Shown: piece after piece, positions 1 through 64,000 of the stretch
Numbering within the stretch: the first letter of the stretch is position 1
Layout: the number at the start of each line of letters is the position of its first letter
Source of the DNA: Candidatus Saccharimonadota bacterium
Lineage (GTDB): Bacteria > Patescibacteriota > Saccharimonadia > Saccharimonadales > Saccharimonadaceae
Direction of reading: 5' to 3'
DNA: 64,000 nt
Assembly (NCBI GenBank): GCA_017406775.1
Contig: JAFQXV010000014.1
Span: forward strand, 86,962-150,961
The notes under the pieces: model-generated
What the model was told of the DNA's origin: nothing
What the model saw: the letters and a program-made list of their open reading frames with translations, nothing else
Database searches by the model: none
Translations under genes and position numbers: made by a program

Positions 1-870
1 ATTCTCCTCCAGGACAAAGAGTTTGACTATTCCTTTGCTTTTGGTGATATTGCCCGTTTTCGCGTGAATGCTTTTCATGAACGTGGCAAATTAGCGGCGG
101 CTTTTCGTCTAATTCCTAACAAGATCAAGAATATTAATGATTTAGGTATGCCGGCCATCGTAGAGACTTTTGCTGATTTTCCGCGCGGCCTAGTTTTGGT
201 TACTGGTCCTACCGGCTCTGGTAAGTCTACTACTCTCGCAGCCTTAGTAGATAAAATTAACCGTGAAAAATCTTGTCATATTGTTACGATTGAAGATCCA
301 ATCGAATTTACGCATAAATCTCAACGTTCGGTGATTGTTCAGCGTGAGGTTCACTATGATACCTTTAGCTTTGCTGCGGCCCTTAGATCAGTCCTGCGTG
401 AAGACCCAGATGTAGTATTAATTGGGGAAATGCGCGATCTAGAAACCATCCAGGCTGCCATTACTATCGCCGAAACTGGACACTTAGTTTTTGCCACCCT
501 TCATACAAACTCCGCCGCACAATCCATCGACCGCATGATTGATGTCTTTCCAGCTCACCAGCAACCTCAGGTGCGTTCGCAGCTTTCTAATATGCTAATG
601 GCAGTTTGCGCGCAGCGCTTAGTACCGGCCATTGGTGGTGGCCGCGTAGTGGCTGCCGAAATTATGGTAGCTAACTCTGCAATCCGTTCATTAATTCGTG
701 ATGGTAAAACCCATCAAATTGATACCGCCATTCAGACTGGCGCTGATCAAGGCATGCAGACTATGGACCGCACGCTAGCTAAGCTTGTTCAAACTGGCGT
801 AATTACCTATGACTCTGCCCGTGAATATGCCGTAGATATTACTGAACTAGATAGGTTAGTGAGGGGCTAA
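1..870 (+). CDS. pilT: Type IV pilus retraction ATPase PilT, 5' end cut by window
   Basis: Cytoplasmic hexameric ATPase that powers pilus retraction. The reading frame is open from base 1 and the gene begins upstream: the GTG at 64 is an internal valine in the conserved RFRVNAF stretch, not a start. Walker A (GPTGSGKST) lies near 205-231, followed by the acidic Walker B region (GEMRDLETIQAAI) and the His box (TGHLVFATLHTNSA) typical of PilT rather than the assembly ATPase PilB. The stop overlaps the pilC start by one base (TAATG), so the two are translationally coupled. Identity is clear; the PilT/PilB choice rests on these motifs and the size of the C-terminal part. Confidence 0.93.
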   Translation: MLLQDKEFDYSFAFGDIARFRVNAFHERGKLAAAFRLIPNKIKNINDLGMPAIVETFADFPRGLVLVTGPTGSGKSTTLAALVDKINREKSCHIVTIEDPIEFTHKSQRSVIVQREVHYDTFSFAAALRSVLREDPDVVLIGEMRDLETIQAAITIAETGHLVFATLHTNSAAQSIDRMIDVFPAHQQPQVRSQLSNMLMAVCAQRLVPAIGGGRVVAAEIMVANSAIRSLIRDGKTHQIDTAIQTGADQGMQTMDRTLAKLVQTGVITYDSAREYAVDITELDRLVRG

Positions 871-2075
871 TGAAACGTTTTAACTATAAAGCTAAAGAAA
901 AAGACTCCGGCAAGATTGTTAAGGGCAACATCCAGGCCGAAGACGAAAGTACTGCTGGCCGCCTACTTATCGACCAGGGTTATATCCCAGAAAGCATCAC
1001 CGAAGAAGGCGGCGGGCTTTTTGGAGGTAAGGGAAGGGTTACTACTAAAGATCGCATCATGTTTACGCGCCAACTCTCTACATTGATTGGCGCTGGATTG
1101 CCGCTGGCTACCAGCCTTAGAACCGTTGCCGAGCAAACCCAAAGCAAAAGCATGAAGTCTGTAGTAGAGGAGATTCTCACTAGTGTAGAATCCGGCAAGA
1201 CTTTATATGATTCGTTTTCTCAATTCCCGGATATTTTTAATGGTGTTTATCTTGCCTTAATTCAGGCTGGCGAAACGTCTGGTACGCTAGACTTGGCACT
1301 AAAAAGGCTAGCCGACCAAGAGGAGAAAGACGCCGCCATGATGAGTAAAATCAGAGGCGCCCTAGTTTACCCAGGCATCATCTTAGTAGTAATTATTGCG
1401 GTGCTCGCTTTTATGATGATTATGGTAGTGCCGCAAGTAGAAAACCTTTACAAAGATATGGGGCAACAATTACCACAGCTTACCCAATTCCTAGTTAATC
1501 TATCTAATTTCTTTGCTAACTTCTGGTGGTTAGTAGCTTTAGTCCTTGCTGGCATTATTGGTGGTACCTGGTATGCCGTCAAAAGGACCACCTCTGGCCG
1601 CCGCGTAGCGGACAACTTCAAACTCTACGTTCCTCTGTTTGGTGGACTATTCCGCAAGCTATATGTATCACGCTTTGCTCGCACCGCAGAAATGATGTTA
1701 GCTACTGGTGTGCCAATGCTAGATTCTGTCCGTATTGCCATAGATGCTACCAACAATGTGGTAGTAGAAGATGAATATTCCAAATCTCTAGATGTTATTA
1801 AGGGTGGTAAAGCCCTTTCCGAGGCATTAAAGGACCGTAATTTTATGTTACCACTTGTACCCCAAATGGCTTCAATCGGGGAAGAATCTGGTAAGATCGA
1901 CGAAATGCTTGGTAAAGCCGCCCAAGTGTATGAAAACGAGCTAGACGAACAAATCAACAATATCTCCACTATGGTAGAGCCAATCTTAATGGTAATTATG
2001 GCTGGGCTTATCGCGGTAGTAATCGGTGGCACGCTGCTGCCAATCTACTCTCTTGTTAATCAAGTAGCAGTATAA
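870..2075 (+). CDS. pilC: Type IV pilus inner-membrane platform protein PilC
   Basis: A 401-residue GspF/PilC family protein, the membrane platform coupling the pilus ATPases to pilin assembly. Two GspF domains are visible (about residues 65-190 and 270-395). The first ends in a hydrophobic segment near 165-190, a second membrane span lies near 215-235, and the last near 370-390. The repeated motif FTRQLSTLIGAGLPL / FARTAEMMLATGVPM marks each half. Length is normal for the family. It overlaps pilT by one base and precedes a pilin gene by 68 bp, forming a pilus cluster. Confidence 0.94.
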   Translation: MKRFNYKAKEKDSGKIVKGNIQAEDESTAGRLLIDQGYIPESITEEGGGLFGGKGRVTTKDRIMFTRQLSTLIGAGLPLATSLRTVAEQTQSKSMKSVVEEILTSVESGKTLYDSFSQFPDIFNGVYLALIQAGETSGTLDLALKRLADQEEKDAAMMSKIRGALVYPGIILVVIIAVLAFMMIMVVPQVENLYKDMGQQLPQLTQFLVNLSNFFANFWWLVALVLAGIIGGTWYAVKRTTSGRRVADNFKLYVPLFGGLFRKLYVSRFARTAEMMLATGVPMLDSVRIAIDATNNVVVEDEYSKSLDVIKGGKALSEALKDRNFMLPLVPQMASIGEESGKIDEMLGKAAQVYENELDEQINNISTMVEPILMVIMAGLIAVVIGGTLLPIYSLVNQVAV

Positions 2076-2143
2076 AAAACTTGATTTTTATTTTATTTTA
2101 AGCTATCATAAACATAAGAATAAAAATCTAGAAAGGATTATTT

Positions 2144-2710
2144 ATGGCTAAACTAAATACCAACTCTAAACAAGGCTTTACCATCATCGAGGTTGTGCTC
2201 GTGCTTGCAATCGCCGGCCTTATCTTCTTGATGGTGTTCGTTGCGCTCCCAGCCTTACAGCGCTCCCAGCGTGACACCGCCCGCCGTAACGATATGTCTC
2301 GCGTAGACACTTCGCTCATTCAATATCAAACCAACAACCAAGACACCGGCAACGGCGACTTGCCTACCACGGCAAGCTGGGATTGGAAAACTCAGGATGA
2401 CGATAATGACCCCAGCACATTCCCAGACGCTTGTAAAAGCAATAAAGCCTGCTCATTCCTCCAGAGATACATGAATTCAGGCACAGACTCAGATACGAAT
2501 ACATTCAAAGACCCGGATGGAACATATTATAATCTAGATATTGCACCAGCCGACACACCGGTTCCGGAGCTTCCTGCAATGAACTATACGATATATGTTA
2601 GAACGGGTGCTAAATGTAGTGGTGAAGATGTTGCAACAGACGCTGCTCGTCACTTCGCCATCCTCTACCGTCTTGAGGGTGCCGGTATCTACTGCATCGA
2701 CGATCAGTAA
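2144..2710 (+). CDS. Type IV prepilin (PilA/PilE-like)
   Basis: A 188-residue prepilin. The leader (MAKLNTNSKQG) ends in Gly before FTIIEV, the standard prepilin-peptidase site with Glu at +5, followed by about 20 hydrophobic residues that form the pilin core helix. The globular domain has four cysteines, including a C-terminal one in LEGAGIYC, suggesting a disulfide loop. It is close to the pilin at 3677-4207: both carry nearly identical helices and the SQRDTxRR motif, so they look like a duplicated pair. A Rho-independent terminator follows directly. Major versus minor pilin cannot be decided from sequence. Confidence 0.92.
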   Translation: MAKLNTNSKQGFTIIEVVLVLAIAGLIFLMVFVALPALQRSQRDTARRNDMSRVDTSLIQYQTNNQDTGNGDLPTTASWDWKTQDDDNDPSTFPDACKSNKACSFLQRYMNSGTDSDTNTFKDPDGTYYNLDIAPADTPVPELPAMNYTIYVRTGAKCSGEDVATDAARHFAILYRLEGAGIYCIDDQ

Positions 2711-2723
2711 AATCATTAAAACC

Positions 2724-2759
2724 AAAAATACTTCCTCTTTAACGGGGAAGTATTTTTTT
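2724..2759 (+). terminator. Rho-independent terminator after the pilin gene
   Basis: An 8-bp stem (atacttcc / ggaagtat, 2728-2735 with 2746-2753) is followed by a run of seven T, 14 bases after the pilin stop codon. Confidence 0.85.
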
Positions 2760-2840
2760 AGATCAAATTATTACAAAAAACCACTAGCATAATAATTAAT
2801 TTTGGTGTATTTTATATATAAATAAAGGTCATACATTAAC

Positions 2841-3516
2841 ATGGGACGTGTCAAACAAACAGGTGTATTAATCATATTAGCTTTACTTAGCACTATTTTT
2901 GTTGCCACAAGCAGTGCTAGTAATGTCTCTGCCTTCACCATGTCCATTACTTCATCAGAAGATGCCTCCATAGATATCTTGCCAGATAAAGATAGTGATA
3001 CTAGTACTAATATTAGTGTAGATGATGTAAATGTAATAACTACTTGTAGGGCAGGCTATAACCTCACCATGTCCACTTCCGTAAATAATAATAACTTATA
3101 TCTAAATGGTGATAGCACTAATAACACTACTGGTACTTACTTTACGCCAGTAAATGGTACTTCTCCTCTAAATACCTCCACTAACTCTTGGGGCTATTTC
3201 TTTTCTAATGTAGCTAGATCTCTCCTCCTGGAACACTGCTAGCGTGAAGAATATGAACCAAATGTTTTACTATGCCAGCTACAGCGCCACCACCTGGTCC
3301 GTAGGCGATCTCTCCTCCTGGAACACTGCTAGCGTGACGGATATGTATGGCATGTTCTCCTATGCCGGCTACAGCGCCACCACCTGGTCTGTAACAATTC
3401 CAAGAACTAATGGAGCTGCCTCACCAATTTCCAATACTACTTCTAGGTTTTATGGCAAAACTACGTCATATTACGCTACTCCACCTTCTGGTAAGTCCTT
3501 TACTTTGGCAAATTAA
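2841..3516 (+). pseudogene. Broken secreted surface protein with BspA-like repeats
   Basis: Two frames belong to one former gene. The first (2841-3242) encodes a signal peptide and a Ser/Thr/Asn-rich domain that resembles the N-terminus of the DGR target at 34375, including the NSWGY motif. It then runs out of frame into the second (3217-3516), whose DLSSWNTASV...MFYYASYSATTWSVG units match 30-residue BspA/DUF285-type surface repeats. In the repeat frame a TAG sits at 3211 just before the first unit, so the join is not a simple slip; a deletion or recombination between repeats is likely. No intact product can be made without frameshifting. Phase variation is possible but unproven. Confidence 0.7.
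3217..3396 (+). repeat. Two tandem 90-bp repeats (30-aa BspA-like units)
   Basis: Units begin at 3217 and 3307 with the same gatctctcctcctgg start and stay nearly identical over 90 bp (GDLSSWNTASV...YSATTWSV). Near-identity at DNA level makes them prone to slippage or unequal recombination, which may explain the broken gene. Confidence 0.85.
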
Positions 3517-3531
3517 GGAATAGCGAAGCTC

Positions 3532-3670
3532 AAGTTTTATGTAGATTATTTTTAAGAACATAATGAGATTTAGACCAGATTTTTCAGCGTTAAAAATACA
3601 ACATCCGTGAGATGTTGTATTTTTAACAAGCTGAAAAGTCCCGTTCTTAAAAATAATCTACATAAAACTT
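3532..3670. repeat. Nested long inverted repeat between convergent genes
   Basis: Outer arms of 28 bp are perfectly complementary (3532-3559 and 3643-3670). Inside, a second perfect 17-bp stem (3589-3605 with 3611-3627) has a 5-nt loop, and a third pair (ttttcagc 3581-3588 with gctgaaaa 3630-3637) sits between. The element fills the gap between the broken surface gene and the convergent pilin, so bidirectional termination is a likely role. No core shared with the other palindromes was seen. Confidence 0.9.
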
Positions 3671-3676
3671 TAACTA

Positions 3677-4207
3677 CTAGCTATTTCCGCAATAAGTTCC
3701 GGCCCCCTCAAGTTTATATATTACGGCAAACTTCCTTGGATTAGAACTTTTAATCGCCCTTTCGCCATTACAACTAGCTTGTAAAACGATAGCGATATTA
3801 TACCCATTAGGGAACGGCTCCTCAGAATAGTTAACCTCGCAATCCGATTCTAAACTACCATCACACTTGGAAACCGTTAGATTGTAAGGTTCGCCATCCG
3901 GATCAATGAAATTTTCTCCCAAATAATCACGATAAAAACCAGCCCAAGAGTTGCTATCGGCATTTTCATCGATTGAACCACCCGTCACATCTTGAGTCCC
4001 ATTAGGCAAAGCCCCCCGGTTGTTCTGTTGATATTTTTTTACGCTATCAATTAAAGAAATCATATCTTCGCGCCTTGTAGTGTCTCGCTGCGAGGCTCTA
4101 AGTCCTGGTAGTGCCACAAACACCATCAAAAAAATTAGCCCAGCAATTGCGAGTACTAGTGCTACTTCAATTATTGTAAATCCTCTATTATTATTACCCT
4201 TTTTCAT
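3677..4207 (-). CDS. Type IV prepilin, paralogue of the 2144 pilin
   Basis: A 176-residue prepilin with leader MKKGNNNRG, cleavage before FTIIEV and the hydrophobic helix VALVLAIAGLIFLMVFVAL. Its C-terminal LEGAGTYC motif and SQRDTTRR segment mirror the pilin at 2144. It faces away from pilD, with starts only 36 bp apart. A TATAAT box (complement of 4214-4219) ends six bases before the ATG, so the mRNA is probably leaderless. A second pilin in opposite orientation may be a minor or alternative subunit. Confidence 0.92.
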   Translation of the reverse strand: MKKGNNNRGFTIIEVALVLAIAGLIFLMVFVALPGLRASQRDTTRREDMISLIDSVKKYQQNNRGALPNGTQDVTGGSIDENADSNSWAGFYRDYLGENFIDPDGEPYNLTVSKCDGSLESDCEVNYSEEPFPNGYNIAIVLQASCNGERAIKSSNPRKFAVIYKLEGAGTYCGNS

Positions 4208-4243
4208 ACCGTAATTATAAATTATTTATGCTAAAATTACAAC

Positions 4244-5041
4244 ATGAGGTTAATTTATGGGATTTTTCTGTTTATACTTGGAGCCTGCTTTGGCTCGTTC
4301 TTGTGCTGCCAAGCCAGACGCCAGCATTTAAAGGAAACTAAGTCTAAAAAATTAGGGAACCGTTCCGTCTGCTTGCATTGCAATAAGCAATTAAAGTGGT
4401 ACGATAATTTGCCGATTATCTCTTGGCTTTTGTTAAGGGGCAAGTGTCGTTATTGTCAGCGCAAAATTGGTGTCGCTGAGTTTGTTTCGGAGGTCTGTAC
4501 TGCGCTCGCTTTTGTTTTGACTGGTATTAATTTTGATATTTTTAATCCCGATCCATTATCTTGGATTATTTTAATTATTACATTTGTGTTTGTTACGATT
4601 TTATGTTTTCTTGCTATCTATGATGGGCTGTATGGCGAACTACCTAGTATTGTGCTCATTTCTGCAATTATATTATCGGTAATTATTTTGGTATTTAATG
4701 AAGTAAACTATCTTGCACTGCATCCCTTTAGTCTAGATTTAGTTTGGAAGCCGGTACTATCTGCTTTTATTTTGGGCGGATTGTATTTAATTCTTTACGT
4801 GGTGTCTAAGGGTAGATGGGTGGGTGACGGAGACTGGATTTTAGGTCTTTCCATTGCTATGGCGATACACGAGCCACTCCTAGCTCTATTCGTGTTGTTT
4901 GTTGCAAACCTAGCAGCTTGTTTAGTGATGGCCCCGTTTATTAAAAAAGGTCACTCCAAGAAGATTTACCTTGGCCCATTTCTAGTAGGAGCCTATATAT
5001 TAGTTTCTAGTTGTTCTGGCTTTTTGTTAAGTTTGATATAA
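4244..5041 (+). CDS. pilD: Prepilin peptidase / N-methyltransferase PilD
   Basis: A 265-residue integral membrane aspartic protease that cleaves prepilin leaders and methylates the new N-terminus. It keeps the GACFGSF start, two CxxC pairs of the cytosolic zinc loop (CLHC near residue 43, CRYC near 69), the WYDNLPIISW segment and both catalytic aspartates: one in AIYDGLYGELP and one in the GDGD motif before WILG. About seven membrane segments are visible. Its substrates are surely the neighbouring prepilins. A TAAAAT box ends six bases before the ATG, predicting a leaderless transcript. Confidence 0.94.
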   Translation: MRLIYGIFLFILGACFGSFLCCQARRQHLKETKSKKLGNRSVCLHCNKQLKWYDNLPIISWLLLRGKCRYCQRKIGVAEFVSEVCTALAFVLTGINFDIFNPDPLSWIILIITFVFVTILCFLAIYDGLYGELPSIVLISAIILSVIILVFNEVNYLALHPFSLDLVWKPVLSAFILGGLYLILYVVSKGRWVGDGDWILGLSIAMAIHEPLLALFVLFVANLAACLVMAPFIKKGHSKKIYLGPFLVGAYILVSSCSGFLLSLI

Positions 5042-5069
5042 AACGTAAAACATATGGTATAATAAGGTT

Positions 5070-5792
5070 ATGGTAAAAAAGGGTGATACATTAATAGAAG
5101 TAACATTAGCAGTTGGGATTTTTTCCATGATTGCAATTGCGGTTGTAGCGGTATTAAGCAACAGTACCTCCAATGCACAAACCGCGCTAGAATCTACTTT
5201 AGCCAGGGAACAAGTTGATTCCCAAACCGAGGCTTTAAGGTTTATTCAGTCATCCTATATTAATGATAAAGATTCTAAATATGCCAAGCTTTGGGAGGAA
5301 ATTACCAATAACCACTCAATTGCAGTCGATAATTCTACATACACTGATAAGATTGAAGAAATCCTAAAATACACTCCAGAAACATGCGACGAGTTATATG
5401 AAAAAGAAGGTGTAAATAGTATTTATTTTCAAAAAGCATTTGTTATCAATCCAAGCACTTTGGGTACTTTTGATTCAGATAATATAGGTGATGTACTATA
5501 TGGTGCAAATGAAGCTGTCTTTAAACCAGCCTCTACCTACCCACGCCTAATCGATAAAGATAATGTAAATGGTGGCTTTACTGCGGAAGGCATCTATGTA
5601 ATAGCTGTAAAAGATCACGGCACTACCAATATTGCACAAGGAAATAATTCTAGCAAAACTTCCGCTTTCTACGATTTTTATATCCGTACTTGCTGGTATG
5701 GCTCTAATGCCGATAAGCCTTCTGCCGTTTCTACTGTAATTCGCCTATACAACCCGACTATTACCACTACTACCAATACTATTACTAAGTAG
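5070..5792 (+). CDS. Minor prepilin-like protein (PilV/GspI type)
   Basis: A 240-residue protein with a short basic leader (MVKKG), TLIEV directly after it and a hydrophobic helix to about residue 30, which marks a class III-type prepilin. The residue after the cleavage glycine is Asp rather than Phe/Met, which is unusual but keeps the +5 Glu. The soluble domain has two cysteines (ETCDEL, RTCWYG). It lies 28 bp after pilD and is probably a minor pilin. A TGGTATAAT promoter ends six bases before the start. Its last 8 bp overlap the convergent recombinase gene. Confidence 0.8.
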   Translation: MVKKGDTLIEVTLAVGIFSMIAIAVVAVLSNSTSNAQTALESTLAREQVDSQTEALRFIQSSYINDKDSKYAKLWEEITNNHSIAVDNSTYTDKIEEILKYTPETCDELYEKEGVNSIYFQKAFVINPSTLGTFDSDNIGDVLYGANEAVFKPASTYPRLIDKDNVNGGFTAEGIYVIAVKDHGTTNIAQGNNSSKTSAFYDFYIRTCWYGSNADKPSAVSTVIRLYNPTITTTTNTITK

Positions 5793-6723
5793 TATCAGAG
5801 TGAAATTTCTCGTGAATCTCTTTTAAATGCTTGTCCGTTACATGGGTGTAGATTTGTGTGGTGGAAATATCCGCGTGTCCCAGCATAGACTGTACGGATC
5901 TAATATCTGCACCATTCATTAGTAAATCCGTAGCAAAGGAATGCCTTAATGTGTGCGGCGAAACATGCTTAGTGATGCCAGCTAATCTGGCGTATTTTTC
6001 TACAATTCTTTCTACCGAACGCACCGTAATACGCCGATAATTACCCGACGTATCCACGGCCTGCAAATTCTTGGAGTTGTTTAAAAACAATGCTGGCAGG
6101 GAATCAGTCCTGGCGTCCAAGTAGTCCTGCACTCGTTCTGCTGCTGACTTGCTAATAAAAATTGGACGGTCTTTGCTGCCTTTACCTCTTACCATAAACT
6201 CACGTCGCTCTAAGTTTATAGAGTCGCGATTAAGACTCACTAGCTCGGATACGCGTAGTCCGCCAGAATACAGTAGTTCAATTATGGCGCGGTCTCTTAG
6301 CCCAGATTCGGTAGATAAATCAATTTGATTAAGCATATCTTCTACTTCATCAAAATGCAAAAATGTGACTTGTTTTCTGATTACGTGTGGTAGATCAACT
6401 AGGGAAGGATCAAGTGATTTGATTTCGCGCCTGGCCAAATATTTTAAAAATCCTCTTAGTGCGATCAGATGATAAGTCTGTGTAATCGTTTTTAAATCCT
6501 CATCACCGTTCTCCGAACCATAACGATTTAATTTGAGACGATATTTTCTTAATAATTCTCTTGTGATATCACTGGGTTTGATATCGTCTTTCTTTAAAAT
6601 TTCTTGTGCTATCATCGCAAACCGCTCTAGATACAATCGGTAGTTATCTGTAGTTTTTTTGCTCCTACCTGCTTCAATTTCTAGGTGTTCCAAAAAATCA
6701 TCAATCAGCTCATAGATATCCAT
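5785..6723 (-). CDS. Tyrosine recombinase XerC/XerD-like
   Basis: A 312-residue site-specific recombinase. The N-terminal SAM-like DNA-binding domain (residues 1-85) and the catalytic domain are complete, with Arg in GGLRVSEL, HTLRHSFAT, the second His in LGHADIS and the nucleophile Tyr in TQIYTHV. The start at 6723 (MDIYELIDDF) is chosen over the longer frame because a TGGTATAAT box ends six bases upstream and the longer start would lie in the palindrome arm. Likely the chromosome-dimer resolvase; only one Xer is seen here. An integron integrase is unlikely given the normal length and lack of the extra IntI domain. Confidence 0.9.
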   Translation of the reverse strand: MDIYELIDDFLEHLEIEAGRSKKTTDNYRLYLERFAMIAQEILKKDDIKPSDITRELLRKYRLKLNRYGSENGDEDLKTITQTYHLIALRGFLKYLARREIKSLDPSLVDLPHVIRKQVTFLHFDEVEDMLNQIDLSTESGLRDRAIIELLYSGGLRVSELVSLNRDSINLERREFMVRGKGSKDRPIFISKSAAERVQDYLDARTDSLPALFLNNSKNLQAVDTSGNYRRITVRSVERIVEKYARLAGITKHVSPHTLRHSFATDLLMNGADIRSVQSMLGHADISTTQIYTHVTDKHLKEIHEKFHSDTT

Positions 6724-6729
6724 GACCTT

Positions 6730-6738
6730 ATTATACCA
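6730..6738 (-). promoter_or_regulatory. Extended -10 promoter of the xer gene
   Basis: Reading on the minus strand, TGG precedes TATAAT (complement of 6730-6735), six bases from the ATG at 6723. This predicts a leaderless mRNA. Confidence 0.7.
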
Positions 6739-6930
6739 GAACTTAAAATTAAATCTGAGAGAGCATTTTGCGAGCCCAGTTAGTTTTAACAACCTTTCCT
6801 CATCCGAGGCGAGTAAAGTTGCGAGCGCCTTTGGCGCGAGACAACTTGATCGAGACGAGGATTGAGCGAAATGTTGTTAAAAATAACGTGGCGCGAAGCA
6901 AACCGCGATCGAAGTTTAATTTTAAGTTCT
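6738..6930. repeat. Large palindromic element between divergent xer and ndk promoters
   Basis: Outer arms are perfectly complementary for 16 bp (6738-6753 with 6915-6930). An inner stem of 15 bp with one mismatch follows (6779-6793 with 6873-6887), and the centre contains aagttg/caactt and gcgcc/ggcgc stems. The mirror symmetry continues outward into both promoters: each arm ends in aattttaagttctg and then a TATAAT box. It is the largest palindrome of the window. Confidence 0.88.
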
Positions 6931-6931
6931 G

Positions 6932-6940
6932 TGATATAAT
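6932..6940 (+). promoter_or_regulatory. Extended -10 promoter of ndk
   Basis: TGATATAAT ends 20 bases before the ATG. Unlike many genes here, ndk has a short leader with an AAAGGAG ribosome-binding site. Confidence 0.7.
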
Positions 6941-6960
6941 AAAAAAAAGGAGTTATTTTT

Positions 6961-7476
6961 ATGGCAAAAACCCAAGATTTTATTCAACGTACTTTAGTAG
7001 TATTAAAACCAGACACCGTTCAACGTGGTATCATTGGTGAAATTGTCCAGCGCTTTGAGCGTGTTGGTCTTAAGATTGTTGGCATGAAAATGGTTATGCC
7101 AGATGAACATTTGTATCGTCAACACTATGAGGATATTGGTCAAATGATTACCCGTCGTGGCGAAACCGCTTTTCGCTATAACGTGGAATACATGATGAGT
7201 GGACCAGTTATCGCTATGGTGTTAGAGGGTGTTGAGGCTCAACCTCTTGTACGTAAAATCGTTGGCCCTACCGAGCCAAAATCCGCTGAAATGGGTACTA
7301 TCCGTGGCGATTTCTCACACATGAGCTTTGGCTATTCAGATGCTAAAGGTACCGGTGTGCCAAATCTTGTCCACGCTTCTGGTTCTATTGAAGAAGCAAA
7401 GAAAGAAATAGATCTCTGGTTTAACGCCAACGAGCTTTACGATTATAGCGATCTTAACGAAAAATACACTCGCTAA
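6961..7476 (+). CDS. ndk: Nucleoside diphosphate kinase
   Basis: Transfers the terminal phosphate between nucleoside triphosphates through a phosphohistidine. The 171-residue protein starts with TLVVLKPDTVQRG and carries the active-site NLVHASGS segment, where His is phosphorylated, after IRGDFS. It is somewhat longer than the typical 140-150 residues, with an insertion near residues 50-85 and a longer C-terminus. Such a salvage enzyme fits an organism that imports nucleotides. The start is supported by AAAGGAG 8 bases upstream. A strong terminator follows. Confidence 0.96.
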   Translation: MAKTQDFIQRTLVVLKPDTVQRGIIGEIVQRFERVGLKIVGMKMVMPDEHLYRQHYEDIGQMITRRGETAFRYNVEYMMSGPVIAMVLEGVEAQPLVRKIVGPTEPKSAEMGTIRGDFSHMSFGYSDAKGTGVPNLVHASGSIEEAKKEIDLWFNANELYDYSDLNEKYTR

Positions 7477-7490
7477 TTTAATTAGCTCTC

Positions 7491-7517
7491 AAAACTCCTC
7501 TCTATGAGGAGTTTTTT
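7491..7517 (+). terminator. Rho-independent terminator after ndk
   Basis: A perfect 10-bp stem (aaaactcctc / gaggagtttt, 7491-7500 with 7506-7515) is followed by further T residues, 14 bases after the ndk stop. Confidence 0.9.
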
Positions 7518-7603
7518 GATTGACAAAACTATAATTATATGTTAATTTATATAAAGCCGAGTAATCGGTTTTTTGCACATTTCTAGAAAGGTTGGTGGTA
7601 AGT

Positions 7604-8422
7604 GTGGTAAGGGACCAAGTTTTGGATCGACTTAAATCCAAACGAGATCAGGCGTATCAAGCTAAGCAACTCGCGTTCGAACGGTACAAGGAGATTCGTG
7701 ACCGTACTAGCATGGCACATGACGAAATGAATGCTGCCTGGCAAGAACGCACCGCGGCAAGAGAAAGGATGAATGCAGAATTTGAAGCCAGGAAATCAGC
7801 GTACGAGAGTAGGGATGAAATTTGGGGTGAGTATCAACGCATCCGTAATCGCAACAACTACCGGATCGAAGACCTGCGAAGGTATGCCGATTCCGAACAC
7901 GAAGCGATGAAAGAGTGCTTTGATCGAGCTAGTGCTGCATATGAATACGGCGATCGTTCTGAAGCTCCCATCTATTCTGCAGAGGGTCGCGAACATAAAG
8001 AGAACCGCAATGCTGCGAATGAGGAGATCAAAAGTCTTATCCAGGAAATTCGCGCCGCTAAAGAATACGCGGAATCCCATGCTCCAAGGGCAAGTTCAGA
8101 GGCTTTTAATCAAGCTAAGGCTGAATTTGAAGCAGCAAAGGATCGTCACGTTAAAGCACAGACCCGCTTTAAAGAGTTGAAGGCAGAACGTGACCGCCTT
8201 AAGGCGGAATTTGATCGAGCCAAGGAAGAGTTTTTCCGTATCAAAGCAGAATTTGACCAAAGACTCGAGCTGCTCAAAGCGGAAAGGACAAAAAGTCGCA
8301 CTGAGGTTTCTATGCGTGATGGCATCTACCATGGTACTTATCTTGGTCAGCCAGCTATCATCAAGGTCAGCGATTCTGGCAATTCCGATCAAGTCCAGAT
8401 TTTTTATGGGGGCAAGGGTTGA
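7604..8422 (+). CDS. Coiled-coil protein of unknown function ending at an in-frame UGA
   Basis: Not recognised as a named family. Residues up to about 230 are an Ala/Glu/Lys/Arg-rich heptad-like coiled coil (repeated KAEFE/ KAERDRLKAEFD units). A compact C-terminal domain follows (YHGTYLGQPAIIKVSDSG...VQIFYGGKG) and is then cut by TGA at 8420. The same frame continues with PDGPGHNHVNII and 38 codons to TAA at 8537, and a hairpin lies 6 bases beyond. The natural end therefore seems to be 8539. Start is uncertain: GTG 7604 has the best spacing from AAAGG (7587-7591) and GGTGG, but TTG 7592 or GTG 7595 are possible. No signal peptide is seen. Confidence 0.6.
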   Translation: MVRDQVLDRLKSKRDQAYQAKQLAFERYKEIRDRTSMAHDEMNAAWQERTAARERMNAEFEARKSAYESRDEIWGEYQRIRNRNNYRIEDLRRYADSEHEAMKECFDRASAAYEYGDRSEAPIYSAEGREHKENRNAANEEIKSLIQEIRAAKEYAESHAPRASSEAFNQAKAEFEAAKDRHVKAQTRFKELKAERDRLKAEFDRAKEEFFRIKAEFDQRLELLKAERTKSRTEVSMRDGIYHGTYLGQPAIIKVSDSGNSDQVQIFYGGKG

Positions 8423-8539
8423 CCAGACGGACCTGGGCATAATCACGTCAACATCATTAAAGAGCAACTTCGCTTTTGGCGAGAAGATGGCAAAGTGATT
8501 TACCGAGACGATAGGAAAGGACAAGTTACCAACCTCTAA
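8420..8539 (+). other. In-frame continuation after UGA
   Basis: TGA at 8420-8422 interrupts GGKG and PDGPGHNHVN. Thirty-eight sense codons and TAA follow in the same frame, ending just before a hairpin. The Gly/His-rich continuation looks like part of a real domain. Options: a recent nonsense mutation (GGA to TGA is one step), stop readthrough, or acquisition from a UGA-sense organism. Confidence 0.65.
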
Positions 8540-8544
8540 TTTCC

Positions 8545-8569
8545 GGGGCCAGCACTAGTTGCTGGCCCC
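8545..8569 (+). terminator. GC-rich hairpin after the coiled-coil gene
   Basis: Perfect 10-bp stem (ggggccagca / tgctggcccc) with a 5-nt loop, followed by attaaaat rather than a clear T-run. A transcript end is likely but termination strength is uncertain. Confidence 0.6.
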
Positions 8570-8594
8570 ATTAAAATATAATATAATTAAAAAA

Positions 8595-8915
8595 ATGAAA
8601 GTACTAAAAGAAGAGAAGCTTGAAACTATACTCCCCAGGTTTGCAATAAATGATGATTTGATTTATCAAAAACACATCGAATACGAACCGGACTGTTTTT
8701 TGTATTTTTATAAAAATCAAAAAGGTCAGCGATATGTTCTAATCTGCAGAGATTTTGTCCAGGACGAGCTCGATGCAGAAAAAAGAATCTTAAAAAAGGA
8801 AATGAATATAAATATAACAAAAAGGATAAAGACGAAAAAAACGCAAGACTATTGGCTATTCGTTAAAGGATTAGACAATTATGAATATATTTTCTCACTT
8901 GTCAAATACGAATAA
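8595..8915 (+). CDS. Small hypothetical protein
   Basis: Not recognised. The 106-residue product (MKVLKEEKLETILPRF...) is Lys/Glu-rich and soluble, with aromatic segments such as DCFLYFYKNQKGQRYVLICR. No signal peptide, membrane helix or catalytic motif is visible. The start at 8595 is chosen because TATAAT (8582-8587) ends seven bases upstream, matching the leaderless pattern seen across the window. It ends 2 bp before the convergent ABC ATPase gene. A real gene is likely from codon use and context. Confidence 0.6.
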   Translation: MKVLKEEKLETILPRFAINDDLIYQKHIEYEPDCFLYFYKNQKGQRYVLICRDFVQDELDAEKRILKKEMNINITKRIKTKKTQDYWLFVKGLDNYEYIFSLVKYE

Positions 8916-8917
8916 TC

Positions 8918-9649
8918 TCATAATACTTTCTTTAAAAACTCCTGTACTCTAGGAGTTTTTGGGTGCTCAAAGAATTCACTGGGCGTACCTTCTTCAATGA
9001 TTTTACCTTTATCTATAAACACTAATCTTGTGGCAATCTCTTTAGCAAAGCTCATCTCGTGAGTTACTATAATGATAGTCATACCACGTTCCGCCAACTC
9101 ACGAATTAAAGACAACACATCGCCGATTGATTCTGGATCAAGTGCCGAAGTTGGCTCATCAAATAATAATACTTCTGGTGATAACATCATGGCGCGAATA
9201 ATTGCCACGCGCTGTTTTTGTCCGCCAGATAGCGAGGCAGGGAAAGAATCGGCTTTATTAGTTAAACCAATATGTTTCAGTAATTCTTTGGCACGCTTTT
9301 CGGCTGCGTCTCGTTTCATTATTTTTAATTTAACTGGCGCCAGTATTAAATTTTCCATTACGGTTAAATTGTTAATTAGATTAAAATGTTGAAACACCAT
9401 TCCGATATTGCGTCGTATTTTACGGATATTCTTTTCTGTTAATAGCTTACCGTTAAAATAAATTTCTCCCGCTGTAGGTTCTTCCATCCAGTTAATACAT
9501 CTTAAAAACGTAGACTTGCCAGAGCCACTTGGCCCCAAAACCACTACACGCTCGCCTTCTTTTAACTCAAAATTAATCCCATTCAAAACCTTATTGTTGC
9601 CAAAACTTTTCCTTAAATTTTTTACTACTAAACTTGTATTGTTTTCCAT
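8918..9649 (-). CDS. Polar amino-acid ABC transporter ATPase (GlnQ/HisP type)
   Basis: The 243-residue nucleotide-binding subunit of a type I importer. It has Walker A (GPSGSGKST, about residues 37-45), Q-loop (MVFQHFNLI), signature LSGGQKQRVAI, Walker B (LLFDEPTSALD) and the H-loop (IIVTHEMSF). The order on the minus strand is substrate-binding protein, permease, ATPase; its ATG overlaps the permease stop (TAATG), so the operon is tightly coupled. The subfamily matches glutamine/histidine/arginine importers. Amino-acid uptake fits the absence of biosynthesis genes in the window. The exact substrate cannot be read from sequence. Confidence 0.93.
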   Translation of the reverse strand: MENNTSLVVKNLRKSFGNNKVLNGINFELKEGERVVVLGPSGSGKSTFLRCINWMEEPTAGEIYFNGKLLTEKNIRKIRRNIGMVFQHFNLINNLTVMENLILAPVKLKIMKRDAAEKRAKELLKHIGLTNKADSFPASLSGGQKQRVAIIRAMMLSPEVLLFDEPTSALDPESIGDVLSLIRELAERGMTIIIVTHEMSFAKEIATRLVFIDKGKIIEEGTPSEFFEHPKTPRVQEFLKKVL

Positions 9650-10353
9650 TATTTTTCCGCCCTTAAATCACTTTTCCGTAAACTTTTTTCGATCCTTTTT
9701 ACGGCGAACGTAATTAGGTAGATAGTTGCTAGATAGAACAGCGCTGCAGTAAACATTGGTACGATATAACTGGCCATATTTTGTCCAGAACCAATGTCCT
9801 TAGCTGCCATATTAAGATCGTACATTCCCACCATGCTTACGATTGCAGTTTCCTTAATAACTGTTATTACTTCATTTCCGAGCGCTGGAATAATATTTTT
9901 AATTGCTTGCGGCGCTACAATTTTAAAGAAAATCGTAGTGCGAGAAAGCCCTAGTGCTAGCCCTGCTTCCGTCTGGCCAACATCAACTGATTGAATACCG
10001 CTTCTGATTACTTCTGCGGTATAGGCTGCCGAATTTAGCCCAAACGCAATAATTGCCGTAATAATACTAGGGAATCCTTTAACCGCAAAAATAATAAAGA
10101 ACATAATAAAAAGTTGCAAAGCCATTGGTGTACCACGAATAATGGTGGTGTATACCCGGCATATAAATTTCGGTATCACCATCCACTTGGACGGCCTAGC
10201 TGTGTCTATTAGCGCAATGATAGTGCCAAGTATAATTCCAATTAGAACAGCAAAATATGATATTTGTAGTGTCAGTAAAAACCCGTGCAGCAGCGAATCG
10301 ATGTATTCCGGTGTACTAAAAAGCTGTACTACTTTATTTACAAAATCATTCAT
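9649..10353 (-). CDS. Polar amino-acid ABC transporter permease (HisM/GlnP type)
   Basis: A 234-residue inner-membrane permease with about five membrane segments. The EAA loop that docks with the ATPase is visible near residues 130-155 (VGQTEAGLALGLSR). Positions such as RGTPMALQLF match the polar amino-acid permease family (HEQRo/GlnP). Only one permease gene is present, so a homodimer is likely. It overlaps the binding-protein gene by 8 bp and the ATPase start by one base. Confidence 0.92.
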   Translation of the reverse strand: MNDFVNKVVQLFSTPEYIDSLLHGFLLTLQISYFAVLIGIILGTIIALIDTARPSKWMVIPKFICRVYTTIIRGTPMALQLFIMFFIIFAVKGFPSIITAIIAFGLNSAAYTAEVIRSGIQSVDVGQTEAGLALGLSRTTIFFKIVAPQAIKNIIPALGNEVITVIKETAIVSMVGMYDLNMAAKDIGSGQNMASYIVPMFTAALFYLATIYLITFAVKRIEKSLRKSDLRAEK

Positions 10354-11197
10354 CGGCTAACCCCATATATTTTAATACTAGTTTATCGATTTCGGTTTTA
10401 CCACTTTCATCTTCTGTCAACATTTCGGCCAACACTTCGTTAAAGGCGGCCAAGAGTTCTGTTCTATCTTTGTTTACGGCGATAGCATACGATTCTTCTA
10501 CTGGATAATCTTCTTCTCTAGTAGCACCAGAATAATATAATGGCAAAGCATTTAAATCTGGATTTTTTTCTACAATAAATTTAGCCGCGAGCTCGTCCGC
10601 AATCGCAAAATCCACAATGTGAGAATTAATGGCGTCAGCGGCTAATTGGTGCGAATCAATACCTTTAATTGTGGCGCCAGTTCCAGCTAGTACACCATTT
10701 TCTATTTCGTCGTCTACAAACAAATATCCAGTACTGCCAATTTGCGAGCCTAGTTTATATCCGCCCAGTGCTTCCCAAACAATATGATCATCTCGCAGCG
10801 ATGGCGGATTATTACGGTTAAAAATCACGTATTGTACAGATGTATAATAGGGAATAGTGAAATTCACTTTTTCTTCTCGCGCTGGTGTAATTGTAAGCCC
10901 TGCTGCTCCTGCATCTGCAATCTTACCAGCCTCTACGTTGTCAATTATTACATCAAACTCCACGTTTTTTAGCTGAATTGTTTTATTAAGCTTTTCTGCC
11001 ACACGATTTACAATTTCCACGTCTACACCTACAATTTTACGATCCTCGTAATATTCAAATGGCGCAAAAAAGGCATTTGTTTCTACCACGTAATCGGCAG
11101 TTTCCTCACCTTTAATTGAATAAAAAACACTTACTCCCATGCCAGCCGTTATTAATAAAAACAGCCCTACGTATAGCAAGTGTTTAACCTTATGCAT
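10346..11197 (-). CDS. Amino-acid ABC transporter substrate-binding protein (SBP_bac_3)
   Basis: A 283-residue extracellular solute-binding protein of the family that binds polar amino acids. Residues 7-28 form a hydrophobic N-terminal anchor without a lipobox cysteine, so the protein is probably held by an uncleaved signal anchor. The fold shows FAPFEYYEDRKIVGVDVEIVN and the hinge motif AAGLTITPAREEKVNFTIPY. It leads the operon; TATAAT (complement of 11204-11209) ends six bases before the ATG, so the message is probably leaderless. Substrate class is likely, precise amino acid unknown. Confidence 0.92.
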   Translation of the reverse strand: MHKVKHLLYVGLFLLITAGMGVSVFYSIKGEETADYVVETNAFFAPFEYYEDRKIVGVDVEIVNRVAEKLNKTIQLKNVEFDVIIDNVEAGKIADAGAAGLTITPAREEKVNFTIPYYTSVQYVIFNRNNPPSLRDDHIVWEALGGYKLGSQIGSTGYLFVDDEIENGVLAGTGATIKGIDSHQLAADAINSHIVDFAIADELAAKFIVEKNPDLNALPLYYSGATREEDYPVEESYAIAVNKDRTELLAAFNEVLAEMLTEDESGKTEIDKLVLKYMGLADE

Positions 11198-11228
11198 AAT
11201 AACATTATACTATATAATCATAAAATTA

Positions 11229-11361
11229 AATACCACCAACTTAAGCATATTTTAAGCCCAGCAAACAGAGTACTTCCAGGAACATAAAGACTTGGCCAGA
11301 GCGGCCCGGAGCGTGTCCTGAAAGTACTCTGCTTGCTGGGCATGCTTAAGTTGGTGGTATT
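11229..11361. repeat. Palindromic element with the acttggccagagcggccc core (copy 1)
   Basis: Outer arms are a perfect 19-bp inverted repeat (11229-11247 with 11343-11361). Inner arms pair over 26 bp with two mismatches (11256-11281 with 11316-11341). The central 34 bases (11282-11315) match the centre of the element at 16311-16450 at 33 of 34 positions, although the arms are unrelated. The core carries a small ggcc-agagc-ggcc stem. It lies between the transporter operon promoter and the tRNA-Arg region. Confidence 0.92.
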
Positions 11362-11370
11362 AAACAAAAA

Positions 11371-11450
11371 AAAATGGTAGCCCCGGCGCGAGTCGAACCG
11401 AAGGTCCGACTCCCAACTCGTAATATATATATGGAGCAACCATAAAAAAA
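11371..11450. repeat. Duplicate of the tRNA-Arg 3' end downstream of the tRNA
   Basis: Bases 11371-11398 repeat 11447-11474 exactly: the CCA end, acceptor 3' strand and part of the T arm of tRNA-Arg with its flanking A-run, 76 bp further along the tRNA transcript. The copy is not a full tRNA because the other arms are absent. On the minus strand it can fold as gagtcggacc-ttcg-ggttcgactc. It could be an attachment-site remnant, a tandem-duplication scar or a processing/termination structure. Confidence 0.8.
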
Positions 11451-11526
11451 TGGTAGCCCCGGCGCGAGTCGAACGCACAACCTTCTCCTTAGGACGGAGC
11501 CGCTCTATCCATTGAGCTACGGAGCC
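11451..11526 (-). tRNA. tRNA-Arg (anticodon CCT)
   Basis: A 76-nt cloverleaf with encoded CCA. Acceptor GGCTCCG pairs with CGGGGCT (two G-U pairs). The D arm is GCTC/GAGC, the anticodon loop GTCCTAA gives CCT, and the T loop is TTCGACT. The gene is transcribed leftwards from a TGATATAAT box (complement of 11540-11548) that overlaps the opposing promoter of the foldase gene. Confidence 0.93.
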
Positions 11527-11532
11527 ACAATA

Positions 11533-11548
11533 TGCTATAATTATATCA
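11533..11548. promoter_or_regulatory. Overlapping back-to-back promoters (tRNA-Arg and foldase gene)
   Basis: The sequence tgcTATAATTATAtca is TGC-TATAAT on the plus strand (11533-11541) and TGA-TATAAT on the minus strand (11548-11540). The two -10 boxes share two bases, so only one polymerase can open this site at a time. Confidence 0.7.
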
Positions 11549-12561
11549 TGAGTTTACTCAAGAAAAAAGACGAGAAAAAAACCGAGCAGGAAAAGGTCGA
11601 AGAGCGTCGCGAGGAAGTCTTGGCCAAAGGACGTAAATTTAAGTATCCCCTACAATGGACCAAACATCGTATTGTTATTAATACGATTCTAATATCTATT
11701 ATTATTCTGGCAATTATTGTTGTTGGTGGTTGGCTGGCTTTATACCGCTTAGGAATGACTGATGAGTTACTTTATCGTATCACTAAAATCGTGCCAGCAT
11801 CAGTTGCAACGGTAGACAACGAGGCAGTTCGTTTCTCGGATTACTTGATGCTTTATCGTAGTAGCATGACATCTATTGAGCGTCAATCTGGTAGCCAATT
11901 CGACCAAAGCTCAGTGGAGTCTTTACGTGCAGAATATAAGAGAATTGCCCTTACTGAGGCAGAAAAATATACCTTTGCTGCTTCTCTCGCCAAACAGTTA
12001 GATATAGAAGTAACGAAGGAAGAAGTTGCCGCTGAGTTTGATCGTCATCTTAAAATTGGCGGTATCGATCGTAGTGAAGAAGGATTCTTAAAAATTATTT
12101 CAGACAATTTTGGTATGGACAAGAGCGAATATGAGCGGATGCTTTACCTTTCTTTGCTAAAATCAAAGGTTAGTATCGCAATCGACGAAAATGCCAACAA
12201 AATTGCTGGGCAGGTAGAAAAATTGCTTTCCGAAAATAACAACAACTATGGCGCTGTGGCCGAGCAGCTGGGCGATGCTGTAAGCTATGAAGAAACTGGC
12301 GGATTAGTAGACAGTAAGAATATTGATGGCGGACGTGCTTCTGAGGCTATGAAACTAGAACCAGGTGCTAGTAGTGGTAAGTTTGTCTCTATGAATGGGG
12401 ACGGCTATTATTTTGTCAAACTAATCAAAAAGACGGATTCGGAAGCTAATTTTGTATCTATTAAGGTTCCGTTTTCTGAGTTTGACAAGCGTTTTAACGA
12501 GCTAGTAGAATCACAAAAAATCAACGAATCTATTAAAATCGTTGATCCAAATAATCAGTAG
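11548..12561 (+). CDS. Membrane-anchored foldase, PrsA/SurA-like peptidyl-prolyl isomerase
   Basis: A 337-residue protein with a charged cytosolic tail (about 40 residues), one membrane helix (about residues 45-68) and an extracytoplasmic part. The SurA_N-like helical domain (KEEVAAEFDRHL..., DNFGMDKSEYERM) is followed by a weak parvulin-like domain (GAVAEQLGDAVSYEETGGLV...). This matches secretion foldases that help exported proteins fold. The start at 11548 is chosen since the longer frame would overlap tRNA-Arg and because TGCTATAAT ends six bases upstream. Catalytic parvulin residues are not well kept, so it may be a chaperone only. Confidence 0.75.
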   Translation: MSLLKKKDEKKTEQEKVEERREEVLAKGRKFKYPLQWTKHRIVINTILISIIILAIIVVGGWLALYRLGMTDELLYRITKIVPASVATVDNEAVRFSDYLMLYRSSMTSIERQSGSQFDQSSVESLRAEYKRIALTEAEKYTFAASLAKQLDIEVTKEEVAAEFDRHLKIGGIDRSEEGFLKIISDNFGMDKSEYERMLYLSLLKSKVSIAIDENANKIAGQVEKLLSENNNNYGAVAEQLGDAVSYEETGGLVDSKNIDGGRASEAMKLEPGASSGKFVSMNGDGYYFVKLIKKTDSEANFVSIKVPFSEFDKRFNELVESQKINESIKIVDPNNQ

Positions 12562-12562
12562 T

Positions 12563-12637
12563 TGGTGCGGGTACAGGGAGTCGGACCCTGATCTCATCCT
12601 TGGGAAGGATACATAATAGCCGCTATACGATACCCGC
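12563..12637 (-). tRNA. tRNA-Gly (anticodon CCC)
   Basis: A 75-nt cloverleaf with encoded CCA. Acceptor GCGGGTA pairs with TACCCGC, the anticodon stem is TATCC/GGATG with loop TTCCCAA (CCC), and the T arm is CAGGG/CCCTG. It starts one base from the foldase gene end on the opposite strand. A TGCTATAAT box (complement of 12646-12654) lies just upstream of its 5' end. Confidence 0.93.
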
Positions 12638-12668
12638 GTGCTTCCATTATAGCATATCCCTGTAAATA

Positions 12669-12677
12669 TGGTATAAT
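12669..12677 (+). promoter_or_regulatory. Extended -10 promoter of argS
   Basis: TGGTATAAT ends six bases before the argS ATG at 12684. There is no ribosome-binding site between, so the transcript is probably leaderless. Confidence 0.75.
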
Positions 12678-12683
12678 TATTTT

Positions 12684-14474
12684 ATGCAGGATATTAAAGA
12701 ACAACTTAAAACTATCATCAATAATTTATACAATCTTGATTTTGAACCAGAGATCACTCTATCTCCAGATAATATTGATGCCGATTATTCTACCAACGCC
12801 CCCTTAAAACTCGCTAAAGAACTTCACAAATCTCCTATGGATATCGCCAGCGATATTAAAATTAATTTTGAAGCTTTAGAGACCGTGTCCCGCGAGGGTT
12901 ACGACCCGAGCGAAGTGACCGAGCCCCGTAACGACGGGCGCGAGGGAACGGGGTCTCAAAAGCTTCAAATTAATTTAACATCCCCTGGCTTCATCAACTT
13001 CACTTTGCCAGAAGATTATCTCCTAAATTCCATTAATGGTCTATCAACCGATTTCGGAAAAAACATTTCCACCGATAGTTTTGCTGGTAAAACTGTTATT
13101 TGTGAATTTAGTGATCCAAATCCATTCAAGGTCCTCCATGTCGGACATCTCTATACGTCTATTGTGGGAGATTCTATTAGTAGATTATTTGAGTATGCTG
13201 GTGCCAAAGTTATTCGTGCTAATTTTGGTGGCGATGTAGGTCTGCATGTAGCCAAAACTATGTATATCCTTCAGCAAAAAAAGCTTGACGAGTTAAAAAT
13301 CGAAGATATCGCCAAGTGCTACGTAGAAGGTACTGCTGCCTACGAGGATGATGAATCCGCCAAACAGGAAATCACCAAGCTTAACAAAGAAATCTATAAA
13401 ATCAATGCTGAAGATATTCACGGTACACCTTTGGCAGATTTATACTGGAAGGGCAGAGAGTTGTCCTATGCTTATTTTGAAAATTTCTATGCCAGTATTG
13501 ATCTAAAGTTTGATAAGTATTATCCAGAATCTACCGTAGCGGCCCTCGGCCTAAAAACCGTAAAAGAGCAGCTAGACAAAGGAGTTTATAAGCTAAGTAA
13601 TGGCGCCATCATTTTTGATGGCGAGAAATTCGGTCTTCATACCCGTGTTTTTGTTAATAGCGAGGGTGTTCCTACCTATGAGGCTAAGGATGTCGGCCTA
13701 ATCTTTACTAAGTGGCAGGATTATCATTTTGACAAATCAGTGGTTATTACTGGCAGTGAACAATTGGACTACATGAAAGTAGTACTAAAATCCATCGAGC
13801 AATTTGCGCCAGAATTAGTAAAAAGAACCAGTCATCTTACGCACGGCTTAGTTAAATTACCTGGCAATGTTAAAATGTCTTCGCGTAAAGGTAATTTCCT
13901 TAAAGCCGTAGACGTTTTAGATATGATTAAGGAAGAGCTTAAGACTGAATATAATACTGTGGACGATAAAATCGCTCTTGCTGCTACCAAGTATGCCTTT
14001 ATCAAATATAAGATGGGCGGTAATATTATTTTCGATCCAAAAGAATCTGTCAAAATGACCGGCAACTCTGGTCCGTATCTTTTGTATTCTTGTGTCCGTG
14101 CCAAAAAAATCTTGAGCAAAACGGTCACGCAGAATGAAGAGGGGGTATCTCCACAAGGGGAAACTCGGGGCGCGGTAACGCGAGAATTAGCGCACAACCC
14201 CGGCGGAAGCGCCATCTCTTCTCACGAGAGAAACTTAATCAAAAAAATTCTTGAATACAAGTCGGTTTTAGACGAAGCTGTCACCGAGATGGCGCCGCAC
14301 AAGTTGGCAAACTATTTGTACGAACTCGCACAGGAGTTTTCGCGTTTTTATGAAGCTTGCCAAGTGGTAGGAAGCGAGCAGGAAGCCGAGAGAATTAAGT
14401 TAGTAAAGGTTTATGCTGACACCATGGCTCATGGGCTTAATATTCTAGGTATAGAAATCCCGGAGGAAATGTAA
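12684..14474 (+). CDS. argS: Arginyl-tRNA synthetase with two in-frame repeat insertions
   Basis: Charges tRNA-Arg with arginine. The 596-residue class I enzyme has the N-terminal additional domain, the HIGH motif as HVGH (in NPFKVLHVGHLYTS, about residue 155), the KMSKS equivalent KMSSRKGN (about residue 395) and the anticodon-binding domain ending APHKLANYLYELAQEFSRFYEAC. Two segments look foreign: residues about 59-97 between the IASDIK helix and the conserved SPGFINF, and residues about 483-514 before the C-terminal helices. Both coincide with palindrome-family DNA and sit where family members have loops. It overlaps orn by one base. Confidence 0.95.
   Translation: MQDIKEQLKTIINNLYNLDFEPEITLSPDNIDADYSTNAPLKLAKELHKSPMDIASDIKINFEALETVSREGYDPSEVTEPRNDGREGTGSQKLQINLTSPGFINFTLPEDYLLNSINGLSTDFGKNISTDSFAGKTVICEFSDPNPFKVLHVGHLYTSIVGDSISRLFEYAGAKVIRANFGGDVGLHVAKTMYILQQKKLDELKIEDIAKCYVEGTAAYEDDESAKQEITKLNKEIYKINAEDIHGTPLADLYWKGRELSYAYFENFYASIDLKFDKYYPESTVAALGLKTVKEQLDKGVYKLSNGAIIFDGEKFGLHTRVFVNSEGVPTYEAKDVGLIFTKWQDYHFDKSVVITGSEQLDYMKVVLKSIEQFAPELVKRTSHLTHGLVKLPGNVKMSSRKGNFLKAVDVLDMIKEELKTEYNTVDDKIALAATKYAFIKYKMGGNIIFDPKESVKMTGNSGPYLLYSCVRAKKILSKTVTQNEEGVSPQGETRGAVTRELAHNPGGSAISSHERNLIKKILEYKSVLDEAVTEMAPHKLANYLYELAQEFSRFYEACQVVGSEQEAERIKLVKVYADTMAHGLNILGIEIPEEM
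12859..12975. repeat. Palindromic element inserted in frame in argS (site 1)
   Basis: Arms of about 25 bp (12859-12884 with 12951-12975) pair with one bulge and one mismatch. The core holds gccccgtaacgacgggcgcg (12923-12942), identical to 42904-42923 in ileS and one mismatch from 55621-55640. It adds about 39 codons without a stop; the core encodes EPRNDGRE. Confidence 0.9.
14130..14226. repeat. Probable decayed palindromic element in argS (site 2)
   Basis: Short arms gaagag/ctcttc remain and aaggggaaa/acaacccc offers weak pairing. The centre 14171-14193 matches 59891-59913 in the nrdG element at 20 of 23 positions. It is translated as a low-conservation loop (NEEGVSPQGETRGAV...). Less certain than the other copies because long arms are missing. 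Confidence 0.55.
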
Positions 14475-15001
14475 TGTCAAAAAAAGCGGTCCTTTTGTGG
14501 GTGGATTTAGAAATGACTGGCCTAGACCCAAAAAAGGATAAGATTATGGAAGTGGCAGCCATCGCTACCGACATTAAGTTAAATCCCATTGCCGATTATC
14601 GGGCGATAGCCAAGGTTAGTGATGATGTAATCAAAAGTCGTATGGTAGGACAATTTTGGGATAATCACACAAAAATACGAGATGATTTAATTGCCCAAAA
14701 CCAAAATGGCAAACCAATTAGTCAGATCGAATCCGAAATGATTAATTTTATTGAACAATACTTTGGGAAAGAAATTTATTTGGCTGGTAACTCTATTCAT
14801 CAAGATCGTAAATTTATCGAACAGGAAATGCCAGAATTAAATCAAAAACTACATTACCGCATGCTAGATGTTTCGGCTTGGAAAATATATTTTGAAAAGG
14901 CTCTCAATCAAAAATTCATAAAGCCAGAGAATCATCGTGCCTTAGATGACATTAATGGTAGTATAGAGGAATTAAAATGGTACTTGACGTTTCTAAAATA
15001 A
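14474..15001 (+). CDS. orn: Oligoribonuclease
   Basis: A 175-residue DEDDh exonuclease that degrades 2-5 nt RNA fragments to mononucleotides. The first motif is WVDLEMTGLDP (Asp and Glu), the second lies in LAGNSIHQDRKFI, and the third is HRALDDINGSIEEL with the catalytic His and Asp. Length matches the family. Its ATG overlaps the argS stop (TAATG), so it is co-translated; its end overlaps the next gene by 25 bp. In an organism scavenging nucleotides it can also supply NMPs. Confidence 0.95.
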   Translation: MSKKAVLLWVDLEMTGLDPKKDKIMEVAAIATDIKLNPIADYRAIAKVSDDVIKSRMVGQFWDNHTKIRDDLIAQNQNGKPISQIESEMINFIEQYFGKEIYLAGNSIHQDRKFIEQEMPELNQKLHYRMLDVSAWKIYFEKALNQKFIKPENHRALDDINGSIEELKWYLTFLK

Positions 15002-15264
15002 ACGGCATCAAAGATTATGTAGTCAAAAGCGAAAAAGACCGCGATATTTACTACAAGGGTTCTATGGCTTTCTTGGTGATACACCGTAACACGATTGAGC
15101 TCCGCTGTGATAAACGGCTGGCCAATCTCCTTAAGGAAAAATATGAATCCGTGATGGAATCTCGTTATTATGGCCATGGCGGCATCGAAATTGTCCTCGC
15201 CGGACAGCTTAGCGACGCAGAACTAGAAGACCTAATTCGCCTAAGCTATAACCTTACCGTCTAA
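14977..15264 (+). CDS. MmcQ/YjbR-like small protein
   Basis: A 95-residue protein resembling the MmcQ/YjbR (CyaY-like fold) family: an N-terminal strand/helix part, a central VIHRNTIELRCDKRLANLLKE segment and a C-terminal GQLSDAELEDLIRLSYNL helix with the family's typical spacing. The biochemical role of this family is not settled. It overlaps orn by 25 bp and ends at a terminator, so it is the last gene of the argS-orn operon. Confidence 0.6.
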   Translation: MVLDVSKINGIKDYVVKSEKDRDIYYKGSMAFLVIHRNTIELRCDKRLANLLKEKYESVMESRYYGHGGIEIVLAGQLSDAELEDLIRLSYNLTV

Positions 15265-15290
15265 AAAAGCCCCCAGAGGGGCTTTTGTTA
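15265..15290. terminator. Bidirectional terminator between argS operon and mscL
   Basis: A 9-bp stem (aaaagcccc / ggggctttt, 15265-15273 with 15278-15286) has A-runs on the left and T-rich sequence on the right, so it can end both converging transcripts. Confidence 0.85.
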
Positions 15291-15668
15291 TTTCTTTTTT
15301 TCTTCTCGTTTGGCTTTTATTGCTTCACGGCGTTCGTTTAATTTATTCATGGCTTTAATCACCATAAAGATTACCCATGCAATAACTAAGAATTGGATTA
15401 CATTCTGGATAAAGTTACCGTAGGCAATTACTGCTTCATCGCCAGTTCCAAAGAAATTTGGAATTCTAATCGCGAGCCCAGTAAAATCTACGCCACCAGC
15501 AATCAATCCCACAATCGGCATCACTATATCATTAACCAGGGAATTGACGATTGCCGTAAAAGCGCCACCTACGGCTACACCTACAGCTAAATCTACCACG
15601 GAGCCCCGGTTGATAAATTCTATAAATTCTTCTTTAAATGATTTTTTTTCTTTTTTGGCTTCTGCCAT
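15288..15668 (-). CDS. mscL: Large-conductance mechanosensitive channel
   Basis: A 126-residue MscL that opens under membrane tension to release solutes after osmotic downshock. The N-terminal amphipathic helix ([21 protein letters not shown]), the Gly/Ala-rich pore helix TM1 ([22 protein letters not shown]) and TM2 ([19 protein letters not shown]) are all present, followed by the charged C-terminal helix. It has an AGGAG ribosome-binding site and lies 14 bp after the 204-residue membrane protein gene, forming a small operon. Confidence 0.95.
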
Positions 15669-15682
15669 GATAACTCCTTTTC

Positions 15683-16297
15683 TTATTTTGCTTCCGAAAA
15701 ACTATTAAAGTTTTCGTACAGGTTTTCCAGACTACTATGCGACTCACTAAGTAGTGCCTTTAAGTTAGAATCACCTGTCGAATCAATTAGTTTGGCCTCT
15801 TCGCTCATAAAAAGGGAAATCTCATAGGCCATTTTATGTGCATAAATGCGATCTAGCGTCCCGTTAATTTTAGCTTCAAATAAGTCTGCCTCCAAACCAT
15901 CTTTTTCTAAAGTAGCGGCTTCCACGATTTTTGTATCAACCTCCTTTTCCTTATAATCGTATTTCTGCACTAAAAAATCGTTTAGATTTTTGCTTGTATT
16001 AGTTAATACACCATATAAAGAAGCGCTACTAGATCGTAGGGCAGAAGATTTAACCTCCGGCTGATACTCTTGTATTAATCCTGCCGTATTGTTTAAATGA
16101 AGTAATAGGGCATAGGATAAATTTTTTTCTCCACCTTTAGCACTTCCTAAAATTGATCCAATTATAATTATCACAATTAAAACCCCCAGCGCCCCCATAC
16201 CCCACATAAAAAACTTAGACCTCCACCAGCCTTGCTTGGTGGATCCAATTGGCTGACTAGTGGCCGAAATTTGATTCAGATATTCTTGCCCGTCCAT
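15683..16297 (-). CDS. Single-span membrane protein of unknown function
   Basis: Not recognised. A 204-residue protein with a 30-residue cytosolic N-terminus, one long membrane helix (about residues 30-52, [22 protein letters not shown]) and an extracellular helical domain rich in Leu, Ser, Glu and Lys ([25 protein letters not shown]...). No enzyme motif is seen. TATAAT (complement of 16307-16312) ends nine bases before the start. It is followed by mscL, but no functional link is known. Confidence 0.7.
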
Positions 16298-16310
16298 ATT
16301 ACGTTTATTA

Positions 16311-16450
16311 TAGCATACACCTTGGTTTTGGACGCAATTTTAAGGCTGATGCGGGTTTAATTTAAGGACATGAAGACTTGGCCAGAGCGGCCCGGAGCGT
16401 GCCTTAAATAAACTCGCATCAGCTTGTGTCTAAAACCAAGGTGTATGTTA
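16311..16450. repeat. Palindromic element with the acttggccagagcggccc core (copy 2)
   Basis: Outer arms of about 24 bp pair with two or three mismatches (16311-16334 with 16426-16450). Inner arms of 22-23 bp pair with one mismatch and one bulge (16345-16367 with 16402-16423). The central 34 bases (16368-16401) are 33/34 identical to 11282-11315. The mirror symmetry runs into the -10 boxes of the divergent genes on both sides (TGCTATAAT leftwards, TGTTATACT rightwards). Confidence 0.92.
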
Positions 16451-16464
16451 TACTATATATTAAT

Positions 16465-18105
16465 ATGAACGACGCCAAGGAGGAAATCAAATCCCGACTT
16501 TCGGTGGAGGATGTCGTCGGGCAATATGTAGAGCTAAAACGTGCCGGCCGCAATCTCAAAGGCCGCTCTCCGTGGGGTGTCGATAAAACCCCCTCTTTTA
16601 TGGTTTCTCCTGAAAAAGGCATCTGGCACGATTTTTCCGCCAATAAGGGCGGAGATATTTTTACTTTCGTAATGGAAGTTGAGGGCATCAGCTTTAAGGA
16701 GGCATTAGAAAAACTTGCCGCTCAAGCTGGCGTAGATTTATCCAGATACCGTGGTGGCGATCCAGCCGTTTCTAAGCGAAAAACTCGTGCCAGGGAAGCT
16801 TTAAGTCTTGCTACTAAGTATTACCAAGCCTGCTTGGTGCGCAGTAAGCCAGTATGCGAATATGTTTTTTATCAGCGCAACCTTAACCGCAAAACAGTCC
16901 AAGAATTTAAAATTGGTTATTCTCCTGCAGATGGCAAAGCCTTAACTGCTGCTCTTTCTAAACGCGGGTTTACCGAGCAAGAGCTAGATGCTGCTGGTCT
17001 CTTAAATCGCTTTAAAGGCGATATGTTTAGAAATCGCATGATGGTCCCCTTTATCGATACTACTGGTAATATTATCGGTTTTACTGCTCGTATTATTGGA
17101 AAAGGCGAACCTAAATATTTAAATACTCCAGAAACTATTTTATTTAATAAATCTAAATTTATTTTTGGCCTATTTCAGGCTAAAGAATCCATTCGCCGTA
17201 ATGGCTACGTAGTGATCGTAGAAGGAAATATGGACGTAATATCCAGCCATCAGGCTGGCGTTAAAGAAGCCGTCGCTACGTCCGGTACCGCTATGACAGA
17301 GCAGCACCTAAAGACACTCAGCAATTTAACTAGTGATATTCGTCTCGCTTACGATGGCGATGCAGCCGGTATTAAAGCTACTGAACGCGCCATCATGATG
17401 GCGGGAGATCTCGGCATTGATCTTACTGTAATTTCGGATTATCACGGCGCCAAGGACCCTGATGAATTAATTCAAAAGGATCCTAAGCTCTGGCAACAAG
17501 CGGTAGAACATCGAGTGCCAGCAGTGGATTGGCTGCTAGACAAATATCAAGAAAATCTCAATTTAAATACCGCCCCAGGCAAACGCAAATATTCTGATGT
17601 GGCTTTAAAGCTTCTTGGTTACGTCAAAGACGAAGTAGAGCGAGCTAGCTACGAACAAAAAATTGCTGCAAAACTTGGCGTAAAAGTTGACGTTCTTCGC
17701 GAAAAAGGCGACCGCTTGGAACAAAAACTTATTGAAACTACGCACAAAAAATATCTCAAAAAACCAAAAACTGAAGTTAAAAGTACCAAACTAGAAAAAC
17801 TAGAAAATTCGTTACTTGCTATTAAGATTTATGGTGGTGTTACTAAGACTCAAATTCCGTTGGATATTCCAGAAGATGACGCTAAACTCGCTGAGCTAGA
17901 ACTGATTTATAATGAAGAGCATGCCAGTATTGAAGATTACGACCCCGATCAAGAGGCCAAAGAATTACTCACTCGTTATGAAGCTGAGCAAAAACAACAA
18001 GAAATCATCTCTCTTCAGGCCTATCTTGCCAGTCTCTCGGAAGACGACCCTTCCTATGAATCAACTCTGCTTAAAATTGCTACCTTGCAAAAATCCGTAA
18101 AATAG
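16465..18105 (+). CDS. dnaG: DNA primase DnaG lacking the zinc-ribbon ligands
   Basis: Makes RNA primers for replication. The 546-residue protein starts with the usual IKSRLSVEDVVGQYVELKRAG. The zinc-binding domain is recognisable by KTPSF and GGDIFTFV, yet the ligands are gone: where CPFHxEKTPSF is expected it reads SPWGVDKTPSF, and where YHCFGCG is expected it reads WHDFSAN. The catalytic TOPRIM core is intact (VIVEGNMDVISSHQAG, LAYDGDAAGIKATERA). The C-terminal helicase-binding part is short and divergent. Start 16465 is supported by TATACT ten bases upstream. It precedes rpoD by 16 bp as in the classical macromolecular-synthesis operon. Confidence 0.95.
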   Translation: MNDAKEEIKSRLSVEDVVGQYVELKRAGRNLKGRSPWGVDKTPSFMVSPEKGIWHDFSANKGGDIFTFVMEVEGISFKEALEKLAAQAGVDLSRYRGGDPAVSKRKTRAREALSLATKYYQACLVRSKPVCEYVFYQRNLNRKTVQEFKIGYSPADGKALTAALSKRGFTEQELDAAGLLNRFKGDMFRNRMMVPFIDTTGNIIGFTARIIGKGEPKYLNTPETILFNKSKFIFGLFQAKESIRRNGYVVIVEGNMDVISSHQAGVKEAVATSGTAMTEQHLKTLSNLTSDIRLAYDGDAAGIKATERAIMMAGDLGIDLTVISDYHGAKDPDELIQKDPKLWQQAVEHRVPAVDWLLDKYQENLNLNTAPGKRKYSDVALKLLGYVKDEVERASYEQKIAAKLGVKVDVLREKGDRLEQKLIETTHKKYLKKPKTEVKSTKLEKLENSLLAIKIYGGVTKTQIPLDIPEDDAKLAELELIYNEEHASIEDYDPDQEAKELLTRYEAEQKQQEIISLQAYLASLSEDDPSYESTLLKIATLQKSVK

Positions 18106-18121
18106 AATATACTAATCGTTA

Positions 18122-19096
18122 ATGAGCGTTAAAAAAGACGATATTTTGAATGCAAAAGATTTACCTTTAGACATTGATGAACCAGAGTCCGGCGACTTAG
18201 AAAACGAGGAAGAACTTTCCGACGAAGATCTCGCCATTACTGCAGAAAACGTTGATGCCTTTGCTGATGACTCGGTCCGGCTTTATTTGCGTGAAATTGG
18301 TAAAATCCCTCTTCTTACTCCAGAAGAAGAGGCTGATCTTGCCCAACGTATTGTAAAAGGAGACAAAAAAGCCAAAGACAAAATGGTTGAATCTAACATG
18401 CGTTTAGTGGTTTCTATTGCTAAGCGCTATGGCGGCCGGGGCCTGGATTTTTTGGATCTTATTCAGGAGGGAAATACCGGGCTGCTTCGTGCAGTAGAAA
18501 AATTCGATCCAGATAAAGGTTTTAAATTCTCTACCTATGCTACTTGGTGGGTACGCCAAGCTATTACTCGTGCCATTGCTGATCAAGCTCGCACTATTCG
18601 TATCCCAGTTCATATGGTGGAAACCATCAATAAAGTATTAAGAACTTCTCGTAAGCTTACTTCCGAGCTCAACCGTGAACCTACCAACGAAGAAATCGCC
18701 AAAGAGTTAGACATGGAGCCAGAAAAAATCGATTACGTAATGCGTATCAAGCAAGATATTGCTTCACTGGATGCTTCCGTAGGTAGAGAAGGAGACGACG
18801 AAGATTCTGTCCTGGGCGATTTTGTAGAAGATGAAGAGCGCGATTCTCCAGAAGACTCCGCTGCCAACCAAATTTTAAAAGAACAATTATCCGAAATTAT
18901 CGCCACTTTAACCGAAAGAGAACAAAAGATTATCCGCCTTCGTTTTGGTATCGGCGGTGGACGCCCTCACACGCTAGAAGAAGTCGGCGCCGAGTTTGAT
19001 GTCACCCGTGAGCGTATTCGCCAAATCGAGGCTAAAGCCCTCAGCAAGCTCCGCAAAAACAAAGACACCAAAAAATTACACGAATATTTAAGGTAG
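18122..19096 (+). CDS. rpoD: Primary sigma factor RpoD (sigma-70)
   Basis: Directs RNA polymerase to housekeeping promoters. The 324-residue protein has region 1.2 ([16 protein letters not shown]), region 2 ([41 protein letters not shown]..., [17 protein letters not shown]), region 3 and the region 4 helix-turn-helix ([28 protein letters not shown]). The region 1.1 part is short and acidic. Region 2.4/3.0 should read the TGnTATAAT boxes that dominate this window; extended -10 recognition in particular uses region 3.0. Confidence 0.97.
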
Positions 19097-19104
19097 GAGG
19101 CACC

Positions 19105-19488
19105 ATGAGAAAACTATTATTAAGCGCATTTATAGCCGTAGTGGGAATAACGCTAATTATGCCAGTATCAGTTTTTGCCGCAGATTGCCCTGATGGTTGT
19201 GTTCCTACGGCCATTTTAGGTGAAAACGGCTGTTCTTGCGACAGCGGCAATGGCGACAGCATTATCGCAATACTAAATCTAGTTGTAAATATTTTAACCG
19301 TTGGCATCGGTATTTTGGGTGTAATTGGTATTACTATTGTTGGTATTCAATATTTAACCGCTGGTGGTAACGAAGAAAAAACCCGCAAAGCCAAGCGACG
19401 CATGTTTGAAATCATCATAGGCCTCATTGTCTACGCAATTATGTATGCACTCTTGCAATGGCTAGGAATTAATCCCGGCACTAATTAA
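19105..19488 (+). CDS. VirB2/TrbC-like pilin-type membrane protein
   Basis: A 127-residue protein with a signal peptide ending near SVFAADC, a short Cys/Gly-rich stretch (CPDGC, CSCDSG) and two membrane helices (about residues 50-80 and 95-118) joined by a basic loop (NEEKTRKAKRRM). This is the layout of the T4SS pilin family seen in many CPR genomes. No other type IV secretion gene lies nearby, so it is an orphan here and its function is open. It follows rpoD by 8 bp and precedes the lipid-kinase gene by 9 bp. Confidence 0.7.
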   Translation: MRKLLLSAFIAVVGITLIMPVSVFAADCPDGCVPTAILGENGCSCDSGNGDSIIAILNLVVNILTVGIGILGVIGITIVGIQYLTAGGNEEKTRKAKRRMFEIIIGLIVYAIMYALLQWLGINPGTN

Positions 19489-19497
19489 AAGGATTTC

Positions 19498-20499
19498 ATG
19501 CGACGCATTCTTATCATTTATAATCCGCGCTCGTCTCGTTATCAAGATGTAAAAAAAGACGTTTTGGGACAAATTTCTTCACTTAATGGTTTTATGGTGG
19601 GAAAATACGAAGTAGAAAAAACCGACGTAGACGTCAACGCTAAAAGCTTCGCCAAAATTCTCAAAGACGATGATTTAGTAATTGCTGCCGGCGGAGATGC
19701 TACTGGTGTCATTGCAGCAAATGCTATCCTTAACTCTGGCAAAAATGCTACCTTAGCAGTCCTACCATACGGTAATTTCAACGACCTTTCTCGTACCTTA
19801 GGCACGAAGACCATAGAGGATATACTCCATAAACCAGCTTGGGTGGGCGACGGAGCTGGGGAGGGGGCCACCGCGCGCAGACGAGATTCGAGCACGGTGG
19901 GGGAAACTACTACGGCAGGATCCGCCCAAAATAGTACTCGAAGGTTTTATCCTTTAGAAATTTATGTCGATGGCAAATTTTTTCGCTACGCAAGTTGTTA
20001 TGTTACCATTGGCATGATGGCTGAAGCTGTTAAGTTATATGATTCTCCCAAAATGCGCAAAAAGCTCAAAACATCTTTTGGCCGGAAAATCAGTTCCTAC
20101 ACATATCTTGCAGCATGGTACTTTAAGAATCGCCATCGTAAAATTTTTATACCCGTGTTTAAACTAAACGGCAAATTACAGCCCTCCAAAACTTCTGATT
20201 ATGCCGCAGTTAATGGTCGTTATATGGCTCGCGTCATGAGAGGCGGGGAAGATTACAAGAACTCGCAAATTTTCCGTTCGGAAACCGACCGTCTCACTAA
20301 TTTTTGGCGCCTTATTAAATTAATGACTAAAAGTATTTTTGTGCGCATTCCTGGGTCTAAGACCGACGGTGATTTGATTGAATTTTCTGCTCCGGCCACC
20401 GTGGAGCTTCAGGCCGAAGGAGAGTACCATATATTTAAAGATATTAAAACAATAGAAATCAGAAAGAGTAAAAAATGCCTCAAAGTAGTGACGCGCTAG
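19498..20499 (+). CDS. Diacylglycerol kinase-family lipid kinase
   Basis: A 333-residue DAGK-catalytic-domain protein (YegS/DgkB type) that phosphorylates a lipid using ATP. It shows RRILIIYNPRSSRYQ, the GGDG-like motif AAGGDATGVIAANAIL (GGDA here), and LPYGNFNDLSRTLG in place of PxGTxNDfAR. Residues about 118-142 form a Gly/Ala/Arg/Ser/Thr-rich insert (GAGEGATARRRDSSTVGET) that corresponds to a possible palindromic-element insertion. Lipid salvage is plausible. It overlaps the next gene by 25 bp. Confidence 0.85.
   Translation: MRRILIIYNPRSSRYQDVKKDVLGQISSLNGFMVGKYEVEKTDVDVNAKSFAKILKDDDLVIAAGGDATGVIAANAILNSGKNATLAVLPYGNFNDLSRTLGTKTIEDILHKPAWVGDGAGEGATARRRDSSTVGETTTAGSAQNSTRRFYPLEIYVDGKFFRYASCYVTIGMMAEAVKLYDSPKMRKKLKTSFGRKISSYTYLAAWYFKNRHRKIFIPVFKLNGKLQPSKTSDYAAVNGRYMARVMRGGEDYKNSQIFRSETDRLTNFWRLIKLMTKSIFVRIPGSKTDGDLIEFSAPATVELQAEGEYHIFKDIKTIEIRKSKKCLKVVTR
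19850..19925. repeat. Possible small repeat insertion in the lipid-kinase gene
   Basis: A GC-rich in-frame block with a 6-bp stem (ccaccg/cggtgg) and content unlike the neighbouring codons. It is compatible with the palindrome family but has no clear shared core or long arms. Confidence 0.4.
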
Positions 20500-21278
20500 C
20501 CCAAATTGTTGCATACATGAAGTCACACTGGCCTTCCCGTGTTAAGCCTGAGTGGCAAGTTAGTCTAGATGAATATCCGGCCATTGTTAAAAAAGTCCTC
20601 GCAGATTTTACCATCGATAAAACCACCACGCATCATTTTTTCCGTATCGCTGGGCTTTCTGGCTCCGGTAAAACGACACAAATTTTACCAGCCGTAGAAG
20701 CATGCTGCCACAACCTTGAGCTACGTCCAATTCTTGTAGCAGCGCGACGTTTTGTGGAATATCACCCACATTTTCAAGAAATTAAGGATTATTATGGTGA
20801 AGAAAATTTGCGCAAAAATACCGATGAGTTTGCTACCATCATGTTGTTTTTTGTTTTATCCGAGCTAGTTAAGCTAAACTATGATATTATCCTAGATGTT
20901 ACCCTGTTAGACCCAAAAATGGAGGCAGTCCTACTTAATATGCTGAGCAAAAATCATTATCAAATTTTATTCTTAATGATCGCAGTTTCGCCAAAAGTCA
21001 CTGAACATTTCTTGGGCAATCGTGCCTGGCGTCACACCAAAGAAACCGAACAAGAATTCATTCGCGCCACTTCCGAAGCTTTACGTTTTTATGCTTCGGC
21101 CGCGCCAAACCTCCAGATTATTATGTGGAGCGTCTACGATAAACAACCCATTTATGATGGACCTATCAGTGGTAGCTTAAAAACTTTTGCAATCTACTCG
21201 GACAGGGAAGACCTCCCCGCCGAGGATGATGACGACCGCCGTGCCGCCAAAATAAAATATCTAAAAAACTACAACTGA
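20475..21278 (+). CDS. P-loop kinase resembling zeta toxins
   Basis: A 267-residue protein with Walker A in RIAGLSGSGKTTQ (about residue 55) after a helical N-terminus, and a zeta/AAA_33-like layout downstream (FATIMLFFVLSELVKLNYDIILDVTLLDP, then VTEHFLGNRAWRHTKETEQEF). Zeta-type kinases phosphorylate UDP-GlcNAc or other small molecules. No antitoxin gene is adjacent, so a toxin role is not supported. It overlaps the lipid-kinase gene by 25 bp and the convergent APH gene by 10 bp. Confidence 0.6.
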   Translation: MPQSSDALAQIVAYMKSHWPSRVKPEWQVSLDEYPAIVKKVLADFTIDKTTTHHFFRIAGLSGSGKTTQILPAVEACCHNLELRPILVAARRFVEYHPHFQEIKDYYGEENLRKNTDEFATIMLFFVLSELVKLNYDIILDVTLLDPKMEAVLLNMLSKNHYQILFLMIAVSPKVTEHFLGNRAWRHTKETEQEFIRATSEALRFYASAAPNLQIIMWSVYDKQPIYDGPISGSLKTFAIYSDREDLPAEDDDDRRAAKIKYLKNYN

Positions 21279-22081
21279 TTTAAATTTATCTCCGGAAAAT
21301 TTGCCCGAATATGTTCGGCATAGCCATTATCGATATGCTCCCAAGCAGTCTTCATGCGACGAATTTCTTTTTTATCTTCAAAATAACTTAAAAACTCCTG
21401 TTCGAATTCTTTTGGTGCTGGTCTAGAGATCATGCGAGCCACGTCCATATTTGGATTACCAGTTCCCGCAAAACAAAAATCAATCACGCCAATTACCTTA
21501 TCATTTTCATCGAGGAGAATATTACCAAGGTTTAAATCACCATGTACTAAATTATTTTTTTCTGTGGCTTTAATATATCCATGGTCAGCATCAATATGTT
21601 GATTATAGTGTTTATGGTCTAGCTCAAATAAAAATTTAGAAAGTGGGTATTTAACTTCTTTTGGCGCACTACTAAGGTCTATGTTAGATAGTTCTTTAAT
21701 AAATTTTGCTACATCATAAGCTACACCAGTTATTGCTGTGTGGGAAAGATGATAAATCCTGTCGCCTAAAGTATAGCCCTCAATCTTTTTATGCACCGAG
21801 AACGGTCGTTTCTTAGCGTCGTAACAAAGTTTCATTTGAGGCGTGTAATAACTTGTTTTACCATCTACAAAATTACATACCGCCGCATCTTTAATAATCA
21901 TCTTGGACCAAAACGGGTTTCGTGGGAATCTAAAAAAATACGCGCCCGCATCGGTTGTGACTTCAATTACGATATTCGTCCACCCAGTCAAAATATGCTT
22001 AGTCTCTAAAATCTGTTTTTCTGGCAACGTCTCCGCAATAATTTCGTCTAACGGATCTTTTACAGTAAAATAATTACCCAT
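21269..22081 (-). CDS. Aminoglycoside/choline phosphotransferase-family kinase
   Basis: A 270-residue APH-fold kinase. The catalytic loop is LVHGDLNLGNILL (Asp base and Asn metal ligand), followed by the DFG-equivalent GVIDFCFAGTGNPNMDVARM. The N-lobe shows a shortened nucleotide loop. The family includes antibiotic, choline, homoserine and fructosamine kinases; the substrate cannot be read here, and drug resistance should not be assumed. TGTTATAAT ends five bases before the start on the minus strand. Confidence 0.8.
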   Translation of the reverse strand: MGNYFTVKDPLDEIIAETLPEKQILETKHILTGWTNIVIEVTTDAGAYFFRFPRNPFWSKMIIKDAAVCNFVDGKTSYYTPQMKLCYDAKKRPFSVHKKIEGYTLGDRIYHLSHTAITGVAYDVAKFIKELSNIDLSSAPKEVKYPLSKFLFELDHKHYNQHIDADHGYIKATEKNNLVHGDLNLGNILLDENDKVIGVIDFCFAGTGNPNMDVARMISRPAPKEFEQEFLSYFEDKKEIRRMKTAWEHIDNGYAEHIRANFPEINLNQL

Positions 22082-22089
22082 AACTCATT

Positions 22090-22244
22090 ATAACATAAAC
22101 TATTCTTGCGAATATTGAGCAAACCCGATAAAAATAAGATTTTTACAAGTCGAGCACGGAACTGGCAATTCCGGCGCAGACTTGCCTGAAAATCTTGTTT
22201 TTATCGGGTATGAGCGAAGCGTGAGCAAGAATAGTTTATGTTAT
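22090..22244. repeat. Palindromic element between divergent kinase genes
   Basis: Outer arms are a perfect 20-bp inverted repeat (22090-22109 with 22225-22244), and inner arms of 21 bp pair with one mismatch (22123-22143 with 22189-22209). The centre holds caagtc/gacttg and ggaa/ttcc stems. Both arms run into outward-facing TATAAT boxes of the flanking genes. Confidence 0.92.
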
Positions 22245-22260
22245 GTGTTATAATCGTCTT

Positions 22261-22827
22261 ATGGAAAATGTTAAAATTCTTGCCATCGTAGGTATGAGTG
22301 GGAGTGGTAAATCCGTAGCGGTGGACTATCTTACTGACAAAGGTTATCCTAAAGTTTACTTTGGTGGCATGATTTATAAAGAAATGGAAAAACGTGGCAT
22401 CGAGCGTTCTGAAGACGGCGAAACCGAAAAGAATTTCCGAGAAATGATTCGCCAAACTGAGGGCAAAGATTGGGTGGTACGACAAGTTATTGATGAGGTT
22501 AAAGATCTTATTGGTGCCGGTCAAAAACGCATTATCTTAGATGGAGTATATTCTTGGACAGAATATAAAATCCTTAAACGCGAATTTCCTAAAAGTCTTA
22601 CGTTCTTAGCTATTGTAGTTGATAAAAATTTACGTTATGAAAGAGTCGCTAATCGTCCAGGTCGTGCTTTTGATGGAGCTGCTATTCGTGAACGCGATCG
22701 CAGCGAAATCGAAAATCTAGAAAAAGGTGGGCCTATTGCTGCGGCCGACTATTATATTTTGAATAATGGCACCATATCGGAAATGCAAGAAAAATTGGAT
22801 ATAGTTTTAAGGGGGATTGAATTTTGA
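22261..22827 (+). CDS. Dephospho-CoA-kinase-like P-loop nucleotide kinase
   Basis: A 188-residue kinase with Walker A (GMSGSGKSVAVDYL), the substrate segment GYPKVYFGGMIYKEM, a second acidic motif (ILDGVYSWTEYKIL) and the lid-like RPGRAFDGAAIRERDRSE. It resembles the AAA_18/UPF0200 group related to dephospho-CoA kinase; the CoaE assignment is possible but the substrate is uncertain. The start 22261 (MENVKILAIVG) is set by TGTTATAAT six bases upstream. Confidence 0.7.
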   Translation: MENVKILAIVGMSGSGKSVAVDYLTDKGYPKVYFGGMIYKEMEKRGIERSEDGETEKNFREMIRQTEGKDWVVRQVIDEVKDLIGAGQKRIILDGVYSWTEYKILKREFPKSLTFLAIVVDKNLRYERVANRPGRAFDGAAIRERDRSEIENLEKGGPIAAADYYILNNGTISEMQEKLDIVLRGIEF

Positions 22828-23261
22828 CTAGTATTAGCGAAATCTCAAGCGTAGCCTATAAAAAAGGCAACTGGATGCGCTACACACTTTGGGGAGTAGC
22901 GGTGGTTTGCATTGGTGTATTAATTTATTCGTTCATTACTGCTATGAGTGGCAATGTTTCTGCATCGGTGCCAGAAGGTTATCGTTTTTCCGTCACCGAC
23001 AATTATGTTGAGGGCAGTAAAAATCGCACTACCTATTATATTTACGACGATCGTATTTTAGTCGAAGATGAGAGTTTTAACGATGATTCGGTTAATCGTG
23101 TCGTAACAGCATATGATGGTATTAATACTGCTTCTTTAAAAAACGACAACGATACGATGGAGTTATGTGAGTTGGGATCCTGTGCGGAAAAGCTCAAAAT
23201 TCTCGTCACAATAAAAAAATTAATTTCGCGTAGAGTGGGCCGTGAATATATAGGATTGTAA
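22824..23261 (+). CDS. Small membrane protein of unknown function
   Basis: Not recognised. A 145-residue protein with one membrane helix (about residues 20-42, YTLWGVAVVCIGVLIYSFIT) and an extracellular part that looks beta-rich. The proposed TTG start overlaps the previous stop and has AGGGGG eight bases before it; the ATG at 22875 is an alternative that would shorten the N-terminus by 17 residues. It ends one base before polA, so it is part of that operon. Confidence 0.6.
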   Translation: MTSISEISSVAYKKGNWMRYTLWGVAVVCIGVLIYSFITAMSGNVSASVPEGYRFSVTDNYVEGSKNRTTYYIYDDRILVEDESFNDDSVNRVVTAYDGINTASLKNDNDTMELCELGSCAEKLKILVTIKKLISRRVGREYIGL

Positions 23262-23262
23262 T

Positions 23263-25623
23263 ATGAAAAGACTAGTTTTAATTGATGGCAAATCGGTATT
23301 TTATAGGGGCTACTATGCCATGGGTGCACTTTCTTTGCCAGATGGCACTCCTACCGGAGGAGTTTATGGTTTTGCCGCCATTGCTATGGAAATCGTAAAA
23401 AAACTAAATCCTACCAAGGTAGTAGTAGCATGGGATTCCAAAACCTCCGTTTCTAAACGTCGAGCGATTTACCCAGAATATAAAGCCGGTCGAATTAAAC
23501 CAGGCGAAGATTTTTATTCCCAGATTCCTTTACTTAAAGAATTAATTCATAATCTAGGCTGGAGTTTTGTTGAAATAGATGACTACGAAGCAGATGATAT
23601 TATTGGCACGCTCAGTCGCGAGGCAGATGAAACTCTAGACTCAAGCGGGAAGTGCGAATATAATACTTTTATCATATCCTCAGACTTAGATATGCTTCAA
23701 ATTGTAGATGAAAATACCTTTATGTGGCGTATTTTAAAAGGATTTTCTAATATTGAAAAAATTGACGTGGCAGAGTTCGAGGCTAAGTATGGCATCAAGA
23801 GAAATCAATTCTTGGATCTAAAAGCGCTTAAAGGTGATAATTCCGACAACATACCAGGCGTACCTGGCATTGGTGAAAAAACTGCCGCTAAACTTCTAAA
23901 CGAGTACGGTGATCTTGATAATATCTACCGTAACCTGGATAATATTGCTGGCTCCACCAAAACCAAACTAGAAGCCGGTAAAGATTCGGCTTACATGTCC
24001 AAGTCTATCGCAAAAATTATGTTTGATGCGCCAGTAGATCTTGCTAAAATACCCGATTTTAAATATAACCATGATCAAATCATCGCCGGACTAGAAAAAC
24101 TCCAATTTAATTCTTTGATTCGAAAGATCGAAAAGTTCGAGAATAAGGCTTTCGAGGAGCATATTCACCAAGATGACGAATACGAAGTAATTAGTGATAT
24201 TTCGGAAGACTCAATTATTAGCTATGATATTAAGTCCCTCATGCATAGTGACCAAAAAATTGCAGAAAAGATTTTAAAAGGTCATCCGTTTTGGGACTTA
24301 AATCAGGCAGCCTTTTTACTAAATCCCCTAGCGAGGGAAGAACAGTCCGCTCGAAATCCAAAAGAGTTACAACAGTCGCAATTAGTGGAATTTCAAAAAT
24401 ATCCTAAAATATATAATATATATACCGAGTTTGATCTCCCATTAATCCCGATTCTATACAAAATGGAATCAAAGGGTATGCTGATTAATCGTGAATATTT
24501 CAAAAATCTGAAGACCGAATATGCGCGCGAAGTTCAATCGCTTGAACAAGAAATTTGCAAACTAGCTGGTGTGGATTTTAATGTAAATTCCCCCATCCAA
24601 CTTTCAGAAATACTTTTCGATAAGTTGGCTCTTCCTACAAAGGGTATTAAAAAAACCACACGCGGTTATTCAACTGGCGCCAAAGAACTGGACAAATTAA
24701 AAGAGTTACATCCGATTATTCCTAAAATTATCGAATACCGCGAAGCGGCTAAGTTGCTAAATACATACATTATTCCTATTCCTGACTTAGCAGACAAAGA
24801 TAACCGCATTCACACTACATTCACCCAAAATGTTACTGCTACCGGGCGTCTTAGCTCCAAGGATCCCAATTTGCAAAATATCCCAGTACGCACTAGCGAA
24901 GGCAAACGCATTAGAACTGGTTTTGTAGCTCCAAAAGGTAAGATTTTAATCTCGGCTGATTATTCACAGTTTGAACTTCGTCTTGCCGCCATTTTGGCCG
25001 GCGATCAAGACCTAATAAATGATTTTAACAATGATATTGATATCCATACCAAAACCGCTTCCGAGGCTTTTAAAGTTCCTTTCGACCAGGTCACCAAAGA
25101 TCAACGCCGCGCCGCTAAAGTAATTAATTTTGGCATTCTGTACGGCATGAGCGTTAAGGGTCTGGCGGATGCCGCTAAAATGCCAATCGCCGAGGCCAAG
25201 ACTTTCATTGATAATTATTTTAAACTTCGTGCTCCTATCAAGCGAAAATTAGAAAACATTCTAAAAGAAGCCAAAGAAATTGGTTATGTTGAAACATTCT
25301 ATGGTCGTCGTCGTCCAACTCCAGACATTAATTCTACTAATTTTGTTATTCGTGAAGCCGCAAAACGCGCTGCCGAAAATATGCCGATTCAAGGAACCGA
25401 AGCCGACCTTATGAAGCGTGCTATGATTAAGGTTGATCAAAAGCTCCCAGATGGTGCAGAGTTGGTCATGCAGGTTCATGACTCTCTAATCGTGGAATGC
25501 GATCAAAATCGTGCCAAAGAAGTTGCTAAAATCCTGCAGACCGAAATGGAATCAGTTGCCCCAGAACTTAAGATTAAATTGGCCGTAGAGGTAACAGTCG
25601 GTCAAAACTGGGGTGAACTATAA
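23263..25623 (+). CDS. polA: DNA polymerase I with a reduced, probably inactive proofreading domain
   Basis: A 786-residue repair and Okazaki-fragment polymerase. The 5'-3' exonuclease domain spans residues 1 to about 290 (LVLIDGKSVFYRGYYAM, DYEADDIIG, GDNSDNIPGVPGIGEKTA). The polymerase domain is complete: TGRLSSKDPNLQNIPVR, ISADYSQFELRLAA (motif A), the O-helix DQRRAAKVINFGILYGMS and QVHDSLIVE (motif C). The middle domain is only about 120 residues and the DxE proofreading motif is not visible, which explains a length well below the usual 850-930. Confidence 0.95.
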   Translation: MKRLVLIDGKSVFYRGYYAMGALSLPDGTPTGGVYGFAAIAMEIVKKLNPTKVVVAWDSKTSVSKRRAIYPEYKAGRIKPGEDFYSQIPLLKELIHNLGWSFVEIDDYEADDIIGTLSREADETLDSSGKCEYNTFIISSDLDMLQIVDENTFMWRILKGFSNIEKIDVAEFEAKYGIKRNQFLDLKALKGDNSDNIPGVPGIGEKTAAKLLNEYGDLDNIYRNLDNIAGSTKTKLEAGKDSAYMSKSIAKIMFDAPVDLAKIPDFKYNHDQIIAGLEKLQFNSLIRKIEKFENKAFEEHIHQDDEYEVISDISEDSIISYDIKSLMHSDQKIAEKILKGHPFWDLNQAAFLLNPLAREEQSARNPKELQQSQLVEFQKYPKIYNIYTEFDLPLIPILYKMESKGMLINREYFKNLKTEYAREVQSLEQEICKLAGVDFNVNSPIQLSEILFDKLALPTKGIKKTTRGYSTGAKELDKLKELHPIIPKIIEYREAAKLLNTYIIPIPDLADKDNRIHTTFTQNVTATGRLSSKDPNLQNIPVRTSEGKRIRTGFVAPKGKILISADYSQFELRLAAILAGDQDLINDFNNDIDIHTKTASEAFKVPFDQVTKDQRRAAKVINFGILYGMSVKGLADAAKMPIAEAKTFIDNYFKLRAPIKRKLENILKEAKEIGYVETFYGRRRPTPDINSTNFVIREAAKRAAENMPIQGTEADLMKRAMIKVDQKLPDGAELVMQVHDSLIVECDQNRAKEVAKILQTEMESVAPELKIKLAVEVTVGQNWGEL

Positions 25624-25669
25624 ATTGAACTTGTGCATTTTTCGTATAAGTTCATGATATAATTTTGAC

Positions 25670-26650
25670 ATGAATGGTGTAGAGATATATAAAATCAAAA
25701 GTGGCGACATCATTTTTAATGTTGACAAAAAACAAGAAACTATCTGGGCTTCTATAGACCAAGTTGCGCGACTTTTTGAAGTAACTAGACGTAGTATCGA
25801 AATTCATCTTAAAAATATTTACAATGATGGGGAACTAGAGGAAAATCGAACTGCGAAAGAAATTTTCGCAGTTCGAAAAGAAGGCAATCGCGAAGTTAGA
25901 CGTAAAATAAAAGTCTATAACCTTGATGCTATTATCTCTGTAGGCTATCGTGTAAATTCCAAGAAAGCCACCGATTTTCGTATCTGGGCCACTAAAGTAC
26001 TTCATCAATATGTAGTAGATGGCGTTGCCGTCAACGAACGGCGTCTTAAGGAATTAGATTCAAAAAAACTACACGAAATCGAAGGAGCTCTTGGTATCGT
26101 TAAGCGCCTAGTAGCCTCCTCAGATCTTTCCGCAGACGAAGCAGGTGGCATTTTAGAAGTCATCACTAAATATGGCCCCAGTTTTAAGGCACTTAAAGAA
26201 TACGACGAAGGACATATTTCTTTTGCCAAAGGAAAGAAAGCCACCAAAGTTATTTCTAAAGAAAATGGTTTAAAGATTATTGAAGAACTTAGGAAATCTG
26301 TTAAGGGCGATGAATTATTCGGTAAACCTCGCGGTAACGCTTTTGAGTCATCGTTGAATGCTATCGTCCAAACATTCAATAATGAGGACGTTTATCCATC
26401 CATTTCTGAAAAAGCTGCCAACCTCTTGTACTTTATCATTAAAGATCATCCATTTTATGATGGCAACAAACGCATTGGCGCTCTGTTTTTTGTAGTTTTT
26501 CTCACCATTAATGATTATCACCTTACCAAAAATGGTGAAACCAAAATTTCCGATCGCGCTTTAACCGCCTTAGCACTTCTGATTGCCGAGTCCAACCCCA
26601 AAGAAAAGGGCCTTCTCGTGGCCCTTATCTGCAAATTACTAGAAAATTAA
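25670..26650 (+). CDS. RhuM-Fic/Doc fusion protein
   Basis: A 326-residue two-domain protein. The N-terminal half matches the virulence RhuM family (TIWASIDQVARLFEVTRRSIEIHLKNI...DAIISVGYRVNS). The C-terminal half is a Fic/Doc domain with the full active site HPFYDGNKRIGA (HxFxDGNxR), which transfers AMP or phosphate onto proteins. Such fusions occur near mobile and toxin systems. No inhibitory (S/T)xxxE(G/N) helix or antitoxin gene was spotted. TGATATAAT ends six bases before the ATG. Targets are unknown. Confidence 0.85.
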   Translation: MNGVEIYKIKSGDIIFNVDKKQETIWASIDQVARLFEVTRRSIEIHLKNIYNDGELEENRTAKEIFAVRKEGNREVRRKIKVYNLDAIISVGYRVNSKKATDFRIWATKVLHQYVVDGVAVNERRLKELDSKKLHEIEGALGIVKRLVASSDLSADEAGGILEVITKYGPSFKALKEYDEGHISFAKGKKATKVISKENGLKIIEELRKSVKGDELFGKPRGNAFESSLNAIVQTFNNEDVYPSISEKAANLLYFIIKDHPFYDGNKRIGALFFVVFLTINDYHLTKNGETKISDRALTALALLIAESNPKEKGLLVALICKLLEN

Positions 26651-26651
26651 A

Positions 26652-27089
26652 TTAGCGCGCGTATGCAATGTTGTGCTCCATCGCTTGAGTTTCTAGCGCT
26701 GCTAAACGTTCTGCGTCGTCAATGGCCGAATTAACACAGTGCTTTACGCGGGCTTTTTCCTCGGCCTTTTTAGCGTCGTTCCAACGGTCTAGTGTCCCCA
26801 CTAAATACCCAGTAATCCTACGTAATCTCTCAAATTTGCCCTCGTCAAACCACTCTGCATGATCATTAAAATATTCTTCGACTGTTTTCTCATCGGCATT
26901 TTTACCAATTAATTTCATGCCAGCCTCAACCAAGCAGGAAACATGCATCACCTCGTACTGTTCAAAATCTTCTAAAGCCTCTTTAGCTTCTTTTTCGCTA
27001 ATCTTGGCGTATTTATTAATAGATTTTACAAACCTTTTGATATCAAAATTTTCTATCTCATTTTGATTGCGGTAGATAATTTTCTTCAT
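26652..27089 (-). CDS. Stand-alone glycyl-radical domain of class III ribonucleotide reductase
   Basis: A 145-residue protein. Its segment RRITGYLVGTLDRWNDAKK and following AEEKARVKH line up with the C-terminal glycyl-radical loop of NrdD (E. coli form RRVCGYLG...NAGKQEEVKRRVKH), with the radical Gly expected in TGYL near residue 93. The N-terminal 85 residues are a helical region of unknown role. The NrdD at 57654 stops right after its zinc site and lacks this loop, so this gene probably supplies it in trans. Two NrdR-like boxes precede the gene. The alternative is a spare-part protein, like GrcA for pyruvate formate-lyase. Confidence 0.7.
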   Translation of the reverse strand: MKKIIYRNQNEIENFDIKRFVKSINKYAKISEKEAKEALEDFEQYEVMHVSCLVEAGMKLIGKNADEKTVEEYFNDHAEWFDEGKFERLRRITGYLVGTLDRWNDAKKAEEKARVKHCVNSAIDDAERLAALETQAMEHNIAYAR

Positions 27090-27180
27090 GGTTTCCTTTC
27101 TTAGGGGCTAAAAAATAGCTCAAATCAACGCCATTTTGCCCAGTTTTTTATATTATAAGCATTACCTAAAATTATTGTAA

Positions 27181-27229
27181 TCCCTACATATAGCGTTTGT
27201 CAAGACTTTTTCAACACTAAATATGGTGT
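27181..27229 (-). promoter_or_regulatory. Pair of NrdR-like boxes upstream of the glycyl-radical gene
   Basis: Compared with the NrdR consensus ACACTATATATAGTGT, bases 27214-27229 match at 14 of 16 and 27181-27196 at 12 of 16. The 33-bp spacing is about three helical turns, usual for NrdR box pairs. They lie between this gene and divergent mutM and could affect both. Confidence 0.7.
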
Positions 27230-27275
27230 TTGTTGTGGAAAACCTCATTCTCCGTAAATATGATAAAATAATAGT

Positions 27276-28136
27276 ATGCCAGAGTTACCAGAAGTAGAAA
27301 CAATCAGGCGTGGGCTTCAAGACTATATACTTAAAAAGAAAATCAAACAGATAGATATACTATGCGAAAAATCATTTATTGGCCAACCTTGCGTTGGAAC
27401 TGTTGAAAACATCAGACGCTTTGGTAAAGCTCTAGTTTTAGATTTAGATAATAGTAACTCGTTGATGATTCATCTCCGTATGACCGGCCAGCTAATTTAT
27501 GACGGCAAAGAACGTTATGCCGCGGGCCACCCTAGTGATAATTTTACGGATCATCTCCCCAATAAACAAACTCGGGTTATTCTGCATTTTGAGGATGGAA
27601 CATTATTCTTTAACGACCAGCGCAAATTTGGCTTTATTAAAATTATCCCTACAGACCAGGTTAAGGACGAACCTTTTATCGGTAAATTAGCCAAAGAACC
27701 TTGGGAAATGTCGCCATCAGAATTTTACCAAAAATTGCAAAAGCATCCCAAGTCTTGTATCAAAGCAGTTATCTTAGACCAAACTGTTATTTGTGGTTTA
27801 GGTAATATTTATGCAGACGAATCCTTATTTGCAGCGGGGATTCACCCATTAAAAAAAGCCGGACTTTTAAGCCAAGAAGAAGCCAAACGGCTCTTAGAGG
27901 AGGCTAGAAAGGTAATGGATAAATCGATCGCTTCTGGCGGGTCCACTATGGCAACCTATGTTCGTGCAGACGGCTCAAGGGGTGATTATTTGGAAAAGTT
28001 TGCTCAAGTTTTTCGCAGGGAAGGCAAGCCATGTCTAAAATGTGGTAGCAAAATTATTAAAATTAAAGTTGCTGGACGCGGTACTCATATTTGCCCAACT
28101 TGCCAAAAGGATTTTTCGAAGGAGGCTCATGATTAA
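27276..28136 (+). CDS. mutM: Formamidopyrimidine-DNA glycosylase
   Basis: Removes oxidised purines such as 8-oxoguanine and nicks the abasic site. The 286-residue enzyme starts with the catalytic MPELPEVE (Pro-1 nucleophile after Met removal), has the helix-two-turn-helix region (GNIYADESLFAAGIHP) and ends in an intact zinc finger with four cysteines (CLKCGSK...CPTC). This shows zinc sites are not lost in all proteins of this genome. TGATAAAAT ends six bases before the ATG. It overlaps holA by 8 bp. Confidence 0.97.
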   Translation: MPELPEVETIRRGLQDYILKKKIKQIDILCEKSFIGQPCVGTVENIRRFGKALVLDLDNSNSLMIHLRMTGQLIYDGKERYAAGHPSDNFTDHLPNKQTRVILHFEDGTLFFNDQRKFGFIKIIPTDQVKDEPFIGKLAKEPWEMSPSEFYQKLQKHPKSCIKAVILDQTVICGLGNIYADESLFAAGIHPLKKAGLLSQEEAKRLLEEARKVMDKSIASGGSTMATYVRADGSRGDYLEKFAQVFRREGKPCLKCGSKIIKIKVAGRGTHICPTCQKDFSKEAHD

Positions 28137-28734
28137 AATCTATTACGGCGACGATCGGGTGCGCGCCAAAGAGGCTATTCAGCAGTTCCTAGGACTAAAT
28201 TACGAGGTTATAGATGGTGCAAATCTTGAACCCAGTACTCTTCCTACGATTTTCCTGGGCGCCTCGCTTTTTGCCGAAAAGCGTTCAATCTTACTGCGTG
28301 ATTTTAGTGAAAATAAAAGCGTCTACGAAAAACTTCCAGATTATCTCGAAACGCCTCACAATATTGCAATTCTTGAATCTAAGTTAGATAAACGTTCGGC
28401 CACATTTAAGGCATTAAAGGGAAAAGTGGAATTATGCGAATTTACACTTCCCGAGAAAACAAATTTCAATCAGGTTTTTGACATTTATAAAACAGCCAAA
28501 AACGATGGCCCAAAGGCGGTGGCTATACTTGCCAAAATAAAAAGTTCTGAAGATCCAATTCAGTTTGCCGGACTATTAAATTCGCAGGCCATTAGAGATT
28601 TTGCTTTAAGGCAGGGAAGCAAAGAAAAGAGAGCCCTTAAAGAGCTCTCCAAACTTGACCTTGAGTTAAAATCTTCTAAGCTGCAGCCTTGGCTTTTGAT
28701 TGAGTCTTTTTTGCTGCAGGTTTCTTCGTGGTAG
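28129..28734 (+). CDS. Probable DNA polymerase III delta subunit (HolA-like)
   Basis: A 201-residue protein that begins MIKIYYGDDRVRAKEAIQQF and continues with the HolA-type pattern ASLFAEKRSILLRDFSEN...YLETPHNIAILESKLDKRSATFKALK, where the LDKR segment matches the delta clamp-loader subunit. It is much shorter than E. coli HolA (343 residues) and appears to keep mainly the first domain and a helical remainder. The start at 28129 has GGAGG seven bases upstream. Its 3' end overlaps rpsT on the other strand by 59 bp. Confidence 0.65.
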   Translation: MIKIYYGDDRVRAKEAIQQFLGLNYEVIDGANLEPSTLPTIFLGASLFAEKRSILLRDFSENKSVYEKLPDYLETPHNIAILESKLDKRSATFKALKGKVELCEFTLPEKTNFNQVFDIYKTAKNDGPKAVAILAKIKSSEDPIQFAGLLNSQAIRDFALRQGSKEKRALKELSKLDLELKSSKLQPWLLIESFLLQVSSW

Positions 28735-29014
28735 TAGCTTTAGCGGTGGCTTTCGCCTTTTTTTCTAGCTTTACATTTTCCGCTTTAGCAATTGCATGAA
28801 GTTTAGCTTTACGACGTGAAGCTGTGTTTTTCTTCATCAAATCTTTTTTGACAGCTTTATCATATTCTGACTGAGCTTTTGCAAGATTTTCCGCTGAAGG
28901 GTTCTTTTTAAAGGCTTTAAGAGCAGCCTTTATCTCTTTCTTGATTTCTACATTGTGCGCAGTGCGTTTTTCCGCTTGTCTGGCAGCCTTTTTGGCAGAT
29001 TTGATAATCGGCAT
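28676..29014 (-). CDS. rpsT: 30S ribosomal protein bS20 with a basic tail
   Basis: A 112-residue bS20, a helical small-subunit protein. The core MPIIKSAKKAARQAEKRTAHN ... KNTASRRKAKLHAIAK fits the family. After residue 85 it carries a long Lys/Ala/Thr tail (KKAKATAKATTTKKPAAKK) not present in most members. The tail-coding DNA is antisense to the holA-like 3' end (59 bp overlap). Confidence 0.95.
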   Translation of the reverse strand: MPIIKSAKKAARQAEKRTAHNVEIKKEIKAALKAFKKNPSAENLAKAQSEYDKAVKKDLMKKNTASRRKAKLHAIAKAENVKLEKKAKATAKATTTKKPAAKKTQSKAKAAA

Positions 29015-29170
29015 TTTATTCCTATTTGCATTAAAAATTAATAACTTCCCATTATTATAACTCTTTTACCTCAAAAAGTAAAGAGATAAAATATTTACTC
29101 CCGCTAGGATGGCCCTTGAATTTGATTAGGGCTTATGCTAATATTATAGTAGAAAGAAAAGGATATCGAT

Positions 29171-30862
29171 ATGCCAGACAACAATACTAGTCCTACTACG
29201 AACCCTGTGGCGCCAGCTGATTCTACTGCAGCAGGTACTAATTTAGATGCGAACCCAGTTGTTGTTGATCCATTATCGCCAGATTCTGCACCAGTTACTA
29301 CACCCACGGAAGATCATAACACGGAGTCTGAGGTTGCCCATAAAATTGCAGAGGCGCAGAACGTACTTATTGCCTTATCGAGTGATCCATCTGTAGACGA
29401 AATATCTGCAGCTATCGGGCTTTCCTTGTTTTTGGATCGTATTGGTAAGAATGCCACGGCTATTTACTCTGGCTCCACTCCTAATGCGCTCGAATTCTTA
29501 AAACCAGAAGAAACCTTCGAATCCTCTGCGGATGTTTTGCAAGATTTTGTCATTGCATTAAATAAGGAAAAAGCCGACCATCTCAGGTATAAAATCGATG
29601 GCGATTATGTCAAGATCTATGTTACGCCTTATCGTACTAGAGTTTCGGAAGACGATTTAGAATTTTCGTATGGCGATTATAACATAGATTTAGTGTTAGC
29701 CCTTGATGTGGCTAACGGCGTAGATCTGGATTCGGCCTTGCGCGAACACGGGCGTATTATGCACGATGCGTCAATTGTTAATATTACTACTGGCAACCCA
29801 GGCAAATTTGGCGAAATTGAGTGGAGTGATAAAAAAGCCAGTTCCATATCAGAAATGATCGCTAATTTACTCTATAGCATTAATTCCAAAGAACAAGTCG
29901 CCCCTGAAGAAGCTACCGCATTTCTTACTGGCATTGTAGCTGCTACAGATAGATTCTCAAATGCTAGTACTACGGCGGAAACTATGAAGGTATCTTCTAA
30001 GCTAATGGAGTCTGGCGCTAATCAGCAACTTATTTCGGCCAATATCACATCCGAAACAGAAAACGAACTACTAAATGTTCTTCCAACCAAAAAATCTTCC
30101 TCAAAGACAAACTCCGACCCCACCGAGCTGGATATTGAACACCCTGCAGACGAAAAACCACAAGATTCTAAAGAGTCGCCAAAAACCGAATCATCAAAAG
30201 ATGACGATTCTCCCAAAACTGTAGAGGACGACGGGTTACTAGAAGATCTACAGGCTGCTGCGGCTAGTCTAGCTCAGGCAGGGGACGAGACGGTCCCAAT
30301 CGCCAAAGAGGAGCCGATCTCAATTAATAGTGCCGATGTTACCCCAGTTGAAACAATTAGTGCTCCAGGTAATTTCGATACTCCTGCAATAGAAACCGGT
30401 AAAAATTCATTTAGTGCCGCCGAACCAACACAAGACTACAGAAAAATGGTGGAAGAAGCGCTTGCTGATAGCCCCAGTTCAATACCTCAGGGGCCAATCG
30501 TATCTGAACCAGAAAACCCCGCCGCAATCAACGCACCAGTTGTTCCATCTACACCAGAGATCAACGGCGTACCAGAAATCAATTATATGCCAGCACCAGG
30601 TGAGGAATTATTACCGCCACCCCCAACTCCACCAATCGATACTAACGCGTTTGTGCCGTCAGATCTTACAGCTCAAGCTTCAATCAACCCAGTCGTTACA
30701 CCAGAATCCACTCCATTACCTAACCCACCCGCGACGCCAGAATTGCCAACTATTAATAATCCAGGATCACCTACTTCGCTCGGACCACAGCCAGCAATGC
30801 AGGATCAAGTCTATAACCCTCAGGCTACCGACCCTAATGCATTTAAGATTCCAGGAATGTAA
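29171..30862 (+). CDS. Degenerate DHH-type phosphoesterase with a long Pro-rich tail
   Basis: A 563-residue protein. Residues about 55-290 resemble the DHH/NrnA fold (NVLIALSSDPSVDEISAAIGLSLFLDRIGKNATAIY...DLVLALDVAN). The expected His and DxD metal ligands are not kept (SSDPSVDEIS replaces HxNPDGDAxGS), so catalysis is doubtful. The remaining 270 residues are Pro/Ser/Glu/Asn-rich and disordered-looking. No signal peptide is seen. The family is common in CPR genomes; its role there is not established. Confidence 0.7.
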   Translation: MPDNNTSPTTNPVAPADSTAAGTNLDANPVVVDPLSPDSAPVTTPTEDHNTESEVAHKIAEAQNVLIALSSDPSVDEISAAIGLSLFLDRIGKNATAIYSGSTPNALEFLKPEETFESSADVLQDFVIALNKEKADHLRYKIDGDYVKIYVTPYRTRVSEDDLEFSYGDYNIDLVLALDVANGVDLDSALREHGRIMHDASIVNITTGNPGKFGEIEWSDKKASSISEMIANLLYSINSKEQVAPEEATAFLTGIVAATDRFSNASTTAETMKVSSKLMESGANQQLISANITSETENELLNVLPTKKSSSKTNSDPTELDIEHPADEKPQDSKESPKTESSKDDDSPKTVEDDGLLEDLQAAAASLAQAGDETVPIAKEEPISINSADVTPVETISAPGNFDTPAIETGKNSFSAAEPTQDYRKMVEEALADSPSSIPQGPIVSEPENPAAINAPVVPSTPEINGVPEINYMPAPGEELLPPPPTPPIDTNAFVPSDLTAQASINPVVTPESTPLPNPPATPELPTINNPGSPTSLGPQPAMQDQVYNPQATDPNAFKIPGM

Positions 30863-30867
30863 TTCTT

Positions 30868-30897
30868 AAAAAAAGGACCCTTTAAGGGTCCTTTTTT
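30868..30897 (+). terminator. Rho-independent terminator after the DHH-like gene
   Basis: A perfect stem (aaaggaccc/gggtccttt with extended A/T pairs) is followed by a T-run, 6 bases after the stop. Confidence 0.9.
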
Positions 30898-31012
30898 GAT
30901 ATTTTTGTGAAAACAAAAATGGCGGAACCGCACCGAAGGTTCGAGCTTTGCTCGTCGAGACTCGATTCGAAGAACGAGTCTCTCTTTTTTGATATTTTTA
31001 TGAAAACAAAAA
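30892..31012. repeat. Duplicate of the tRNA-Asp 3' end and flank
   Basis: Bases 30892-30930 repeat 30985-31023 with one mismatch over 39 bp. The repeated unit is the CCA end and acceptor strand of tRNA-Asp plus its 3' flank (tttttgatattttt, tgaaaacaaaaatgg). Between the copies lies a hairpin (gagactcg / cgagtctc, about 30957-30982) and an accgaaggt motif also found beside the tRNA-Arg copy. The arrangement is the same as at tRNA-Arg. Confidence 0.8.
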
Positions 31013-31089
31013 TGGCGGAACCGACGAGACTCGAACTCGCGACCTCTGCCGTGACAGGGCAGCGCTCTAACCAACTGAGCTACGATTCC
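31013..31089 (-). tRNA. tRNA-Asp (anticodon GTC)
   Basis: A 77-nt cloverleaf with encoded CCA. Acceptor GGAATCG pairs with CGGTTCC, D arm GCTC/GAGC, anticodon stem CTGCC/GGCAG with loop CTGTCAC (GTC), T arm GCGAG/CTCGT with loop TTCGAGT. A TGGTATAAA box lies about 11 bases upstream on the minus strand. Confidence 0.95.
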
Positions 31090-31149
31090 ACTGCTCATAT
31101 TTTATACCATCTTGCCAGTTAAGTCAAGGTGTGATATAATTACTCTAAT

Positions 31150-31368
31150 ATGGCAATTAAAGTTACAAGAAAAGATCAGGGTGAGGCAAACGAAAACATC
31201 ATTCGTCGTTTCAACCGTAAAGTTTTACAGAGCGGCATGATGCCTCTTAAGAAGTCGCAAATGCGTTTTAGTAAGCCTATTTCTAAGCGCGAGCGCCGCT
31301 TAAAGGCTATCATTCGTGAAGCTCGTAAGGCTGAAAAAACCGAACGTATTAAGCTAGGTCTCAAATAA
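31150..31368 (+). CDS. rpsU: 30S ribosomal protein bS21
   Basis: A 72-residue bS21 with IRRFNRKVLQSGMM and the basic C-terminal helix SKRERRLKAIIREARK. bS21 helps base-pair the 16S 3' end with Shine-Dalgarno sequences, of interest given the many leaderless genes here. TGATATAAT ends nine bases before the ATG. A terminator follows directly. Confidence 0.96.
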   Translation: MAIKVTRKDQGEANENIIRRFNRKVLQSGMMPLKKSQMRFSKPISKRERRLKAIIREARKAEKTERIKLGLK

Positions 31369-31400
31369 TAAAATATCTCCTTCGGGAGATATTTTATTAT
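31367..31400 (+). terminator. UUCG-capped terminator after rpsU
   Basis: Thirteen-bp stem (ataaaatatctcc / ggagatattttat) closed by a TTCG tetraloop, overlapping the rpsU stop region. Confidence 0.88.
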
Positions 31401-31466
31401 GGCGAAATTTAAAGATAAGAAACAAGTTGCATTTCTTTATGATATAATCTCTCTAAAGGAGATTAT

Positions 31467-32060
31467 ATGATTATATTATTTGGTTTAGCCGGTTCTGGCA
31501 AAGGCACTCAAGGCAAAGCATTGTCTGAGATTTTTGGTTGGCGCTGGTTATCGGTTGGTGAAGCGATTCGCCAAACCGGAGAATATAAGGAAATTACTGA
31601 CCGAGGCGAATTGATCCCAGATAGCGAGGTCGTAAAACTGATGGATAAGCAAATCCAGCGTGCCGAAGCGGAGGGGTACGATGTAATACTAGACGGTTAT
31701 CCTCGCAACAAGGAGCAGGCGGAATACCTTATCGCCCACATGGCCGATAAAATCAATGGGGCTATCATCCTGGAAGTACCCAAAGACGAACTCCTAAAAC
31801 GTCTGGCTCTGCGCGGTCGTGATGATGATAAAAAAAGAGCTAGCATAGAAAAACGTTTTGCGATTTTTGAACAAAATATTTATTCAATTTTACCTCTGTT
31901 GGGAGCTAAAAATATCCCGATAGAACGTGTAGATGGTGTGGGTGCCGTAGAAGAAGTCACCGACCGTCTTGTAAAGGTCGTCAAGACTATGAATCCCGAC
32001 GCCACCGAGCAAACCCAAGATGTAAACGGTGGAGAAATCGAAAAAAGCTATGGCGAATAA
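31467..32060 (+). CDS. adk: Adenylate kinase
   Basis: A 197-residue kinase that interconverts AMP, ADP and ATP. Walker A is FGLAGSGKGTQ; the AMP-binding part has the DGYPRNKEQAEYL motif and the lid has RGRDDDKKRASIEKR, short and without zinc ligands. Substitutions such as VGEAIR for GDLLR are unusual, so a related nucleoside monophosphate kinase is possible. It has an AAAGGAG ribosome-binding site and overlaps map by 11 bp, as in many bacteria. Confidence 0.88.
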   Translation: MIILFGLAGSGKGTQGKALSEIFGWRWLSVGEAIRQTGEYKEITDRGELIPDSEVVKLMDKQIQRAEAEGYDVILDGYPRNKEQAEYLIAHMADKINGAIILEVPKDELLKRLALRGRDDDKKRASIEKRFAIFEQNIYSILPLLGAKNIPIERVDGVGAVEEVTDRLVKVVKTMNPDATEQTQDVNGGEIEKSYGE

Positions 32061-32838
32061 ACTCATCAATATCGAAACCGCCTCCAGGGCTGAAGTGGAC
32101 CAAAAAATCGCCGCTATGCGCGCCGGCGGCAAAATCCTCGGCAACCTCCTACAAGATCTGAAAGATTACGTCAAGCCCGGTATGACCGGCAAGCAAATCG
32201 ACGCCTGGGTCCGCAAGGAAATCATAAAACGTGGCGCCGGAGTAGCCTACGATATGCTCGACGACGAATTCCCGGGTGCCATCTGTATTTCCGTTAACGA
32301 CGCTCTCGTCCACGGCGCCCCCACCGACGAACCTCTAGAAGAAGGTGATAAAGTTTCTTTCGATTTAGATATTTATTATGATGGTTATTTTACTGACTCT
32401 GCCTTCACGATGATTGTCGGCACTAAAGCCAACCCCGCTGTGAAAAAAATGCTCCAAGTCACCGAATCCTCTATGTGGGAGGGAATCGAGCAGGTCAAGC
32501 CCGGCGCTCATATCGGCGATATCAGCCACGCCGTCGAGCAAGTCCTTCGCAAGGGTCACCTCGGCGTCATCGAGAATTACATTGGTCACGGTATCGGCAA
32601 ATCTATGCACGAGCTTCCCGAAGTCCCCAACTACGGCAAGAAAGGTCGCGGCTACAAGCTCGTCGAAGGCGACACCATTTGTATCGAGCCAATGTCTTGC
32701 CTCGGCAAACCCGCTAACTACGTTGATGAAGACAGCAACTGGACCGTCCGCATGAAAGACGGTTCCATCGGCTGCCACTGCGAGCACACAGTATTAGTGA
32801 CCAAAGATGGTTATGAGGTTCTGACCTTACCAGATTAA
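32050..32838 (+). CDS. map: Methionine aminopeptidase type I
   Basis: Removes the initiator Met from new proteins. The 262-residue enzyme has the metal ligands in SFDLDIYYDGYFTDSAFTMIVG (two Asp), NYIGHGIGKSMHELPEVPNYG (His), EPMSCLG (Glu) and CEHTVLV (Glu). Start 32050 (MANKLINIE) avoids the upstream adk-internal Met. Codons shift: the first 285 bases are C-ending and GC-rich, bases about 32338-32410 are AT-rich, and then GC-rich again. Its stop codon lies inside a palindrome arm. Confidence 0.96.
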   Translation: MANKLINIETASRAEVDQKIAAMRAGGKILGNLLQDLKDYVKPGMTGKQIDAWVRKEIIKRGAGVAYDMLDDEFPGAICISVNDALVHGAPTDEPLEEGDKVSFDLDIYYDGYFTDSAFTMIVGTKANPAVKKMLQVTESSMWEGIEQVKPGAHIGDISHAVEQVLRKGHLGVIENYIGHGIGKSMHELPEVPNYGKKGRGYKLVEGDTICIEPMSCLGKPANYVDEDSNWTVRMKDGSIGCHCEHTVLVTKDGYEVLTLPD

Positions 32839-32893
32839 ACAAAATAACTCAGATTGAGTGAACCGCGAACGAAACTGAGTTATTTTGTTTAAT
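32834..32893. repeat. Palindrome at the map stop codon and before ftsA
   Basis: A perfect 19-bp inverted repeat (32834-32852 with 32875-32893) encloses 22 bases (attgagtgaaccgcgaac...). The left arm contains the map stop. It may end map transcription and sets the edge of the ftsA promoter. Confidence 0.88.
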
Positions 32894-32903
32894 TTGTCGA
32901 GTA

Positions 32904-32912
32904 TGATATAAT
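32904..32912 (+). promoter_or_regulatory. Extended -10 promoter of ftsA
   Basis: TGATATAAT ends six bases before the ftsA ATG, predicting a leaderless mRNA. Confidence 0.75.
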
Positions 32913-32918
32913 AAGCTT

Positions 32919-34163
32919 ATGGATGAAAATAAGCACTTCGTAACTGGCTTGGATGTCGGCACCGAGAACGTCCGTGCCGTCATCGCCAGCGTTAATAAAT
33001 CAGGCGAAATCGCCATCGTCGGCTTCAATGAAGGTAAATCCGCCGGTATGCGAAAAGGCGTACCTGCCAATCTTGCCGGTCCCGCCGGTGCCATTGACAA
33101 AATGCTCGGTGATGCCGAGCGGATGGGTGGCTATGATGTCCGCAGTGCTTATGTTTCTATCAACGGCTCTACTGTCATTTCCACCCACACCGAAGGCATG
33201 ATTGCCGTCGGCACCGTAGAACACGAGATTAATGACGAAGATTTAGACCGCGTCGAGGACGTCGCTGTATCGGGGCGCATCCCGGCCAATCGCGACGCGC
33301 TAGACGTAGTCCCTCTGGAGTATGCCCTAGATGGCCAGGGCGGCATTAAGAACCCCCTCGGTATGTCCGGTGCCCGCCTCGAGATGCGCGCCAACGTGAT
33401 TTCCGCCCTCACTCCCAATTGTGAGAATTTGAAGAAAGCCACTATGGCCGCCGATGTCGAGGCCCTCCGTCTTGTTCCGAGCCCCGTTGCCGCCGCAAAA
33501 GCAGTCTTAAACGAGAAGCAAAAGGAAAACGGCGTCGCCGTCGTTGATTTTGGTGCTACCACTACCGGTATTGCGGTTTACGAGGAAGGCGATCTCCAAT
33601 ATGTCGGAGTCATTCCAGTGGGTTCCAATAATATCACCAACGACCTTGCCATTGTCCTCGCCATTGATCCCGACCTCGCCGAGGAAATCAAGACCCGCTT
33701 CATCACCGGCGATTTTGATTCCGAGAAATCCATCGCCATCAAAGTAGGGAAGAACGGCGAGCGCACCTTTGACCGCAAAGAAGTCGAAGCAGTCGTCAAA
33801 GCCCGTCTTGATGAAATCTTCGCCGAAATCCGTAAGAAGCTCAAATCCGCCCACTACGACCAGCGCCTCCCAGAGGGTATCATACTCACTGGTGGTGGCG
33901 CCAAAATGCGCGATATCGACATTTTCGCGAAACAAGCCCTCGAGGCCTCCGTCAAAATCGGTATCCCTGTGGCGCTAGGCGGCGTTGCCGAATCCGTCGC
34001 TAGACCCGAATTCGCCGTCGCTGTCGGTCTCGCCATCATCGCCGCCGAGTCTGGCGACCTGCCGCCAGTTAGTGGCAAGAAGTCTAAGAAACAGAGCAAA
34101 AAACCCTCCGCCCCCGGCGCCAATCCTTTCACCTTCATCAAGAAACTCTTCTCCAAGTTTTAA
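32919..34163 (+). CDS. ftsA: Cell division protein FtsA
   Basis: Actin-like ATPase that tethers FtsZ to the membrane. The 414-residue protein starts VTGLDVGTENVRAVIA (phosphate 1), has the 1C domain, VAVVDFGATTTGIAVYEEG (phosphate 2) and GIILTGGGAKMRDID (adenosine motif). The C-terminus is a Lys-rich linker followed by an amphipathic membrane-targeting helix (NPFTFIKKLFSKF). Codons are notably C-ending compared with most of the window. The usual partner ftsZ is 6.1 kb downstream, with the DGR between them. Confidence 0.95.
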   Translation: MDENKHFVTGLDVGTENVRAVIASVNKSGEIAIVGFNEGKSAGMRKGVPANLAGPAGAIDKMLGDAERMGGYDVRSAYVSINGSTVISTHTEGMIAVGTVEHEINDEDLDRVEDVAVSGRIPANRDALDVVPLEYALDGQGGIKNPLGMSGARLEMRANVISALTPNCENLKKATMAADVEALRLVPSPVAAAKAVLNEKQKENGVAVVDFGATTTGIAVYEEGDLQYVGVIPVGSNNITNDLAIVLAIDPDLAEEIKTRFITGDFDSEKSIAIKVGKNGERTFDRKEVEAVVKARLDEIFAEIRKKLKSAHYDQRLPEGIILTGGGAKMRDIDIFAKQALEASVKIGIPVALGGVAESVARPEFAVAVGLAIIAAESGDLPPVSGKKSKKQSKKPSAPGANPFTFIKKLFSKF

Positions 34164-34196
34164 CAAATACTCCTCACGATAACCCCACTCATCGAG

Positions 34197-34230
34197 CAAA
34201 CTTTATAAACATTGACAAACTTTATAAAGT
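34197..34230. repeat. Direct repeats caaactttataaa with a palindrome
   Basis: The 13-mer occurs at 34197-34209 and 34216-34228 (19-bp period). The second copy contains the perfect palindrome actttataaagt (34219-34230). It lies in the 211-bp gap before the DGR target gene and could be an operator; nothing else recognisable lies there apart from the promoter. Confidence 0.5.
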
Positions 34231-34305
34231 TATGCCACCGCCGAAATGTTAAAATAAACATCCGGCTTACGCAAAGTTTAAGAACACAAAAACCACAAAA
34301 CCCTC

Positions 34306-34334
34306 TTGCATTTTATTCATAAGCACTATATAAT
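34306..34334 (+). promoter_or_regulatory. Sigma-70 promoter of the DGR target gene
   Basis: TTGCAT (34306-34311) and TATAAT (34329-34334) are spaced by 17 bp. The ATG lies 40 bases downstream, so this gene has a leader, with AAGG near 34364 as a weak ribosome-binding site. Confidence 0.75.
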
Positions 34335-34374
34335 ATAATCATTAAGATTACACGCTAACACATAAGGTCATCGG

Positions 34375-37263
34375 ATGAAAGGAAGAATAACAAAAACCAT
34401 TTTGATAGTGTCTAGCCTCATGACGGCTAGTGTTTTGTTCACTAATAATACCACCCCTGCTTTCGCCGACAACACCATCTCCCTCAGCGTCAGTAGCAGT
34501 AGCGTAGTCTTAAACCTAGTCCCCACTTCCGTTAGTGGCACTTTCTCTAAGTCTCCAGCTCTAGATATTTCTGTTTCTCTCACTGGCGCTGGTGGCTATA
34601 CCCTCGGTATTCACTCCGCTACTACTGGTGCCAATAACACTAAGCTCATCAATACCACCGATAACACCAAGTCTTTCACCTCCATCTCCTCCGCTTTGTC
34701 CGAGAGTGACTTCTCTAGCTCCTCTAACACTCAGTACAATAATCAATGGGGTTATCTACCTAGCAAGTTTCATTCCAGCGACAATTCTTCTTTCCTCCCT
34801 TCGCCCACGGAGACTGGCGATATCCTAGACCAAACTACCGGTACCAATGATTCGGGTGATTATACTATAACCATTGGTGCTAGAGCGAACACCGAAACCA
34901 CAGTCGGCTCCTATACTGGCACTTTCGTCATCACGGCTATTGCCAATCAGGCTTGCAATCCTCTCGCTACCACTATTGGCGAAGCTCTCTGTATGCAGGA
35001 TATTTCTGGCGATAACCCAAACGCTGATGCCGTAATTAATTCTATGGTAGAAGGCCGGCAATACGTCCTAAAGGATAATCGTGACTGGAAAGAATACTAC
35101 GTAGCCAAAATGAAAGATGGTCGTGTCTGGATGACGCAGAACCTAGACCTAGACCTAGAAACCACGCCAGATAATGTAGCCGCCCTGACTCATGCTAATA
35201 CAGACCTGGGTTGGACCACTAATGATACTACTGCTACCTGGACTCCCAGTACTGCCACAGCTACTACGGCATCAGGCTATGGTAGCAACACTAATACCGC
35301 ACCTCGCTCTTTTGATTCTGGCGATACCTACCGCTATGTTTCTACTACCGGCACTACTACCAGCTATTCCACCAAGTCTGCCTGCGAAACCGCCCACACG
35401 GACGGCACCTGCCCCCACTATCACGTTGGTAACTATTATAACTGGTCTGCCGCTGTCGCCTCCAATGATACTAGCGCCATCACAGCCAATTACACTACTG
35501 CTCCTAACTCTATCTGCCCGGCTGGGTGGAGGTTGCCCGCAGGCAAGACCAGCAATACCAGTACTGACATGGGTTACTACGGTGAGATTAACTATACCTG
35601 GGTTAATGAAGGTTTAGCCCAAAGCTATGTTACTGGTACCGACACTGCCACATATAATCCAGACAACAGCACTGGCTGGATCAACATCAGAAATAATCCT
35701 ATGTACATGGTGGCAGCAGGGTATAAGAACGGCACCAGTAGCGTTTCCAGCCTTGACTCCTATGGTTACTTCTGGACTAATACAGTCTATAGTGGCACCA
35801 CCGCATACGCTCCTTATGCTTACAATTCTGGGCTTTATCCCACTTATTACAATTCTACCAGCTCCGCAAGAGGTAGAGGTATGTCAATCAGGTGTGTAGC
35901 TCGCCAAGCCAATACCGGCTCTACCACCATCACCTTTGATAAGAACGCTGCGGACGCCACTGGCAGTATGAGTAACCAGACTTATAATGCTAATACACTT
36001 AGCACCTTACCCGCTAATGGCTTTTCTCGCACTGGCTACGCCCTCAATAGTTGGAACACCGAGCCTGACGGTAGCGGCACTTCCTACGCTGATGCTGGTC
36101 AGTTCTACGCTAAGACTGGTACCGAGGCCACAAGTGTCACTCTCTACGCCCAGTGGGATAAGGTCTACACCATCACCTTCAGCATTGGCGCCAACGCCAC
36201 CGGCATCTATTTTGACGGCACTACCTATACTAATGGGCAGACCGTCCAAGCTATAGAAAACCAAACCTACCAGATTTCCGGCGTCTTCCCGACTAAATAC
36301 GGCTTAGGTAGCTGGTCCGCCACTGCCGGTACTATAGCTAACACTACTGCTCCTACTACTACCTATACTGTAGCGAGTAATGCCACCATTACTGTCACCG
36401 GCACAGAAGCCACCACTAGCATTACTACCCTCACTGTTCCTACTGACCCAGTCTCTAGCAACTGTAAGAACGAAGCTGTCACTCCACAACTTGTCTATGA
36501 CCCACGTGACAACGAGGCTTACTACGTCGCTAGACTCTGTGATGGCAACATCTGGATGCTAGATAACCTCAGACTAGACCTCACCAACTCCACTGTTATT
36601 AATGCCCTTAACTCTACCAATACCAATGCTACTGATGCCCAGCTCGCCTACCTCAAAGGCACCAGCACTGGCACTACTACCGACCAATACCCTACTGCCG
36701 GCCTCTCTGGCTCAGAATGGACCACTAGTTACAGTTACTCCGTTCCTCAAGCCGCCGCTAGATGGAAGGACGACATCGCTCCTGTCACCTTCGGTCTTGG
36801 TACCGGGAAAGTGGGTGTCTACTACAACTACTGCGCTACCTCTGCCGGCACCTACTGCTGGGGCAATGGCACTAGCTCCACCGGCTCCCCCACCACAGAC
36901 CCTAACACTAGCTCTTATCGCGATATAGAGGGTGACATCTGCCCAGCTGGTTGGTATTTACCAAACTATACTGGTGAATTCGCCGCTCTCTCTTCAGCCT
37001 ACAATGGCGGCGGTACCTTAGGTGGCGATACCACATTGACTCAGGGCGTAGCCCATAACACCGCCCTTTCTACTCCCTTGTCGGGCTGCCTCAATAGTGG
37101 CAGTTCGCGCTACTACCTCGGTACGCGCGGCTACTTCTGGAGTTCTACTTGGAGCAGTACCTACAGTATGTACAGTCGCAGCGTCAACGCTACGAGTGTC
37201 GGCTACGGCAACAGCAGTCGCGACGCCGGCCTATCTATTCGTTGCGTATTAGGTAGTGTATAG
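34375..37263 (+). CDS. DGR target: secreted protein with a diversified C-terminal lectin-like domain
   Basis: A 962-residue exported protein. After a signal peptide (cleavage near TPAFA) comes a Ser/Thr-rich domain like that of the broken gene at 2841. Residues about 235-507 form a first Fib_succ_major/C-type-lectin-like domain (ICPAGWRLP ... GMSIRCVA). Residues about 512-680 hold InlB-type beta-grasp repeats (ITFDKNA...LYAQWD). Residues about 690-962 form a second lectin-like domain (ICPAGWYLP ... GLSIRCVLGSV) whose last 63 residues are the variable region. No membrane anchor or sorting motif is visible, so attachment is unclear. Diversified Tyr, Ser, Arg and Asp positions probably form a ligand-binding surface. 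Confidence 0.93.
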   Translation: MKGRITKTILIVSSLMTASVLFTNNTTPAFADNTISLSVSSSSVVLNLVPTSVSGTFSKSPALDISVSLTGAGGYTLGIHSATTGANNTKLINTTDNTKSFTSISSALSESDFSSSSNTQYNNQWGYLPSKFHSSDNSSFLPSPTETGDILDQTTGTNDSGDYTITIGARANTETTVGSYTGTFVITAIANQACNPLATTIGEALCMQDISGDNPNADAVINSMVEGRQYVLKDNRDWKEYYVAKMKDGRVWMTQNLDLDLETTPDNVAALTHANTDLGWTTNDTTATWTPSTATATTASGYGSNTNTAPRSFDSGDTYRYVSTTGTTTSYSTKSACETAHTDGTCPHYHVGNYYNWSAAVASNDTSAITANYTTAPNSICPAGWRLPAGKTSNTSTDMGYYGEINYTWVNEGLAQSYVTGTDTATYNPDNSTGWINIRNNPMYMVAAGYKNGTSSVSSLDSYGYFWTNTVYSGTTAYAPYAYNSGLYPTYYNSTSSARGRGMSIRCVARQANTGSTTITFDKNAADATGSMSNQTYNANTLSTLPANGFSRTGYALNSWNTEPDGSGTSYADAGQFYAKTGTEATSVTLYAQWDKVYTITFSIGANATGIYFDGTTYTNGQTVQAIENQTYQISGVFPTKYGLGSWSATAGTIANTTAPTTTYTVASNATITVTGTEATTSITTLTVPTDPVSSNCKNEAVTPQLVYDPRDNEAYYVARLCDGNIWMLDNLRLDLTNSTVINALNSTNTNATDAQLAYLKGTSTGTTTDQYPTAGLSGSEWTTSYSYSVPQAAARWKDDIAPVTFGLGTGKVGVYYNYCATSAGTYCWGNGTSSTGSPTTDPNTSSYRDIEGDICPAGWYLPNYTGEFAALSSAYNGGGTLGGDTTLTQGVAHNTALSTPLSGCLNSGSSRYYLGTRGYFWSSTWSSTYSMYSRSVNATSVGYGNSSRDAGLSIRCVLGSV

Positions 37264-37299
37264 ATTTTTTCCGTTGTTCCGGGCCTATTGCCCGCCCTT
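37071..37299 (+). repeat. DGR variable region (VR) including the IMH
   Basis: 229 bp aligned without gaps to the reverse complement of 39633-39861. There are 21 mismatches within the coding part and one beyond the stop (37282, TR A to VR G). All are at TR adenines; none of about 130 non-A coding positions differs. Seventeen residues change, mostly Asn to Tyr, Ser, Arg, Asp or Ala. The 36 bases after the stop (ending tattgcccgccctt) act as the likely initiation-of-mutagenic-homology region. Confidence 0.96.
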
Positions 37300-37314
37300 T
37301 CCATCAGGAAGATA

Positions 37315-37362
37315 GTGTCCCCTAGTCTTGAGAGCCTAAAGCGAACAAGACTAGGCGGACAC
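37315..37362. promoter_or_regulatory. Hairpin just downstream of VR (probable DGR target-recognition cruciform)
   Basis: Arms gtgtcccctagtctt (37315-37329) and its 16-nt partner (37347-37362) pair with one bulge, 15 bp beyond the VR homology. A hairpin at this place is required for target recognition in studied DGRs. No such hairpin follows the TR. Confidence 0.8.
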
Positions 37363-37374
37363 GGAAGAAAGGGG

Positions 37375-37380
37375 TATAAT
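37375..37380 (+). promoter_or_regulatory. -10 box before the DGR accessory gene
   Basis: TATAAT ends eight bases before the ATG at 37389. No TG extension; a -35 would fall in the hairpin. Confidence 0.5.
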
Positions 37381-37388
37381 AGAGTAAT

Positions 37389-38318
37389 ATGAAACAGCCA
37401 GCATCAGAGTTAATGAAGAAGGTAGCAGTCAAAGCCCCTTCCAAAAGGAAAATCGAAAGAGATTTCTCGCCAGCCGAGGCCAAAGAAATTTTTGGCAGAA
37501 TCAACCAGGTCAAGCTAGCCAATGAAGGGGTAGGCAGTATTGACCAGCTAGAGGAGCAAGCCAAAGTTGCTAGACGCAAAGATAAAATTCGCAAAATCAA
37601 AAAATTTGCCAAAGAAATGGAAGTCGGCAATCGCGATAAGATCATTATTTTCCCCTCGTATTCAAGGAATAAAGACGAACTAACTTGGTACAAAATGGGC
37701 AATTTTTCGGCACTATACTATTTGTATAGAATGGCCGACCGAATGGGAAAAACCCCTAAGCCTCAAAAGGACAACGACCATTTTTCCAAAATGGATGTAA
37801 TTGTCAGTATCAGTGACGTAGATAAGTTTATTAAAACCGCAATGCGACTCAACGAATTCGGTCGACACGAAGAAACCTTGGATAAAGTCCACATCCTATA
37901 TCTCAAAAAGGCTTTGACCGATACGGAGCTAGCCTTATTAAAACGTACGGAAGAGCTCAGGAAAGAAGCGATGCATAATATCCTCCGCCCCAAAAAGGCT
38001 CTACCCGAAATGTTCTTGACTATATTGATGCTAGGACGGCAAGTTCTTGCAGCCACTGGCAGCATGGAAAGAGTATTTAGAGTTGAGGTTGGCGAAGCAG
38101 TTATGAAAGACGTGATGGAGCTGATGAATGTATACTACTATTATACTGGTAATATATTAGATTTAGACATTACCAAAACCGAACTCAAGAAAGCCCTCTT
38201 TAGGATTCGTGCCGGTATTGCTATACTGGGAGATGTCGACGCGATAATGCCGACCAAAGCTTGCGCCATTGGTGAGACCATTGTCAAAATTGAGCATCTG
38301 GTATCGGAACTCAAATGA
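37389..38318 (+). CDS. DGR accessory protein (Avd-like candidate)
   Basis: A 309-residue basic protein between VR and the reverse transcriptase. The last 120 residues (KEAMHNILRPKKALPEMFLTI...RIRAGIAILGDVDAIMPTKACAIGETI) look like a helical bundle similar to accessory variability determinant (Avd) proteins, which form pentamers binding the RT and template RNA. The first 190 residues (Lys/Arg-rich, then TWYKMGNFSALYYLYRMADRMG) are an extra domain not found in the ~125-residue Bordetella phage Avd. Its TGA overlaps the RT start (ATGA), so the two are co-translated. Avd assignment is inferred from position and helix pattern. Confidence 0.65.
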   Translation: MKQPASELMKKVAVKAPSKRKIERDFSPAEAKEIFGRINQVKLANEGVGSIDQLEEQAKVARRKDKIRKIKKFAKEMEVGNRDKIIIFPSYSRNKDELTWYKMGNFSALYYLYRMADRMGKTPKPQKDNDHFSKMDVIVSISDVDKFIKTAMRLNEFGRHEETLDKVHILYLKKALTDTELALLKRTEELRKEAMHNILRPKKALPEMFLTILMLGRQVLAATGSMERVFRVEVGEAVMKDVMELMNVYYYYTGNILDLDITKTELKKALFRIRAGIAILGDVDAIMPTKACAIGETIVKIEHLVSELK

Positions 38319-39586
38319 GCCATCGTGACCTCAAAAAAATGTTGGCTTTAATGCGCCGGGCGATGAAATCTTCAAAAGTTAAAGCCAATACCAAACCCAG
38401 TAAAGTTTTCCAAGATCTATTTGGGTTTATGAAAATAATGACCGACGAAGAGGCCTCTAGGTGGCTAAAAGATCCAGCAAATATGCTACTTGTAGAGTTA
38501 TATATCGCCGAACAAATTGCGCGTAAGGGCGGCAAACGCAAGACTATGGATACACACGGCTTTGAGATTAATCTATTTGAAAATTTGGTTAAGTTAAGGG
38601 ATGCTCTTATTAGCATGACCTATTATCCGAGCAGGGGTACTGTGCACATTATTCTAGACCCAGTACAACGGGAGATATTTGCCGCGCCATATGTAGATAG
38701 GATTTTACATCACTGGGTTGTCGGCACAATTATGAAATGGCAAGAAGATCGGTTATTGTACGATTCTTATTCGTGCCGGGAAGGGAAAGGCACCCTATTT
38801 GGAATTAAGAGGTTGCAGCATCATATTCTTTCTGTGTCACGCAATATGACGAGAGAAGCATATGTTATCCAATTAGATATCTCAGGATTTTTTATGCACA
38901 TCAAAAGGGATGTTCTCTATGCTCTAGTTAAGGAACGCATCGGCCAACAATTCCCGCCAGGGACACGAGATAAGCGCTACCAAGTATTATTATGGGCGAT
39001 TAAGCAAGTAATTTTCGACGACCCTACCGAAGGAGTCAGACTCCAGGGCACTTATCGTGACTGGATTGGCTTGCCAGACGACAAGAGTTTAATGATGCAA
39101 CCAAAAGGCCGGGGTATCGTCATCGGTAATTACACCTCGCAGACATTTTCTAATATCTATCTAGACCCATTGGATCGATTTATCAAATTCACTCTAGGAT
39201 ATAAGCACTACGGGCGCTACGTGGATGATTTTTATATCGTAGTAACTAAGGAAGAATTGTCGCAAGCAAAGCAAAATATCAAAGCCATTGAAACGTTCCT
39301 AGCTTCGTACGGGCTAAGCCTTAATAAGAAGAAAACCAAAATCACAGAAGTGCATCAAGGCGTGAAGTTCCTAGGTGTAATCGTAAAAGGCTTTCGCTTG
39401 TTCCCGGGCAAAAGATTAGTACACAATTTTCGTAAATCTGCCTATTTAGTATCGGCCGGGATCAAAGACCCAGAAGTGATTACATCATATCTGGGGATGT
39501 TCTCTCACCTCGATGCTGGCAAAATTAACCGGCAAATTTTTGAAAGTGTGGGCTGGAATTATGTTTATAATTCCAAAAAACGCTAA
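38315..39586 (+). CDS. DGR-type reverse transcriptase
   Basis: A 423-residue RT that copies the template RNA with adenine-specific errors. The palm has LDISGFFMHI (motif 3, first Asp), the DGR-diagnostic motif 4 IGNYTSQ near residue 272 (SQ rather than the SP of retrons and group II introns), and YVDD in HYGRYVDDFYIVV near residue 303. The thumb region follows (LSLNKKKTKI, VKFLGVIVKGFRLFPG). No endonuclease or maturase domain is present, as usual for DGRs. It overlaps the accessory gene by four bases. Confidence 0.95.
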   Translation: MSHRDLKKMLALMRRAMKSSKVKANTKPSKVFQDLFGFMKIMTDEEASRWLKDPANMLLVELYIAEQIARKGGKRKTMDTHGFEINLFENLVKLRDALISMTYYPSRGTVHIILDPVQREIFAAPYVDRILHHWVVGTIMKWQEDRLLYDSYSCREGKGTLFGIKRLQHHILSVSRNMTREAYVIQLDISGFFMHIKRDVLYALVKERIGQQFPPGTRDKRYQVLLWAIKQVIFDDPTEGVRLQGTYRDWIGLPDDKSLMMQPKGRGIVIGNYTSQTFSNIYLDPLDRFIKFTLGYKHYGRYVDDFYIVVTKEELSQAKQNIKAIETFLASYGLSLNKKKTKITEVHQGVKFLGVIVKGFRLFPGKRLVHNFRKSAYLVSAGIKDPEVITSYLGMFSHLDAGKINRQIFESVGWNYVYNSKKR

Positions 39587-39632
39587 CCATAAATCCTTAC
39601 TCCCTATTATTTGGAAATTTTAACCTTATTTG

Positions 39633-39861
39633 AAGGGCGGGCAATAGGCTCGGAACAACGGAAAAAATCTATACACTACCTAATACGCAACGAATAGATT
39701 GGCCGTTGTTGCGATTGTTGTTGCCGTTGCCGACACTTGTAGCGTTGACGTTGCGATTGTACATATTGTTGGTATTGTTCCAAGTAGAACTCCAGAAGTT
39801 GCCGTTCGTACCGAGGTTGTTTCGCGAACTGCCACTATTGAGGTAGCCCGACAAGGGAGTA
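39633..39861 (-). repeat. DGR template repeat (TR), on the strand opposite to the RT
   Basis: Reverse complement of VR with adenines at every changed position; 18 Asn codons (AAC/AAT) in the coding-equivalent frame mark mutable sites, 15 of them changed in VR. The A-rich template strand is the minus strand, so the template RNA must run leftwards, converging with the RT gene that ends 46 bp away. An ORF across it has no start signal worth noting; it is a template, not a gene. Confidence 0.95.
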
Positions 39862-40205
39862 AGGTTTTTATGGCGAATCAGCGTTCTACCAAAATATGTT
39901 GCAACACAGGCGCAAGCGACAGACAACAATCCCATGAGGGGGCGTAAGAGGCAATTTAATTCATCCACCTCACTATGAGAGAGATGAATTAGGCTAGAAT
40001 TAATTAATAGCCGAAGACTCTGCTCGTCGCAGAGTAAGCTCTTTGCCCTTACATTTTAAGGTGCTAGCACTATGGTTAAGTCTTTAGTAAAAATTTCACC
40101 AATTACCCTCTAGTGCGCTCGCTTTCCAATATAATTATAATATGTGTTGCTCGGGATCAGATTCGTATTCCTGAGAACGCCTCAATATTTCCTAGCATTT
40201 AGCCC
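39862..40205. other. TR leader region, no protein gene seen
   Basis: This 344-bp stretch should contain the minus-strand promoter and 5' part of the template RNA. A stem-loop actctgc-tcgtc-gcagagt lies at 40017-40035 and a weak one near 39960-39988. No clear minus-strand -35/-10 pair could be assigned. Confidence 0.5.
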
Positions 40206-40234
40206 TTGATAAAACCCCTTTTTCGGTGTATACT
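40206..40234 (+). promoter_or_regulatory. Sigma-70 promoter of ftsZ
   Basis: TTGATA (40206-40211) and TATACT (40229-40234) with 17-bp spacing; GAGGTGA ribosome-binding site seven bases before the ATG. ftsZ thus has its own promoter after the DGR. Confidence 0.78.
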
Positions 40235-40260
40235 AGTCTTAAAGTAAAGTGAGGTGATTT

Positions 40261-41421
40261 ATGCCAGAAGTTAAACCAACAGAGGTGGAAAGTAAAGCAA
40301 GTATCAAAGTAGTAGGTGTAGGTGGCGCCGGTGGTTCAGCAGTTGAGCGCATGAAAGAAGTGGGTCTTTCTGGCGTGGAGTTTGTCGCTATCAATACTGA
40401 TGCCCAGGCCCTCCATCACTCCCCGGCCGACGTCAAGGTACATATCGGCAAGGGCTTAGGTGCCGGCGGTGATCCTGAGAAAGGTCGCGAGGCCGCCGAG
40501 GAGGGTCGTGAAGCCATTGATAAGGCTCTCGATGGTGCCGATATGGTATTTATCACCCTAGGTGCCGGTGGCGGTACCGGTTCCGGTGCTGGTCCGATTG
40601 TTGCTGAGGAAGCCCGTAAGAAGGACATCTTGACCGTTGGTGTCGCCACCAAGCCCTTCACCTTCGAAGGCGCTCGTCGCAAGGCCAACGCCGATGTCGC
40701 TATTGACAAGCTCGCCCGTCAGGTCGATGCATTAATCACCATTCCGAATGACAGATTGCTCCAGACCATCGACCCCCGCACCCCGCTCCTCGAGACCTTC
40801 AAAATCGCCGACGATGTCCTCCGCCAAGGCGTCCAGGGCATCTCTGAGCTCATTACCGAGCATTCATTAATCAACCTCGACTTCGCCGATGTCAAAGCCA
40901 TCATGAAGAACGCCGGCTCCGCCCTAATGGGCATCGGTCGCGCCAGCGGGGAAAACCGCGCCGTCATCGCCGCCCAGCAAGCCGTCGAATCGCCACTCAT
41001 CGAAGTCAAGATTGAAGGTGCTCGCGGCGTACTATTCTCTGTAGCTGGCGGATACGATATGTCTATGAGTGAAGTTCAAGAAGCCGCTGAAGTCATTACC
41101 GGCTCAGTTTCTCCTGAAGCTAATATTATCTTTGGTGCTTCAATTCGCCCAGAGCTAGAAGACGAAATCATTGTGACAGTCGTAGCAACTGGTTTTGATT
41201 CCGATTATTACAATGACGAAGCAAACATCCGACCAGAAACTAATTTCGAAAACGAAAAACCAGAGGCCGAAGCTAAAGATTTTGCAACCGATAATAAATC
41301 AAACATGTGGGATTCAATTAAGAGTGACCCAACGCCAGAGCCTGCTCACGACAATGATGACGATATGGATATTCCACCTTCACTTAGAGATCGCCTCAAG
41401 AACAGGAAGAAAAAAGATTAA
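40261..41421 (+). CDS. ftsZ: Cell division GTPase FtsZ
   Basis: Tubulin-like protein forming the division ring. The 386-residue protein has the nucleotide-binding GVGGAGGSAVERM and the tubulin signature GAGGGTGSGAGP, the T7 loop (NLDFADVKAIM) and a C-terminal tail MDIPPSLRDRL corresponding to the FtsA-binding peptide. The linker is acidic. Codon use changes inside the gene: C-ending and GC-rich up to about 41000, AT-rich afterwards. It precedes nrdR by 15 bp. Confidence 0.97.
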   Translation: MPEVKPTEVESKASIKVVGVGGAGGSAVERMKEVGLSGVEFVAINTDAQALHHSPADVKVHIGKGLGAGGDPEKGREAAEEGREAIDKALDGADMVFITLGAGGGTGSGAGPIVAEEARKKDILTVGVATKPFTFEGARRKANADVAIDKLARQVDALITIPNDRLLQTIDPRTPLLETFKIADDVLRQGVQGISELITEHSLINLDFADVKAIMKNAGSALMGIGRASGENRAVIAAQQAVESPLIEVKIEGARGVLFSVAGGYDMSMSEVQEAAEVITGSVSPEANIIFGASIRPELEDEIIVTVVATGFDSDYYNDEANIRPETNFENEKPEAEAKDFATDNKSNMWDSIKSDPTPEPAHDNDDDMDIPPSLRDRLKNRKKKD

Positions 41422-41436
41422 TCCAAGGAGTCGCGG

Positions 41437-41895
41437 ATGGAACACAATTTTCGAATCGGAGATAGTAAAGTTCTAGAAAGCCGCGAAACCGTCGATGGCA
41501 CAATGATTCGTCGACGTCGCGAATCTAGTGATGGGCGTCGTTTTACCACTTACGAACGCATAGAAATGCCGCCACTTACCGTTTCTAAACGCAGTGGCAA
41601 CAAAGAAATATATGATCGCGATAAATTATTGCTTGCGGTACGTCGCAGTGTTGGTAAATTCTTTAATTCAGAACTAGAAGTTGAAGATGTAGTAAATCGT
41701 GCCTCGGATATTTTATATAGCTACGGTACCGACGAAATTACTTCAAAGCAAATTGGTGAAGCGGTTTTAGATGTGCTTGCGGAAGTTAATGAGGTAGCCT
41801 ACGTACGTTTTGCATCGGTTTTTCGTGAATTCAAGACCTTAGAAGATTTTGAAAATATTCTGAAAGAGCAAAAAGCCAAAGGCAAAAACAAATGA
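41437..41895 (+). CDS. nrdR: NrdR-like repressor without its zinc-ribbon cysteines
   Basis: A 152-residue protein aligning along its length with NrdR, the repressor of ribonucleotide reductase genes: DSKVLESRETVDG, RRRRES, RRFTTYERIE and the ATP-cone VSKRSGNKEIYDRDKLLLAVRR...VAYVRFASVFREFKTLEDF. The zinc ribbon is changed: MHCPFCG reads MEHNFRIG and ECxxC reads ESSDG, so all four Cys are absent. The ATP cone is intact. NrdR-like boxes at 27181-27229 and 57580-57616 suggest it still has targets. AAGGAG lies before the ATG. Confidence 0.85.
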   Translation: MEHNFRIGDSKVLESRETVDGTMIRRRRESSDGRRFTTYERIEMPPLTVSKRSGNKEIYDRDKLLLAVRRSVGKFFNSELEVEDVVNRASDILYSYGTDEITSKQIGEAVLDVLAEVNEVAYVRFASVFREFKTLEDFENILKEQKAKGKNK

Positions 41896-42146
41896 GAGTC
41901 ATCTGTATTTATAGAGAAGGCCAAGATTATTCACGCACGGTAAACGAATTTCTAGAAAACGTCCGTCGTCAAACTGGTTACAAAATCGAAACTATGGATC
42001 CAGATACTAACGCTAGTTTTTGCAAAACTTACGACATCGTTGAGTATCCTACTATTCTCGCATTAGACAATAATGGTTCTGTCCGCGCTTCCTGGCGGGG
42101 AAAAACTCTGCCACTGATTAACGAAGTTTTATATTATATAATCTAA
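41892..42146 (+). CDS. Thioredoxin-fold small protein lacking the CxxC pair
   Basis: An 84-residue protein with a thioredoxin/glutaredoxin-like pattern: strand MRVICIYREG, helix, DPDTNASFCKTYDIVEYPTILALDNNG with the cis-Pro-like YPT, and a C-terminal strand/helix. The active-site CxxC is missing (YREGQDY instead), so redox catalysis is unlikely. Its ATG overlaps the nrdR TGA (ATGA), so it is co-translated with nrdR. Role unknown. Confidence 0.65.
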   Translation: MRVICIYREGQDYSRTVNEFLENVRRQTGYKIETMDPDTNASFCKTYDIVEYPTILALDNNGSVRASWRGKTLPLINEVLYYII

Positions 42147-42171
42147 AGCGTTTTCTTAAGATAGGGAAATG

Positions 42172-42180
42172 TGGTATAAT
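42172..42180 (+). promoter_or_regulatory. Extended -10 promoter of ileS
   Basis: TGGTATAAT ends seven bases before the ATG at 42188; the mRNA is probably leaderless. There is no room for a T-box leader in the 41-bp gap. Confidence 0.75.
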
Positions 42181-42187
42181 TTTTACC

Positions 42188-45100
42188 ATGAAATATAGAG
42201 TTGGAGAACGCCGCAAGGCCATAGAATACGAAAAAGCTCTCACTGCATGGTGGAAGAAAAACAAAACCTTCGAAAAATCGGTAAAAAATCGTCCCATTAA
42301 TAAATCTTACGTTTTTTATGATGGCCCACCATTTATTACCGGTAATCCTCATCACGGCACACTCTTAAGTAGTATCGTAAAAGATACCGTACCACGTTTT
42401 TGGACTATGAACGGTTATCGCGTAGAACGTCGTTGGGGTTGGGATTGCCATGGGCTTCCTGCAGAGAACTTTGTCGAAAAACAACTCGGTATTACTGATC
42501 GTCGTGAAATTGGCACCAAGTGGAGCCTAGAGGATTATATCATCAAGGCTCGCGAATCCATGGTCGCAAATTCCGAAACCTGGCGTAGCACTATTGACCG
42601 TGTGGGGCGTTGGGTGGATTTTGATAATTGCTATCGCACTATGAACAAAGATTTCATGGAGTCAGTTTGGTGGGCTTTCAAGAAGCTTTACGAGGCTGGT
42701 AAAATTTACGAAGGTCGTAAGGTGCTAATGTATGATACTAAATTTGCTACCCCAGTTTCAAAAGCGGAAGTCACTATGGATAACGATGCTTATCAAAAAG
42801 TCACCGACCCAAGTGCATACGTTAAATTTAATCTAACAAATGCGGATTCAAAGAATAGTCTTTCGAGGGGCATCCGCGACGATGGGAGCGGGCGAAGCGA
42901 GGAGCCCCGTAACGACGGGCGCGACGAAGCGTCCCGAGAAAGAGCTATTTCTGAATCCGCTTGTATGTTAGCTTGGACCACCACCCCCTGGACTTTAATG
43001 GCCAACCGTGCTCTTGCCGTTAATGCAGATTTAGATTACGGCATTTATGACATAAACGGCGAGCAATTAATTGTTGCTACTAAGCTCGCCGGTAAACTTT
43101 TTGGCGAAGATGTTGAGCCCGTAAGAACTATCAAAGGCCGAGACTTAGAGGGGCTAAAATATAAATCCCTAGACGGTACTATTTGTCAAGTTTTTATCGC
43201 AGATTTTGTTGGCGACGAAGAGGGTACGGGTATCGTTCACATTGCTCCTGCGTATGGTGAAGATGATTACGCCCTTTATCTTGCTCATAGTGATGAAATT
43301 AATTTTGTAGATACACTAGATGAAAACGGTTATTACTTGCCAGAATACGCCGAAAAACTTCACGAACTAAGTGTTCGTGATACCGATGAACATGGTATTC
43401 AAATTTGGGCGGCCAATAAGTTTATTGCTAAATGTTTAGAAGCGGCCGGCATAATTTATAAAATTGAATATATAGAACACGAGTATCCCTTTAATCCCAG
43501 AAGTAAGGAGCGCATCATGTATCGCGCTTTTCCGAGTTGGTTCTTTGATATTGCCGGCCAAAAGCAGATGATGCTAGACGAAAACGAACATATTAACTGG
43601 TTCCCAGAATATTTAAAGCACGGCCGCTTTGCTAAGAATATTGAAGCTGCCCCTGACTGGAATTTGAGTCGGGATCGCTTCTGGGCTACCGCCATGCCGG
43701 TATGGAAGGGAAATAAAGGCTCCGTTAAAGTTATTGGCTCCTACGCCGAACTCAAGGAACTCTCTGGCAAAGAGTTAGATGACTATCATCGCCCCTGGGT
43801 TGATGAAATTACTTTTGATATTGACGGCGAGCACTTTACTCGCATCGAAAAAGTCCTAGACTGTTGGTTTGAATCTGGCTCCATGCCGTTTGCTCAGCTT
43901 CATTATCCATTCGAAAACAAAGAAAAGTTCGAACATAACTATCCAGCTGATTTTATCGTAGAATACGTTGGACAGGTCCGTGCCTGGTTCTATTATGTTC
44001 ATGCTGTTAATACGGCACTGGCAGAGATTGGTGCTTTTGGCGAAAAAGCGAAAAAAGGCCACAAAAATGCTTATAAGAACGTGATCACCACTGGCACCCT
44101 AGCAGGCAACGACGGTCGTAAAATGAGTAAATCGCTCGGTAATTATACCGATCCAAACGTTTTGATGGATACTTATTCAGCCGACGCTCTCCGCTTCCTA
44201 CTTTTGTCTAGCCCGGTGCTTTCGGGCGAAGATTTCGCACTCTTAGATAAAGACGTTTCGGACATTAACCGTAAACTTGCTATGATTTGGAACGTTTATG
44301 ATTTCTTCACTACTTACGCCGAAGTAGAAGCCCTAGATTCAGCGGAGCTTGAAAAAGCTTCTTGCCAAGGGGCTTCGGAGGTTACGACCGAGAATGAGGG
44401 CACAAGTGATTCGTCCCAAAAAAGAAGCTTTTCAAGCTCTAATCCTCTAGATCTTTGGATTTTTTCTCGTATTTATCAATTGCGCAATGTAATCACAGAA
44501 GGCATGTCGGAATATAATATTCCAAAAGCCCTTAGCGACGTTTTGTTGTTTATAGACGACATGAGTAACTGGTTTGTACGCCGCTCGCGTCGCCGTTTTA
44601 GTAAGAATGACGATCCCAAAGACAAGCGCGCAGCCTTTGCTACTCTTTATTTTGTCTTAATTTATCTAGCTAAACTTTTGGCTCCATTTACTCCGTTTCT
44701 AGCTGAGGAACTTTATCAAAAAATGACAGGGCTGGACGAGTCCGTACATCTACTAAACTGGCCAGAGGCGGGGAAAATCGACAATGACGTCCTAGATAAT
44801 ATGGCACGTACTCGTCAAATCATTACGGATGCCTTAGCTCTTAGGATGCAAAAATCTGATACTGAAGCGCAGATCAAAATACGCCAACCGCTCTCTGAGC
44901 TAACTTACGACGGGGAAGAATTAGATAATTTTTACGAACAAATTATCGCCGATGAGGTCAATGTCAAAAATGTTAAAAACGGCAAAAAACTCTCTCTAGA
45001 TAAAACTCTTACTCCGGAATTAGAGGCTGAGGGTAAAGCTAGAGAAATTATCCGCGCTGTTCAGGCGGCGCGTAAGCATGCTGGGTTACGCCAAGATGAT

Positions 45101-45262
45101 AAGATTAAACTATCGCTATCTTCCGGTCTTCCAACAGGATTTGAAACGCTTATTAAATCCGAGGTGAATGCTATCGATATAGTAAAAGCGGGGAATTATT
45201 CTCACGATGAAATCGCCAAGATTAACGGCGAGAACATCACAATTTCACTTGAAAAAATATAA
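42188..45262 (+). CDS. ileS: Isoleucyl-tRNA synthetase with two in-frame repeat insertions
   Basis: Charges tRNA-Ile and edits valine. The 1024-residue class I enzyme is of the eukaryote-like type: FYDGPPFITGNPHHGTLL (HIGH motif region), WGWDCHGLPAE, the CP1 editing domain starting near WTTTPWTL, and KMSKSLGNY. Residues about 217-260 (NLTNADSKNSLSRG...RERAISESACML) and 720-751 (ELEKASCQGASEVTTENEG...) are extra compared with the family and correspond to palindromic elements; both sit in loops between conserved blocks, so the enzyme can stay active. Confidence 0.96.
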   Translation: MKYRVGERRKAIEYEKALTAWWKKNKTFEKSVKNRPINKSYVFYDGPPFITGNPHHGTLLSSIVKDTVPRFWTMNGYRVERRWGWDCHGLPAENFVEKQLGITDRREIGTKWSLEDYIIKARESMVANSETWRSTIDRVGRWVDFDNCYRTMNKDFMESVWWAFKKLYEAGKIYEGRKVLMYDTKFATPVSKAEVTMDNDAYQKVTDPSAYVKFNLTNADSKNSLSRGIRDDGSGRSEEPRNDGRDEASRERAISESACMLAWTTTPWTLMANRALAVNADLDYGIYDINGEQLIVATKLAGKLFGEDVEPVRTIKGRDLEGLKYKSLDGTICQVFIADFVGDEEGTGIVHIAPAYGEDDYALYLAHSDEINFVDTLDENGYYLPEYAEKLHELSVRDTDEHGIQIWAANKFIAKCLEAAGIIYKIEYIEHEYPFNPRSKERIMYRAFPSWFFDIAGQKQMMLDENEHINWFPEYLKHGRFAKNIEAAPDWNLSRDRFWATAMPVWKGNKGSVKVIGSYAELKELSGKELDDYHRPWVDEITFDIDGEHFTRIEKVLDCWFESGSMPFAQLHYPFENKEKFEHNYPADFIVEYVGQVRAWFYYVHAVNTALAEIGAFGEKAKKGHKNAYKNVITTGTLAGNDGRKMSKSLGNYTDPNVLMDTYSADALRFLLLSSPVLSGEDFALLDKDVSDINRKLAMIWNVYDFFTTYAEVEALDSAELEKASCQGASEVTTENEGTSDSSQKRSFSSSNPLDLWIFSRIYQLRNVITEGMSEYNIPKALSDVLLFIDDMSNWFVRRSRRRFSKNDDPKDKRAAFATLYFVLIYLAKLLAPFTPFLAEELYQKMTGLDESVHLLNWPEAGKIDNDVLDNMARTRQIITDALALRMQKSDTEAQIKIRQPLSELTYDGEELDNFYEQIIADEVNVKNVKNGKKLSLDKTLTPELEAEGKAREIIRAVQAARKHAGLRQDDKIKLSLSSGLPTGFETLIKSEVNAIDIVKAGNYSHDEIAKINGENITISLEKI
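42836..42964. repeat. Palindromic element inserted in frame in ileS (site 1)
   Basis: Arms of about 30 bp (42836-42867 with 42935-42964) pair with a few bulges and mismatches, centred on gcggattca/tgaatccgc. The core has gccccgtaacgacgggcgcg (42904-42923), identical to argS 12923-12942, encoding PRNDGR in both. No stop in the ileS frame. Confidence 0.92.
44345..44439. repeat. Palindromic element inserted in frame in ileS (site 2)
   Basis: Arms gagcttgaaaaagcttctt (44345-44363) and aagaagcttttcaagctc (44422-44439) pair with one bulge. The 20-mer ttcggaggttacgaccgaga (44374-44393) is identical to 57457-57476 in the intergenic element before nrdD. Confidence 0.92.
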
Positions 45263-45348
45263 AAATATTAAACAGGTTAATTAATCTAATTTATGTATTT
45301 TTGCATCTGTTAATTTGACAAAACTAAAAATTTTAAGCATAAATAGTA

Positions 45349-45377
45349 TTGACAAAATCACCAAAGTGTGCTACACT
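45349..45377 (+). promoter_or_regulatory. Strong sigma-70 promoter of a short transcript
   Basis: TTGACA (45349-45354) and TACACT (45372-45377) with 17-bp spacing. A second TTGACA lies at 45315. The promoter drives a roughly 400-nt unit with two tiny ORFs and a terminator at 45753. Confidence 0.8.
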
Positions 45378-45443
45378 TAAAACAAGTTAGAAAATAAAAT
45401 AAAAATTCTAACAAACAAAAATAAAAACAAAAAAAGGAAAAAT

Positions 45444-45587
45444 ATGACAAGAAAAAATGCACTCAGAATGCCATCGTTTGAATTCTTTTCTGGCGAAGGG
45501 ACGTACGTTTCGCCAGAAGAAGTTAGCAAAGAAACCATCGACCGTATTAAAGCTAGGAAAATCGGTAGTAGTATTCTAGGATTATAA
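45444..45587 (+). CDS. Small ORF, 47 residues, unknown
   Basis: MTRKNALRMPSFEFF... ends KIGSSILGL. It follows an A-rich leader with AAAAGGAAAA seven bases before the ATG, behind a near-consensus promoter. The peptide is basic at both ends with an acidic centre; no signal peptide or known motif. Real translation is plausible from the ribosome-binding site and spacing but unproven. Confidence 0.55.
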   Translation: MTRKNALRMPSFEFFSGEGTYVSPEEVSKETIDRIKARKIGSSILGL

Positions 45588-45625
45588 ATTGTCATATAGA
45601 GAAAAAGAAAGGACCTTAACATAAG

Positions 45626-45739
45626 ATGAGTAAACAAATATTAACTTTAACAGAAAGGATTGCCAATGTAAGCCCTATTGGAATTGGAAACTTCCAGACT
45701 TTTTACGAACTAGCCATTCTACTTATGAGTCTATTATAA
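45626..45739 (+). CDS. Small ORF, 37 residues, hydrophobic C-terminus
   Basis: MSKQILTLTERIANV... ends FYELAILLMSLL. It shares the transcript of the preceding small ORF, 38 bp further on, with AGAAAGGA about 12 bases before the ATG. A hydrophobic C-terminal stretch could insert in the membrane. Not recognised; may be a leader peptide, toxin-like peptide or signal peptide. Confidence 0.45.
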   Translation: MSKQILTLTERIANVSPIGIGNFQTFYELAILLMSLL

Positions 45740-45752
45740 GATTTCCGCAAAT

Positions 45753-45779
45753 AAAACCGAACATTGTGTTCGGTTTTTT
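45753..45779 (+). terminator. Strong terminator of the small-ORF transcript
   Basis: An 11-bp perfect stem (aaaaccgaaca / tgttcggtttt) with a 3-nt loop, then TT. It ends the 400-nt unit cleanly. Confidence 0.9.
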
Positions 45780-45802
45780 GCTGTGCCGTAACTCGCATTT
45801 TC

Positions 45803-45831
45803 TTGACCATTAAAAGAGCTCATGCTAAACT
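45803..45831 (+). promoter_or_regulatory. Promoter of the Tat-signal protein gene
   Basis: TTGACC (45803-45808), 17-bp spacer, TAAACT (45826-45831). The ATG at 45904 has AAGGGGG before it. Confidence 0.65.
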
Positions 45832-45903
45832 AAAACCAGAAAGGTTTACACTAATATTAAATCAAAAATCTACTATGGAAGATTATCTAAAGGGGGAAGC
45901 GGA

Positions 45904-47475
45904 ATGAGTGGAGAAACACCCAATTTTGGGGCCAACAATGAATCTCAAAACCAAGCCCCATCTAAGACGATGGCCGATTTGCAAAATATGACAAGAAAAG
46001 AACGGATAGAATATTTTCGGACAGGAGGCCAAATCCAGGAAGAGGATGCGGGATCATTAGAACAAAGCCAGGGAGAGCAGCCGGCAGAACAACCCGTGGT
46101 AACTACGGCAACGGAACAACCATTAAATACGGAACAACCCACAACCAATGAATCACAAGGAGCTAGAGAAAGAAATTTGTCCAGAAGGGGATTTCTTGCC
46201 GGCGCGGCAGCTATGGCAGCAGTTGCTGGAGGAGCAGCGATTGCCAGTCAATTTTTTGGGCAATCAGATGGTTCTAACGAGTCCGCACACGACGGCGGTA
46301 ACGTATCCCCAGATGATCTGAATTCGGAAGACAATTACGAGACGGATAGATTCACCACGGTTAGAGGCGCACTTGAATATATCGACCGTAAAGACTTCAC
46401 CGAAGACCAGGGCAAAATTTTCCATAACCCCCAAACGTCAGGTGGGCATTTTTACGCTTATGAAAATGGAGAAGAAACAGAGCATTGGGTTGGTTTTCAT
46501 GAGGAATTAAAAGACGATTCTGAATTTTTGGATCATTTTGCCGGAGACAGCTACAACGGCCTAGCTACAGAAGATGATTATGGCGCTTTCTTTGAACATC
46601 TTAGTCGCAATACTACTCCAGTTACTGCTGCCGAATTAATCGCTTTGCGCCATCCGGATTTTGCCGATTTGACTATGCGTGATGCAGAGCAAAAATTATT
46701 ATCAAATCAAGCAGAAGCTCCCGAGAACAATGAGAGTCTTTTGGAATGGCTAAAGGGCCAACATAGCAACACGAATTATGAATTTGTGCCAATTCCACAA
46801 AACGAAGTAATTATGAATATGGGAATTTTAGACCCAGGCATTGCGGAGCACGGTAGATTCATTCAGTATAATACTGATGAACTGTTGCGCGACGAACATA
46901 ATCACCTCGTTCAGGCTACTACGGTTCTTGAGAATAACGTTACGGTCACTAGATGGATCAATCCAGTTTGTATGAATTTGCTTAATAAAGTTAAATATGA
47001 AGAACCAGGCAATCCGCCTATCGAAACTACCATTATTACGCCAGACGATGATCCAACTCCAGAAACTCCGCCCGATCAGCCAAAAGATGCAGAAAACTTA
47101 TCGCGCATTGATGAAAATGCACACGAAGATATTGCGCAAAATAACGGAACCGATGAGGTGAGGGTTAGTCAAACGCCGTCTTCAGAGGTAGAAAGCCAAA
47201 CGCCTACCAGTAGGCCAAGCGGCGAATCCTATCAAGGCACTAGTGCAACTACTACCCAAAATAGCGCATCGGCGCCAGCCGAGACGGTTCAACCGCAAGC
47301 GTCAGCTAACGATTATGGTCAAAATAGAGGAGGAGCGAACGCTGGTGAATATGCGCCAGTCTCACCCAATTCACAAGCGCAGTCTGCGGCAAATTCATCA
47401 GAGATACCAATTTCGGAAGCTCCTGCTAGTGGGGAAGAAGTAGATGATATCTTGAACGATCTCGGAATAAATTAA
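45904..47475 (+). CDS. Exported protein with an internal twin-arginine-like signal
   Basis: Not recognised. A 523-residue protein. An acidic Gln/Thr/Glu-rich 90-residue N-terminus precedes NLSRRGFLAGAAAMAAVAGGAAIA (split here: SRRGFLAG then the hydrophobic stretch), which has the twin-arginine motif and an alanine-rich h-region. A globular domain (about 145-370, with ALEYIDRKDFTEDQGKIFHN) and a Pro/Glu/Ser/Thr-rich tail follow. The signal is far from the N-terminus, so it may act as a membrane anchor instead. It is followed at 26 bp by the LPSTG surface protein. Confidence 0.6.
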   Translation: MSGETPNFGANNESQNQAPSKTMADLQNMTRKERIEYFRTGGQIQEEDAGSLEQSQGEQPAEQPVVTTATEQPLNTEQPTTNESQGARERNLSRRGFLAGAAAMAAVAGGAAIASQFFGQSDGSNESAHDGGNVSPDDLNSEDNYETDRFTTVRGALEYIDRKDFTEDQGKIFHNPQTSGGHFYAYENGEETEHWVGFHEELKDDSEFLDHFAGDSYNGLATEDDYGAFFEHLSRNTTPVTAAELIALRHPDFADLTMRDAEQKLLSNQAEAPENNESLLEWLKGQHSNTNYEFVPIPQNEVIMNMGILDPGIAEHGRFIQYNTDELLRDEHNHLVQATTVLENNVTVTRWINPVCMNLLNKVKYEEPGNPPIETTIITPDDDPTPETPPDQPKDAENLSRIDENAHEDIAQNNGTDEVRVSQTPSSEVESQTPTSRPSGESYQGTSATTTQNSASAPAETVQPQASANDYGQNRGGANAGEYAPVSPNSQAQSAANSSEIPISEAPASGEEVDDILNDLGIN

Positions 47476-47500
47476 AAAGGGTAGGGAGAAAGGTAATAAC

Positions 47501-48925
47501 ATGAAAAAACATCAATTAACAATAACGGGCGCGGTGGTTTCACTTAGTTTAGGTTTACTGAACATTGCCACTGCATTTGCTTGGGGCCCAGAACGTACTA
47601 CTTTTACCATGGAGAAGCCAGCAACCTATCCAACGTTTAACTCTATCACTAATAACCCAACCATAGGAGATGAGCGAGATTTTGTAAGAGTCGGAGAAAT
47701 AAATGCCAAAGTAACCGATCTAAAAAACGAAATTGAAGTAGTGCCTGGACGCCAATACTTAGTCTATGTCTATTTCCATAACAATGCCTCATCTACATAT
47801 AACGATAAAGCACATAACAATTCTGGAGTAGCACTTAGAACACGCATGTCGTCCTCATTCTCTACAGTGCTTACGCCGCAAGACAAAGGAACTATTACGG
47901 CGACTATTACGGCTGATAATTCTAACCCACTTTCAGTGTGGGACGAAGCGTATATGACGACCAAAACTAATAAAGTCTTGTTACATTACGTAGATGGCTC
48001 CGCTAAAATATACAACGATTGGAAAGCTAACGAATCGGTGATGCCGTCTAGTTTATTCACTGAAACTGGAACTTTAGTCGGCCTGAACGCCCTAAATGGT
48101 GTTATTCCTGGCTGCGAGGAATATCACGGCATTGTAACTTATGTACTCCAGGCCGAAGAGCTGGGTGGTTCAGTCGAAAAAACTGTCTCTAAAGATGGGC
48201 TCAAGTATTCGGAAAGTGTTGATGCTAACCCAGGCGAGGAGATTTATTTTCGTTTGGCCATTAGCAATACTGGCGATGTAGCTCTAACCAATGCTACTAT
48301 TAAAGATTCTCTTCCAGAAGGACTAACCCTTGTTCCGGGTAGCGTAGGTTTAAGAGCTAATGAGTCCACCACTACAGAGCCATTATCCGATAATATCATA
48401 GCGACAGGATATAATCTTGGCACTATCGGCACCGGCAATACAGTTTATATTACTTATAAGGCAAAAGTTACTGGTGAATTTGATTGTAACGGCAAAAAAT
48501 TAACTAATACGGCCACACTAGTTTATGATAGTGAAGTGAAAACCGGTGATAGTAAAGAAGATTCAGCTTCAGTTACTGCTAAAAAAGCAGATTGCGAAGA
48601 GCCAACTCCAGAATTAGACAACTGTGAAACCAATCCAAGTCTACCAGAATGTCAAGAGAAAAACTGTAAAACCAACCCAGAAATGGAAGGCTGTCAAGAA
48701 TTACCATCCACTGGTCCGCTAGAAATTGTGATGGCGGCAGTGGTGGTGCTTGGCATCTGTGGCGGTGGTTATTACCTCTACCGCACCAAGAAAACTCTCG
48801 CTAAAGTAGAAAGTAAGGCCAAAGGCAAAGAAATCACTAAAGATGTAGAGCCAAAAGAAACCGAAGCTAAAGACTTGGAATCAAAAGAGGTTGATAAAGA
48901 ACCTAAAGAAAAATCTGACCAATAA
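47501..48925 (+). CDS. Surface protein with DUF11 domain, LPSTG motif and long cytosolic tail
   Basis: A 474-residue exported protein. A signal peptide (LSLGLLNIATAFA) leads to a beta-rich region, then a DUF11-type domain (EKTVSKDGLKYSESVDANPGE...LAISNTGDVALTNATIKDSLPEGL). A Cys-rich linker (CETNPSLPEC, CKTNPEMEGC) precedes LPSTGP, a membrane helix and about 55 residues of Lys/Glu-rich cytosolic tail. Classical sortase substrates have only a few residues after the helix, so cleavage may not occur; no sortase is in the window. Ends at a terminator. Confidence 0.8.
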   Translation: MKKHQLTITGAVVSLSLGLLNIATAFAWGPERTTFTMEKPATYPTFNSITNNPTIGDERDFVRVGEINAKVTDLKNEIEVVPGRQYLVYVYFHNNASSTYNDKAHNNSGVALRTRMSSSFSTVLTPQDKGTITATITADNSNPLSVWDEAYMTTKTNKVLLHYVDGSAKIYNDWKANESVMPSSLFTETGTLVGLNALNGVIPGCEEYHGIVTYVLQAEELGGSVEKTVSKDGLKYSESVDANPGEEIYFRLAISNTGDVALTNATIKDSLPEGLTLVPGSVGLRANESTTTEPLSDNIIATGYNLGTIGTGNTVYITYKAKVTGEFDCNGKKLTNTATLVYDSEVKTGDSKEDSASVTAKKADCEEPTPELDNCETNPSLPECQEKNCKTNPEMEGCQELPSTGPLEIVMAAVVVLGICGGGYYLYRTKKTLAKVESKAKGKEITKDVEPKETEAKDLESKEVDKEPKEKSDQ

Positions 48926-48942
48926 GATTTAGCCAAGCTCTT

Positions 48943-48976
48943 ACGCCGCTCAGATAAATCTCTGAGCGGCGTTGTC
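48943..48976 (+). terminator. Terminator after the LPSTG protein
   Basis: A perfect 12-bp GC-rich stem (acgccgctcaga / tctgagcggcgt) followed by tgtcttgcattctt, T-rich but not a pure T-run. Confidence 0.8.
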
Positions 48977-49030
48977 TTGCATTCTTTATCTAATTATGAT
49001 ACAATTACAAGAGTTAATTAAAGGAACAAT

Positions 49031-49339
49031 ATGAAAAAAGCAGTCATTCTAGTCGGCGGCAAACAATATGTCGTTGCAGAAAAAGAGACCCTACGGGTGG
49101 ACCTCCTCCCGGCAGGCACCAAAGAGCTCGAACTTGACGCTTTACTCGTAATCGATGGTGACAATACTAAAGTTGGCACACCTACAGTAAAGGGCGTAAA
49201 AGTTTTAGCCAAAGTAGTAACGCCCGAAGTTAAAGGCGACAAAATTCGCGTAATTCATTACAAACCTAAAAAACGCGAACACACCGAAACCGGTCATCGT
49301 CAAAAATATACCGAGATCGAAATTACCAAAATCGGCTAA
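49031..49339 (+). CDS. rplU: 50S ribosomal protein bL21
   Basis: A 102-residue bL21 with AVILVGGKQYVVAEKETLRVD, VLAKVVTPEVKGDKIRVIHYKPKKRE and the terminal GHRQKYTEIEITKI signature. The usual neighbour rpmA (bL27) is not downstream; parA follows instead. AAAGGAAC precedes the ATG. Confidence 0.96.
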   Translation: MKKAVILVGGKQYVVAEKETLRVDLLPAGTKELELDALLVIDGDNTKVGTPTVKGVKVLAKVVTPEVKGDKIRVIHYKPKKREHTETGHRQKYTEIEITKIG

Positions 49340-49393
49340 ACGCTAAAAATGATTTTAGCTTTTTATTGATTTTATGCTATAATCGTAAGTATT

Positions 49394-50167
49394 ATGGCGA
49401 AGGTAATATGTGTAACTAATCAGAAAGGCGGCGTAGGGAAGACTACCACAGCCGTTAATCTAGCATATTATCTCTCTAAAGATAAATTCAAAACCTTACT
49501 TATTGATTTTGATCCGCAAGGCAATGCTACTTCTGGGCTTGGCATCGATAAAACCGATACTGATGCTCTGGGCGCTACTATGACAAACGTTGTCTTGGGG
49601 GAAGCTTCGCTTGCAAGTGCCGTCCGTCCTACTAAATACAAGAATTTTGATTTAGCTCCCGCCACCCCAGAATTGGCTAACGCTGAGGTAGAGCTTGCCA
49701 ATATGCAACGCAAATTTATCCGTCTTCGTGATGGCGTTCGGGAGGTTGCGGATACCTACGATTATATCGTGATTGATTCGCCGCCATCTTTATCGTTACT
49801 TACGGTTAACGGCATGATTGCTTCAAATTATTTATTGCTACCAGTTCAAACTGAATTTTACGCCTTGGAGGGCGTAGCGCAACTATTAGAATCTATGAAG
49901 CTAGTCATGAAGCAGGCTAACCCTAATCTTAGGTTACTTGGTGTACTTGCTACTATGTACGATAAGCGTACTAGTCTCTCGGCTCAAGTCTACGACGAAA
50001 TCAAGAAATATTTCAAACAACTCACTTTCAAAACGACTATACCGCGTAATGTTAGAGTAGCAGAAGCCCCTAGTCATGGCGTACCAGTAGGAGCTTACGA
50101 TAAATTTAGCAAAGGCGCCAAGGCTTACAAGGCTTTCACTAAAGAAGTAGAGGAGAGAACTAAATGA
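49394..50167 (+). CDS. parA: Chromosome partitioning ATPase ParA (Soj)
   Basis: A 257-residue deviant Walker ATPase that moves ParB-bound origins. It has TNQKGGVGKTTTAVNLAYYL (deviant Walker A with the signature Lys), LLIDFDPQGNATSGLG and YDYIVIDSPPSLSLLTVN. The TGCTATAAT promoter ends ten bases before the start. It overlaps parB by four bases. Confidence 0.96.
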   Translation: MAKVICVTNQKGGVGKTTTAVNLAYYLSKDKFKTLLIDFDPQGNATSGLGIDKTDTDALGATMTNVVLGEASLASAVRPTKYKNFDLAPATPELANAEVELANMQRKFIRLRDGVREVADTYDYIVIDSPPSLSLLTVNGMIASNYLLLPVQTEFYALEGVAQLLESMKLVMKQANPNLRLLGVLATMYDKRTSLSAQVYDEIKKYFKQLTFKTTIPRNVRVAEAPSHGVPVGAYDKFSKGAKAYKAFTKEVEERTK

Positions 50168-51009
50168 GTTTAAAAAAAGGACTAGGTCGCGGGTTTGAAT
50201 CCTTGATTCCTATCGAACTTATTGATGACGAATTTGACCCCACCGCCGGAGAAGATAAAAAATCTAGCGAACTAAAGCAAATCAAAATTACGGAAATTAT
50301 TCGTGATGAGGAGCAGCCTCGTCGTGAATTTGATCAGGAGGCTTTGGAAGCTCTAGCTGCGTCAATTAAAGAGCACGGAGTGCTTCAGCCAATCGTAGTC
50401 ACTAGGGAAGACGGCAAATACAAGATTGTCGCTGGCGAACGACGCTGGCGCGCTAGTAAAATCGCTGGCTTAGATAAAATTCCTGCAATTATACGTACTC
50501 TAGACTCCCAAAATCGTTTGGAACTATCCATCATAGAAAACGCACAGCGTGAGGATCTTAACGCGATTGAGCTTGCTACCGCATATGCTAAACTAAAAAG
50601 CCAATTTAACTTAAGTATAGAGGATATTGCAGCCAAAGTCGGTAAATCAGAAGCTTCAGTCCAAAGCACCATGAGACTTCTAAACCTCCCAGAAGACGTT
50701 AAAAAAACCATGGTTAAAGAAAAACTTACCGAAGGCGTAATGCGCCCACTAGTCTCCCGTGATGAGGCAACCATCAAAAAGGTTCTTCCAAAAATCATCG
50801 AAGAGGGGTGGACCGCCCGTAAGGTGGAACGTTATTTTGCTGACCATGCTCCAAAATCGTCTGCAACTTTAGTCAAACAAAGCAAATATCACAAGAGTGA
50901 GGATAAACTTGGAGAAAAATACGGCGTCGTTGTTAAAATTACCGGTCGCAGCCTCACCTTTAAATGTAAAAACGATGTTGATCTAAAAAATCTTATCGAT
51001 AAGTTATAG
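50164..51009 (+). CDS. parB: Chromosome partitioning protein ParB (Spo0J)
   Basis: A 281-residue CTP-dependent clamp binding parS. The N-terminal CTPase region has the motif GERRWRASKIAGLDKIPAII and ENAQREDLNAIELATAY; the helix-turn-helix lies in IAAKVGKSEASVQSTMRLLNLPE. It is fused by ATGA overlap to parA. No parS-like 16-mer was noticed nearby. Its stop codon lies in the arm of a palindrome. Confidence 0.96.
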   Translation: MSLKKGLGRGFESLIPIELIDDEFDPTAGEDKKSSELKQIKITEIIRDEEQPRREFDQEALEALAASIKEHGVLQPIVVTREDGKYKIVAGERRWRASKIAGLDKIPAIIRTLDSQNRLELSIIENAQREDLNAIELATAYAKLKSQFNLSIEDIAAKVGKSEASVQSTMRLLNLPEDVKKTMVKEKLTEGVMRPLVSRDEATIKKVLPKIIEEGWTARKVERYFADHAPKSSATLVKQSKYHKSEDKLGEKYGVVVKITGRSLTFKCKNDVDLKNLIDKL

Positions 51010-51155
51010 TGGAGTATTTCTAAACTCTGAGTGGGCCCAAGCAAAAATCAAGAGATTTAGTCAAGGCGAGTACCGGACAGTACCGGGCATAGCCATGATT
51101 AAATCTCTTGATTTTTGCCTGGCGCTCACGAAATGTTTAGAAATACTCTACTATA
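51005..51155. repeat. Palindromic element between convergent parB and lepB
   Basis: Outer arms of 21 bp pair with one mismatch (51005-51025 with 51135-51155); inner arms of 19 bp pair perfectly (51041-51059 with 51100-51118). The core contains gtaccggacagtaccggg. The left arm includes the parB stop codon. Bidirectional termination is probable. Confidence 0.92.
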
Positions 51156-51160
51156 ACTAA

Positions 51161-51829
51161 TTAAAAAGCCCTAATTCTATCAAAAGGGAATATCCTTAAA
51201 GCTACTGGGCCAATAATTCGGCAGTAGGGAATGGTACCAAGACCATTTCTAGAATCCCAAGAATTTGAACCTTCACGATTGTCTCCTGATACAAACAGCT
51301 CGCCTTCTGGCACCGTTAAATCAACTTCTCCAGAAGTATGCTCTTTAGGGCCATCAGTTTCGGAAACTCTCCATTCAGTATCATACACAAAACCGTCCTG
51401 ATGTTCTTCGTTGTAAATTGTCATGACGCCGTCTTTAACCACTACTCTTTCTCCCGGGAAAGCAATCACCCGCTTAATAATATATTGGTCATTTACATTG
51501 GAAGGCACATTACAAGTCATCGGGTTTTTTACTCCCTGCGCTTTATATTCTTTGACCTTTTCTTCGTCTTCGTTAAGAAAAACGATAATTTGACCGCGTT
51601 CTGGCACGTATTCTTGCCCTAAGAAATGAGACCACGATACTGCAGCGCGATTTACTATCACTCTATCATCCTCGTGTAGGGTATTCTCCATACTTCTTCC
51701 TACAACATTGTAAGAACGGTAAACATAGGTATTAAGCAAAACTGTACCGAGTACAATCGCTAAGATAAAAGAAGCCAAGCTAAGCAGGTCTTTTAATAGA
51801 GGATGTTTTTGAAAAAATGTTGCTTCCAT
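51161..51829 (-). CDS. lepB: Signal peptidase I
   Basis: Membrane serine protease that cleaves exported preproteins. The 222-residue enzyme has one N-terminal membrane helix (LLSLASFILAIVLGTVLLNT), catalytic Ser in VVGRSMENTL, catalytic Lys in YIIKRVIAFPGE, and the SGDNREGSNSWDSRNGLG box. The start 51829 (MEATFF) is preferred over 51838 because TGGTATAAT on the minus strand overlaps the latter and ends seven bases before the former. Served substrates include the many secreted proteins of the window. Confidence 0.95.
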   Translation of the reverse strand: MEATFFQKHPLLKDLLSLASFILAIVLGTVLLNTYVYRSYNVVGRSMENTLHEDDRVIVNRAAVSWSHFLGQEYVPERGQIIVFLNEDEEKVKEYKAQGVKNPMTCNVPSNVNDQYIIKRVIAFPGERVVVKDGVMTIYNEEHQDGFVYDTEWRVSETDGPKEHTSGEVDLTVPEGELFVSGDNREGSNSWDSRNGLGTIPYCRIIGPVALRIFPFDRIRAF

Positions 51830-51890
51830 ATGGGACATTATACCATTATTTTAAGCTTAATTTAAAATATTTGCTATAATATATATACAT

Positions 51891-52673
51891 ATGGCAGACT
51901 ATGTATTAGCAAGAAAATCCCGTAACATCGCAAGTTCAATTGTGCATGTTTTTTTAAATCTTTTGCTTGGTGTAGGTGCGGTATTAATTACGGTTCTATC
52001 TGGCAGTCCAATTTTGGGTCTGCTTTTAGTGTTGATTTCTAAATGGCGTATTTTTGCCGTTCGTGCACGCTATCTTTGGGTTAACATCAAGGCAAATTTA
52101 GTAGACCTTATCGTTGGTATAAGTATAGTCCTTCTGACTTATTATGCTGGCTCATCATTTTTGGTGGTAGATTTCGTTTTGATGGCAATCTATTCAATCT
52201 GGTTGTTATTTATTAAACCACTTTCTTCCGAGTCAGCTACGCTTGCTCAGTCACTGATAGCTGTGTTTCTAGGTATTTCTGCCGTCACGATTATGTCGGC
52301 AAACGTTAATCCGGCATTATTGGTATTTTTATCATTTCTAATCGGATATGCCGCTAGTCGTCACGTATTAATCCAAAGTGACGCAAAAGATTTTACCTTA
52401 ACCACCCTTGTTTGTGGCTTGGTCTTTGCCGAAGTTGCCTGGCTTTGTTATTCGTGGGAAATCGTATACACTTTTGGCTCCACCGGTATTCGTATTCCTC
52501 AACTTGCAATCATTCTAACCATTTTTGCATTTACATATAACTATGCACGCCAAGCCATGATTAAATACCAAGACGATTTTAGATTTAAACACATCATGGG
52601 GCCAGTAATATTTAGCACTATACTTATAGGTATCATTGTTTTATGTTTTAGCGATCCAATATTTAATATATAA
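51891..52673 (+). CDS. Polytopic membrane protein of unknown function
   Basis: Not recognised. A 260-residue protein with about eight hydrophobic segments (for example LLLGVGAVLITVLSG, LLLVLISKWRIFAVRARYLWVN and FTYNYARQAMIKYQDDFRF at the end). No signature of a transporter was found. It lies 11 bp before htrA, with an AAAGGAGG site for that gene inside the gap, so the two form an operon. Promoter TGCTATAAT ends ten bases before the ATG. Confidence 0.7.
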   Translation: MADYVLARKSRNIASSIVHVFLNLLLGVGAVLITVLSGSPILGLLLVLISKWRIFAVRARYLWVNIKANLVDLIVGISIVLLTYYAGSSFLVVDFVLMAIYSIWLLFIKPLSSESATLAQSLIAVFLGISAVTIMSANVNPALLVFLSFLIGYAASRHVLIQSDAKDFTLTTLVCGLVFAEVAWLCYSWEIVYTFGSTGIRIPQLAIILTIFAFTYNYARQAMIKYQDDFRFKHIMGPVIFSTILIGIIVLCFSDPIFNI

Positions 52674-52684
52674 AAGGAGGAAAA

Positions 52685-53902
52685 ATGGAATCAGAAAAGG
52701 GCGAAATTGTTGCAGCGGAAGAAAAAAAGACATTAGACGATTCTAAAGCGGCACCAAAAGTAGAAAAAACCAAATTAGACACTGGGCGTAGTGGCAATAC
52801 CTTAGCGATCATTTTGTCGGTAATTGCCATTATTTTTGGCGGGTGCGGCTTAACGCTTGGCTGGATGGGGTACGATAAATCCAATACTCCAATCACTTTT
52901 CTCAATAATGGTTCAGATGGAAATTCCGCTAATTTTACAGAAGGATCTATTGCAGACACTGCAAACAAAGTTTCTAAAAGTGTTGTATCTATCGTCACCT
53001 CTACCAAAGTCAGAAATTATTTTGGTCAAAGTTTTGACTCGGCTGCGGCTGGCACTGGCATCATTGCCACCAGTGATGGTTATATTTTAACTAATAAGCA
53101 TGTAATTAATGGCGCTACTAATGTTACTGTTATTTTGGACGATGGTACTACCTATGAGGATGTAGAAGTGGTTGCTACTGATCCATTAAACGATGTTGCC
53201 TATCTCAAAATTAAGGATGTATCCGACTTACCTGCGGCCACGCTTGGAGATTCCAAAACTATACATGTTGGCCAACAGGTGATTGCCATTGGCAACGCAT
53301 TAGGTGAATACCAAAACACTGTTACGGCAGGTATCATTTCTGGCACTGGACGTTCCGTTACTGCCTCTGATAGTACCGGCACCAATGCAGAAACTCTTAC
53401 CGATATGATTCAAACCGATGCGGCCATTAATTCTGGCAATTCTGGCGGCCCTCTAGTAAACGCCGCTGGAGAAGTCATTGGCATTAATACCGCTACTAGT
53501 GCTTCGGCCGAAAACATGGGTTTTGCCATTCCAATTTCCAGCGTTAAAGGTATGCTTAAACAGCTTACTGATACTGGCAAGGCGGAGCGCACTTACCTGG
53601 GTGTTTACAGCGTAGAGATTACTCCGGAAGTAGCTAAGAGTTATAATTTGCCAGTAGAATCCGGAGCGTATATCTATAGCCAGTCTAGCTACTCCGCTAT
53701 AGCTAAAGATAGCCCCGCCGCTAAAGCCGGACTTAAGGATAAAGATATCGTTACTAAGATCAACGGGGTAGAAGTTGGCGCCGCCGGCTCCCTAGCTAGC
53801 TTAATTGGTGAATACAAACCCGGTGATACCGTACAGCTTACTGTTATTCGTGAAGGCAAAGAAACCGCTATTAACGTTACGTTGGCGGGTTATCCAGAAT
53901 AA
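52685..53902 (+). CDS. HtrA/DegP-type serine protease
   Basis: Extracytoplasmic quality-control protease. The 405-residue protein has a membrane anchor (about residues 42-65), a trypsin-like domain with catalytic His in ILTNKHVINGATNV, Asp in DPLNDVAYLKI and Ser in NSGNSGGPLVNAAGEVIGIN, and one C-terminal PDZ domain (about 305-400). It is anchored like DegS/HtrA of Gram-positives. It overlaps prmC, on the other strand, by 26 bp. Confidence 0.95.
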   Translation: MESEKGEIVAAEEKKTLDDSKAAPKVEKTKLDTGRSGNTLAIILSVIAIIFGGCGLTLGWMGYDKSNTPITFLNNGSDGNSANFTEGSIADTANKVSKSVVSIVTSTKVRNYFGQSFDSAAAGTGIIATSDGYILTNKHVINGATNVTVILDDGTTYEDVEVVATDPLNDVAYLKIKDVSDLPAATLGDSKTIHVGQQVIAIGNALGEYQNTVTAGIISGTGRSVTASDSTGTNAETLTDMIQTDAAINSGNSGGPLVNAAGEVIGINTATSASAENMGFAIPISSVKGMLKQLTDTGKAERTYLGVYSVEITPEVAKSYNLPVESGAYIYSQSSYSAIAKDSPAAKAGLKDKDIVTKINGVEVGAAGSLASLIGEYKPGDTVQLTVIREGKETAINVTLAGYPE

Positions 53903-54527
53903 AAACCAAGGTAAACCCCCGCACTTCGTAGAGAGAATAATTGTGACTAAAAGAGTAATCAATTATTCTCTCGTGTTGGCATGGGTCAGCCTCCAAGATA
54001 AGATATTTAGTTTTTCGTTTGGCAGCCTGGCTTATTAGTTGTTTAATTAAAGCTAGTCCGCCATCTTCAGCGTATAAGGCAATCGCCGGCTCGTGTGACA
54101 AGGCCTTTTTATCTACCCAGTCCCAATTAGCGTCTACGTATGGCAAATTTGCCACGATGATGTCAAAATCACTATTAATATTATTAAGTAGATCCGATTT
54201 TATAAAATTAACATCCGCGCTAAATTCACGAGCGTTCGTTTGCGCTACCATTAAGGCTTTTTCGGAAATATCAGATGCGCTTACCTCGGCCTCTAGGATT
54301 TCTTTTTTGATCGTAACCGCAATACAGCCAGACCCAGTGCCCACGTCCAGAATCTTGCAGTTTTTTGGCAACCTAGCTTTTGCCGGCTTTACACCTGGAA
54401 GATATGGTTTGCCAACTAAGTTAAGCACGGCGTCAATAATCATCTCCGTCTCAGGGCGGGGAATCAAAACATCTGGCGTAATAGTAAAATCACGTCCGTA
54501 AAAATTAACCTTGGAGCCCTCGCTCAT
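53877..54527 (-). CDS. prmC: Release-factor glutamine methyltransferase PrmC, short form
   Basis: Methylates the GGQ glutamine of RF1/RF2. The 216-residue protein has the SAM-binding motif [19 protein letters not shown] and the catalytic NLPY in [12 protein letters not shown]. The helical N-terminal domain that normally binds the release factor (about 70 residues) is almost absent; it starts with [28 protein letters not shown]. It overlaps prfA by 23 bp, the classical prfA-prmC pairing. Confidence 0.92.
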
Positions 54528-55542
54528 GTTTGGTTAGCTCCTGGATAATATCATCAATGTCTCCATTCATCACTGCTGGAATATTACTGCGAGAATAATG
54601 AATACGATGATCTGTTACCCTATCCTGTGGGAAATTATAGGTGCGAATTTTTTCGCTCCTATCGCCTGTGCCAATTAGCGATTTCCGTGCCTCGGAGGCG
54701 TTTTTAAGTTCTTCTTCCTTCTTTTTCTCAAGTAATCTGGAGCGTAAAATATTCATCGCTTTAACACGGTTTTGCTGTTGGCTGCGTTCGTCCTGCATTG
54801 CTACGACTATACCGGTAGGAATATGTGTAATGCGTACTGCTGAATCAGTAGTATTTACGCCCTGGCCACCATGCCCGCCTGAGCGATAAATATCTATCCT
54901 GAGATCTTCTGGGTTAATTTCTAGTTCCTGCTCGGATGCTTCAGGCAATACTGCCACAGTTACGGTAGAGGTATGGATTCGTCCCTGCGATTCGGTTACT
55001 GGCACGCGCTGTACGCGGTGCACGCCGCCCTCGAATTTAAGTTGGCCATAGGCATTATCCCCAGATATTTTAAATATTACTTCCTTAGTGCCACCAGCCT
55101 CGTTCAAATTTTCCGAAATTAACTCAGACTTTAGTCCGTGTGTTTCGGCGTATTTTAAGTACATACGATGCAGCTCTCCTGCAAACAGGGAAGCTTCATC
55201 GCCACCTGCACCAGCACGTATTTCTACGATGGCTGGTTTATCGTCTGCTGGGTCTCGCGGGATCAAAAGCTCTTCTAGCTCTGCTTTAGATGATGCGATT
55301 TGTTCTTTTAAATTAGCTACATCTTCTTTGGCGATTTCGCCTAATTCTGGATCACTAACCAAAGCTTCCGCCTCTGTTAAACTTGTGGAAAAATGTTCAA
55401 TTTTTTTACTCAATTCCAAAATTTCCCGTAGCACTGTAGCGCGTTTACTTTTTGCGGCAAAATCAGGCGTGGCATACGCTTCCGGCTGCGCCAAAAACTC
55501 TTCAATCTCTTTTAATTCCTTTTTGCTCTTTTCTAAATCCAT
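54505..55542 (-). CDS. prfA: Peptide chain release factor 1
   Basis: Recognises UAA/UAG and releases the peptide. The 345-residue protein has the codon-recognition PxT region ([21 protein letters not shown] here) and the catalytic GGQ in [27 protein letters not shown] on the minus strand ends seven bases before the ATG, so the transcript is leaderless. UGA reading depends on RF2, which is not in this window. Confidence 0.97.
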
Positions 55543-55563
55543 ATAGCCTATTATACCATGAAA

Positions 55564-55672
55564 GGTGATTAATAGTACTTCTCAGGGGCATCCGCAGTTG
55601 CTACGAGGACGAAGCGAGGAGCCCCGTAAAGACGGGCGCGACGAGCGTCCCCGAGAAATACTATTAATCACC
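55564..55672. repeat. Palindromic element between divergent prfA and tRNA-Val
   Basis: Arms ggtgattaatagtacttctc (55564-55583) and its partner (about 55653-55672) pair with one mismatch, with aggggc/gtcccc continuing inside. The core has gccccgtaaagacgggcgcg (55621-55640), one mismatch from the argS and ileS copies. Symmetry runs into both TATAAT boxes (prfA and tRNA-Val). Confidence 0.93.
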
Positions 55673-55678
55673 GAAGTA

Positions 55679-55687
55679 TGTTATAAT
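55679..55687 (+). promoter_or_regulatory. Extended -10 promoter of tRNA-Val
   Basis: TGTTATAAT ends nine bases before the tRNA 5' end. Confidence 0.7.
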
Positions 55688-55696
55688 AACACTAAT

Positions 55697-55773
55697 GGGG
55701 ATTTAGCTCAGTTGGCTAGAGCGTACGATTCACATTCGTAAGGTCACAGGTTCAAGCCCTGTAATCCCCACCA
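55697..55773 (+). tRNA. tRNA-Val (anticodon CAC)
   Basis: A 77-nt cloverleaf with encoded CCA. Acceptor GGGGATT pairs with AATCCCC, D arm GCTC/GAGC, anticodon stem TACGA/TCGTA with loop TTCACAT (CAC), T arm ACAGG/CCTGT. Transcribed with sufC downstream. Confidence 0.94.
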
Positions 55774-55820
55774 GAAGGATGCATAATAAATTTTTCACTA
55801 CGGTGATGTAGCCCAGATAG

Positions 55821-56516
55821 ATGTTGAAGTTGAACAAAATTAGTTTTACTACCGGTGGGTCTAGGAAAATCCTAGACTCTATTTCGCTGAAAGTGCGAAG
55901 TGGTGAGTTTTTAGTAATTACCGGACCAAACGGTAGCGGAAAATCTACGCTTGCGCAAATTATCATTGGTATCAAAAACCCCACCAGCGGCCAGATAATT
56001 TATAATAAAACAGATATTACTAATTTATCGATTACTGAGCGTGCGAAGATGGGTATCGCCTTTTCTTTTCAACAACCAGTAAAATTCAAGGGAGTCAAAG
56101 TTTATGATTTACTAAACGTCGCTAGTGGCGCAATGATGGAAAAAGCCGAGGCCGGGAAATACTTGGAAAAAGTCGGCTTAAATCCAGAACAATATTTGCT
56201 TCGCGAAGTAAACGATAAACTTTCTGGTGGGGAATTAAAGCGTATCGAAATTGCCACTGTTTTAGCTAGAGACGCCAAAGTCCTGATTTTTGACGAGCCC
56301 GAAGCCGGTATCGACCTCTGGAGTTTTGAAAACCTCACCAAAGTATTCAAAAAACTAAAAGCTGAGAAAAAAACTATCATTGTTATTTCCCATCAAGAAC
56401 GCATTCTAAAAATTGCTGATAAGATTGTGATACTAGAAAACGGTAAAATTGAGGCGGAAGGCGCGCCAGAAAAAATCTTATCACAAATTACGGGAGCAAA
56501 TTATGGAATTAACTGA
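55821..56516 (+). CDS. sufC: Fe-S cluster assembly ATPase SufC
   Basis: ATPase of the SUF iron-sulfur scaffold. The 231-residue protein has Walker A (GPNGSGKST), Q-loop (FSFQQPVKFKGV), signature LSGGELKRIEI and the SufC-type Walker B (VLIFDEPEAGIDLWS). It overlaps sufB by 14 bp. [4Fe-4S] supply would serve NrdG. SufS/SufU are not in the window. Confidence 0.95.
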   Translation: MLKLNKISFTTGGSRKILDSISLKVRSGEFLVITGPNGSGKSTLAQIIIGIKNPTSGQIIYNKTDITNLSITERAKMGIAFSFQQPVKFKGVKVYDLLNVASGAMMEKAEAGKYLEKVGLNPEQYLLREVNDKLSGGELKRIEIATVLARDAKVLIFDEPEAGIDLWSFENLTKVFKKLKAEKKTIIVISHQERILKIADKIVILENGKIEAEGAPEKILSQITGANYGIN

Positions 56517-57426
56517 CGAGGAAAGACAAATATTCTGTGAAGTAGCAGACACGTTTGAAGTCCCCGAGGGCGCCTACAATTTTCGTGTCAATGGCAAATC
56601 CGTTGGTCGAAAATCCACTAAAAATATCAACGTGGTTCCCAAGGAAGGCGGTAGAGGTCTAGACATTTATATCAAAAAGGGCACCAAGAACGAAACCGTA
56701 CACATTCCTGTAGCTATATCTGTAACAGGTCTCAAAGAAACGGTTTACAATGATTTTCATATTGAAGAAGACGTGGAGGCAACCATTATTGCTGGTTGCG
56801 GTATTTACAACTGCGGTCCAACCGACTCAGTGCACGACGGTGTTCATCGATTTTACGTTGGTAAGAACTCCAAAATTAAATATATTGAAAAACATTATGG
56901 CTTCGGGCAAGGTAGGGGTGGCAAAATTCTAAATCCAACCACGGAAGTTTATCTAGAGCAAGGTGCCACGGCCGAACTTGAAATGGAACAAATCAAAGGC
57001 GTGGATTCAACTATCCGTAAAACCAGCGCTACCGTAGAAGACAATGCTAAAATCTTTGTCAGGGAACGTCTAATGACTCACGGTCGTCAAACCGCCGAGA
57101 GCATATATGATATAGAACTTAACGGCAAGGATTCGGTGGCGGACATCACCTCTCGCTCAGTGGCGCAAGATTTATCAAAACAAACTTTTAAAGCTACCAT
57201 AATAGGGAACAACAAGTGCCGCGGACATTCAGCGTGTGATGCGATTTTAATGGACCAGGCCGAAGTCCACGCTATTCCAGCCCTAGACGCTAAGACTAAA
57301 GATGCGGAACTAATCCACGAAGCCGCTATCGGCAAAATCGCCGGCGACCAACTAACTAAACTTATGACCTTAGGTCTCACCAAAAGCCAAGCCGAATCTA
57401 AAATCATTAATGGATTTTTAGCTTAG
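56503..57426 (+). CDS. SUF scaffold protein SufB/SufD-type
   Basis: A 307-residue SufBD-family beta-helix protein that with SufC forms the Fe-S scaffold. The core carries GRGGKILNPTTEVYLEQGAT, a long beta-helix and the C-terminal SACDAILMDQAEVHAIPALD ... IHEAAIGKIAGDQLTKLMTLGL with Cys, His and Glu residues of SufB type. It is much shorter than E. coli SufB (495). Only one SufBD gene is present, so a homodimer with SufC is likely. Start 56503 is chosen because upstream Met residues lie inside sufC. Confidence 0.9.
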   Translation: MELTDEERQIFCEVADTFEVPEGAYNFRVNGKSVGRKSTKNINVVPKEGGRGLDIYIKKGTKNETVHIPVAISVTGLKETVYNDFHIEEDVEATIIAGCGIYNCGPTDSVHDGVHRFYVGKNSKIKYIEKHYGFGQGRGGKILNPTTEVYLEQGATAELEMEQIKGVDSTIRKTSATVEDNAKIFVRERLMTHGRQTAESIYDIELNGKDSVADITSRSVAQDLSKQTFKATIIGNNKCRGHSACDAILMDQAEVHAIPALDAKTKDAELIHEAAIGKIAGDQLTKLMTLGLTKSQAESKIINGFLA

Positions 57427-57428
57427 TC

Positions 57429-57544
57429 TAGAGCCAAATTAAGTTGCTTGGGACAATTCGGAGGTTACGACCGAGAGTTAGGGCGCGAGCCCCGCGACGG
57501 CGGGCGCGAGCGACCCGTGTCCCAAGCGGCTTAATTTGGTTCTA
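57429..57544. repeat. Palindromic element between sufB and nrdD
   Basis: Arms of 26 bp (57429-57454 with 57519-57544) pair with three mismatches. The core has ttcggaggttacgaccgaga (57457-57476), identical to ileS 44374-44393, and gccccgcgacggcgggcgcg (57489-57508), a variant of the argS core. Confidence 0.93.
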
Positions 57545-57562
57545 AAATAACCATAAAAAGTC

Positions 57563-57616
57563 TTGCAATTCCATATTTAGTGCTATATACTAGTTATCAG
57601 ACACTAAATATAGCGT
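57563..57616 (+). promoter_or_regulatory. nrdD promoter with NrdR-like boxes
   Basis: TTGCAA (57563-57568), 17 bp, TATACT (57586-57591). The 16-mer at 57601-57616 matches the NrdR consensus at 14 of 16; a weaker half-box (ctatata) overlaps the -10 near 57583-57590, about 21 bp away. Repression would block initiation. An AGGAGG site precedes nrdD. Confidence 0.75.
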
Positions 57617-57653
57617 AATAACAAAAACCCTGAACATACGAAGGAGGTATCAA

Positions 57654-59852
57654 ATGTTCAAGAGAATCATCAAACGAGACGGCAAAATCGTAAAGTTTGA
57701 CCCAGAAAAAATTACCGAAGCTATTTCCAAAGCTGGCCTTGCTACTGAAGAATTTAAGGCAGATCGCGCTAAGGCGCTTACCAAAAAAGTCCTAGAAAGG
57801 GCCGCAGAAAAAATCACCGCCAGAACTCCTAATGTAGAGCAAATCCAAGATATTGTCGAAGAAGTTTTGATGGAATCTAGTTTTAAGAAGACCGCCAGAG
57901 CCTATATTCGTTACCGCCAGGAACGTTCTCGCGTTCGTGATGCCAAGTCTGATCTTATGATGATTTATCGTACTATTTCTCATGCTGATGCCTCAGAGGA
58001 TTCCGATATTAAAAGGTCTAATGCTAACGTAGATGGCAACTCCGCTATGGGCAAAATGTTACAGTTTGGCGCCGAAGGTTCTAAGATGTTTGCTAAATCT
58101 GTATTGCTACGCCCAGATATTGCTGCCGCACATGATAACGGTGATATTCACATTCACGATTTAGATTTTTACGCTACCGGCACCCTTACTTGTTGTCAAT
58201 CAGATCCTTTTGTACTTTTTGAAAACGGTGGTTTTAACACTGGCCACGGGCATCTTCGTACGCCAAACTCAATTGGCTCTTATGGTGCTTTGGCGGCCAT
58301 CCTCCTTCAAGCTAACCAAAACGAGCAACACGGCGGTCAGTCCATTCCTAATTTTGATTACGCTATGGCTCCCGGAGTTAACAAATCATTCCGCAAAGCT
58401 TTAAAAAAGAACTTGGCCAAATACAATAAATTTACCAACAAAAAACTCGACCTAGAAATTAATGATAATATTGAATATGGTGATGATAATAAATTAAAGA
58501 AAGCCAAGTGGCCTAAAGAAGTTATAGATGTTTCTAACGAGGACGTAGAACGCGAAACTCTTCAGGCGATGGAGGGCTTTATCCATAATCTTAATACTAT
58601 GCATTCTCGTGCTGGTGCACAGGTGCCATTTACTTCAATCAACTTTGGCACTGATACTACTCCAGCCGGGCGCCTAGTTTCTAAATACCTATTAGAAGCC
58701 ACCGAAAACGGCTTGGGTAAGGGCGAAACCCCTATCTTCCCAATTTCTATTTTTAAAGTTAAAGAGGGCGTAAACTACAATCCAGAAGATCCTAACTATG
58801 ATTTGTTCAAGCGTTCTATGGAAGTATCTGCCAAGCGTCTCTTCCCGAATTTCTGTTTTATTGATGCGCCATATAACCTTAAATATTATAAAAAAGGCGA
58901 TTACCGTACCGAAATTGCCACCATGGGCTGCCGCACTAGAGTATTTGCTTCTATTTTTCCAGAATCAGACGGCATCGTAACTGGACGCGGCAATCTTTCC
59001 TTTACTACAATTAACCTAGTGCGTCTTGGCATTAAACATGGCATTTGCCTTGGCGAGCGTAAAGAAGCAGATTGGGATGGTTTTTATCACGAACTAGACG
59101 AAAAAATGGATCTAGTTAAAGACGAGCTCTTAGAGCGCTTTGAATTCCAGGCCAACCAGCACGTTCGTAACTTCCCATTCTTAATGGGGCAAGGGAACTG
59201 GTTTGGTTCCGAAAAACTTGGACCTAACGATACGCTTCGTGACGTTATCAAACACGGCACTTTATCTATTGGCTTCATTGGCCTTGCCGAAACTCTCGTA
59301 GCGATGACCGGCAAGCATCATGGCGAAGATGAAGATTCCCGTGACTTAGGCCTAGACATTATTACTCATATGCGAGAAAAATGTGATAGCTATAGCAAAA
59401 AATATAAACTAAACTTTAGCTTGCTGGCTACTCCTGCTGAAGGTATTGCTGGGCGCTTTACTAAACTCGATCGTAAAGAGTTTGGCACCATTAAGGGTGT
59501 TACAGATCGTGAATTCTACACCAACTCATTCCACGTACCAGTTTATTACCCAATTTCCGCTTTTGAAAAGATAGAAATAGAGGCCCCTTACCACAATCTA
59601 TGTAACGCTGGTCACATTACATATATTGAATTGGATGGTGACCCATCTCAAAACATTGCGGCCTTTGAATCTGTCATTCGTAAAATGCACGATGAAGGTA
59701 TTGGTTACGGTTCGGTTAACCACCCAGTAGATCGTGATCCAGTCTGTGGCTTTTCTGGTATTATTACCGGCGATCGCTGCCCGCACTGTGGCCGTCTCGA
59801 GGGCGATCTCCCGTTCGAAAAGGTTGTAAGCTGCGCGAAAGGTAATAAGTAG
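57654..59852 (+). CDS. nrdD: Anaerobic ribonucleotide reductase NrdD lacking the glycyl-radical loop
   Basis: Class III enzyme reducing NTPs to dNTPs. The 732-residue protein has an N-terminal ATP cone (KRIIKRDGKIVKFDPEKITEAI) and the barrel (DIHIHDLDFYATGTLTCCQ, GQSIPNFDYAMAPGV, NFCFIDAPYN). It ends with the zinc site CGFSGIITGDRCPHCGRLEG and a short tail, with no RVCGYLG-type radical loop. That loop is found in the protein at 26652-27089. Its stop is followed directly by the nrdG ATG. Transcription is likely controlled by NrdR. Confidence 0.92.
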   Translation: MFKRIIKRDGKIVKFDPEKITEAISKAGLATEEFKADRAKALTKKVLERAAEKITARTPNVEQIQDIVEEVLMESSFKKTARAYIRYRQERSRVRDAKSDLMMIYRTISHADASEDSDIKRSNANVDGNSAMGKMLQFGAEGSKMFAKSVLLRPDIAAAHDNGDIHIHDLDFYATGTLTCCQSDPFVLFENGGFNTGHGHLRTPNSIGSYGALAAILLQANQNEQHGGQSIPNFDYAMAPGVNKSFRKALKKNLAKYNKFTNKKLDLEINDNIEYGDDNKLKKAKWPKEVIDVSNEDVERETLQAMEGFIHNLNTMHSRAGAQVPFTSINFGTDTTPAGRLVSKYLLEATENGLGKGETPIFPISIFKVKEGVNYNPEDPNYDLFKRSMEVSAKRLFPNFCFIDAPYNLKYYKKGDYRTEIATMGCRTRVFASIFPESDGIVTGRGNLSFTTINLVRLGIKHGICLGERKEADWDGFYHELDEKMDLVKDELLERFEFQANQHVRNFPFLMGQGNWFGSEKLGPNDTLRDVIKHGTLSIGFIGLAETLVAMTGKHHGEDEDSRDLGLDIITHMREKCDSYSKKYKLNFSLLATPAEGIAGRFTKLDRKEFGTIKGVTDREFYTNSFHVPVYYPISAFEKIEIEAPYHNLCNAGHITYIELDGDPSQNIAAFESVIRKMHDEGIGYGSVNHPVDRDPVCGFSGIITGDRCPHCGRLEGDLPFEKVVSCAKGNK

Positions 59853-59978
59853 ATGGGGCTTGATGATGTTCGACCCAGGGCAATGCGGAGCGCGGCAGCG
59901 CGAGAGTTAGCGCCGTCCGCCCGTGGCGACGGGCCTGACGGACGCGGCCCTGGGGCGAATATCGCAAGCCCCTACCAC
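59849..59978. repeat. Palindromic element over the nrdD stop / nrdG start
   Basis: Arms of about 33 bp (59849-59881 with 59946-59978) pair with several mismatches around ggggcttg/caagcccc and cccaggg/ccctggg. The centre 59891-59913 resembles argS 14171-14193 (20/23). The left arm contains the nrdD stop codon and the nrdG ATG, so the element supplies the nrdG N-terminus. Confidence 0.9.
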
Positions 59979-60515
59979 GATATCGCATTGCGCAAAATTG
60001 CAAAACAGCTCGAAACGCCAGCTGGTTTTATCCGGCTGAGCGGACCCTTAGAGCACGACAACATCGTGAACGGCGATGGCCTGCGAGCCGTCCTTTGGAC
60101 TCAGGGTTGCCCTAATCACTGTAAAGGCTGCCAAAATCCCGAAACTTGGGATTACGAAGCTGGTTATTTAGTTAAAATTGATGATATCAAGCAAGAACTT
60201 AAACAATTTAGTGGCCAGGCCGGAATCACTTTTTGTGGTGGGGAACCATTCGTGCAGGCTAAGGCTTGCCGAGAAATTGCCGATTGGGTTAGGAGCGAAC
60301 TCGGTTGGAACGTGTGGAGTTTTTCCGGTTTTACCTACGAGATTATTAAAGAACATGGTGGCGAACCATGGGAGCTATTAAAGTCACTTGACGCGTTGAT
60401 TGACGGTCCTTTCATTCTAAGTCAGCGCGACTTAAGTTTAAGATTCCGTGGCTCCAAAAATCAACGTCTGCTACATCTAGAGCCTAATACTGGTAAAATT
60501 TTGCAGGTAGAGTAA
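59853..60515 (+). CDS. nrdG: NrdD-activating radical-SAM enzyme NrdG with an added N-terminus
   Basis: Generates the glycyl radical on NrdD using SAM and a [4Fe-4S] cluster. The conserved part begins at IRLSGPLEHDNIVNGDGLRAV; the cluster motif is TQGCPNHCKGCQNPETW (CxxxCxxC) and ITFCGGEPFVQAKA is the SAM region. The first 55 residues (GLDDVRPRAMRSAAARELAPSA...) are extra, basic and encoded mostly by a palindromic element; length is 220 against the usual 155-175. No alternative ATG lies between the element and the conserved core. It starts immediately after the nrdD stop. Confidence 0.92.
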   Translation: MGLDDVRPRAMRSAAARELAPSARGDGPDGRGPGANIASPYHDIALRKIAKQLETPAGFIRLSGPLEHDNIVNGDGLRAVLWTQGCPNHCKGCQNPETWDYEAGYLVKIDDIKQELKQFSGQAGITFCGGEPFVQAKACREIADWVRSELGWNVWSFSGFTYEIIKEHGGEPWELLKSLDALIDGPFILSQRDLSLRFRGSKNQRLLHLEPNTGKILQVE

Positions 60516-60520
60516 CTTTT

Positions 60521-60529
60521 TGCTATAAT
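60521..60529 (+). promoter_or_regulatory. Extended -10 promoter of the DUF916-like gene
   Basis: TGCTATAAT ends 25 bases before the ATG at 60555; a GGAGG site lies between. Confidence 0.65.
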
Positions 60530-60554
60530 TACTTAAAATAACTGCGGAGGATAA

Positions 60555-61415
60555 ATGGAAAATAATACTTTTACGGTTTTGCCGATGAGTCAACGGTTCA
60601 ATAACCTAGTACCAGGTAAATCGTATACCGGATCCATTACGATAGTAAATCCAGCCGACGCAACGGCAGATTTTTCATACAAGATTTCCCTAATGCCATA
60701 TGGTGTAATCGGGCAAGATTATACGGCGGATCTTACCACAGATTCTACTTATACCGCCATTTCAAAATGGATTCATATTTCTGAGCCGACTGGCAAAGTT
60801 AAGCCCAACGAATCTAAAGAGGTAGAATTTACAATTTCTGTCCCTAACGATGCTCCGGCTGGTGGCCAATACGCAGCCATTGCGGTAGCTTCTAACGACG
60901 AAAGCAAGAATCAAGAAAGCGTCTCCGTTCAAAACGTCTTTGAATTAGCTAGCCTAATCTATGCGCAGGTAGATGGCGAAACTATTCACGATGGCGAGAT
61001 TATCAAAAACGATGTTCCAGCCTTTGTCACTTCTAACCCAGTTACTATCGGTGCTTTAATCAGTAATAAAGGTAACGTGCACGAGGATGCAACTTTTGTC
61101 ATTACAGTTTCCGATTTCTTTAGTGGTCAGGTAATTTTGCCAACGGAGGACAATAACGGCGAATACAACGAAATCATCATGCCAGACTCCGAGCGCTACG
61201 TTCAGCGCGAAATTAGCAATCTGCCTGCTCTTGGTGTTATTAAGGTTGGCCAATCCATTTATTATAATGGCGAAGTCTCCCAGGTAGAAAAGAATGTTAT
61301 TATTTGTCCAATCTGGTTTATTATTCTAGTATTATTGACCATTTCTGCTATTATTACAACTATCGTAATGATTATAAAAAGGCACAAAAGGAACAAAGCC
61401 AGATTAAAAATATAA
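60555..61415 (+). CDS. Tail-anchored surface protein resembling DUF916
   Basis: A 286-residue protein whose extracellular-type region (FTVLPMSQRFNNLVPGKSYTGSITIVNPADATADF...VPNDAPAGGQYAAIAVAS) matches the DUF916/WxL-interacting type, with an Ig-like second part (about 150-235), a C-terminal membrane helix (about 252-275) and a basic tail. The usual N-terminal signal peptide is missing: it begins MENNTFTVLP with a good GGAGG site, and no upstream in-frame extension fits because the promoter is right there. How it is exported is unclear. It precedes galU by 13 bp. Confidence 0.75.
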   Translation: MENNTFTVLPMSQRFNNLVPGKSYTGSITIVNPADATADFSYKISLMPYGVIGQDYTADLTTDSTYTAISKWIHISEPTGKVKPNESKEVEFTISVPNDAPAGGQYAAIAVASNDESKNQESVSVQNVFELASLIYAQVDGETIHDGEIIKNDVPAFVTSNPVTIGALISNKGNVHEDATFVITVSDFFSGQVILPTEDNNGEYNEIIMPDSERYVQREISNLPALGVIKVGQSIYYNGEVSQVEKNVIICPIWFIILVLLTISAIITTIVMIIKRHKRNKARLKI

Positions 61416-61428
61416 TTAAGGAGTTATT

Positions 61429-62313
61429 ATGTCAGTAGTCAAAAAAGCTATTATCACCGATGCGGGGTTTGCCAGCCGGTATCTGCCAATTACTAAAACT
61501 ATCCCTAAAGCCATGATCCCAATTGGCTCTAAACCAGTAATGCAACTTTGTGTGGAAGAATGCGCTAAGGCCGGTATTGAAGAAATCATCATCGTAGCTA
61601 CCCCCAACACTAAATCTAAAGAAATTTACGACGATTATTTCCATAACCCAGCCGAAAACGTCAAAGCTCTGCTATCTAAGCAGGGAAAGGAAGACCGTTT
61701 TGAACCGGTCCAAGCAATCCTCAATTTACCAAAAATTATCGTAATTGAACAAAATCCTGATTTACCATATGGCAACGGCTCGCCTATCGTTTCTGCCAAA
61801 CAATTCGTAGAAAACGAAGAGGCTTTTGTGGTGCTCTACAGTGATGATCTAATTCTAGGCCAAGGAGATGTCGCTACTCTAATCCGTGAATATGAAAATC
61901 ACCAAAACGCCAAGGCTGTAATCGCAGCCCAAGAAATGCCAGAATCTGTTTGGCATAAGTATGGCATGATCGCATTAAAAGAAAATGGCACTCTAAGTCA
62001 CATCGTAGAAAAACCCAAAACCCCAGACCTCAGCCCTAGCAACCTTACGAGCTACGGCCGTTATCTACTTACTCCAGAAGTCTTTGATTACCTTGTGCCT
62101 ACTAATACCGGTCTAGATGGTGAGCTTTGGACCGTAGACGCCATTACTAAGCTCGCCGAACACGGCGACGTGTTTGTGGCCAAAAGCGAGGGTAAATGGA
62201 TTACCACTGGCGATCCTAAAAACTATTTTATGGCACATCTGGAATACGTTTTATCAGAATCGGACTACGCCGAGGATGTTAAGCGTGCTATAATGGAATC
62301 GAGGAGTAATTAA
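61429..62313 (+). CDS. galU: UTP-glucose-1-phosphate uridylyltransferase (GalU-like)
   Basis: Makes UDP-glucose for surface sugars. The 294-residue nucleotidyltransferase shows KAIITDAGFASRYLPITKTIPKAMIPIG, a variant of GalU's PAAGLGTRFLPATKAIPKEM with Gly-Thr-Arg replaced by Ala-Ser-Arg, then AFVVLYSDDLILG (metal Asp), KYGMIALKENGTLSHIVEKP and GRYLLTPEVFDYL. The close spacing with the preceding gene and AAGGAG site support an operon. Glucose-1-phosphate specificity is inferred from family. Confidence 0.88.
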   Translation: MSVVKKAIITDAGFASRYLPITKTIPKAMIPIGSKPVMQLCVEECAKAGIEEIIIVATPNTKSKEIYDDYFHNPAENVKALLSKQGKEDRFEPVQAILNLPKIIVIEQNPDLPYGNGSPIVSAKQFVENEEAFVVLYSDDLILGQGDVATLIREYENHQNAKAVIAAQEMPESVWHKYGMIALKENGTLSHIVEKPKTPDLSPSNLTSYGRYLLTPEVFDYLVPTNTGLDGELWTVDAITKLAEHGDVFVAKSEGKWITTGDPKNYFMAHLEYVLSESDYAEDVKRAIMESRSN

Positions 62314-62314
62314 A

Positions 62315-62608
62315 ATGAATATCGCAGAATGGATTTTAGTAGCAATTTTAAGTATCACACTTTTTATCTTCTTGATCGTAGGCATTGTGCTTATTGTTAA
62401 ATTGATTGGCCTTACTAAAGATGCGCAAAAAGTCGTCATTAAAAGCCAAGATATTGCAGAAAACGCCAACGGTATAGTTAATAATGTTAAAGGTATGACT
62501 TCTATTGGCGGCACCGTAGAAATGTTTGTAGATAAATACATCAATCCCAAACTCAAGGAAAAAATGAAAGAAAAGAAGGAGGAGAAAAAAAATGACGGAA
62601 AAGAATAA
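62315..62608 (+). CDS. Small membrane-anchored coiled protein
   Basis: A 97-residue protein: one N-terminal membrane helix (WILVAILSITLFIFLIVGIVLIV) followed by a charged helical region ending KEKMKEKKEEKKNDGKE. It resembles DUF948-type stress proteins and is followed by a YtxH-like gene with 17-bp overlap, as DUF948/YtxH genes often are. Role unknown, perhaps envelope stress. Confidence 0.65.
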   Translation: MNIAEWILVAILSITLFIFLIVGIVLIVKLIGLTKDAQKVVIKSQDIAENANGIVNNVKGMTSIGGTVEMFVDKYINPKLKEKMKEKKEEKKNDGKE

Positions 62609-62774
62609 AAGCGGAGCCGGTAAATTCTTCCTTGGCGCTTTACTTGGCGCAGCTGCAGGCGCACTCGCAGGTAAGTTTATCAAAATCAAACCAGACGACG
62701 GTGAAGAACTAGAAGAAACCGAGGAATTAGAAGACGCCAAAGAACCAGAAGGTGCCAAAAAAACAAACCAATAA
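62592..62774 (+). CDS. YtxH-like small protein
   Basis: A 60-residue protein with the YtxH/gas-vesicle-like Gly/Ala-rich helix (GKFFLGALLGAAAGALAGKFI) and an acidic tail. It overlaps the preceding gene by 17 bp and is the last gene before a palindrome. Confidence 0.7.
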   Translation: MTEKNKSGAGKFFLGALLGAAAGALAGKFIKIKPDDGEELEETEELEDAKEPEGAKKTNQ

Positions 62775-62787
62775 GAAAAAAAGTAGC

Positions 62788-62873
62788 AAATAATAATACT
62801 TTGAGGGGTGTCCGGAAGCTACGGCCGAAGATGAAGGGCGCGAGCGACCCGTCCCCTCAAAGTATTATTTTTT
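62788..62873. repeat. Palindromic element between ytxH-like gene and dnaE
   Basis: Arms of 17 bp are perfectly complementary (62792-62808 with 62853-62869) with T-rich flanks, so it may end the galU operon. The core shares gggcgcgagcgacccg with the nrdD element and has a variant (tccggaagctacggccgaag) of the other shared 20-mer. Confidence 0.9.
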
Positions 62874-62875
62874 TG

Positions 62876-62884
62876 TGATATAAT
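62876..62884 (+). promoter_or_regulatory. Extended -10 promoter of dnaE
   Basis: TGATATAAT ends nine bases before the ATG at 62894. Confidence 0.7.
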
Positions 62885-62893
62885 TTCATTATT

Positions 62894-64000
62894 ATGAGTT
62901 TAAAGCCGAGTGATTTTGTCCATTTGCATAACCATACACACTACTCACTGCTTGATGGCTTAACTAAGATTCCAGAACTAGTAGAGTTTGTTAAGAACGA
63001 CGGCATGGAAGCCGTGGCTGTTACGGACCACGGCACTATGTCTGGTCTGGTTGAGTTATATAAAGAATGCAATGCGGCTGGTATTAAGCCTCTGCTAGGG
63101 CTAGAGGCTTATGTTGCTGCACGCAAAATGACCGACAAAGACCCGGCTCACGACAAGCAGCGTTTCCACGTTACTCTAATCGCCATGAATAACCAAGGTT
63201 TTGAAAATCTTTGTCGCATTATGAGCAATGCCGAGGAGCACGGAAAGTACTACAAACCCCGCACCGATCATGCGGAGCTCGAAAAATACAACGAAGGCAT
63301 TATTTGCTTATCTGGTTGTATGGGTTCAGAAATCTCCGAAGCTATTAGGGCTGGCGATGACGCACGTGCCATAGAATTGATCAACTGGTACAAAAATGTG
63401 TTCAAGGATCGGTTTTATTTGGAAATGCAAGATCATGGCCATCCTAAATCTTCTACTCATTCTGAAGAACAGAAAAAAGTCAACGATTGGCATATGGCGC
63501 ACGCCAAGGAACTCGGATTAGATTTAGTGGTTACTTGCGACGCCCACTATCTAACTAAAGAAGATCAAGATGCGCACGAGGTCCTACTTTGTATTGGTAC
63601 CGCGGCTAATCTTTCGGACCCCAACAGAATGACTCTAAAAGATTATGATCTGCACGTAATTCCAGCCGAAGAAATCATTAGCCACTGGGAAGACACCTGC
63701 CCAGAAGCAGTGTTAAATACCAAAAAGATCGCCGACCGTTGCAACGTGGACTTGCAGCTTGGCCGAATTTTAATTCCTAAATTCCCAGTTCCAGACGGAG
63801 AGGACGAAAAAACCTATCTAGATAAACTTGTGTTTCAAGGTCTTGTATATAGATATGGCGGCAAAAAACTGGAAGATACCACTAGCTTATCGGTGGCAGA
63901 GTGCCGTAAAATCCTAACCAAAGTCGACGAAGAACGCGACGAACTTCACAAAGTTTTACCACGCATAGACTACGAGCTATCTGTAGTAGACAAAATGGGC
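62894..64000 (+). CDS. dnaE: DNA polymerase III alpha subunit, 3' end beyond window
   Basis: Replicative polymerase; 369 codons are visible and the frame is open at the window end. The N-terminal PHP domain is present with FVHLHNHTHYSLLDG (His ligands), VAVTDHGTMSGL, FYLEMQDHGH and VTCDAHYLTKEDQDAHEVLLCI. PHP domains can hold metal-dependent proofreading, of interest since PolA lacks an exonuclease here. Start 62894 is set by the TGATATAAT box. Confidence 0.95.
   Translation, partial: MSLKPSDFVHLHNHTHYSLLDGLTKIPELVEFVKNDGMEAVAVTDHGTMSGLVELYKECNAAGIKPLLGLEAYVAARKMTDKDPAHDKQRFHVTLIAMNNQGFENLCRIMSNAEEHGKYYKPRTDHAELEKYNEGIICLSGCMGSEISEAIRAGDDARAIELINWYKNVFKDRFYLEMQDHGHPKSSTHSEEQKKVNDWHMAHAKELGLDLVVTCDAHYLTKEDQDAHEVLLCIGTAANLSDPNRMTLKDYDLHVIPAEEIISHWEDTCPEAVLNTKKIADRCNVDLQLGRILIPKFPVPDGEDEKTYLDKLVFQGLVYRYGGKKLEDTTSLSVAECRKILTKVDEERDELHKVLPRIDYELSVVDKMG

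Follow-up and report, generated by a model that had tools for sequence, protein, structure and literature searches.

A diversity-generating retroelement with a reversed template repeat in a Candidatus Saccharibacteria genome

Results

The window analysed here is a 64,000-nt stretch of DNA from the Ca. Saccharibacteria genome G000 (720 kb, 14 contigs). A 6.1-kb part of it (34160-40261), standing between ftsA and ftsZ, carries a cassette in which a target gene (34375..37263), an accessory gene (37389..38318) and a reverse transcriptase (RT) gene (38315..39586) lie on the plus strand. The target ends in a variable repeat (VR; 37071..37299, plus strand), and the corresponding template repeat (TR; 39633..39861) lies on the minus strand, 46 nt past the RT stop codon. 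In seven relatives, including the one with the closest RT (G023), ftsA and ftsZ are direct neighbours. The cassette is therefore an insertion, whose empty site is known from these relatives and which probably arrived as one unit.

We found that VR and the reverse complement of TR align without gaps over 229 nt, as the first-pass annotation of this DNA had proposed, and that all 22 mismatches fall on TR adenines (22 of 61 adenines changed, 0 of 168 other bases). The claim that this also holds for the coding part was equally borne out, with 21 of 58 adenines and none of 135 other bases changed there. The probability that 22 random differences would all hit the 61 adenines is about 9e-15. The changes comprise 13 A>G, 6 A>T and 3 A>C, and they occur at every codon position, including two silent third positions. 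When 34 cassettes of the same genus were pooled, VR differed at 738 of 1994 TR adenines versus 39 of 5392 other bases. A repeat finder reported the VR/TR pair as an inverted repeat (238 nt, 89%), which places TR on the strand opposite both RT and VR, an orientation that the first-pass annotation does not mention.

VR takes in the last 64 codons of the target, its stop codon and 36 nt beyond, so that identity with TR runs on past the end of the coding sequence. According to sequence comparison and DNA folding, the IMH region in which VR ends contains a small hairpin, CGGGC-CTATT-GCCCG (37280..37294, plus strand); TR carries an A instead of the second G, which breaks one pair. A 16-pair stem-loop follows 15 bp past the VR end (37315..37362, plus strand), and in the DNA fold of 37270-37375 its z-score was -6.34, with 0 of 200 shuffles as good. 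Comparable stem-loops after VR (z below -2) were found in 17 of 34 cassettes. A recognition hairpin following VR is known from BPP-1-type diversity-generating retroelements (DGRs) (PMC3240598), and the stem-loop in the window occupies the same place.

The target protein (962 aa) contains two FISUMP domains. It matches TIGR02145 in four stretches (E 7.7e-25), the second domain by itself reaches E 8.9e-14, and VR closes this second domain at the C-terminus. The N-terminus, MKGRITKTILIVSSLMTASVLFTNNTTPAFA followed by DN, is signal-peptide-like as read from the sequence and ends in AFA before D. To judge from this start the target may be secreted, as described earlier, and it is possibly lectin-like, by its FISUMP family call only. 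The structure model of the target domain had a pLDDT of 34, and a profile search with this domain found no relative in the PDB. Among the VR-bearing domains scanned in the genus, 19 of 19 were FISUMP domains.

The RT (423 aa) matches RVT_1 (E 1.9e-18) and phrog_1423 (E 2.9e-72), and its best PDB match is 8ub7, a DGR ribonucleoprotein (E 6.8e-20). RTs of the DGR clade carry the motif (I/V/L)GxxxSQ. The motifs IGNYTSQ and YVDD, noted before in the window RT, are indeed present, and their columns are largely invariant across 19 relatives. In the RT tree, built without non-DGR RTs, the RTs of the genus form a single clade (support 100/100), and the window RT is placed among RTs whose TR/VR pairs are likewise adenine-biased. 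By RT, the nearest named relative is JAFWNY010000011, from sheep jejunum, with an RT identity of 69%.

Avd-type accessory proteins are present in many DGRs, not all. The accessory protein of the window (309 aa) had no family match and no sequence match, and a PDB profile search returned chance-level matches only. Using Foldseek, the C-terminal four-helix bundle of its model (pLDDT 53) could be superposed on the Avd chains of 8ub7 and 4dwl with an rmsd of ~2 A over ~105 residues (E 0.04-0.05). As both the model and the E-values are weak, we regard the protein as Avd-like and no more, with an additional N-terminal part. A comparable ORF lies close before, or overlaps, the RT start in 43 of 43 cassettes. 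The assignment of the N-terminus to MutS domain I was rejected, since it was based on one weak match (E 0.04) and no relative gave a match over the cut-off. The accessory ORFs of six loci (L093, L100, L102, L103, L107 and L108) have an extra N-terminal helix-turn-helix-like stretch, and Pfam HTH_3 was found in 3 of the 32 accessory members scanned.

A single script for TR/VR pairs was applied to the cassettes of the genus, to viral contigs and to other Patescibacteria. Within the genus, 40 of 43 cassettes, three of them from G000, yielded an adenine-biased pair, two of the 40 assignments being doubtful (L093, where each of the two copies may be TR, and L127, with TR apparently upstream). In 39 of these 40 cassettes TR is antisense to RT, and in 38 it lies at most 190 nt behind RT. 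VR is on the RT strand in 30, so that TR alone is reversed, and opposite to RT in nine others. By contrast, 64 pairs came from the 80 nearest relatives on viral contigs, and TR was on the RT strand in all 64 and upstream of RT in 63. Of the 16 pairs from other Patescibacteria, 13 were direct and three antisense; two more pairs from the same run belong to the genus of the window and are antisense. An antisense TR is an unusual cassette order for a DGR, and an earlier report of it for Saccharibacteria is possible.

In L088 (10921-11565), the closest relative, TR points in the RT direction and lies 333 nt behind RT, with a leader block in between. To judge from this arrangement, the TR unit of L088 appears to have been flipped as a whole, the order of leader and TR being kept though the unit is reversed.

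The RT was detected in 39 of 60 genomes of the same genus versus 1 of 40 genomes of the order's other families, and the other genera of the family gave a single weak RT match. MutS was not found in G000 and relatives, with no MutS_I over the cut-off in 59 genomes and no MutS_V in 20, whereas 11 of 14 control genomes were positive. ExoI, a factor that limits the editing by DGRs in E. coli (PMC12875486), was found in 19 of 20.

On the TR strand, the repeat is preceded by a stretch that may serve the TR RNA as a folded 5' leader (39862..40052, minus strand) and that includes a block shared with L088. Its RNA fold gave a z-score of -3.04, with 1 of 200 shuffles as good. The hairpin ACTCTGC-GACGA-GCAGAGT at 40035-40017 is common to L088, where one G-C pair is replaced by A-U. 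Further upstream we read a possible promoter (40053..40085, minus strand) with TTAAAAT at 40059-40053; the promoter scan did not list this candidate. The putative promoter and folded leader lie beyond the right-hand boundary drawn by the first-pass annotation (about 39862-40085).

Several cassettes fold alike upstream of TR, with a closing stem enclosing two hairpins, and Rfam holds no family for the TR leader. As MAFFT misaligned whole leaders, covariance models were built from hand-picked, N-padded pieces; this selection biases their pair counts, and only held-out matches count. In a search of 431 kb the first model, built from eight hand-cut leaders, found the held-out L096, L101 and L104 at 19-60 nt before TR, with one off-site match among those up to E 10. 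The second, with L104 as a seed, found L101, L095 and L096, and also three low-scoring off-site places. Neither model (R1 and R2) found the leader of the window itself. Two matches lay off any detected TR, L096 1932-2014 (+) and L048 558-662 (-), with E-values of 0.18 and 0.31, and are perhaps due to chance. A generic stem-plus-hairpin descriptor was discarded as unspecific, since about 45% of control windows contained it too. When an A-rich stretch ahead of the closing stem was also required, a condition chosen on the same data, it matched 20 of 36 leaders versus 98 of 600 controls.

G000 encodes three DGR RTs, which fall into separate subclades of the genus and each have their own TR and VR. 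The two further DGRs, which the first-pass annotation did not report, lie on contigs C2, C4, C7 and C13 (L034, L053, L048 and L031). In the C2 DGR a single TR goes with three VRs, all of them near contig ends. The changed adenines in these VRs number 18, 24 and 20, and only six are common to all three. Four non-adenine differences towards the 3' end of the repeat also recur in all three VRs, which is what IMH versus IMH* would lead one to expect. The accessory ORF of the C2 DGR (L002 665-1457) is broken into overlapping frames of 140 and 150 aa, by either a frameshift or an assembly error.

Discussion

The cassette described in this study is a genuine DGR, whose mutational logic is ordinary and whose order is unusual. 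It is complete, as had been claimed at first sight, comprising an RT, an Avd-like gene, a TR, a C-terminal VR, repeat identity past the target stop codon and a stem-loop after VR. Reading the sequence, we consider it the best explanation, with a probability of about 0.9, that this is a complete and probably functional DGR of Ca. Saccharibacteria; its template would be a separate small RNA. RT and its Avd-like partner would copy the TR RNA into cDNA, misincorporating opposite adenines, and this cDNA would take the place of VR in the 3' part of the target gene, so that the FISUMP domain at the C-terminus of this secreted-type protein is varied. Homing in vivo, export and ligand binding are steps that we infer. 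It is plausible, as the first-pass annotation suggested, that such variation may adapt the protein to changing hosts.

The template RNA deserves particular consideration. Since TR lies opposite RT, the template RNA and the RT mRNA cannot be one molecule. From the cassette order, the terminators behind TR and the folds upstream of TR, we infer that the template may be an autonomous, convergently transcribed RNA whose folded part precedes TR, as opposed to the avd-TR-spacer-RT transcript of the phage type. Apart from the avd-RT transcript, it would have a promoter of its own, begin with a folded leader and terminate shortly after TR. One could alternatively propose an ordinary DGR RNA, in which the reversed TR reads on into antisense RT sequence as its 3' spacer, as in BPP-1. 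This would be in line with the requirement of BPP-1 for a folded 3' spacer, which is its priming part (PMC12875486), and with the window, where no recognisable terminator directly follows TR. Across the genus, however, an intrinsic terminator lies on the TR strand 9-49 nt behind TR in 11 of 35 cassettes, versus 1.4 expected from shuffles, and in four of the 11 (C2, L096, L111 and L126) the RT-strand counterpart is missing or is another sequence. Moreover, the gap between TR and the RT stop has a median of 36 nt, and TR overlaps RT in several cassettes, so that any spacer would be antisense coding sequence. We therefore see a spacer read from antisense RT as possible but on the doubtful side.

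In retrons, the scaffold precedes the template. We tentatively entertain, at somewhat less than even odds, that the template of these cassettes is a permuted DGR RNA, in which the scaffold would stand before the template and the end directly behind TR, and whose priming would differ from that of BPP-1.

Another explanation would be that the DGR was active recently and is now dead, VR being the fossil of its last homing, and a single consensus genome indeed records past events only. Against this, none of the three reading frames (target, accessory gene and RT) is interrupted, and the sister cassettes are mostly intact and show the same pattern of variation. Furthermore, there is no non-adenine difference between VR and TR in 168 sites, so the last transfer is recent relative to ordinary drift. 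We thus hold a dead element to be improbable. Indirectly, the differently mutated VRs of the C2 DGR speak most strongly for such systems being functional. Finally, the RT also matches NCBIfam models of group II, retron and DRT RTs, but these matches are far below the cut-offs, every VR/TR difference is at an adenine and the same association recurs in 40 cassettes of the genus, which leaves hardly any room for an RT of another kind beside an unrelated inverted repeat.

The comparison with the DGR of the Bordetella phage BPP-1 (mtd-avd-TR-brt) is instructive. The two share the type of RT, adenine-specific VR/TR differences and a 3'-terminal VR in the target that is followed by a stem-loop, and the partner of RT in the window appears to be Avd-like as well. 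Unlike in BPP-1, TR of the window lies behind RT on the opposite strand, with little or no room for a 3' spacer; in the BPP-1-like order TR shares the strand of RT and is joined to it by a 3' spacer, an arrangement that the window does not have. The accessory protein of the window has an additional N-terminal part, and its target is a bacterial FISUMP protein, whereas that of BPP-1 is a phage tail protein.

A TR on the strand opposite RT is also found in the inverted DGRs of DiGReF group 4 (3 of 155 DGRs; Shewanella, Vibrio and Photobacterium), in which TR, VR and target are all opposite RT (PMC3521204). In the window, by contrast, RT shares its strand with VR and target, TR alone is reversed, and the reversal is the rule of the genus. 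The human-microbiome DGRs with Fib_succ_major targets (PMC4159848) resemble the window in that the VR-bearing target has this (FISUMP) domain; their host and cassette order are different, and neither Saccharibacteria nor TM7 is mentioned in that paper.

DGRs in CPR bacteria are already known, and the cassette alone is therefore no surprise. Like the Patescibacteria/CPR DGRs of clade 2 (Roux et al. 2021, PMC8144416), it is a cellular DGR of a CPR bacterium. The RTs sampled from other Patescibacteria belong to another branch of the RT tree, and their TR is, unlike in the window, mostly on the RT strand. The genus offers a natural set of ~40 cassettes that keep the template RNA physically apart from the RT mRNA, with little sequence on the 3' side of the template, which makes the generality of BPP-1 3'-spacer priming testable. 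Supplying the template in trans would be easier if it is indeed a short, independent RNA.

With G000, an ultra-small bacterium carries three separate hypermutation cassettes. The genome also encodes further FISUMP proteins, on C1 (2107-aa frame) and C6 (1721-aa frame), which show no match to the DGR repeats of G000. In addition, C10:571-1112 holds a diverged relative of the C13 target together with its repeat, perhaps an old VR.
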